This document shows, piece after piece, positions 1-44,539 of a stretch of 44,539 nt of DNA. The stretch is from a candidate division SR1 bacterium (GTDB lineage: Bacteria; Patescibacteriota; Gracilibacteria; Absconditabacterales; Absconditicoccaceae). The stretch lies in assembly GCA_007115995.1 (NCBI GenBank), contig SKJI01000012.1, positions 1 through 44,539 of the forward strand. The letters are read 5' to 3'. Made by a program: the position numbers and the translations under genes. Numbering within the stretch: position 1 is the first letter of the stretch; each line of letters begins with the position of its first letter. The notes beneath the pieces were generated by a model. It had not been told where the DNA came from, did not search any database, and saw nothing but the letters and a program-made list of their open reading frames with translations.

Positions 1-26
1 AAGACCTCTTCGGAGGTCTTTTTTGG
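1..26. terminator. intrinsic terminator hairpin
   Basis: A perfect 8-bp stem (AAGACCTC / GAGGTCTT) closes a TTCG tetraloop and is followed by a run of six T on the plus strand. It probably ends a plus-strand gene lying before the window. Read on the minus strand it has an A-rich 5' side; whether a U-tract follows there cannot be seen. Confidence 0.85.
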
Positions 27-69
27 TTATTTAGAGCGATTTTTTCTTCGTTTATTTTGTTTGATATAG

Positions 70-204
70 CTATTTCTTATCTGTTATCATTGATATTATA
101 GCAATATCACTCTGCTTATATATTTCATTGACTGACATATATATTGTTGGTGTTTTAGGATCTTTCACTGAATTTCCTTCCGTTGTTTTTTTGCTGAGTT
201 TCAT
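70..204 (-). CDS. small hypothetical protein (44 aa)
   Basis: A short open frame with an ATG start and a TAG stop, reading MKLSKKTTEGNSVKD at its start and rich in Lys, Ile and Ser. No domain, signal peptide or membrane segment is visible and no family is recognised. It diverges from the LRR lipoprotein gene with only 34 bases between the two starts, which leaves little room for two promoters. It may be chance; without it, bases 27-238 hold nothing I can identify. Confidence 0.25.
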   Translation of the reverse strand: MKLSKKTTEGNSVKDPKTPTIYMSVNEIYKQSDIAIISMITDKK

Positions 205-238
205 TATAGTAGCTTATGTTTATATATTGATAAGCATA

Positions 239-1078
239 ATGAATAAAAAAATTTGAGTAATACTCTTATCCCTTAGTGTGTTGTTTTTGGCTTGATGCTC
301 TGTTGATACTATGAGAGATCGTGTATATAGTTGGGTTGACACCTTAGTCACCAAAGATCAACAAAGAGAACAATGATTTGAATTAACATCTGATGATGTG
401 TATGCTGTATTTGATCCTTCAGTATGATTTATTAATCTTTCTCACAAATGATTAACTGCTGTTCCAGATTTATGTTCGTTATTGAATCTTGCAGATCATC
501 ATCGTGTAGAGGTTGTTAGTTTGCTTGGGAATAATATTAGAATAGTGAGTCAAGACTTATCATGTCTAGAGAATCTTACTATTCTCAATCTTAGTTATAA
601 TAATATTGCTGTTGTTGATTCCTTATGAGACCTTCCAAATCTTTCAGAGCTATATCTGCATCAAAATGATATTGATTCAACAGATGGTTTTCCAAGATTT
701 CCAGCACTAGAAAAACTGAACTTGAGTTATAACAACCTCAGAGAGTTGTGATCTGATTTGACTGCTTTGGACTCATTAACTGTACTGGAACTTGCTCATA
801 ATCAAATCGAATCAATTGTGTGAATTGAAAGACTTGAAAGACTAGAACAACTCAAGGTTGAATTTAATAAACTAAGAGAGATTGAATCAATTTGAGACCT
901 TACACAGCTTGAGTTAGTAACTGCTAGGTGAAACCAATTAAGAGAGTCTGTAATTGAAACATTAGATGAGTTCAATAGATGATTTATAGAAAGAAATTTG
1001 GGCGTGTGAGCTGCAAATATTTGAAATACGGTCATCAGAGAAATTGATGCATGATTAGATAATGCACTCAATAGGTAA
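239..1078 (+). CDS. leucine-rich-repeat lipoprotein
   Basis: A 279-residue protein. It starts with Lys-Lys, a hydrophobic stretch and the lipobox LAGC (Cys20), so it should be processed by signal peptidase II and lipid-anchored outside the membrane. The Gly of the lipobox is a TGA codon. From about residue 60 to 250 it holds roughly seven short leucine-rich repeats of the SDS22 type (blocks such as LTILNLSYNNI, LSELYLHQNDI, LEKLNLSYNNL, LTVLELAHNQI), followed by a polar tail. LRR proteins usually bind other proteins, so adhesion or recognition is a reasonable guess; the partner is unknown. It converges on tyrS with two bases between the stop codons and no visible terminator. The lipoprotein and LRR calls are firm, the role is not. 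Confidence 0.88.
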
Positions 1079-1080
1079 TT

Positions 1081-2370
1081 TTACGATCTCCAAAGAATCG
1101 TTGCAACTTGCTTTTTTCATTTTTTAAGGAGTGCGACTTTGTTGTTGTAGTCTTTTTCAGTAAGGGTATAGTGTATATCTGTAATTTTTTGATTATTTAG
1201 TGAAACAGCATGATCTTTGATTCATTTTTTTGCAGTAGATCTAGATGTGAAGAGTCAGGTTGTTACGAGGATATCAAGAAGTTCTACTCTTGGTGTTGTA
1301 GTGGCTGTCCCACTGGTTGCTTGATTGAGCATTATTATGCTTTTCTGATCTAGTCCTTGTATTAGTCAAACTGGATCATTGCTATCAAAGAGAATTGCTT
1401 TGATGAGTTGTGCGTTATTTGCTGCATGAACTCAATAAATTAATTTGGTAACTGCGTATGCAAGCTTTTCTTGTCAGTATCTTTTCTGTGGTGCCTCGTT
1501 ATGATTTTCTAGTATTTTTTCTATTTCTTGATTGTCAATCAGTGTTAGGAGTCCAAAGTACTGTTTGAGATCTTCATCAGCTGTATTCATAAAGTAATTG
1601 TAGCAGACATATGGGCTAATTTTTTCTTCATCAAGCCGGATTGCATTTCATTCAGATTTTCCAAACTTTTTTCCATTACTATCTGTGATGAGTGGGCATG
1701 TTGATCAATATACTTCTTGTTGTGTTTTTTTTCTAATAAGCTCAACTCCTGTGACGATGTTTCATCGTTGATCTGATCATGAGATTTGTAGTGTGCATTG
1801 TTTTGTTTGAAAGAGATGTAAGTAGTCATATGCCTGCATAAGCATATAACTAAACTCAGTATATGAAATAAACGATCAGTCTTGTGTGAGACGATTTTTG
1901 ACGGTTTCTTTATTCATCATTTGATTGACTGTAATATATTTTCCTACTTCTCTAAGAAAGTCTATATATCCCATATCTTTATAAAATGCGCTATTATTTA
2001 TAATTTCATACTGTAATGTTTTCTTAGTCTGTTTTTCAATTCTTATAAGCAACTGTGTAATTTGTTTGCTGATTGCATCAATATTTTTGTTGAGTGTCGC
2101 TTCATCGAGAAATGATCTTTCTGAGTTTTTTCATCATGGATCACCGATCATTCATGTTGCTCCTCAAACAACTAATATAGCCTTATTTCCATAAAGCATA
2201 TACTGTAGTGCATGCATAAATTGTATGTAATTTCCTAAATGTAGAGAATCTGCAGTTGGATCAAATCCTACATAAAATACCTGATTACCCTTATTAAAAC
2301 TATCAAAGAGCTCTTTATTAGTAAACTGATTAATAAATCAGCGGCTCTCTAGTTGTGTATATAAATCCAT
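1081..2370 (-). CDS. tyrS: tyrosyl-tRNA synthetase
   Basis: A class I aminoacyl-tRNA synthetase that charges tRNA-Tyr with tyrosine using ATP in the cytoplasm. Its 429 residues match the family length. The HIGH-type motif is HLGN at residues 44-47, after the tyrosine-pocket segment VFYVGFDPTADSLH, and the KMSKS-type motif is KFGKS at about residue 234. The last 70 residues form an S4-type RNA-binding domain ending in the family tail GKKQVATILW. Several conserved glycines, such as GATGMIGDPGG, are TGA codons. It converges with the LRR lipoprotein and diverges from tmk with a 91-base gap. The start ATG directly precedes the family N-terminus. Confidence 0.97.
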
Positions 2371-2461
2371 TGCTCTAAAAAAATTAAAGAAAACTACTTT
2401 ACTATAGATATTTTTTCTTTCATTGCTATACTGAGAACAGTTTTTTATTTGTTATAATAAA

Positions 2462-3088
2462 ATGTATATAGTTTTAGAAGGGATTGTGGGTACTGGAAAG
2501 TCTACACAAGCAAAATTACTTGTTGCATATCTCAAGAAACAATTTCCAGACAAACGTATAGAGTATGTGAGAGAGCCTTGAACAACCCAAATTGCTGAAG
2601 CAATTAGAACATTAGTGCAAGGTACTGAGTTTGATGAACCTATGAATTTTATTTGCGAAGCGTACTTGTTTGCTGCTGCTAGAGCACAGTTATTGCATAC
2701 TACTGTTCGTCCATTGTTGGAAGAGTGATCAATCGTGGTCGCAGATAGGTCGTTTCTTTCAAGTTTAGCATATCAAGGTAAAGCAAAATGATTATGAATT
2801 CAAACAGTTTTTGATATCAATAGTCATGCAATTGCTTCCGTGATGCCTGATTGTATTTTATATTTTACGTGCCCGCCAGCGTATGCGCTTGCAAGAACTT
2901 CAGATGCTGCGTGAGATAAGTTTGAACGTATGTGAGTTGAGTTTTTTGAGCAAATACAGGCATGATATGATGAAGTATCACGTCTTGATGCCCTTTCATC
3001 ACTTCGACACACAATAGACGCAACATGAACAATACCTGAAGTGTCAGCACGTATACATACTGTACTTTCTAATTTATGATATCTTTAA
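2462..3088 (+). CDS. tmk: thymidylate kinase
   Basis: Phosphorylates dTMP to dTDP with ATP in the cytoplasm, as part of dTTP synthesis. Its 208 residues match the family. The N-terminal P-loop reads EGIVGTGKST; the Asp usual at the fourth position (EGxDGxGKST) is Val here. The DR motif with the following SSLAYQG segment (residues about 95-107) is intact. The gene has no Shine-Dalgarno sequence and ends one base before trmD starts, so the two are probably cotranscribed. Family assignment is firm. Confidence 0.95.
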
Positions 3089-3089
3089 G

Positions 3090-3770
3090 ATGCATATTTC
3101 ATGTCTTTCAATTTTTCCAGAATTATATGAGTGATTTTTTGCTACTTCACTTATTGGTAAAGCAGTGGCTGCAAAAACAATTTGATACTCACTCATAAAT
3201 CCAAGAACGTTTTGTGATGATCCACAGCAACAAATCGATGATTATCCATATTGATGATGAGCATGATTAGTTTTGAAAGCTAGACCTATGATAGACGCTT
3301 TGCGTTATGCTATTGAGTCAAGACCATCTAAGAATTTTGAGATTATTTTTCTTGCGCCATCACAGGATGTGTTTACCCAAAAAACTGCAGATGCGCTTAC
3401 GAGTGTTGATCATCTCATTGTGGTCTCTTGAAGATATGAGTGAATTGATCATCGTTTCGAGTTATGGGCATGACAAACATATCCTGAGCAATTCCGTAAA
3501 ATTTCATTATGATCGTTTGTGACCTTATGAGGTGAAATACCATCTATGGCACTTATAGAAGCAACTGTAAGATTATTGCCTTGAGTTATTGGTCAAGAAG
3601 CAAGTTGGCAATATGAAAGTTATAGATCAATAGATTGATTAGTTCAGTTAGAGCATCCACATTATACAAGACCACAGCAGGTTGCATGACTATCAGTTCC
3701 TGATGTGTTACTTTCTTGAAATCATGCCGCTATAGAACAGCGAAGAAAAGATAATGCCACTCGTTTATAA
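3090..3770 (+). CDS. trmD: tRNA (guanine-37-N1)-methyltransferase
   Basis: A SPOUT-class (knotted) methyltransferase that transfers a methyl group from S-adenosylmethionine to G37 next to the anticodon, which prevents +1 frameshifting. At 226 residues it has the usual length. Visible family signatures are the substrate segment DDYPYGGGAGLVLK, the knot segment GRYEGIDHRFE and the segment LGGEIPSMALIEA followed by RLLPGVIG. Many of these glycines are TGA codons, so a standard-code reading shatters the gene into short pieces. It follows tmk by one base and converges with the reductase gene. The window's tRNA-Pro(UGG) is of a class that often carries G37. Confidence 0.96.
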
Positions 3771-3784
3771 ATTCTGCATGTTTC

Positions 3785-3804
3785 TTACCATTTTTCAATG
3801 GTAA
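3785..3804. other. hairpin at the convergent gene ends
   Basis: An 8-bp perfect inverted repeat (TTACCATT / AATGGTAA) with a TTTC loop, formed over the last codons and stop of the minus-strand reductase gene and 14 bases after the trmD stop. No U-tract follows on either strand, so it is not a classical terminator, but its place between converging genes suggests a 3'-end role. Confidence 0.35.
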
Positions 3805-4513
3805 TAGATTTACTACTTATTCACTGCTCGATAAGTAGTTGTTTTGTTTCTTGGACCATTGTGGGTGAACCACATAAGAATACTTGTACATCGGTTGATG
3901 TTTTTTTAATTGCTTCTGGAATAGACTGCTGTACGCGTCCGTGGAGATATCATACTTTTTTTTCTTGCGTGAGGTGTGTTTGCACCGTAATATCTAGTTT
4001 GTTGTGTGCATAAAGAGTTTGTTCTACTTCTGGTATTATGTGTGCATATGTTCTTTCACCGAATAAAAAGACTAGATTGTTGTATGCTTGCTGTTCTTCC
4101 ATGATAAGACTTTGAAATATTCCAAGATTTGGTGAAATGCCACTTCCTGTCGATATAAATAAGTAATTTTTTATTATCTTGTTGTCTATATAATGTCATA
4201 CTGGTCACTGGAGTGTTACAATATCTCCAAGCTTAATACCTTGCGTGAGTCGTGCTGACATACCCTTTTCGCTTGCTTTCTTTACATAAAAACTCATCGT
4301 TTTTTCTTTGAGGAGTTGTTGGGCTGTCGATGCTATACTATATGGTCTCTTGATTACTGTACCATTAATTTCTTTGCTTATCATCATAAATTGTCATTCT
4401 TGAAATGAGCACATACTTTCTAGTTGGAAGGTCACCAAACTAACTTCACCAGATGGTGCATCGTATTTTTTTACAAGTGTTGCTTGTGTAGTAATCATTG
4501 GGGTTACTTTCAT
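3785..4513 (-). CDS. ferredoxin/flavodoxin-NADP reductase-like flavoprotein
   Basis: A 242-residue oxidoreductase with the two-domain fold of the ferredoxin-NADP+ reductase family: an N-terminal FAD-binding barrel and a C-terminal NAD(P)-binding domain. RPYSIAS at about residues 57-63 is the flavin motif RxYS. TGSGISPN at about 119-126 and CGSPTMV at about 217-223 are the nicotinamide-binding signatures. There is no signal peptide, membrane segment or iron-sulfur motif, so it is probably a soluble single-chain reductase. The electron partner is unknown; it could be ferredoxin or flavodoxin, or the gene may be related to the dihydroorotate dehydrogenase electron-transfer subunit. It is a single gene facing trmD. 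Confidence 0.88.
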
Positions 4514-4830
4514 GGAAATAAACTATATGCTTTTTGAGGAAGTTGTGTATAGTGTAAATGTATTGTGAGCAATTTAGTTAGTATTTTATGCCTATTAATA
4601 CATACTCATTTACTAACTGCAAGTGTATTTCTTTGTAGAAGTATTGTTTGCTTTTATGAGAAATAGTAGAGTCTGCAAAAAAATCTTTTGTTGCTTAGAA
4701 TTGTTTATGGTAATTTTTGAGAGGTCATTATATATATCACACAATAAATTATAGCGTAAATGTACTATATATTTATGCTAGTATTGGCTTTAGAGCGAAT
4801 ACGAAACTTCTTACAATATTCAAAATTATC
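4514..4830. other. intergenic region before the tRNA cluster
   Basis: About 320 AT-rich bases with no plausible gene under either code reading. It must hold the promoter of the minus-strand reductase gene. An imperfect inverted repeat (TTAGTTAGTA ... TTTACTAACT) spans roughly 4575-4620. Nothing else is recognised. Confidence 0.4.
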
Positions 4831-4858
4831 TTGCATTTTGATAGAACATTCGTATACA
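4831..4858 (+). promoter_or_regulatory. predicted promoter of the tRNA cluster
   Basis: TTGCAT at 4831-4836 and TATACA at 4853-4858, separated by 16 bases. Transcription would start near 4865, about 27 bases before tRNA-Pro. The same arrangement (TTGCAA, 16 bases, TATACA) precedes the L10 leader, which strengthens both calls. Confidence 0.5.
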
Positions 4859-4891
4859 CTTGCTCACTGCGTTATAAATAGTGTTGTTCTA

Positions 4892-4965
4892 CGGGGATTA
4901 GCTCAGATGGCTAGAGCGCTTGGTTTGGGACCAAGAGGTCGCGAGTTCGAGTCCCGCATCCCCGA
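4892..4965 (+). tRNA. tRNA-Pro (UGG)
   Basis: A full cloverleaf: acceptor CGGGGAT / ATCCCCG, D-arm GCTC...GAGC, anticodon stem CTTGG / CCAAG with loop TTTGGGA giving anticodon UGG, T-loop TTCGAGT and discriminator A at 4965. The T-stem has an A-C mismatch (4944 with 4954). The 3' CCA is not encoded, unlike in the two tRNAs that follow, so it must be added by the CCA enzyme. Confidence 0.95.
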
Positions 4966-5044
4966 AGTTCTCATTGTGCAATGCATTATTTCATTTAATC
5001 ACATACATTCAGCTTTATAATTTCTGTTTGATATGTATGTACTT

Positions 5045-5119
5045 GCCAGTGTAGCTCAGGGGTAGAGCAGAGGCCTGAAAAGCCTTGTGTCGGTGGTTCA
5101 AATCCGCCCACTGGCACCA
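5045..5119 (+). tRNA. tRNA-Phe (GAA)
   Basis: Acceptor stem GCCAGTG / CACTGGC, anticodon stem GAGGC / GCCTT with loop CTGAAAA giving anticodon GAA, T-arm GGTGG-TTCAAAT-CCGCC, discriminator A and an encoded CCA. It is the second of three tRNAs on the same strand. Confidence 0.96.
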
Positions 5120-5142
5120 TTATTTGTAATACTATGTGTTAT

Positions 5143-5219
5143 GGGCGTGTAGCTCAGCCGGTTAGAGCGCATCTCTGATAAGGATGAGGTCGGTGGTTCG
5201 AGTCCACCCATGCCCACCA
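5143..5219 (+). tRNA. tRNA-Ile (GAU)
   Basis: Acceptor stem GGGCGTG / CATGCCC (one G-T pair), anticodon stem CATCT / GGATG with loop CTGATAA giving anticodon GAU, T-arm GGTGG-TTCGAGT-CCACC, discriminator A and an encoded CCA. It lies 23 bases after tRNA-Phe. Confidence 0.96.
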
Positions 5220-5239
5220 TTTGTTCTATTGTGTACAGG

Positions 5240-5274
5240 AGAGTAAAAGTCTTATTCTTGAAATAAGATACTCT
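5240..5274 (+). other. stem-loop between tRNA-Ile and tuf
   Basis: AGAGTA pairs with TACTCT and TCTTATT with AATAAGA, with a 4-base bulge on the 5' side. No T-run follows, so it is not a clear terminator. It may be a processing signal between the tRNA transcript and tuf, or a partial terminator. Confidence 0.5.
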
Positions 5275-5382
5275 ACACTCCACCCTCTATGCTATGTTGA
5301 GCGGTTATAAAAAATCGCTTGCATTTCGTTTGTAAATTAATAAAGTTGTTCAGTTGATTTTTATTTTTCTTTTTATGATACT

Positions 5383-6558
5383 ATGTCTAAAGTTCACGTA
5401 AATGTTGGTACTATTGGTCACGTTGATCATGGTAAAACTACTACTACTGCTGCTATCTGTGCTGTTCTTGCTACTAAAGGATGGTCAAAAGATGTCGGTT
5501 TTGGTAATATTGATAAAGCTCCTGAGGAAAGAGAAAGAGGTATTACTATTAATACTGCGCATGTTGAATATGAATCAGAAACAAGACATTATGCTCATAT
5601 CGATTGTCCTTGACATGCAGACTACGTCAAAAACATGATTGTAGGTGCTGCTCAAATGGATGGTGCTATTCTTGTTGTATCTGCTGCAGATGGTCCTATG
5701 CCTCAAACAAGAGAACATATTCTTCTTGCGAAGCAAGTAAATGTTCCTAAAGTGCTTGTTTTCCTTAATAAATGTGATATGGTTGATGATGAAGATATGT
5801 TGGAGCTTGTAGAGGAAGAAATTAGAGATCTTCTTAATCAGTATGATTTCCCTGGAGATGATACTCCTATTATCAGAGGTTCTGCATTGAAAGCATGAGA
5901 AAACCCAACTGATGAAGCTGGTGATGCAAAACCAATTTGGGATCTTCTTGCTGCTTTGGATTCATACATTCCAGTTCCAGAAAGAGAAACAGATAAACCA
6001 TTCCTTATGCCTGTAGAAGATGTATTCTCTATTAAAGGTAGAGGTACAGTAGTAACTTGAAGAATTGAAACATGAGTAATTAAAATTAATGATGAGGTTG
6101 AAATAGTGTGATTGTCAGATGAGTCTACAAAAACTACAGTAACATGAGTTGAAATGTTTCATAAACAATTTGAAACTGGAGAAGCTGGAATGAACTGTGG
6201 TCTTCTTTTGAGAGGTATTCAAAAAGATGAAGTTGAAAGAGGTCAAGTGTTAGCTAAACCATGAACAGTAACTCCACATAATAAGTTTGAGGCTGAAATT
6301 TACGTTTTGAAAAAAGAAGAGTGAGGTAGACATACTCCATTTATGAGTTGATATAAACCACAATTCTTTTTTAGAACAACAGATGTTACTGGTACAGTTA
6401 ACCTTCCAGAATGAACTGAAATGATTATTCCTGGTGATAATGCAAAAATTATCGTAGAGTTGATCTATAAGATTGCTATGAGTGAATGATTAAGATTTGC
6501 TATTAGAGAAGGTGGAAGAACCGTTGGTGCTTGAGTTGTTACAAAAATTCTTGCATAA
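5383..6558 (+). CDS. tuf: translation elongation factor EF-Tu
   Basis: A GTPase that carries aminoacyl-tRNA to the ribosome. Its 391 residues match the family. The G1 motif GHVDHGKT is at residues 12-19, G3 reads DCPGH from residue 74, and G4 NKCD is near 129; the barrel domains 2 and 3 follow, with GRGTVVTGR and the tail GAGVVTKILA. The first TGA-glycine is in DCPGH. Only about a third of its glycines use TGA, fewer than in the neighbouring ribosomal genes. It sits between the tRNAs and rpsJ; its usual partners rpsL, rpsG and fusA are not upstream. EF-Ts, its exchange factor, is encoded at 28434. Confidence 0.99.
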
Positions 6559-6630
6559 TTGTTCCTTACTTTTATTTAGATTTTGCTGTCTATATTAGTG
6601 TTACACTCAAAAAATTTATTGTATGTGTTA

Positions 6631-6639
6631 TGCTATAAT
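6631..6639 (+). promoter_or_regulatory. extended -10 promoter of the S10 cluster
   Basis: TGCTATAAT is an extended -10 element (TGn plus perfect TATAAT). No good -35 box lies at the normal distance. Transcription would start near 6646, giving a leader of about 110 bases before rpsJ that contains the hairpin at 6678-6707. Confidence 0.55.
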
Positions 6640-6677
6640 AGATATTCTCCCAAAGTGTTTTGTTAAAAGTTTGTAGT

Positions 6678-6707
6678 GGGTCTCGTAGCTATTATGCCGC
6701 GAGACTC
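6678..6707 (+). promoter_or_regulatory. leader hairpin of the S10 cluster
   Basis: GGGTCTCG pairs with CGAGACTC over 8 bp (one G-T pair) around a 14-base loop. It is by far the most GC-rich element in the leader and is not followed by a T-run. S10 operons of other bacteria carry leader structures for autogenous control by L4; this hairpin could have a similar role, but it matches no specific family I can name. Confidence 0.5.
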
Positions 6708-6758
6708 GCTTCTTGTATATTATAGTTCTCTTTGTTTATTATTTATGTGCTCTAAAGA

Positions 6759-7091
6759 ATGGCTCAAACTAGTCCTAAAAAACAAGATCCTAAATTGAGA
6801 ATAAAACTAAAAAGTTATGATCTCAAAATGCTCGAAGCAGCAATAACAAAAATCTTGTGATTATTAGTTAAATCATGAGCAACGGTCAAATGACCAATTC
6901 CGTTGCCTAAAAAAATCAAAAAGTATACGGTTATCAAGTCTCACTTTGTATATAAAGATTGAAGAGAGCAATTTGAAAGAATTACATATACAAGATTGAT
7001 TGATGTTGTAGAAACTTGATCAAAAACTGTTGAGTATTTACAAAACCTTTCAGTGCCAGTTGGTATTTCTGTTGAGGTAAAAGTTTATTAA
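6759..7091 (+). CDS. rpsJ: 30S ribosomal protein S10
   Basis: Head protein of the small subunit, also known as NusE, the partner of NusB in antitermination; a NusB gene lies at 38883. Its 110 residues include LRIKLKSYDLKMLEAA at the start of the fold, GPIPLPKKIKKYTV with the loop that reaches into the 30S head, and the C-terminal VEVKVY. The N-terminus has about seven extra Lys/Gln-rich residues. It opens the S10 cluster. A nearby ATG at 6745 is in another frame. Confidence 0.97.
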
Positions 7092-7094
7092 TTA

Positions 7095-7697
7095 ATGTTG
7101 TATAATAGTATGGTTTCATGAGGATTAATTGCTAGAAAGCAAGAAATGACATCGGTATGGGTAGATGGGAAATATGTTCCTGTCACTGTTCTTCTTGTTC
7201 CACAACAAGAAGTTGTTCAATGGAAGACTGAGGATAATGACTGATATAATGCTGTTGTGCTTTGAGCTGAAAAAAAAGAACTCAAAAAAGAAAAATGAAG
7301 AAAGGTCTCGTACTCGTTTATGACTGAGTTTCGTGACTTAGCATTTAGTGATACTTGGACTCCAAGTGTTGAACAGTTACAAGATATTGCTTCTGTGAGA
7401 ATATCGGGTGTGTCAAAATGAAAGTGATTCCAATGATGAATGAAGAGACATAATTTTGCATGAGGTCCTGCGTCTCATGGTTCTAAATTCCATAGAGCGT
7501 TATGATCTACTGGTAACAGAAAGCCAAGAAGAACTATAAAATGACAAAAAATGGCTTGACGTATGTGATGAGACCGTGTGACACTCAAGTCAGTTCCTGT
7601 TGTTGATGTGGTTAAAAATGGTAATGAACAACTTGTTATGGTCAAATGATCTATTCCTTGATCGTATAACTCATTTGTTACACTTTCAATTGTTTAA
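7095..7697 (+). CDS. rplC: 50S ribosomal protein L3
   Basis: An early assembly protein of the large subunit that binds 23S rRNA near the peptidyl-transferase centre. Its 200 residues include the start segment GGLIARKQEMTSVW, the central loop GFQGGMKRHNFAGGPASHGS that reaches the catalytic centre, and GRMGGDRVT. Most glycines in this loop are TGA codons. The first ATG (7095) gives a five-residue extension; the in-frame ATG at 7110 matches the usual N-terminus equally well. Confidence 0.97.
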
Positions 7698-7717
7698 TTA
7701 TTCAAATATATTTGATA

Positions 7718-8356
7718 ATGTCATATAAAATTCGTATTGTTGATGCTGATTGAAAAAAAATAGAAGAAAAGGCGTTGTCTTCACAAATTTTCTCAGACGA
7801 TTTTGTTAGTCAACCTCTCATGCATGAGTATGTGGTTATGTATCTGGCAAACCAACGTCAGTCTACAGCTCATACTAAGACAAGATGAGAAGTACAGAGA
7901 TCTGGAAGAAAGTTGTATAGACAAAAATGAACTTGAAGAGCAAGAGTTGGTGATGCTTGATCGCCTATTAGAAGAAAGTGATGAGTGGTGTTTGGTCCAA
8001 GAAAAACAACTGACTGGTCAAAGATGATGCCAAAGAAGATGAAACAAAAAGCTCTTTGTGGTTCATTAACACTCAAAGCTCAAGATAATGCACTTGTTGC
8101 TGTCCAATGATTGCGTTTTGAAACACCAAAAACTGCACAAGCTTTTTGACTCCTTACTGCATTAGAATTGGATAGTACAAAAACACTCCTTGTTTCTACC
8201 GGTAACGATCTTGGTGTTGCTAAATCGTTTGCAAATATACCAACGATTACAACTGTGCATATTGATACCTTAAATGCGTATGATATATTGGCACATAAGT
8301 GTGTCCTATTTACAGATGAAGCATTGTCTGTTCTTGAATCAAAGTTTACGTCATAA
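7718..8356 (+). CDS. rplD: 50S ribosomal protein L4
   Basis: Large-subunit protein lining the exit tunnel, and the autogenous regulator of S10 operons in some bacteria. The 212-residue protein has the long extended loop with GTGRARVGDAGSPIRRSGGVVFGP, whose glycines are mostly TGA, and then the globular half with KALCGSLTLKAQ. The end of the gene (8168-8356) contains no TGA and so remains open under the standard code. Confidence 0.97.
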
Positions 8357-8369
8357 TTATCTTATACTC

Positions 8370-8711
8370 ATGACCTTCAAAAATATTCTCCAAAAAAGAG
8401 CTGCTAAGCAAAAAAAGCCAAGAGCGTTAGGTAAGCTTTCACCATATCAAGTATTGTGAAAACCTCTCGTTACTGAAAAGGCATATAAGATGGTGGAAGA
8501 TAAAAATATTTACACATTCCACATCCATAACAATGCGAATAAAAATGACGTTGTTGCGTCTTTGCAGACAATATACTGAGTTACTCCTGTTTCAGTTCGT
8601 ACTATGAATGTAGTAAGAAAATGAAGAATGAATAGAAAGCTTGTAAGAAGAGCATACAAAAAGGCATATGTCTCTCTCAAAAAATGAGATAGTATAGAAC
8701 TTGCTGCATAA
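8370..8711 (+). CDS. rplW: 50S ribosomal protein L23
   Basis: Protein at the tunnel exit that docks trigger factor and the signal recognition particle. Its 113 residues include a basic N-terminal extension of about 30 residues, then the family core LGKPLVTEKAYKM, YTFHIHNNANKNDV and the loop VRTMNVVRKGRMNRK. It lies 13 bases after rplD in the standard L4-L23-L2 order. Confidence 0.96.
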
Positions 8712-8742
8712 TACTTATTTATTTACAATCACTTGTACAATT

Positions 8743-9594
8743 ATGGCTACAAAATCTTATAGACCATATACTCCTTCAAGACGTTTTATGACTGGGTATG
8801 ACTTCTCTAATATTACTCAAACAACGCCAAACAAAAAACTCACAACTTTTGTAGGTGCTACTGCTTGAAGAAATAATGCTGGTAGAATTACTACGAGACA
8901 TAGATGAGGTTGACACAAAAGACTCTACAGAATTATTGATTTTAGAAGATATGACAAAGAAAATATTCCAGCTCGTGTAGAGACTATTGAATATGATCCT
9001 TATAGAACGACAAGAATTGTTTTGGTTTGTTATGCTGATTGAGAAAGAAGATATCATTTAGCACGAAAGTGAGTCAAGGTAGGTGATAAAATAATGACTT
9101 GATCAGAGGCGTTATTAAAGCCATGATCTACAAAAAGACTAAAGGATATTCCTGATTGATTTGCAATTTATAACTTAGAGCTAACACCACAAACTAAGTG
9201 AAAAATCATAAGATCTGCTGGGCAAAGTGCGACTATAACTTGAAGAGATGAAGAAAAGAAAATAGTCTATGTTAAATTACCTTCAACTGAAATTAGAATG
9301 TTTCATGAAAATTGTTGGGCTACTATCTGAACACTCTCAAATGATGAGCATAAGAATATTGTACTTGGTAAAGCATGAAGAAGTAGATGGTTGGGTCGTA
9401 GACCGGAGGTTCGTGGTAAGGCTATGAATCCTGTAGATCATCCACATGGTTGATGAGAATGATCAACTGATATTGCACTTAAATATCCAAAATCATTTAG
9501 AGGGAAGCCAGTTGCTCCTGGAATGAAAAAAAAAAAAAAGAAAAAATGGTCAGATAAATTAATTGTTTCAAGAAGAAAATCTAGATTTAAATAA
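8743..9594 (+). CDS. rplB: 50S ribosomal protein L2
   Basis: A universally conserved rRNA-binding protein needed for subunit association and peptidyl-transferase activity. At 283 residues it has the usual length. Signatures are [43 protein letters not shown] and [13 protein letters not shown], with its catalytic-centre histidine. Near the end a run of 14 A (from 9536) encodes a stretch of lysines, a site where polymerases or assemblers could slip; the reading frame as given is intact to the stop. Confidence 0.98.
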
Positions 9595-9631
9595 CATATC
9601 AAATTATTTTATACTTTTGTATTAACACATA

Positions 9632-9889
9632 ATGGCACGTTCACTAAAAAAATGATTCCGAGTTCATCCTAAATTAATGAAGAAGGTTAAAAAAATGAAT
9701 GAATCGTGAGAAAAGAAAGTTATCAAGGTCTGGGATAGAGCATCTCAAATCTTACCAGAAATGGTCTGATTCACTTTCGCTGTTCATAATGGTAGACAGT
9801 TTGTTAGTGTTTATGTGAATGAAGAGATGATCTGACATAGGTTATGAGAATTTGCCCCAACAAGAACATTTAGATGACATCCGTTCTAG
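9632..9889 (+). CDS. rpsS: 30S ribosomal protein S19
   Basis: Head protein of the small subunit that contacts S13 and the A-site finger. The 85-residue sequence shows the family core IKVWDRASQILPEMVG, FAVHNGRQFVSVYV, MIGHRLGEFAPTRTF and the C-terminal RGHPF. Residues 2-20 are basic, as is typical. Confidence 0.97.
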
Positions 9890-9939
9890 TGTATCTACCA
9901 TCTTTGTAGTCTTATTTATACATTTATCTGTTACCTCTT

Positions 9940-10287
9940 ATGAATAATAGTCTAACAGCAACATTGAAATATGCAACTCTTTCTACTAAAAAGGTCTGAG
10001 TTGTAGCAAAAATGATTCAATGAAAGCCAGTTAATGAAGTCCTTACATATTTACAGTTTTTGCCAAAAAAGTCGGCAAAAATTCTTTGGAAGTTAGTAAA
10101 GGCTGCATCATCAAATGCATCAAATAATTTGAATATTGCTCCTGATCGTTTGTTTGTAAAAACAGTTGATATTGGTAAATGACCTAAAATTAAAAGATTT
10201 AGATCAGTATGAAGATCAAGAATGCATGGATATATCAAGCATAGATCATTTGTGAGAGTTGTTTTAGATACTATAACTTCAAAATAG
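9940..10287 (+). CDS. rplV: 50S ribosomal protein L22
   Basis: Large-subunit protein whose beta-hairpin lines the exit tunnel. The 115 residues begin with the family pattern LKYATLSTKKVGVVAKMIQG, then LTYLQFLPKKSAKILWKLVKAA and the hairpin region GKGPKIKRFRSVGRSRMHGY. The start is preceded by TTACC rather than a Shine-Dalgarno sequence. The gene ends one base before rpsC. Confidence 0.96.
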
Positions 10288-10288
10288 C

Positions 10289-10954
10289 ATGTGACAAAAA
10301 GCAGATCCTAGAGGATTTAGAGTGTGAATTACTCAACCATGGCCAAGTGAATGGTTTGTTTCAACACAAAAAGACTCATCATCATTCTTTGTTGAAGATA
10401 TTAAAATTAGAGAGTTGATTGAGAAATTTTATTTTAGGTCAGCAATAAGCAAGATCGTAATTAGAAAGGATGTGTCTTGATGAGAAATTCTTATATTTAC
10501 TGCAAAACCTGCTTGAATAATATGAAAAGACTGAAAAACTCTTGAAACATTTGAAAAGAAATTAAAAAAACTTACAGGAAAGCAATTTAAGGTTACTATC
10601 AAAGAAGTGAGAGTTCCTGAGCTGTCTGCAAAAATTATGGCTGAGTTTGCTTGTATGCAACTTGAAAATAGAATATCATATAGAAGAGTAGCAAAATGAG
10701 TCTTGCAAAAAGTAATGGAAAAGTGAGCAATTTGAGTAAAATTCCAAATTGGTTGAAGATTATGATGAGTTGATCTGTCTAGAAGTGAAACGTTCTCAGA
10801 TGGAAGAATTCCACTTCAAACACTAAGAGCTGATGTTGATTACCATTATACAACTGCTTTTACAAAATATGGTATTTTGTGAGTAAAGGTATGGATTTGT
10901 AAGTCAGAAAATACACAAATCTCAAAACAAAAATCTGCAATGGATAAAATTTAA
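10289..10954 (+). CDS. rpsC: 30S ribosomal protein S3
   Basis: Small-subunit head protein at the mRNA entry tunnel. Of its 221 residues, the N-terminal part reads [19 protein letters not shown], the KH domain includes TAKPAGIIGKDGKTLETF (the GxxG loop has TGA glycines), and the C-terminal domain has [20 protein letters not shown] and GGRLGGVDLSRSE. The start codon is followed directly by a TGA glycine codon. It lies one base after the rplV stop, so the two are probably translationally coupled. Confidence 0.97.
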
Positions 10955-10973
10955 TTATTAATTTATTGTTCTA

Positions 10974-11396
10974 ATGGCGTTACTCTCTCCAAATAGATGG
11001 AAACATAGAAAGCAGTTTAGATGAAGACTTAAAGGGAAAGCCTTAAGAGGTAATCGTGTTGCTTTTGGGGAATTCTGAATGAAAGCAATTACTGCTTGAT
11101 ATCTTACTAATAGACAGCTTGAAGCTGCAAGAAAAGTTATTGTTAGGTCAACAAGAAAAGTATGAAAGCTATGGATTAGAGTATTTCCAGATCTTCCATA
11201 TACTAAGAAATGACTTGAAATGCCAATGGGTAAGTGAAAATGAGATGTTGATACATACAGAGTAAGAGTGAAGCCTGGTAAAATTATTTTTGAAGTATCA
11301 TGAATAGATAGAGCTGTAGCTGCCGAGGTATTTAAAAAAGCTGCAGACAAGCTTCCATTGAAAGTAACGCTAATAGAAAAGTGAGAAATTAAGTAA
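10974..11396 (+). CDS. rplP: 50S ribosomal protein L16
   Basis: Large-subunit protein that helps position A-site tRNA. The 140-residue protein starts LLSPNRWKHRKQFRGRLKGKA and contains the conserved ITAGYLTNRQLEAARKVI, IRVFPDLPYTKKGLEMPMG and the C-terminal helix AAEVFKKAADKLP. An antisense open frame of 198 codons covers this gene but has no family features. Confidence 0.97.
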
Positions 11397-11429
11397 CAAT
11401 TGTTTATATATTCTTTAACCATACTACTG

Positions 11430-11633
11430 ATGTCAAAAAAATTAGCAGCAAAAGATCTTCTTTGAAAATCATGCAAGGAATTAGTGAAATTAAGAAATGC
11501 TTTAAGAAAAGAGCTGTTTGATCTCAAAATAAAAAATTCTATAAGAGCACTCAATCAAACGCATCTTATTAGAGTTGCAAGAAGAAATATTGCTAGAGTC
11601 AATCAAGTATTAACTAAAAAAATTAATTCTTAA
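11430..11633 (+). CDS. rpmC: 50S ribosomal protein L29
   Basis: A small two-helix protein near the exit tunnel. At 67 residues it has the normal length and the family pattern: LLGKSCKELVKLRNALRKEL and then RVARRNIARVNQVL. Its position between L16 and S17 is canonical. Confidence 0.93.
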
Positions 11634-11665
11634 TCCCTTTATTATATTATAACATCTTATTACCT

Positions 11666-11935
11666 ATGACAGTAGTTTGAGATAAAAATTTAAGAGAACT
11701 TATTGGAGTTGTTGTAAGTGACGCTTGTGACAAAACTATTACCGTTGTTGTTGAAAGAGTCAAAACACATCCACTTTATAGAAAAAGATATACAGTCAAG
11801 AAGAAATACTATGCTCATGATGAAGATAATACTGCTCGTGCATGAGATAAAGTAAAAATCAGAGAAGCTAGACCAATGAGTAAACTTAAGAGATGGAAAC
11901 TTATTGAAGTAGTTACAGCTTCACAAGTTATCTAA
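11666..11935 (+). CDS. rpsQ: 30S ribosomal protein S17
   Basis: A primary 16S rRNA-binding protein of the 30S body. The 89 residues show the OB-fold signature [25 protein letters not shown] in pieces, followed by [16 protein letters not shown] and [17 protein letters not shown]. The ATG lies one base after a TTACC-T element and has no Shine-Dalgarno sequence. Confidence 0.96.
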
Positions 11936-11963
11936 ATTTTATATCCTTCTAAAATGTAATACA

Positions 11964-12332
11964 ATGATACAACAAGAGTCTAAAGTTATTGTGGCTGACA
12001 ACAGTTGAGCAAAAACTGCAAAAGTTATAAGAGTGCTTAAGTGATCAAGAGCTAGATTTGCAAATATTTGAGATACTGTCGTTGTCGCTATAAAAACTGT
12101 TTCTCCAAGTGGACAAATTGAAAAATGATCTGTACAGTGGTGAGTTGTTGTAAGAGTCAAAAAAGAAATCAGAAGAAATGATTGAACATATATTCGTTTT
12201 GATGATAATGCTATTGCTCTTATAAATAAAACTAGAGAGCCTTTGTGAAAAAGAATATTTGGTCCTGTTGCAAGAGAAGTAAGAGAAAGATGATACAGGC
12301 AGTTGGCTACTATGGCTGAAGAAATAATTTAA
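11964..12332 (+). CDS. rplN: 50S ribosomal protein L14
   Basis: Large-subunit interface protein. At 122 residues it has the standard length, with MIQQESKVIVADNSGAKTAK at the start, the loop RRNDGTYIRFDDNAIALIN and the C-terminal GKRIFGPVARE and LATMAEEII. The NSGAK glycine is TGA. Confidence 0.98.
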
Positions 12333-12359
12333 TTGCTGTGTATATTGTAGGAATATAAT
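12333..12359 (+). promoter_or_regulatory. possible internal promoter between rplN and rplX
   Basis: A perfect TATAAT at 12354-12359 is preceded by TTGCTG at 12333 with a 15-base spacer. The 102-base gap between rplN and rplX is one of the widest in the cluster, which would allow an internal promoter. AT-rich chance occurrence is possible. Confidence 0.3.
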
Positions 12360-12434
12360 GCTTTGTTATATATGTATCATAGCAATATATTCTATACATT
12401 ATTTATTCTATTTATTATATCCTAGTCTAATACT

Positions 12435-12722
12435 ATGAAGAAATTACAAACGTGAGATTCAGTAGTTGTTATCGCTTGAAAACATAAGTGAGCGAAATCA
12501 ACAATTACATCTATCAATGAAAATTGGGTAGTTCTCAAATGAGTGAACCTCCAAAAAAAAGCTGTTAAGTGAGAGTGATTTAAAGAAATTGAATGACCAA
12601 TTCAAATCTCTAATATTGCTCACCGGGACAGTACAGCATCTGCTCCTTCTAGAGTGTGAGTGAGAGCAACAAAGTCTTGAAAGGAAAGATTTTATAAAAA
12701 GAGTGGTAACAAGGTTGCATAA
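12435..12722 (+). CDS. rplX: 50S ribosomal protein L24
   Basis: One of the assembly initiators of the large subunit, with a KOW motif. Its 95 residues include LQTGDSVVVIAGKHKGAKSTIT (KOW, residues about 4-26), GVNLQKKAVKG and IQISNIAHRDS. All glycines of the KOW motif are TGA codons. The lone GGT is near the C-terminus. Confidence 0.95.
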
Positions 12723-12769
12723 TCATCACTGTTCATATGTTTATTGGTTTATAGCTATTACTAATGTAA

Positions 12770-13309
12770 TTACAAAAAAAATACAACGATTCATGAAAGA
12801 AAAGCTTACAGGAAAAATTGTGACTCAAAAATCCTCATCAGCTTCCGCAATTACAAAAAATTGTTGTTGCAATGTGAATTTGATCTGTCGCAACGAGAAA
12901 GTGAGTAAAAGACTTTTCAGAGTTAGAAGATAACTTAAAGGCTATTACTTGACAAGCTCCACAGTTAATTTACTCTAAGAAATCAGTTTCGAACTTTAAA
13001 TTGAGGGAGTGAATGCCAGTAATGTTACGTTGTACCCTCAGATGAAGTAAGGCTTATGATTTTATTGAAAGATTAACATCATATGTCTTCCCTAGAGTAA
13101 GAGATTTCGAATGATTGTCTACTAAAAAGTTTGATTGACGTGGGAATTACTCAATGTGACTCAAAGACTTAGTTGTCTTTCCTGAGATCAATCCAGAAGA
13201 TATCAAGATTCCAATGTGATTACAAATTACTTTTGCTACAAGCGCTAATACCAATGAGGATGCTCAAGCACTATTAGAGTCTCTTGGTATTATCTTCAAA
13301 AAAGCTTAA
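12770..13309 (+). CDS. rplE: 50S ribosomal protein L5, start codon unresolved
   Basis: Large-subunit protein that binds 5S rRNA and P-site tRNA. From the first codon after the last in-frame stop there are 179 codons, exactly the family length, and homology runs from the beginning: LQKKYNDSGKKSLQEKLG, KNPHQLPQLQKIVVAMGIG, TGQAPQLIYSKKSVSNFKLR, VFPRVRDFEGL, FDGRGNYSMGLKD and FPEI. The start is anomalous. The only nearby in-frame ATG (12764-12766) is followed immediately by TAA, after which the L5 sequence begins with TTA. The next normal in-frame start is TTG at 12818, which would delete 16 conserved residues. Readthrough, a non-standard start, a mutation or a sequence error are all possible. 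The gene identity is certain. Confidence 0.93.
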
Positions 13310-13356
13310 CAACTCTTATTATATTCTATTCTATTTACCTACTATATATTACTATT

Positions 13357-13617
13357 ATGGCTAGAAAAGCACTTATTGTAAAACAGCAAAAATTAGCAAA
13401 GAAAAGACAAAGAATTTATGAAGAAATGAAGAAAGCTAAGGAGGCGTGACTGCCGTATACTCCACCCAAAAATTGGAGGCCAACTAAATTCTATAATAGA
13501 TGTCAAACTTCTTGAAAGACTAGATCATATATGAGAGACTTTTGAGTGAGTAGGCAAGCGTTTAGAAGATATGCAAGAGAGGGAATAATTATGTGAGTAA
13601 GAAAGTCCTCTTGGTAA
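13357..13617 (+). CDS. rpsN: 30S ribosomal protein S14
   Basis: Small-subunit head protein. The 86-residue form has a basic helix ARKALIVKQQKLAKKRQRIY at the start and ends with the family core NRCQTSGKTRSYMRDFG, VSRQAFRRYAREG and RKSSW. Only one Cys is present, so this is the zinc-free type, but it is shorter than the E. coli protein (about 100 residues). Confidence 0.96.
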
Positions 13618-13677
13618 TATGTGTGTAAAATTAACTATACTTCTCTATCTACCCTTTTAATTTACTTGAGTACAACA

Positions 13678-14082
13678 ATGACATTTGTGAATGCTCCTAT
13701 ACATGATTTATTAATCAGAATCAAGAATGCATATTTGGCTAGAAGATATGTAGTCAATAATGTAGTATATTCTAAATTCAAGGTTCAGGTTCTAGATCTT
13801 TTGCAAAGATTTAAGTTTATTAGTTCTTATGAGATCAATGATGATTCGTGAATTAAAACACTTTCAGTTTTTCTCAATACATCATGATCACTTAATGAAG
13901 ATGTTCCTGTAATCAAATTCTATTCAAAACCATCAAGAAGATGGTATATTTGATGGAAAGAGATACATCCAGTTGCATGATGAATTTGAATTGGTATACT
14001 TTCTACTAGTCAATGACTTATGGCTGCTCATGAAGCAAAAAAGAAGAAAATTTGATGAGAGCTTATTGCAGAAATTTACTAG
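13678..14082 (+). CDS. rpsH: 30S ribosomal protein S8
   Basis: A primary 16S rRNA-binding protein and regulator of spc operons in other bacteria. It has 134 residues: start PIHDLLIRIKNAYLARR, middle KFISSYEINDDSGIKTLSV and a C-terminal RNA-binding segment GGIGIGILSTSQGLMAAHEA (the STS loop), ending in GGELIAEIY. Ends in TAG. Confidence 0.96.
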
Positions 14083-14121
14083 TTTTTACTGGTTTGTTTA
14101 CTTATTGTTACCTTATAGATA

Positions 14122-14667
14122 ATGTCTAGAATTGGAAAATTACCTATCACAATCCCTCAAGGTGTTACTGTCACTGTTGCTGATAGTTTGGTTACTGTTG
14201 TGTGACCAAAATGAACATTAACACAATCATTAGTCGCTTGAGTTGTCGTTACAGTCAATGAAAGTGATGTTATTGTTTCTGTCGAGCATGAGGAGCTTAA
14301 AGCTTTTTGGGGTCTTACAAGAGCTTTGATAAATAATATGATTATTTGAGTGACTGAATGATATGAAAAAAAACTACAAGTCATTTGAGTGTGATATTCA
14401 GCAAAAGTGCAATGAAAATCATTAATACTTAATTTGTGATATTCACACCCTATTAACCATACACTACCTGATATAGTAGATGGAACAGTAGAGAAAGATC
14501 CAAAATGAAACGATATGATTGTCCTAACATCTATAAATAAACAACAATTATGAGAACAAGCAGCAAAAATAAGATCGTATAGAAAGCCAGAGCCATATAA
14601 GTGAAAATGAGTAAGATACTGGTGAGAGCAAATTAAAATGAAAGCATGAAAAACTGCTACTAAATAG
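14122..14667 (+). CDS. rplF: 50S ribosomal protein L6
   Basis: Large-subunit protein close to the factor-binding site. The 181 residues match the family: MSRIGKLPITIPQGV, WGLTRALINNMIIGVTEGYE, LQVIGVGYSAKVQGKSLILN, LGYSHPI and the conserved second-domain signature RKPEPYKGKGVRY. Most glycines are TGA. Confidence 0.97.
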
Positions 14668-14707
14668 TACATAATAGTTTACCTTTATATATTATTATCT
14701 ATATCTT

Positions 14708-15064
14708 ATGCACACATTAGCTAAGCAATCAAAAGCAAAGAATGCGCGTTATGCAAGAAGAAAGCATAGAACAAATATTATTACCAAAGAAACATCATCT
14801 TTGCCAAGACTGATTGTAAACAGATCTGTTAAACATATTTTTGCTCAGATTGTTGATAGAAGTTGAGTCGTTATTGCTGCATTGTCAGATAAATGACAAA
14901 CGTGAACAAAATCAGAAAAGGCTTTTGCAACAGGTAAAGCTTTGGCTGCACTTGCTCTTAAAGCATGATGTGAACAGGTTGTTTTTGATAGAAATGGATT
15001 TCTTTTCCATGGAAGAGTAAAACAACTTGCTGAATGAGCAAGATCTTGATGATTACAATTCTAA
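14708..15064 (+). CDS. rplR: 50S ribosomal protein L18
   Basis: Binds 5S rRNA together with L5. Its 118 residues include the basic start QSKAKNARYARRKHR, PRLIVNRSVKHIFAQIVD, FATGKALAALALKAG and the conserved C-terminal VVFDRNGFLFHGRVKQLAEGA in pieces. Confidence 0.96.
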
Positions 15065-15091
15065 TTATTTATTACCTATTACCCTATTTTT

Positions 15092-15649
15092 ATGGCTAGA
15101 GATAACAATAGAAGAAACAGACAAAAACCAAAAAAAGAATTTGATGAAGTTCTTTTGGAGGTGAGAAGAGTAACAAGAGTTACTACTTGATGAAGACAGT
15201 TGTCATTTAGAGCGATTGTACTTATTTGAAATAAAAAATGAAAGGTCGCATTGTGAGTTGCAAAGTGATCTGACGTTGCTATTGCTGTACAAAAAGCGAC
15301 ACGTGAGGCATATAAGTCTATTATTGAGGCTCCTATAACTGATGCATTGAGTGTCCCTTATGAGCAAGTTACAAAATATAAGGCTGCGGTTGTAAAACTT
15401 ATTCCTGCTGCTCAAGGTACAGGTTTGAAAGCATGATCTTCAGTAAGAATGGTTCTTGAACTTGCTGGGTACAATAATATTCTATCAAAAATTATGTGAA
15501 CAAACAATAAGTTAAATAATGCTATTGCAACTATTCGTGCATTAGGTACCTTCAAACAATGAAAAGTAACGAAAAAGCAAAAAAATACTGAAGATAAACC
15601 TACCGAAGAAGTTGTTGAAAAAAAGACAAAAAAAGCTACTAAAGAATAA
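15092..15649 (+). CDS. rpsE: 30S ribosomal protein S5
   Basis: Small-subunit protein involved in decoding accuracy and mRNA unwinding. The 185-residue protein has the double-stranded RNA-binding-like half RVTRVTTGGRQLSFRAIVLIG and VALGVAKGSDVAIAVQKA, the second half with VKLIPAAQGTGLKAGSSVR and VLELAGYNNI, and a C-terminal Lys/Glu-rich tail of about 25 residues. L30, which follows S5 in most bacteria, is absent; rplO comes next. Confidence 0.97.
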
Positions 15650-15678
15650 TGTTTTACTATTAATATCTGTTTGTAACA

Positions 15679-16134
15679 ATGGCGCTACACGAACTACAAC
15701 AATCTCCATGAATCAAAAAAAAACCATTTAGACTATGAAGATGAAATAGTGCAAGAAAAGGTAATTACTCTGGAAAGTGAGTAAAATGACAATCTGCAAG
15801 ATCAGGATGAGGAGTACCTAATTGGTTTGAAGGATGACAAACTCCTTTGCATATGAGATTGCCAAAATTAAGATGATTTAAAAGACACCCTAAGTTTATT
15901 AATAAGGCAACACCTGTATCTCTTTTGAAATTAGCTCAAGATGAAAGAATTAAAGATTGAGCAACTATTGATATGGCATTGCTTGTGTCACACTGATACT
16001 GTTCTTCGGAGAACACTCGTGTAAAAATACTTTGATCAGATAGCATTGATAAAGCACTAAAGTTTGTATGAATAGAAGAATTTTCAGCATGAGCAAAAAA
16101 GGCGATTGAAGCTGCATGATGATCAATAAGTTAG
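15679..16134 (+). CDS. rplO: 50S ribosomal protein L15
   Basis: Large-subunit assembly protein. The 151 residues show the glycine-rich N-terminal extension (GRGNSARKGNYSGKGVKGQ and ARSGGG, almost all glycines TGA), FEGGQTPLHMRLPKLRGFKR, TPVSLLKLAQ and the C-terminal VKILGSDSIDKALKFV. Because of the glycine content it is one of the genes most broken up under the standard code. Confidence 0.96.
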
Positions 16135-16179
16135 TAGTTTGTAAATATTATTTTTTTTATTCTAGATTGTATTGTGATC

Positions 16180-17505
16180 ATGGAACAATTCATTAGGTAT
16201 ATTACTGATATGGTATCTAACCCAACGGTTAGAAAAAAATTGTTATATACCATTATGATTTTGGTTATATATAGATTCTTGGTGTTTATTCCTGTTCCAT
16301 TTGCTGATGTTGGACAAATTTTGTGATGAACACTTTGATCATGAACAGGTACTTGATTGGAGTACTTTGCAATGCTTTTGTGAGGTACATTAGAAAACTT
16401 TGCAATTATTGCTGTGTGATTGATTCCATATATTAATGCATCTATTGTTATGCAGTTACTTACAGCTGTTGTGCCGGCTCTTGAAGAGTTGCAAGAACAA
16501 GGAGAACAATGAACACAAAAAATACAGCAATATACGAGATGGTTAACATTCCCGTTTGCTTTTTTGCAATCTATCTGAATGGTTTATTTTATCAACTTTT
16601 TATTGGGTTGAACGGTAATCCCAACAGATTTTGGAACAATTCTCTTATCAGCATTTGCTCTTTCTGTTTGAAGTATTTTAATGCTTTGGTTATGAGAGCT
16701 TATCACTGAAAAATGAATTTCAAATGGTATATCAATTTTGATTTTTGCATCAATTATTGCAGGTATAACCTCGCAAGTCTATCAGTATATTTCAGTATCG
16801 TGAAGTGACTTATTATGAATTATAATCTTTATGCTTGTTATAGTATTAGCATTAATCATTTTATCCGTCTTGTTAATTAAGACAAGGAAGGATATTCCTG
16901 TGATTTATGCCAGACAGTGACAGGTTCAGGAGACAGCAAGTCTTCCAATTCCTCTTAATCCAGTAGGAATGATTCCAATTATTTTTGCTATTGCATTTGC
17001 TTCGTTCCCCTATCTCTTGTCTCAGATTGTTATTAATATGTGAAGTCAAAATCAATCAATGCAGTCAGTAGCAATTCGGATAGAACAAAACTTCAACATA
17101 TATGTTGAGAATCCATGATGGTTAGTTATTATCTTTTATTTTATTTTGATTGTATTATTTACGTTTTTTTATGCTATGATTACTTTCAATCCAGATAAAA
17201 TAGCAGATACAATTCAAAAGAGGTGATGATTTATTCCATGAATCAGACCGTGAGAAGAAACTGCAACATATCTCAATAAAGTACTTATGCATCTTTGTTT
17301 TTGGTGAGGAATGTGATTAGCTTTTATAGGAAACTATACGTACTTATTGTCTAAAATACCTTTTGTCCAACAAGCTGCACAGTCAATTGGTACAATTCCA
17401 GTAATTGTTCAAGGTGCTTGAGTGATTATTATTGTTTGAGTTGTTCAAGAATTAATTAATAAGATTGATGCAGAATTATTGATGGAAAAATATGATAAGA
17501 TTTAA
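16180..17505 (+). CDS. secY: Sec translocase channel subunit SecY
   Basis: The membrane channel that carries unfolded proteins across, or into, the cytoplasmic membrane. Its 441 residues are mostly hydrophobic, with about ten predicted membrane segments. Family signatures are the TM1 end IPVPFADV, GLIPYINASIVMQLLT (plug and TM2 region), ISNGISILIFASIIAG, IPLNPVGMIPIIFA and the cytosolic loop PDKIADTIQKRGGFIPGIRPG with the conserved arginines. It closes the cluster; adk, map and infA, which often follow, are not here. SecF is encoded at 40203. Confidence 0.98.
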
Positions 17506-17558
17506 TTTGATCTTACCCTTATAGAATAATTTCGATAAACATATAATGTAAATATTAC

Positions 17559-17588
17559 AAAAAAAGGATGATTGATGCATCCTTTTTT
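17559..17588. terminator. terminator of the S10-spc cluster, probably bidirectional
   Basis: An 11-bp stem (AAAAAAGGATG / CATCCTTTTTT) with a 7-base loop lies 54 bases after the secY stop and faces the end of the minus-strand ATP-grasp gene. It has A-runs on one side and T-runs on the other, so it can work on both strands. Confidence 0.88.
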
Positions 17589-17619
17589 ATGATTAATTTT
17601 GTGTAGATAGAAACATGCT

Positions 17620-18855
17620 CTATATATCATTATTTTTTTGTTTTTTCTGCAAGAGTATTGACTTATATGTTTTTATGATTTCTCGAATTTTTTTGTTGTT
17701 TTGGAAAAATGAGATTCACTTTTTGAGAAATGATTGACGTATGACACAAAAATATCTCCACCATCCATGCTTGTGGATAAGTTTAATGTCTGGATTTTTT
17801 TTATTACTTTGTGCAATTGCAACGAGTTTGCTAAAATGATTATCGAGTAGATGATATTTTTCATGTACTGAGAGCGCGCTATCATAAACGACAGTTGGAA
17901 TTCATCATCCTGCGTTACATTCTATTACTTTACAATCTCATGACAGGAGTGCTTCAAGAGATGGTGCTTTGATATCGAATCTTCATGCGCAGATAAATGA
18001 TGGTTCTAAATGTTTAGTAAGTTTTTTGATGACTGTAAGAAGATCTTGCTCTTGCTTTTCAGTAAGATGTATAGTGATATATTTAGTTCAATACTCAATA
18101 CTTGCTGTACGGACAATACTGTGTGTTGTTCATGATTCAGGTATTGAATGCAGAAAATTTTCCTGATTTTCTTCTAATCGCTTGATAATGTTATTATTGT
18201 GACGTGTATCTCTATCGCTTTGCTGAATAAGCTGAAGAATCGTGTCTTTACTGTTTCATTGTACCGTAGGAATATCTCTAAGTGATAATCATCATGTTTG
18301 TATTTCAATATCACCATCCTGGTTGTAGTACTTATAGAATTGGATACAGTATTCTTCTTGGTATGTACAGTATTCTTGTATATATGAGTGATATCATTTT
18401 CTTTCTTTGTTTGCAACTTTTTCAAAATGAATGTTTAGCGCTTTTTCATTATCAATAAAATAGATGCCTAGTCATCTTTCCCCCTGTATCGGTTTGATCA
18501 TGAGCGGGTATTCTAATTTATGATAGTCAGGATGCGATATAACAGCATTGTATGTTAAACCACTCCCTGCTGGGAATGTAATTGATTGAATTCTCTGTCT
18601 ATTTGGTATTTTTTTGTCGATAGCAGTTTTGTCATACTCTGTGAGTCATCAGTATTCAATTCAAGGATTAGCTCGACTGAGTAGAGGAATATATTTTCGT
18701 CGTTTGTAGATAGTTGGTCCAAACTGTACAAGATATGGCAATTCTTCTCGTGTTTTTTCTTGAGATAAAAGATAATCATTAATTTTTGTTATCAATGAGT
18801 TATAGAATGTCGCTGATTTTATCATTACATCTTTATTCTGATTTATTTTTTTCAT
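17620..18855 (-). CDS. ATP-grasp ligase-like protein
   Basis: A 411-residue protein with the marks of an ATP-grasp enzyme. The nucleotide-binding segment PLMIKPIQGERGLGI is at about residues 115-130. The metal-binding core is at about 290-325, with FDIKAPSLEALLSGD and VIECNAGGGIPT. The following YDSALSVHEKYHLL pattern resembles D-alanine-D-alanine-ligase-like ATP-grasp proteins, where this part reads E-x-N and then H/V-YD. ATP-grasp enzymes join a carboxylate to an amine or thiol; the substrates here cannot be read from sequence. It lies 44 bases downstream of the giant surface protein on the same strand and is probably cotranscribed, which could mean cell-wall or surface-protein modification. 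The start is the first ATG after the preceding stop. Confidence 0.75.
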
Positions 18856-18899
18856 CTCGATGGCACTATATCAATATAGATGATAATTGCAAATAAAGC

Positions 18900-21800
18900 T
18901 TACTCATTTAGTGCTTTTTGCAGGAATGATATAATTCCAGGGACATCAATTTGAAGATGCTCTCACATCAAAATATGATCACTGTTTTGCAGTCTTGTAA
19001 TCATATTTCTCACATAGACTAACTGTTCTTGCGCAGATAATGACTGAATGTTTTTGAGTAGCATTTGATAAAATTGCAAGTTATTTCATACAAGATATCT
19101 ATAATTTAAAAATCTATCAGGGAATGATGTAATGATAATATCTGCTGCTTGTTGTCTTGTCACGTATCTAGAGTTATTGTTTGTTTGTGTATGAACTGGT
19201 TGCATAAATCACAAGAAATCAAAGAGATCATCAAGATTGTTATTTGATGCAAGGAGTGGCTGTTGTGTTTGTTGCTCATAGTTTCTTCATCAAGCATTTC
19301 TGATGAGTAGATTAAATTGTGCTGGTGATATCGGAGTAAATGCCTTGAGGTGCGTACGTATTGGATGTGAGTCAGTAATACCATTGAGTATTCAAGCTTG
19401 ATGAGCATAGAGTACATAGCTTGTATACCAAGCTGTTGGTGTCATATCGGTAAATGGGTGTGGTCATGGATAGTATCATCTTTCATTGAACGTTGTATTA
19501 GTACCGATAGCATGTACTTTACTTACCATCTTTATTGCTTCACCAATTCATGTTGGCATTGTACGTTGAAATTTATCTCTATATCATCTTGTAATACAGA
19601 ACAAGGTCATAACATATGATGGATCAAAACGATCTTCTCGTGATATATCTTTGAGACGATTGAGTCTACTGTTATAATCAATATCGTTATACTGACACGC
19701 AAGTTGAATTGTTTGAATCGCATCTCTTAGTTCTGTAGCAATCATAGTAGTTGCTGTAACTCATTGATCAGGAGTTACTTCTAATCTACACGTACTACTA
19801 CATCAGTCTCAATCTATCAGATTTCCATCATCACATTCTTCTCATCGTTCTACAATACCATTTCAACAAATAGGTTGACTAATAGAAGAAATAGTTCATC
19901 TTCATCATCAGCTTCATCCACTTCAAGTTCATCAACCTCATCCTCAATCTCAGTCATCTCAGTCATCTCAGTCTCAGCTATCTCAACCTCAACCATCTCA
20001 TGGAGTATCCGTGATTGGGCATCAGTTATTACTAGCTGGTCAAGGAACTGTTGGACATGCATCATCTGGATCTAAGACTCAATCTCAATCAGTATCACTA
20101 ATTGGAGCATTACATGTAATCGTATTATCTCAGCTACATTGCCATTGTCGGTAAGATCAGTTTCTAACAACAGTAGATGGACTTCCTACACTACAAAGCT
20201 CTCAAGCTGGGATATTATTGTTTGGATAGTTGTTTTGCGTTGCTATACCACATACTGCTTCTTGACATACTGCTGCCTGAATAGTTCATGAATCGGTTCG
20301 TCTTTGACATGTTTCTCAGTTACTTTCATAGGTTATTCTTGCTCTATATAACCCAGGAGGGAGATCAGTAAAGAGTATATTTGTAACTCCTGATTGTGGG
20401 CTACCAAATATTTCTAGATTTCTATATAGTTGAACAGAAACTGCTGTTTGATTTGTATTCATCATTTCAATAAGGAATGTTCAATTTTCTGCATTGCATG
20501 TTGTTTCATTCGTAAGGTGAATACGATGTTGTCATAGTTCAGTACATGCATCTTCTCAATCACTTCACCCTCATCAACCACCTCAGCATCATGATTGAAT
20601 GGTAAATGGCATTGTGCTCACTACACAAGTGTCTGCATAATTTTGATTTGTATATGTAGCACTCACAGTATATGTTCATGGTATTAACCCAGTAAATAAT
20701 CATGTTGTATTACTCATTCATGGGACTGGAGTGTTTCCAATCATTAGTTGGTAGGTAATAGGTCAGTCATCATTGAGGTGTTGACCAAATATTACTTCTA
20801 CTTGTACTGTTCAGTCATTTTCATTACATGCTGACTCATTTGTTTGTGAGATAACACGCAAAATACGATCATCACAGCTTCACTCACATGATGCAGCACC
20901 AACATAAATAGATGAAGATGTACTTACAGAACAGCTTGCATTTGTTGCGCTTGTATATAATACTTCTACTGTATATGATCACGGATTCAATCATGTAAAT
21001 AGACCATGTTGATTAGTTTGTATAATTACTCATCATTGTTTTAGTTGGTATGAACTAATGGTGTTTCAACTATCTCAAGAGAATGATGCAGTTATTGTTC
21101 AATCATTTGCTCAACAAGTTGTTTCAGCACTACTTGTAGTAGTGACTTGAGCACTACTATCACATGAGGCACATTCAGCTGCATCAATCGTAAACTCTCC
21201 AAACACATTACACTGTGTATCACCATTATTTCTAGTATATTCAAGATTAACGGAATACGTTCATGGAGCTAAGTTATCAAAGAATCAGTGTGTATTGGTC
21301 ATGGTTTGGGTAGAGCTACTTGTAACTCGAATTCAACTAATATCTCATCATTCTGGATCATTGAGTGTTATAGTTGCTGTTCCATTATTAAAATTACATG
21401 ATGATTCATCTCCTGTTTCTATAGTGAGAGTAGCATTACATGCTTCATTTTGAAATGGGTATATAATAATATTTCATTCACTTATTGTACATGTTTCTCA
21501 ATTATCAGCTGTGTATTCTGCTTGTACCATATAGAGATGAGGATTTTGACTAGTTTGGGGTGATAATCATTCGAATGTATAAGGATTGCTCGGATTCATC
21601 TCGATATTACTACTTTGTGTTCGGATATTTATGAGTGTATACTGATTCATACTCCAAGGTGCTTCATTTGGAAGATTATGGCTGATTGTTATTGATCAGA
21701 ATGGATTTGAAGCATTTGGATGTATTACATTCATATCGAGAATGTCTTGAGGATTGAGTGTACATCCAATACATTCAGCTTCTTCAATGATTATAGTTTC

Positions 21801-24779
21801 ATTTTCTAGATTACAAGTTTCACCAAGCTGTGTATATGTTCAGCTCATCATATATGCTCATGGTTCTAGGTTATTGAAACCTGCTGACGCTCCAGTTTCT
21901 GTTTGTATGCCTCCACCTCATCATAATGGAGTAAGTGTTACTGTTTGCTGAGTAATATCATTTCAAGAAAATATATAGGAGATAGCTCAATCATGAGCAA
22001 GACATGCTGTCTCATTGGTAAATTCATAGAGTAGTTCTGCGTTACAAGCTTCAAGAATAGTGACTTCTTGATTTCACGGCTGTGTATTGTTTTGGTTATT
22101 ACAATTATAGACTAATTGAAATTCATATATTCATCAAGTGAGATCATTTATAGTTGCTGAAATAATTATTGGATTTGATGATGAGTCTATTGTGGTTGTT
22201 TCAGTATTAATTCGTGGATTCGTTGTTCAAACTATTCTATACTGTATTGCAAGATTTGATAGATTACTTTCTTCTCGACTTTCATCAGTATTATCATAGG
22301 TATATGTAATAGTTATGGATCAGTTTGGAGTTGTTCATCACGAATTGTTTGTAATATTTTCAATACTTACCGAGAAGTTTTCATCTGATGGACATTCCAA
22401 TCACCCTCATCAGTCTAGAATAATAAATGTATTCGATCAAGAAATAACTGGTTCATCACATTCATATGTAATTCTATACTCATAATTTCAAGGATCAAGG
22501 TTATTGAGAGTAACAGTATAAGAATTTTCAAGAGCGTTGAAGATAACATCTCAAGCACTTTCCCAAGGTTGGGAAGAGTTTTCTACTCTATACTCAAAGA
22601 GAAGGTCATCAAAGGTAAATCAAGCAGGAGGAGAGAATGTAATTGTTGCTGTATCATTAAGCAAGAAGACATCAACGTAATTATCGATAAGCAATGGGTC
22701 AATACATTCCAATCACCCTCATCAGTCTAGAATAATAAGCGATCCACTTTCTGATCGATTATCATCATCGCAAGTATATGCTATCGTATATGAGTATTCT
22801 CATGCTGCTAAATCTGAAAGTATTCGAGTACGTATTCCAGTTGTTTCATTAAAACTTCATGCTCATGCAGAAATCGGATTTCAACCTACAAGGTTGTACA
22901 TAAGTTCAATGTTATTGAAACTATTTCATGTTCATTCTTGTAGTGTAATCGTCACTGTTTGCCATAGTATATCCACATTCACTGCGTTTGTTAATTCCGC
23001 TTGTGTTAGACATTGTTCAGTTTCTTCTTCAGTAATCGTCACAGTAATAGGTATTGCAATCTCATTTCAATTGCATTCATAAAATAATGTAAATGTATGA
23101 TCTCATGGCATCAATCATGGAATTACTCGTTCATTTCATCAAGATGGTGTAATCTCTTCATTATTATTATCTTCTAAACGGATATTATTGAAAATATTTC
23201 ATGCAATCTCATCGAAGGTAATAGTCGCAGTTCAAAGATTTGTACTTACATTATAAAGTTCGCTAGAGTCTCATCAGTAACATACTTCTTCAAGTCAGAT
23301 ATGAATATTTGTAAAGACTGAGCTAATTGGATCTAATGTTATTGTTCCTGTTTGATTATTATCATTTGGGAAGAAAAACATGATTTTATTCCCGTTTGGA
23401 GCACTGTCAGAGTTTGGAGCAATAATGTATCAACTTGGAGCTGTAGCTTTTATAACATATGATCAATAATCTCAAGTAAATACATAAGTACTATTTGTTC
23501 ACACTGAGCTAATTGTTTTTATAGGATCTCAATTTTGTAGGAGTTCTATTTCAATATCTCAAACATATAATGCGTCATCTTCTTCAATATACAATCAGTC
23601 ACTATTATAATCTATAAAGACTAGTCAGCTGATTATTCATTCATCATCTCATGGGTTTTGAGTTTCATTTTCTACACAAAAGTTGTAATTTATTGTACAG
23701 TTTGAGTTACAAGTTACATTTCAAGAATATGTAACTGTTGATGTATTGAGATCACTACATGATGCGCCTCACAACTCGTCTCAGTCACACTCTTCTGCAC
23801 CATTTATTATTCAATCACCACAATAAAAGTTTGTAGCAGAACAAGTTGTTTCGTCAGGACAGTCTCGGGTTCGAGTGGTTCATCCGTAATTTATATTTTC
23901 AGGAATCCCTGTACTATTACATAGGCTTGTACCGTAATGATCTTGTGGTGGAGTTATTTCTGTTGAATAATAATCATCAAAATCACTACATGTTTGACAG
24001 CTTTGACATTGAAATTCAGGTACGAAAATACATTTACTATTTTGGTTACATGCCCCTTCATTCATTCATATACTTGGACATAATACTCACGTATTCATAC
24101 AAGTATTACTAATAGGATTCCATTCACATTCAGCTGACTGTTGACTATTACAGACGTTTTGTCATGCTGATGTTAGAGAATTACAATCAGTTATATATTG
24201 ACATCAAAATAGATCATTTTGTGTGCATATTGCTCAATTAGCACATGGTGCTCAGTCAATGGTACATGCACTTCAACATGATAATCATTCATTTGAACAA
24301 TCACAAGTCAATTCTTGATGCCACTGACAATTTAATTCAGTATTACAGGTATTTTCATTGAGACCATCGCAGCTTATTCATAAGTATACACATGAGCTTC
24401 AAGTTCGTTCGCATCATGCAGATGCATTACATACATTTTCTCAAGCAGATGAAAGAGCGCTACAGTCCACCATTTGTTCACATGTTCATGGGTTATTTGC
24501 TGTACTACACACTCAGCTTCCTCATCAACAAAGAGCTCATTCTGGTCCTGTCATACATACTTCACCACATTGAGCATCATCTGCAAATACTTCCGATCCT
24601 TGATGGTGTGGTGTTGTGATTGATCAGCTACCGTATATACTAAAAAATACTCATAGTAGTACTATACTGAGACCTGAAAACAGTGTTGCAGCGGTTACTC
24701 AATAAATACTAAAAAATCTCTTTACTGTACGGATGCATGATAGAGCACCATGTATCATTACTTTGAAAATATGATTCAT
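18900..24779 (-). CDS. giant multidomain surface protein with SLH-like C-terminus
   Basis: A 1959-residue secreted or anchored protein, open throughout only if TGA is Gly. The order seen is: a hydrophobic signal/anchor segment (residues about 22-50); a Cys-rich region (about 68-310) with a repeated unit containing SAGxNVCN; a Myxococcus-type Cys-rich repeat CGDGIINGAEECDG (about 320-345); a prealbumin-like SdrD B-type domain starting ISGLVFIDYNSDG (about 380-490); a long array of beta-type repeats with paired Cys and the recurring pattern LxPGxY (about 495-1540), like SprB or other adhesin repeats; a thrombospondin type 3 calcium motif DTDGDGVLDPDDACP (about 1563-1580); a Gly/Asp linker (1593-1629); a second Cys-rich repeat CGNGIVERGEECDDGN (from 1638); and an SLH-like domain with IGEAIKMVSKVHAIG and WYTSYVLYAHQAGILNG (about 1740-1832). 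Probably a cell-surface adhesin or S-layer-associated protein; its ligand is unknown. Confidence 0.85.
19893..20003 (-). repeat. TGA-rich glycine linker inside the giant surface protein
   Basis: Thirty-seven codons of which 17 are TGA and five GGN; the rest are mainly Asp, Ser and Thr. They form a flexible Gly/Asp linker between the calcium-binding motif and the second Cys-rich repeat. The complementary strand gives a long Ser-rich open frame (TCA codons) that is a shadow. Confidence 0.85.
22393..22426 (-). repeat. exact 34-base direct repeat, copy 1
   Basis: Identical over 34 bases to 22705-22738. Both copies are in the giant surface gene and encode the junction IILDGGGLEC between repeat domains. 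The spacing of 312 bases equals 104 codons, one domain length, which points to duplication or gene conversion of a domain. Confidence 0.9.
22705..22738 (-). repeat. exact 34-base direct repeat, copy 2
   Basis: Second copy of the repeat at 22393-22426, in the same frame and orientation, at the same place in the neighbouring domain. Confidence 0.9.
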
Positions 24780-24944
24780 CACATTTTTTCTAAGAATAAA
24801 AAATCTTACTAAGAGTATACCTAAAAAAAATTATCTGTAAAAAATTATTCGAAAATAGATATGTTTTTATTTGACATATTTTTTAAACAATATAAGAAAC
24901 GTTTGAAATTAATGTTTATTTTATCTAGAAAGAGTGATTTTCTA

Positions 24945-26066
24945 TTACTTTTTTGAGAGAAGATTTTTTCGTAGTGTTTTATAGTCTTGATAGCATATTG
25001 ATCGATCAAATATTTTTTTGGGTATAGTTGTGTAAGAGTTATGAATAAGTTTTTTCCGTGCATTGAGAAATGATTGCGTTGAGTGGTCATCTAAGAAAAT
25101 AACTTTTCAAAAGACTACTTCGGGTAGAGCACCAAATTGTGTTGTGATCAGAATCTTTTTCGTTGCACTTGCTTCGGCTGCAGCAAGGCCAAATCATTCA
25201 CTTAACGAAGGCACAATGATTGCATGACAATCATCGATTTGCTGAAAAAGTTTTTCTTGTGGTAGATTTTGGTGTAGGTGTATGGTGTATTGTTTTTGTA
25301 AACATTTGAGTTTTTTTATAATACGTGAAGTATTTTTGGATGGCAATAAAGAAAAAATAAACTGTGTACGAGGATACTGTTCTGCAATAGTTGGCAGTGC
25401 AGTCAGATATTCATCTATTCATTTTGAAAATCAACAATGACCAAAATATAAAACCTTTAACGGTTGATCATGAGATCACACTCATCATTTGGAAATTGTA
25501 GAGAATTTTTGATCAATACCATTGTAAATACGTTCTATAGGACTGCTAGGATTGTGTTGTAGCACACTCTTGTAGGTAAATGTAGAGACAGTCACTATTG
25601 TATCAAAATGAATAGTACATAAGAATTTTTCGTATCAACGATATAATCGATGTGATCGAGGATATGCTTTTTTCCATAATGCTCCAAAGAGTTCATGAAC
25701 TGTTAGAGTGACTGGAATATTCGCTCATTTTCCCAAACACCAAGCAATAATAGGAACAGCAATAGTACTTGTATGTATAAGTTGTGGTTGATTTTTTTGT
25801 TTCATCAATCAAGTAAAAATCTTACGTGCCTTTCGCCATCAACAAAAAAACCAACTAGTTCTTTTATGTCACACTCTATAAATAGTTGCTCATCATATCT
25901 GTTCTTTATCTGGAACTGTTTGAGTATGTTTTGTAGTAATAATACTCACAGTCACTTCATCCGCTATAAGTTTTTCTACAAGTTTTCCAAAAACTTTTTC
26001 TGCTCATCATTGATAAGGTAGGTAATAGTCCAAACAAAATACTATATGCGAAAGTGTTGGTTTCAT
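24945..26066 (-). CDS. GT4-type glycosyltransferase
   Basis: A 373-residue glycosyltransferase of the GT-B fold, which moves a sugar from an activated donor to an acceptor on the cytoplasmic side. The N-terminal half starts HIVFCLDYYLPYQGGAEKVF, the usual acceptor-side glycine loop. The C-terminal donor-binding half has IYNGID, VLYFGHCGFSKGID and PSLSEGFGLAAAEA at about 280-295, which carries the E-x7-E pattern of family GT4, followed by GALPEVV. No membrane segment is seen. It lies 165 bases upstream of the giant surface gene on the same strand, so it may glycosylate surface material, possibly that protein. The donor sugar is unknown. It diverges from the L10 cluster. Confidence 0.9.
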
Positions 26067-26092
26067 AATCAAATAATTGTAGTGATTTTTAC

Positions 26093-26120
26093 TTGCAATA
26101 GAAGATGATTTTATTATACA
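26093..26120 (+). promoter_or_regulatory. predicted promoter of the rplJL cluster
   Basis: TTGCAA at 26093-26098 and TATACA at 26115-26120 with a 16-base spacer. Transcription would start near 26127, just before the L10 leader. It has the same boxes and spacing as the promoter before tRNA-Pro. Confidence 0.6.
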
Positions 26121-26128
26121 TACTTGTA

Positions 26129-26175
26129 CTAACCAAAGACAGTAGGCTTTTTGTAACTCCTACCGAGGTGATATA
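26129..26175 (+). promoter_or_regulatory. L10 leader RNA
   Basis: The segment AACCAAAGACAGTAGG ... CCTACCGAGGTG matches the ribosomal L10 leader known from other bacteria: conserved CCAAAGACAG, a stem formed by GTAGG and CCTAC, then CGAGG. In other species the L10-L7/L12 complex binds it and represses the operon. It lies right after the predicted start of transcription and about 65 bases before rplJ. A short stem (CGCT-TCT-AGCG) followed by seven T at 26201-26220 could act as an attenuator. Confidence 0.8.
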
Positions 26176-26241
26176 AGCTGTATGTTATTACGTTTTATGT
26201 CGCTTCTAGCGTCTTTTTTTATTTTATGACAATGCTCTGTG

Positions 26242-26790
26242 ATGCCATTATTAAAAGCTCAAAAGCATGAACTAGCACAAAAATATCTTGCATCTGTAGA
26301 GTCAGCAAACAATGTTATTGTCTTAGCATTTCACGCTATTCCTGTCAATGAGCTTAATCAAGTTAGAATGGACTTATATGAAGCTCAGTGAACAATTGAG
26401 ATAGTAAAGAAAAGAGTTCTTTTGAAATGATTGGCATGAAAGTTTGATGGACTTACATTAGATCAAGCATGATGATCTGTTGCATTGCTCTATAGTCAAA
26501 ATGAAGAAGAGCCTTTTGCTCCGCTGAAAGTGATTAGTAATCACATCAAAGCATGGAAAAAAGCAAAACTCGAATTTTCGTTTGATTATGTTGGGTGATG
26601 GATTGATGCAACATGGCAAGATAAGGATCATGTTACTGAATTGGCTAATCTTCCTTCAAAAGAAGAACTTGTGTGAAAATTCATTTATATGCTCAATCAT
26701 CCAGTATCTTCGTTTGCAAGAGTGTTACAAGCTATTGCTGACAAACCTACTGAAGAAGATCATGTACCTGCAGAAGCAACTGAAGCATAA
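26242..26790 (+). CDS. rplJ: 50S ribosomal protein L10
   Basis: Stalk-base protein that anchors L7/L12 dimers and recruits translation GTPases. The 182 residues start MPLLKAQKHELAQKYLASVE and show the family pattern NNVIVLAFHAIPVNELNQVR and RVLLKGLAGKFDG, then a C-terminal helix for L7/L12. In-frame ATGs exist upstream at 26182 and 26197, but they fall in the leader structure and would add a hydrophobic stretch not found in L10, so 26242 is chosen. L11 and L1, which usually precede it, are not here. Confidence 0.93.
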
Positions 26791-26860
26791 CAACGCTTCG
26801 TGCGATTTATTCTACCCTTGTAATTTAATCTTTTTTTACTAATTTATAGTATATACTACA

Positions 26861-27262
26861 ATGACTGAAGAAAAAACAACTATCGAGCTTTCAAAGGAAG
26901 CACAACAAATTATGGACCTCGTAAAAGTACTCCCAGCTATTGAACTAAACAATCTTGTAAAAGCATTAGAAGAAGAGTTTGGTGTCTCTGCTGCTGCTCC
27001 TGTAATGATGGGAGGATGAGCTGCTTGATGAGGTGACGATGCTTGAGGTAATGATAATGTTACTATCGAGTTAAGTGAAGTATGACAACAAAAAATTGCT
27101 GTAATTAAAGCCGTAAAAGAAATTTTGTGATTAGGTCTTAAAGAAGCAAAAGAAATTGTTGAAAAAGCGCCAGCACCAGTAAAAGAAAATGTTCCTATGG
27201 AAGAAGCTGAAACTATCAAGGCAAAACTAGAGGAAGCAGGTGCTACTGTAACTCTAAAATAG
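26861..27262 (+). CDS. rplL: 50S ribosomal protein L7/L12
   Basis: Stalk protein that contacts EF-Tu and EF-G. Its 133 residues have the N-terminal dimerisation domain ([20 protein letters not shown]), a Gly/Ala hinge rich in TGA glycines and the conserved C-terminal domain [20 protein letters not shown] with KEIVEKAP. It follows rplJ as usual. Confidence 0.98.
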
Positions 27263-27289
27263 TTTTTTACTTATCAATAACTACGATTA

Positions 27290-27943
27290 ATGAGTGTTGT
27301 ACAGAATATCGTTAATAAAAAAGTCTTTCTCTGACATCCCAAAAATCACTCAAACCCAAAGACAAGAGATGCTTGGTTGTGAGTACAAAATGGTATGGTA
27401 GTCTTCAATCCTGATGTTTTGGCAAAGCAATTAGAAGATGCAAAATCTCTGTTTGCTGCTGTGAAAAAATCTAATAAGGAAGTGTTAGTGATTTGCGAAA
27501 AAGAAGTCTATAAAGGGCAAGTTGAAGAGCTTGCTGCTTCTGTTTGATTTCATTATATGAATCATAAAATACCTGCTTGAGTACTTACTAATTTTGATAC
27601 ATTGCTTGGTAGAATTAAAAATCTTCAAGAAATGAGATCATATATTGATTCAGAATCTTTCTCTTCCTTAACAAAGAAGGAGCAATCAATGAAAAAAAGA
27701 GCATTAGCAAAAGTTGAAAAGGTGTATAAGTGAGTTGTAAATATGAGAAAAAAACCTGATCTTGTTATTATTGTTGATGGACAAATGATGCATAAATTTG
27801 TAGAAGAAGTTGAAAAGCTCTCTATGCCTGCTATTGTTTTGGCGTCATCAAACTTTGATATGTTTACGCAAGCATCTTTGGTGATGTGTAATGTAAATAG
27901 TCAACAAAGTATTGATTATGTATTACGTACAATAATGGAATAG
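27290..27943 (+). CDS. rpsB: 30S ribosomal protein S2
   Basis: A late-assembling small-subunit protein, bound near S1 when present. The 217-residue protein has the family landmarks VFLGHPKNHSNPKTRDA, HKIPAGVLTNFDTLLGRIK, SSLTKKEQSMKKR, GVVNMRKKPDLVIIVDG and LSMPAIVLASSNFD. It is shorter than E. coli S2 (about 240) and lacks part of the coiled-coil region. rpsB is usually next to tsf; here a membrane-protein gene separates them. Confidence 0.95.
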
Positions 27944-27976
27944 CCTTCAAGATACTTTACATCATAATCTTTCTAG

Positions 27977-28390
27977 ATGGTAGAAGAGTCTAGGGACTTG
28001 GACGGTCTCATTGATGAATGATACGTTCCAAGTAGCGTAGAAAGAAAAAAAGCAGTATTGATGTATTTTTTTGTTGGAATTGTTCTCGCGCTTGCAAAAG
28101 AAAAGGTCTCTGTCTATGAGTTTTTCCATCTCAAGCAAGCTTTGGGTCGATGGATGGTCTTTTTTGTTGTGATGATAGTCGCAGTAATCTTTATCTTTAT
28201 CCCATACTTATGGGTATTACCCATTCTTGTCTTTCTTATGTTTTTAGTCATTTGGGTGCTATTTCTTAAGCAAGCATATGAGTGAAGATATGTTGTTGAT
28301 AATGATAAGCAACTTTTCCCTTTCTATGCTTCGTTATGATGACGAGTCGTTAATATCTTTGAAATGGAAATTTATGATGCAGATGAATAA
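27977..28390 (+). CDS. small membrane protein, DUF4870/Tic20-like
   Basis: A 137-residue protein with an acidic N-terminus (VEESRDLDGLIDEGY), then a segment YFFVGIVLALA, the motif FFHLKQALG and two long hydrophobic stretches at about residues 60-95, followed by a soluble tail. The arrangement with an FHxKQALG motif between membrane segments resembles DUF4870/Tic20-type proteins, but the similarity is only by eye. It is inserted between rpsB and tsf, so it is likely expressed with translation genes; why is unknown. Confidence 0.8.
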
Positions 28391-28433
28391 ATAATATAAT
28401 AATGCTTTATTTCTATTAGAATGTAAAATATCT

Positions 28434-29219
28434 ATGGCAAATGTAGAACTTATAAAAAAATTAAGAGCGATAACACATGCTCCTTTAAAAGACTGTAAGT
28501 CAGCACTAGAAGAATCGTGAGGAGATATGGATCGTGCACAAGAAATCTTAAGAGAAAAATGAGCATTAAAAGCTGCAAAAAATGCAGATAGAGAAACTAA
28601 TGAGTGAACTGTCACGATTGTTGAGGTCGCATGAAAAGTTGCATGAATAAAGCTTGCTTGTGAGACTGATTTTGTTGCTAAAAATCCTTTATTTTTGGAT
28701 CTCGCAACACAAGTTGCAACAATTTTTGGTGAGTGAGAACTATTTGAATGAATTGATAATGCAGATCCTGCTCTTGTTGAGCGTGCAGAAGGTGTTCTCA
28801 AGGATAATTTTGTAACAATTGGAGAAAATATGAAAATAGTTGATGCATTTGCATTGGACGGGAATTGTTTTATTTATAGACATCCTGGAGATAAAGTTGC
28901 CGCTGTTGTGTTTTTTGAAGGTGATGCAGAAAAAGCTAAAGCCGTTGCATTACAAGCTGCTGCAATGAATCCGCTCTATTTGTCTGTAGAAGATCTTCCT
29001 GCTGATGAGGTTGCTGCACTCAAAGAGAAATTTATTGAAGAACTTGCTGATTCAAATAAGCCAGATGATATAAAGGAAAAAATTGTTGAAGGAAGGTTAC
29101 AAAAGGAATGGAAAGATATTGTTCTTTTGGAACAACCATCAATAGTTGATGATACTAAGCTTGTTAGACAGTTGCTCGGTGATACTGTTGTGACAAGATT
29201 TATTAGATATGCTATCTAA
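28434..29219 (+). CDS. tsf: translation elongation factor EF-Ts
   Basis: Nucleotide exchange factor that regenerates EF-Tu-GTP. The 261 residues have the UBA-like N-terminal domain (LIKKLRAITHAPLKDCKSALEE in pieces), the helper segment AREKGALKAAKNADRET-like, the core motif CETDFVAKNPLF that inserts into EF-Tu, and two core subdomains ending in LVRQLLGDTVVTRFIRYAI in pieces. The family start motif TGAG(M/P)-K-DCK is here THAPLKDCK. Confidence 0.97.
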
Positions 29220-29318
29220 GTTTGATAGAATAGTATGGATCTTGTAATGGATGAAATGAGATCCAGTTGAAAGTTATCTTTCTTCTTCCAGATACTATTT
29301 ATATTTCAATTATATATT

Positions 29319-29741
29319 ATGAATAAATACGAACTCGTCTGCGTGTTAGATACCTCACTCAGCTCAGCGGCAGCAACAGAAAAGAAACAAAAAATTGAGA
29401 GTATTGTCACTAATCACCAAGGATCTGTTCTTGAAACAGATGATTTATGATTAATGCCTCTTGCTTATCCGCTAAACGGTCAAATGCAAGCATATATTAT
29501 TTCATATTATATCGCTCTTGATCCAAAGCATTTTGATGAGATAAAAATGCAATTTTCTATAGAAAAATGACTTGCTAAGTACTTTTTCTATTCTATGAAG
29601 GATGGTGATACATTCTTGAAATTTTCTGATTTACAACAAAGACATGAAGCGATGTTTGCAGTTGATGAAGAGGAAGAGGAGGTTGTATCTGATGATACTG
29701 AAAAAGTAGACCAAGCTTCTGAAGAATGAACAACTGAATAG
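29319..29741 (+). CDS. rpsF: 30S ribosomal protein S6
   Basis: Platform protein that pairs with S18, which follows. It has 140 residues: MNKYELVCVLDTSLSS at the start, LMPLAYPLNGQMQAYIISYY in the centre (the family pattern L-AYPI-x-Y--), AKYFFYSMKDGDTFLKFS, and an acidic tail rich in Glu and Asp. The single-strand binding gene often found between S6 and S18 is absent. The S6-type fold is clear though divergent. Confidence 0.9.
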
Positions 29742-29774
29742 TGCTACTGTGTTTTATTATTTTATTGTATTGTT

Positions 29775-29987
29775 ATGTTTACAAGAAAAAAGAAAGATTT
29801 CTTTGCTGCTGCGGATCATGAGACCCTTATAAACTGGAAAGCAGTACCATTTCTATTGAAGTATACGACAAGATTTGGTAATATTAAGCCAAGAAAGTAT
29901 ACTTGATTGAGTGTTAAACATCAAAAAAATGTGAGAAAAGCGATTATTAGAGCAAGAGAAATTGGACTTCTTCCATATGTCAAATAA
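29775..29987 (+). CDS. rpsR: 30S ribosomal protein S18
   Basis: Platform protein that binds 16S rRNA with S6. At 70 residues it contains INWKAVPFLLKYTTRFGNIKPRKYTGLS and ends with the typical KHQKNVRKAIIRAREIGLLPYV pattern (both spans given in parts here). Position next to rpsF supports the call. Confidence 0.96.
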
Positions 29988-30021
29988 GCTTCTCTTTATT
30001 TATTGTTAACAGTTTATTACT

Positions 30022-30186
30022 ATGCCAGGAAAACTTAATAGAATAAGAAAGTATCAATGGAGAAAAAGAATGAGAAAACATTGATTTCTTAAAAGAATGC
30101 AATCAGCTTCATGAAGAAATGTTCTTGCAAGAAGAAGAGCAAAATGAAGAAAAGTTATTGTTGTTGCAAGAAGAAAGCGTAGCTAA
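30022..30186 (+). CDS. rpmH: 50S ribosomal protein L34
   Basis: A very small basic protein of 54 residues: IRKYQWRKRMRKHGFLKRM, then SASGRNVLARRRAKGRKVIV and a short Arg/Lys tail. The HGFLKRM and RRRAKGRK motifs are diagnostic. In most bacteria rpmH lies beside rnpA and dnaA; here it stands between rpsR and rpoB. A weak 6-bp hairpin overlaps its stop codon (30183-30198). Confidence 0.96.
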
Positions 30187-30271
30187 CAAAAATGTTAGTT
30201 CATGTACCGCTTTACTTCCTCTATAGCATCTATGTTTACAACGTGATATCCTATAGTTTAACTTCTTTCTA

Positions 30272-30291
30272 CCATCCATACATATGGATGG
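30272..30291 (+). promoter_or_regulatory. hairpin before rpoB
   Basis: A perfect 8-bp stem CCATCCAT / ATGGATGG with loop ACAT sits 32 bases before the chosen rpoB start in a 136-base gap. It is not followed by a clean T-run. It could be a processing site or attenuator setting polymerase levels relative to the ribosomal genes upstream. Confidence 0.5.
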
Positions 30292-30322
30292 ATTTTCACT
30301 TTATTTCTACTGTCTCATTGAT

Positions 30323-33919
<3,597 letters not shown>

Positions 33920-33971
33920 TTATTTGAGTATATAGATCAACACGTTTCATTTATCTAATTTATACCTTCCC

Positions 33972-37850
<3,879 letters not shown>

Positions 37851-38004
37851 ATGTGTATACATACGTTCATTGAAAAATTTTATGTATATAGTCAATTGAG
37901 TGTCCATATAAAACGTACTCTTTGTCTTCTCATTGTATGGAGCATGAAGCTGTATTGATTGTAAATAATCCTATTCATACCTATTTTATTTAGCTTGTAC
38001 TACC

Positions 38005-38607
38005 ATGGCTCACAAAAAAGCTGCCTGATCAGCAAAAAACCTCAGAGATTCAAATCCTAAATATCGTTGACTTAAACTAGCATGATGACAATTTGCTACT
38101 GCTTGAAATATTATTGTAAGACAGAAAGGTGATGTATACAAGTGTGGTCTTAATACATATAAGGGTAAAGATTATACAATTCATGCTGCTGTTGATGGTG
38201 TTGTAACGTTTAGAAAGAAAAAGTATGTGAGATTTGACTGAAGAAAATACCTCAGAACAGTTGTTGAAATTACACCAGCACAAGAACAAGTATCTGTTCA
38301 AGCTCCAGTAAAAAAACAGAAACCTGTTACTTCTGCAACAACTACGGATAACGAGAAAAAAGAAACTACTCAGCACGATGATTTAACTAGAATTGCATGA
38401 ATTGATCAAACAATAGCTTGATTACTTGTGCAACAATGAGTTGTAACTTATGCTGATCTCTCTACAAGTAAGGTATGAGATTTGAGAGCTCTTCTTAAGG
38501 ATAATTGATTAGAAGCGCTCGATCCTGCACTATGGAAAAAGCAAGCAACCTTAGCAAAAAATTGAAAGTGGGATGAACTTGCAGAACTGCAAAAAGAAAT
38601 AGCATAA
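38005..38607 (+). CDS. rpmA: 50S ribosomal protein L27 with C-terminal HhH-like domain
   Basis: The first 90 residues are L27, which reaches the peptidyl-transferase centre: [38 protein letters not shown] and the barrel with [14 protein letters not shown] Gln/Thr/Lys-rich linker (about 91-124) leads to a helical domain (about 125-200) with [35 protein letters not shown] and [12 protein letters not shown]. This helix-hairpin-helix-like module is known to me mainly as a tail of ribosomal protein L21 in other bacteria. No L21 gene is next to it. The N-terminus has no cleavable Firmicute-type extension. Confidence 0.92.
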
Positions 38608-38655
38608 AATAAAACATTTAGAGTATTTTTCACTTATTTACCCTCCTATAATCCA

Positions 38656-38883
38656 ATGATCGGTCCTAAGAAAAAGAGATCCATTCGCAAAAAACATATT
38701 AGACATGCTGCGTGGAGAACTAAAGTTATCAAAAAGTTACATGCGACAACACAGTTGACGTCATGCTCTAACTGTGGTAAGACAAAATTAAATCACAGAG
38801 TTTGTCCTCATTGTGGTTGGTATGCTGGGAAGCAAGTTATTACCATCAATACTTGATCATCTGATAAAGTATTAGACGCATAA
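38656..38883 (+). CDS. rpmF: 50S ribosomal protein L32
   Basis: A zinc-ribbon protein of the large subunit. Residues 1-30 are basic (GPKKKRSIRKKHIRHAAW), followed by the ribbon with Cys37, Cys40, Cys50 and Cys53 (SCSNCGKTKLNHRVCPHCGWY) in the normal spacing. At 75 residues it is longer than the usual 56-60 because of a C-terminal tail. Its stop overlaps the nusB start by one base (TAATG). Confidence 0.95.
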
Positions 38884-39437
38884 TGAATATTAAAGCAAGA
38901 ATTTTTGCTAGAAAGATTGTTTTATTATACTTTTATGAACAGTACTTTGTTTTTCTTGCATGAGAAAATAAACAAATGATAGAGGAGATTAATAAAGTGA
39001 GTGATGCCTTGGATCCTGTTCATAGTGACGCATATGTTGCAGTTGATATACAGAAAAAGTTTGAAAATTATTATGAGCATGTAGACTATGAAATTTCATA
39101 TATTATTCAACAACATTTTAGTAATATAGCCAAGGCAGATATTGATTTTTCATATATAGAGACGGTAGCACCCCACTTTTTTGATTATTTGTGACCAGTT
39201 GAACAACTAGTAAATCAGTTTACTACATCGTTTGTGTTTGCAGAAATGGATATTATGGATAGAGTTATTTTTGTGCTGTGATATGTAGAATATGTACTAC
39301 TTCAAACACCCAAACAAGTTGTGATTAATGAGATGATTGAGTTAGCAAAGAGATATTGAGATGAAGCAAGTCCAAAACTTATTAATGGTATTGGACATAA
39401 AGTTTTATCGAGTTATGATTGAAAGAATAACGAGTAA
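38883..39437 (+). CDS. nusB: transcription antitermination factor NusB
   Basis: RNA-binding helical protein that acts with S10 (NusE, encoded at 6759) in antitermination of rRNA transcription. The 184 residues begin KARIFARKIVLLYFYEQYF and end with the family pattern LGYVEYVLLQTPKQVVINEM, IELAKRYGDEASPKLINGIG. It is somewhat longer than E. coli NusB (about 140), with an extended middle. It starts on the last base of the rpmF stop, so translation is probably coupled. Confidence 0.9.
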
Positions 39438-39464
39438 GATTTTTTATTGCATAGAAAGTTTGGT

Positions 39465-40190
39465 ATGATTCATCCTTCATTGTATGACCATCTTACAAAA
39501 GCTCAAGCATTTTGTGCTCGTGTTGCCCCTTGATTACAGCAGCATAATCCTGATCTTTTGTTGCAAGCATTGACACATAAAACGTTTGCAGCTGATTATA
39601 ATGATCGTGAATGTATTGAGCATAATGAAAGATTAGAATTTCTTTGAGATTCTATTTTGTGAGCACATGTTGCTTCTTTTTTATATAAAACTTATCCTCA
39701 GCATCCTGAATCTCAATTAACTTTACTAAAAATATATCTGGTTAAGGAGGCAACATTGGCAATTATAGCAAGAAGAATATGACTTTGAGAGCAGATTTTC
39801 TTGGGTAATTGAGAGGAAAAATCAGGTGGACGTGACAAAGATTCTATCTTGTCAGATGCGTTAGAGGCTTTTATAGCGTATCTTTTTTTGCAGTGAGGAG
39901 AGAGTATTGCAGAAGTATTTATTCATGCTCATGTGATTCCTATGATTGAAGAACAGCCATTGCCTACCAAAAGTTTTAAAAGCAAACTGCAGGAATATGT
40001 ACAGAAACACTATCAGCAGTTACCTGAGTATACCATTGTAGAAAAAGATGTAGAAGAAAGTGGAAATGTTTTGTTGTATGAGGCAGCTGTTTCAGTACAA
40101 TGAAAGCATTGTTGACGTTGAGTCGGAGCAAGTAAAAAGAAAGCTCAAGAATCTGCTGCTCAACAGGCATTTGAATCGTTTACTTTATAA
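39465..40190 (+). CDS. rnc: ribonuclease III
   Basis: Endonuclease that cuts double-stranded RNA, including rRNA precursors. The 241-residue protein has the catalytic domain with the signature HNERLEFLGDSILG (about residues 60-73) and the second metal site SDALEAFIAYLF (about 125-136), then a double-stranded RNA-binding domain from KSFKSKLQEYVQK (about 165) to GVGASKKKAQESAAQQAF. All key acidic residues are present. It follows nusB, fitting a role in rRNA maturation. Confidence 0.97.
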
Positions 40191-40202
40191 TTTGTAATCT
40201 CT

Positions 40203-41147
40203 ATGAAACAGTATTTTTCTATAATCTCACGTGCATGGTTGTGGATTATATGATGATTTATTCTCATGAATATTGCTTTGGCAGCATTTTTTCTCAATAT
40301 GAGATTTTCTGTCCAGTTTACTTGATGAGTTGAGATGGTTATTGATGCTCCTGTTATTAGTCAATCTGTAGCAGATGAGATGGAACGTGTATTGACTGAT
40401 GCATGATTTATTGACCAGCCTGTAGCAATTGGTCAAAAAGACTGATTTCCAAGTATTTTGATACAAACACGTCTACAAAGTGATGAGCAAGTGTCATGAA
40501 TTACCACTATGCTCAATACGATTTTATTTGAAACATGACTCATTGACTGAGAAGAAGGAATTTTGGAATTATCGATTATCGGTCCATCGATTGGTGATTA
40601 TATAAGAAAATCAGCACAATCAGCGTTGCTCTGGTGAGTGATCGCAATGGCTGTATATGTGCTTATTGCGTTTGCATCGATGAGAAAATTGGTTTCTCCG
40701 TTGATGTTGTGAGTGATTACGATCTTTACGATGTTGTTTGATGTAGCTATTCCTGCAGGTGCATACGGGCTGTTGATGTACTTCAATCCTGTTGCGCAAA
40801 TTGATACAGTCTTTATTATCGCATTACTCACGGTGATGTGATATAGTGTCAATGATACGATCGTGATCTTTGATAGAGTGAGAGAGAATATCGCAGACAA
40901 AGAAAAGCAGATAGAGGAAGGAACAGTTGATAGTGCAGAACTGTTTGAAAAGAGTATCTGGCAAACAATGAGAAGATCGATCGGTACATCGCTTTCTACG
41001 CTTGTGGTTGTGATTGCTATGTTTATCTTCTGAACGTGAGTACTCAAGACCTTTGCGTTTGTGTTGTGAATGTGAGTAATCGCAGGAACATACAGTTCAT
41101 TGTTCCTTGCAGCACCGTTGGCGTATTTAGCGAGAATAAAGAAATAG
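40203..41147 (+). CDS. secF: Sec translocase accessory subunit SecF
   Basis: Membrane protein that uses the proton motive force to aid late steps of secretion. Its 314 residues include a first membrane segment (about 12-32), the start of the periplasmic domain FSVQFTGGVEMVI (family pattern DFxGG), a periplasmic domain to about 130, and five more membrane segments with the signature TVMGYSVNDTIVIFDRVREN and the tail GTYSSLFLAAPLAY. SecD, normally adjacent or fused, is not in the window. The 3' half is richer in GC than genes upstream. Confidence 0.95.
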
Positions 41148-41181
41148 GGACGTGTGCTTTATGTCAGTAAGACAGATTAGA

Positions 41182-41209
41182 TTGCATTCTCTTACTCTAA
41201 GGTTCTATA
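41182..41209 (+). promoter_or_regulatory. possible promoter of the PHP gene
   Basis: TTGCAT at 41182-41187 with TCTATA 16 bases later (or TATATG at 18 bases), about 29 bases before the next start. The -35 box is the same as before tRNA-Pro. It lies in the 90-base gap after secF. Confidence 0.4.
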
Positions 41210-41237
41210 TGCGATTTTATTATTAGATCTAGATTTC

Positions 41238-41954
41238 ATGACTCAGAATATCACAGAAAAAATTATCAATCTTGATAACAGAGATTATCATATGCATACG
41301 AGTACGTTTTCTGATTGAATTCCTACGCGGAACGAGCTAGTGCAATTTGCATGAACGCTTGGACTGAAAGAGATTGCTATCACTGATCATTCTCAAGCAT
41401 GCCTTGATATACAGAGAGAAAAAAAGTGATTATATATGTGAACTAATGCAAGACGATCATTAAAGAGACGAGAAAATGTGTTTAATGATGTTCAAGTGAT
41501 TGCTTGAGTTGAAGGTGATATACTCAATGAGCAGTGAGATTGTTGTTTTTCTATCCAAGGAATTGAGTATGATTTTATTGTTTTGTCTGCTCATAAAGAT
41601 GTATATGCTTCAGATCCTGATACAGTCACAGCAGGTACGATAAAAGCTATTGAAAGATATCATGATCGTATTGTTTGTATTGGACATCCTTGTAATAATG
41701 CAGATTTTGGAACACATTATGATATCGAGAAACTTGTTGAGGTTGCAAATGCATATAATGTACCCTTGGAATTTAATGCAAAAAATCTGATGCGTTGAAA
41801 AACTCATCTACAAAAATTGCATTATTTGTTGCAGAACGCTGATCGTATTTATTTGAATAGTGATGCGCATACGTTATATGAACTGAAAGTAGCAAGATCA
41901 CTCGCAAAAGAATTTCTCTTGGAACATGGATATATTGCTTCACTTACTTCATAA
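41238..41954 (+). CDS. PHP-domain phosphoesterase
   Basis: A 238-residue metal-dependent hydrolase of the PHP superfamily. It shows the first metal motif HMH (residues 18-20, in DYHMHTSTFSDG), the second ITDHS at about 47-51, a third with GHPCNN at about 150, and a final SDAH near 211. The arrangement resembles histidinol-phosphatase-like and YcdX-type PHP proteins; there is no histidine operon here, so the substrate is open. It lies 9 bases before the cysteine desulfurase gene and is probably in the same transcript. Confidence 0.88.
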
Positions 41955-41963
41955 TTGATACCA

Positions 41964-43205
41964 ATGAGCAAACGTGATTTTCCAATTTTTGCAGAGAATC
42001 CAGGGATGATTTACTTGGATAGTGCTGCTACCGCTCAAAAACCCTGATTTGTGCTTGCATGAATAACAGATTATTTGTCGCGCGATTATGCAAATGTGCA
42101 TAGGGGTGAATATCCGCTGTCGTTTCGCAGTGAGGATCGTTTTTGGGCGTGAAGAGAGGCAGTTGCTGCGTGGATGGATGTGGATCCTGCAGAGGTTGTT
42201 TTTACTGGAAGTGGCACTGATGCGTCCAACAAACTCGTTTCAGCGCTGTTTTTTTCGTCGATGATACAGCCGTGAGATCGTTTGATGGTGAGCATGGTCG
42301 AACATCATGCAAATATTGTGCCGTGGCAGATCTTTGCCGAACGTTATGGGTGTGAGATAGTGTGGATACCAGTCAGTAGTGACTGAGCGGTAGATCTCCA
42401 CTGGCTCCAAGAACACTATGATCATCGTGTGCGTGTTGTTGCAATAAGTGCTGCATCAAATGTGACGGGAGTGTTGACTGATATTCCTGCAGTGCATGCG
42501 TTGTTGCATGAACAAACCTACCTAGTTGTTGATGCATCGCAAGCAATCGTGCATAGTCCGGTCTTGCCCAATCAGTGGGGAGCAGATTTTTGTTGGTGGA
42601 CAGGACATAAGATCGGTGCGTTGACTGGGATTGGTGTGTTGCGATGAAAGAAAGCACATCTCGAACGTCTGCAGCCGATGCGATGATGATGATGAGCGAT
42701 CATGACGGTATGAGTAGATGGCTACATGTTGCAAGCGAGTCCGGACAAATTTGAACCATGAACGCCCAATCTTGTCTGAGTGGTCTCGTTGGATCTTGCG
42801 TTGCAGTATCTGCGTACGTGGTCGAGAGCACATTGAGAAGATGGTACAGTAGCTTGATTTTATCGTGCCTTGCATGCCTATGAATCGCCCTTATTTTCAT
42901 ACATCTTTGAGCAATGCGCGTTGTTGGAAGATGCTGGCGTTGTCTTACTCGGTAGTCGTGAATATAGCAAAAAAATATGAGTATTCTCGATGCGTATTCC
43001 ATCGCTCGTTGATCGTGGGTTTGGTGCGTACTGTGGTGCGAGGAATATTGCAATAAGATGCTGATGATTGTGTGCACAGCCGTTTCATGATCAACATGGG
43101 CTCACCCAATGAACCTGTAGAATAAGTACTTGGCTCTATACAGACATCGATGAGTTGGAGAAATTCTTTGCGGTGGTGCAGGAGTTTTTGTGAAGAAATC
43201 CCTAA
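41964..43205 (+). CDS. cysteine desulfurase (SufS/Csd-like)
   Basis: A PLP-dependent class V aminotransferase-fold enzyme that takes sulfur from cysteine to make alanine and an enzyme persulfide, for iron-sulfur clusters or thio-modification of tRNA. Of its 413 residues, the start has YLDSAATAQKP and VHRGEYPLS, the PLP lysine is Lys216 in WTGHKIGALTG, the PLP-binding VEHHANIVPWQ is at about 115, and the persulfide cysteine is Cys370 in GGLCAQPF (SufS type RxGHHCAQP). No suf partner genes are next to it. It is visibly richer in G+C than the ribosomal genes, yet uses TGA for glycine, so any transfer is old. Confidence 0.92.
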
Positions 43206-43355
43206 AAGATTCATTTAACATTATATGCTTGGATAAGCACGAATGGAGTGTGTTTTCTTGAAGGTAGAGAGCACTCATAGATGATCATTCCTCAATCGAT
43301 TAGCTAGCCTATTTCCTAGAAGTATCATACTATACAGCAAACAACCAATTACGAG

Positions 43356-44192
43356 CTAGTCTGTTCATAGACGAGCGATACGATTACGAGTAATGCCTCA
43401 AATGCTGGTAAATCGTCCTCATATAAGAATTTTCCCATCAGGTTGGAGTACTATTGCGTTAACTCGATTATTAGCATTAGGATCAAAATCTATATCTACT
43501 GAACCATTACTGCTCACAAACGGATCAGGATCAGGATCAGGAGTAGGATCAGGGTCAGAGTCAGGGTCAGGGTCAGAGTCAGGGAACGAACCTGATCATC
43601 ATCCAGATCATCAGCTTGTTGATGCTACAGGAGAATTAAGGAGTAAGACACCAAAATATCATGTAGGATCTGGTACATTCACTGCATTAAAAAGAGATTG
43701 AGTGCTATTATTAGTTGGAAGTGCTGAGTTTCCAAGTCAACGTTCCAGTTCAGCTCAGACTCGAACAGAATGTCAATCAGGCGCAATATATGCCATATAT
43801 GATCCAGTACAAATTCAGTTGCTATGATTATTAGCAGGGTCTGTAGGTAAAGAAGAAAGGTAATTCTCAAGTGATCAGTTACCAGCGGTTAATGCATTGA
43901 GACTATTGACACATACTACTCAAGACTGGTCAAGAGTTCAATGGTCATTGATAAGTAATCATACAGTTGTTGCTACTTGACTGACTCAAGCAGATCTAGA
44001 GTTATCTCTTGCAACAGGCTGACTATTTGCTTGTCTAGGAATAAGAGTAATAGCAAGATACCCTACTAATATAATAACAATAAGTACATCTACAAGCGTG
44101 AGTCATGCGAATTTCTTTGTTTTTTTGGTTTGAAACACCTGTGCCCATTGTTTTTTGCAATTGTGTAAGTGTTTGCTGATTATTGTAGTCAT
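43356..44192 (-). CDS. type IV pilin-like protein with delta-60 repeat
   Basis: A 278-residue protein. Its N-terminus is a prepilin signal: basic residues, then FAG (Gly30) followed by LTLVDVLIVIILVGYLAI, as in type IV pilins cut by prepilin peptidase after Gly; the usual Glu at +5 is Asp. After the helix comes a polar globular part (about 53-190), a short Gly/Ser stretch, a linker of alternating Asp-Pro and Asp-Ser (about 203-222), and a C-terminal delta-60-type repeat with DFDPNANNRVNAIVLQPDGK and ILIGGRFTSIGGITRNRIARL. The gene ends in TAG right after this unit. Pilin family membership by the N-terminus is well supported; the tail is unusual. It converges on the desulfurase gene, with a 150-base gap holding no clear terminator. 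Confidence 0.8.
43517..43584 (-). repeat. hexanucleotide repeat coding for an Asp-Pro linker
   Basis: About eleven imperfect copies of GGATCA / GGGTCA (plus-strand view) that on the minus strand encode alternating Asp-Pro and Asp-Ser. A short tandem repeat like this can change length by slippage without shifting the frame. On the plus strand it gives a spurious Gly-Ser open frame. Confidence 0.85.
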
Positions 44193-44256
44193 GTGATGTG
44201 AGTAGAGAGATAAATACGTATTTCTTTATCTTTAAAATAAAGAATGATGTAAAGAA
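44193..44256. promoter_or_regulatory. upstream region of the pilin-like gene
   Basis: AT-rich region with a hairpin at about 44221-44245 (TTCTTTAT / ATAAAGAA, 7-base loop). It should hold the promoter of the minus-strand pilin-like gene. No clear promoter boxes are seen. Confidence 0.35.
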
Positions 44257-44448
44257 ATGCAAATTTTAACTCTTGTAGATATCTCTCACCAACCCATCCA
44301 AGACTCATGCAGTAAAGAGGACGATGATCCCCTGGTCGATCGAGTGGAGTGTCTCTGAAAGGTTAGATGCATCCAATGGGAAAGCGTTGACTAAGTAATA
44401 AGTATAAAGAATTAATAAATTGTTAAACCTCAGTAGAAATGTCAGTAG
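44257..44448. other. unexplained block near the window end
   Basis: A stretch less AT-rich than its surroundings. On the plus strand there is an ATG-to-TAA frame of 45 codons (44257-44394). On the minus strand a frame is open over 44266-44448 and reads like a protein C-terminus (DASNLSETLHSIDQG, FTAGVLDGLVRDIY), but it has no ATG and a stop upstream. It may be a gene remnant, a frameshifted gene or an RNA. From 44449 to the end I see only AT-rich sequence. Confidence 0.3.
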
Positions 44449-44539
44449 TTATAACTCAAGTTAAATTGACATAAATATACAGATTTAAGGATGGAGCACA
44501 ACTAATAAGGAAGTATTTTATAATTTAGGTTTGTTTCTC

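Follow-up and report, generated by a model that had tools for sequence, protein, structure and literature searches.

Three minus-strand genes stand side by side between two ribosomal clusters in the window (the whole 44,539-nucleotide stretch of DNA analysed here), encoding a GT4 glycosyltransferase, a giant exported protein and an ATP-grasp ligase-like enzyme. Do they form one system that makes, decorates and attaches a large surface protein for contact with a host cell, as the initial annotation proposed in naming them its best candidate for an undescribed system, or are they neighbours of separate function?

Gene layout and genetic code

As contig C18, the window belongs to a genome of 1.0 Mb and 94.5% completeness. 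Read with TGA as glycine (code 25), it yields a dense, normal gene map with ribosomal genes, secY, rpoB and rpoC, and the standard code gives short open reading frames (ORFs); in the region of the trio, table 11 produces no ORF longer than 100 aa, and the genes appear solely under code 25. The giant gene uses 146 TGA glycine codons. Since the three ORFs reach such lengths free of TAA and TAG at 33% GC, a chance origin is excluded, and under code 25 the annotated arrangement of a GT4 enzyme, a 1959-residue exported protein and an ATP-grasp protein is borne out (Table 1). The trio sits between plus-strand secY and rplJ, with rplO and secY on the upstream flank, also on the plus strand, and rplJ, rplL, an rpsB-like gene, rpoB and rpoC on the downstream flank. 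The giant gene starts at a GTG at 24782 (1960 aa) or an in-frame ATG at 24779 (1959 aa) and stops at 18900. The ATP-grasp ATG follows 45 nt past this stop; were the GTG at 18966 used instead, the longer ORF would run into the giant gene. On the same strand, GT4 and giant genes are separated by about 162 nt, and the 45-nt gap makes co-transcription of the giant and ATP-grasp genes possible. A phage origin of the genes is not supported, as PHROGs comparison returned a generic glycosyltransferase match alone and viral contigs contained no ATP-grasp relative.

Table 1. Features of the three-gene region, in window coordinates
Feature	Position	Strand	Basis
GT4 glycosyltransferase P0003, 373 aa	24945..26066	-	Pfam PF13439 E 2e-19, PF00534 E 5e-14
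Weak promoter-like site within the 162 nt between GT4 and giant genes	24814..24841	-	TTTACA-16-TATACT, 10/12; scan total not above shuffles
Giant exported protein P0001, 1959 aa from ATG	18900..24779	-	Code-25 ORF
N-terminal hydrophobic segment, residues ~23-56, signal peptide or membrane anchor	24615..24716	-	Hydropathy >1.6 across 19 residues
Cys-rich region, residues ~70-380	23643..24575	-	5-16 Cys per 100 residues
Beta-sandwich-like domain array, residues ~500-1530	20193..23285	-	Y_Y_Y PF07495 E 2e-9, three stretches
DUF4215 / Myxococcus-type Cys-rich repeat, residues 1633-1669	19776..19886	-	PF13948 E 3e-8; TIGR02232 E 1e-13
C-terminal SLH-like region, residues ~1690-1960	18903..19715	-	PF00395 match at 19371-19457; Foldseek Sap/SpaA
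ATP-grasp carboxylate-amine ligase-like P0002, 411 aa	17620..18855	-	Profile match to cyanophycin/glutathione synthetases
Terminator-like hairpin, convergent secY/ATP-grasp	17560..17588	-	11-pair stem + T run; count equals chance

Elsewhere in the window, ribosomal protein L27 (38005-38607) bears a C-terminal extension of about 120 residues with a helix-hairpin-helix-like stretch, and a similar tail is found in an unrelated protein of genome G200 (L073:3126-3896). An aminotransferase class V/SufS-like gene at 41955-43205 has 47% GC, against about 33% elsewhere, and was perhaps recently acquired. At the contig end (43356-44192), a pilin-like protein runs through a low-complexity D/P linker into a DUF5122 beta-propeller match.

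Architecture of the giant protein

With an N-terminal hydrophobic segment and an SLH-like C terminus, the giant protein looks exported and surface-located, in line with the initial annotation. Its description as Cys-rich holds chiefly for residues 70-380 and not for the whole length: about half of the 81 Cys fall within the first 400 residues. The beta-sandwich array also draws weaker Ig-like, MG2 and Big_2 matches below cut-off, an SdrD_B-like stretch is present, and self-BLAST listed no repeats.

The C terminus gives one partial match to the Pfam SLH model (PF00395; 21.4 bits, cut-off 20.8). Its structure was predicted, as the initial annotation had advised, for 290 residues from a four-sequence alignment (pLDDT 62), giving a helical model. 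The four best PDB matches in Foldseek are SLH structures, Sap and SpaA among them, with probabilities of 0.94-0.99 and TM scores of about 0.5 on target length, although no E-value is better than 0.13. TRAE-like motifs are mostly absent, the sole clear one being VTRQQ-like, and hhalign of this region against the genome's own clear SLH proteins returned a probability of 7.5%. The evidence argues moderately for a predicted SLH fold at the C terminus and weakly for ligand binding by it, the latter because of the missing motifs and the poor profile match to the genome's own SLH proteins.

A putative wall anchor encoded elsewhere

Anchoring of SLH proteins through CsaB is established in Gram-positive bacteria (PMC6030368), and SLH proteins have been reported for Absconditicoccaceae/Absconditabacteria (PMC13059738). 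The window's genome holds three SLH matches above cut-off, and each of six genomes (the window's and five of the nearest genus) encodes exactly one polysaccharide pyruvyl transferase above cut-off (PF04230). For the transferase of the window's genome, CsaB is the best and only NCBIfam match (E 1e-22; 80 bits, curated cut-off 213). On contig C6 of this genome, the csaB-like gene precedes a ComEC-like gene and then that of an SLH-bearing exported protein, an order kept in nearest-genus genomes. This conserved set of a CsaB-like enzyme, a ComEC-N-like membrane protein and an SLH exported protein (L179, own C6, 3805-7290; L182, L183, L184 and L186) resembles an S-layer locus in code-25 CPR bacteria. 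Because a single CsaB-like transferase is encoded elsewhere in the genome, the likely attachment of the giant is a non-covalent SLH wall anchor rather than the product of the ATP-grasp gene. The arrangement is like SLH/CsaB wall-polymer systems in the C-terminal SLH match of the giant and in one CsaB-like gene per genome, yet it differs in that the SLH region is divergent with most TRAE-like motifs missing and the CsaB score lies below the curated cut-off, and the anchor stays putative.

The trio in related genomes

Conserved linkage, on which the initial annotation had itself staked its proposal, was not found: among 49 family and 192 class genomes, with the window's genus represented solely by the window's own genome, the trio occurs together in none besides the latter. 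Strong GT and ATP-grasp matches never share a contig and lie on different contigs in all genomes having both. Setting aside matches to the widespread DUF4215 repeat, relatives of the giant's C-terminal domain itself come mainly from g11, the nearest genus, where the homologues (31-40% identical) stand in arrays of other giant genes, with neither GT nor ATP-grasp. Two loci, L071 and L072 (G199 C61 and G101 C40), are one-strand tandem arrays of DUF4215/SLH-type giants of 900-2575 residues. The space between secY and rplJ in G101, a nearest-genus genome, is instead occupied by a VanW-domain gene plus one of no known kind. As the trio is never together outside the window and the G101 gap differs, the arrangement is, within the genomes sampled, specific to the window's lineage.

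Nor is the giant itself exceptional. Vampirococcus lugosii and other Absconditabacteria encode giant membrane or surface proteins with a proposed role in host recognition (PMC8080830); the window's giant shares with them very large size, export and adhesion-type domains in code-25 CPR bacteria, and differs in domain set, with its Cys-rich head, DUF4215 and SLH-like tail. Since giant and SLH proteins have already been reported from Absconditabacteria, it is an ordinary kind of surface protein for these bacteria, and with the trio unconserved, the case for an undescribed system falls away.

The GT4 gene recurs beside unrelated giants

Both GT-B domains of P0003 exceed the Pfam cut-off, and the EX7E motif (EGFGLAAAE) can be read from the translation. 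Homologues occur in 39 of the 49 family genomes. Counting as giant an immediate neighbour of more than 800 residues, rich in N/T/S and poor in K/R, a giant exported protein directly adjoins the GT4 gene in 11 of 33 loci from 5 of 15 genera (window included), whereas genes from background regions not picked by GT give rates of 1/269 and 4/320 (about 1%; 1 of the 17 random background stretches was masked). Against a 1.25% background, such a spread over genera would arise by chance with a probability of about 1e-6, window included; the test was devised post hoc and its genera lack independence, since one giant family is common to g6 and g2 and a second to g15 and g9. Two candidate giants were rejected: a 20-kb "single gene" in background stretch L211, which is masked N, and a protein of 881 aa adjoining the GT in g3, whose sequence and composition resemble an aminoacyl-tRNA synthetase.

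Giants beside the GT4 gene are of three unrelated types, LRR/Ig (g6, g2), DUF11 (g15, g9) and Cys-rich SLH (window), with 26-37% Asn/Thr/Ser, and their orientation to the GT4 gene is variously tandem, convergent or divergent. The GT4 gene is also retained in genera with no adjacent giant, and three GTs from outside the family do not stand beside giants. In g11 it is absent, yet homologous giants are present, so that it is not required for the window's giant type. The link between GT4 and a large exported protein that the initial annotation drew receives support from these counts. We take the adjacency as a real association and assign it no meaning, because the test is post hoc, the genera are not independent and the orientations differ.

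The ATP-grasp enzyme

As a single sequence, P0002 gives a weak Pfam match (PF13535, E 0.011), while a 13-sequence profile matches glutathione synthetase (E 2e-12) and cyanophycin synthetase (E 3e-9) in the PDB. K121, R292, D294, E312 and N314 are invariant across the 13 homologues, with the ATP-binding Lys and Mg-binding Glu/Asn kept, and this ATP-grasp core is like that of cyanophycin synthetase, GshAB and RimK-type ligases. It differs in that the 411-aa window copy has no Mur-ligase half and carries GNS in place of the GDG loop; against the cyanophycin synthetase model it scores 29 bits (cut-off 850), with no full-length match that includes the Mur-ligase domain. No hydrophobic segment appears in its hydropathy profile, so it is presumably cytosolic.

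Relatives occur in 25 of the 192 class genomes; in a genome-collection scan, P0002 as a single query found no match, and a 5-row alignment found 46 loci. In the tree, the branch of the window's copy is very long and groups with long-form relatives from two g11 genomes and a different family of the class Gracilibacteria. Short-form relatives in g6 and g11 adjoin a PLP decarboxylase, and hydrolases too; the decarboxylase is above cut-off in 5 of 5 short-form and 0 of 3 long-form genomes, the window's among the three. At such loci (L098:7146-9707, L064:6315-9286, L062 and relatives) the decarboxylase is of diaminobutyrate/aspartate/tyrosine type, genes for an alpha/beta hydrolase or a small membrane protein stand alongside, and an amine-conjugate pathway is possible. 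Directly upstream of the long form in only two g11 genomes stands a 378-384-residue protein of no known kind (L095:1508-2644, L097:73-1227). Other relatives adjoin VTT membrane proteins or LysE translocators, the latter in Bacteroidota, or prfA, ECF sigma and solute-binding genes, and a distant one (G055, L070) adjoins GT2 and GT4 genes. The window's copy has no decarboxylase, VTT or LysE partner nearby, and none of the relatives examined stands beside a giant exported protein. Because these neighbours are PLP decarboxylase, VTT/LysE transporter and housekeeping genes, this carboxylate-amine ligase would seem to act on small molecules; an amide- or ester-forming attachment step for the giant, as initially proposed, finds no support.

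Discussion

Could the trio nevertheless be one system for host attachment, with the GT4 enzyme glycosylating the giant adhesin and the ATP-grasp enzyme modifying or attaching it through an amide or ester? The shared strand and short gaps, the recurrence of GT4 beside giants, the intact ATP-grasp catalytic residues and the G055 relative beside GT2 and GT4 genes speak for it. We nonetheless consider it very improbable, since the trio is unique to the window's genome within the set searched, the ATP-grasp relatives have other recurrent partners, the enzyme is presumably cytosolic, and the SLH region and CsaB-like enzyme already point to an anchor. A lineage-specific modification unit, in which the common GT4-giant pair was joined by a ligase from a subfamily without the usual partner genes, GT4 glycosylating and the ATP-grasp enzyme adding an amino compound to the giant or its wall anchor before export, seems more remote still.

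In streptococci, GtfA, a GT4 enzyme, pairs with serine-rich repeat adhesins. The window's GT4 gene likewise adjoins a large adhesin-like gene, and the two could be a functional pair, an adhesin with its own glycosyltransferase, leaving the ATP-grasp enzyme a bystander. The excess of adjacency over background, spread over three unrelated giant types, and the Asn/Thr/Ser content of the giants fit such a pairing, which we hold to be possible but doubtful: varied orientations imply no operon, the GT persists in genera without an adjacent giant and is missing from g11, and GTs outside the family do not stand beside giants. Also unlike streptococcal GtfA, the window's GT4 has no second glycosyltransferase adjoining it, the giants are mutually unrelated, and no GtfA is found among NCBIfam matches to P0003 up to E 1. 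Accessory-Sec adhesin glycosylation was rejected given the lack of a GtfA match, the orientations and the absence from g11. That the ATP-grasp product is instead a secreted graspetide-like or dipeptide-like compound unconnected with the surface is improbable. The enzyme's chemistry and the LysE-type exporters beside Bacteroidota relatives would suit this, but the short gaps contain no precursor peptide gene, the window's copy has no adjoining exporter, and its relatives resemble cyanophycin and glutathione synthetases; on these grounds the graspetide reading was rejected.

We consider it fairly probable that the trio is a lineage-specific block of an SLH-anchored giant, a GT4 enzyme of the envelope or of giants, and a small-molecule ATP-grasp neighbour, three envelope- or metabolism-type genes placed between the secY end of one ribosomal cluster and the rplJL-rpoBC cluster. 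In this lineage-specific block, the N-terminal signal or anchor would carry the giant through Sec, its Cys-rich region and rod of Ig-like domains would point outward from the cell, and, judging from gene content, the divergent SLH region would probably bind non-covalently a wall polymer pyruvylated by the CsaB-like enzyme encoded on contig C6. From its family and repeated adjacency to unrelated giants, the GT4 enzyme may transfer sugar in the cytosol onto an envelope glycan or onto giants. The ATP-grasp enzyme, as a carboxylate-amine ligase most likely of small molecules, would be a neighbour, perhaps co-transcribed, outside any surface-protein machine.

Our analysis removes a three-part surface system and leaves a GT4 gene found repeatedly beside unrelated giants in this code-25 CPR family, together with a CsaB-like/SLH route by which code-25 CPR bacteria may retain surface proteins. 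Both the GT4-giant association and the CsaB/SLH content bear on how the host-contacting surface of these bacteria gets built.
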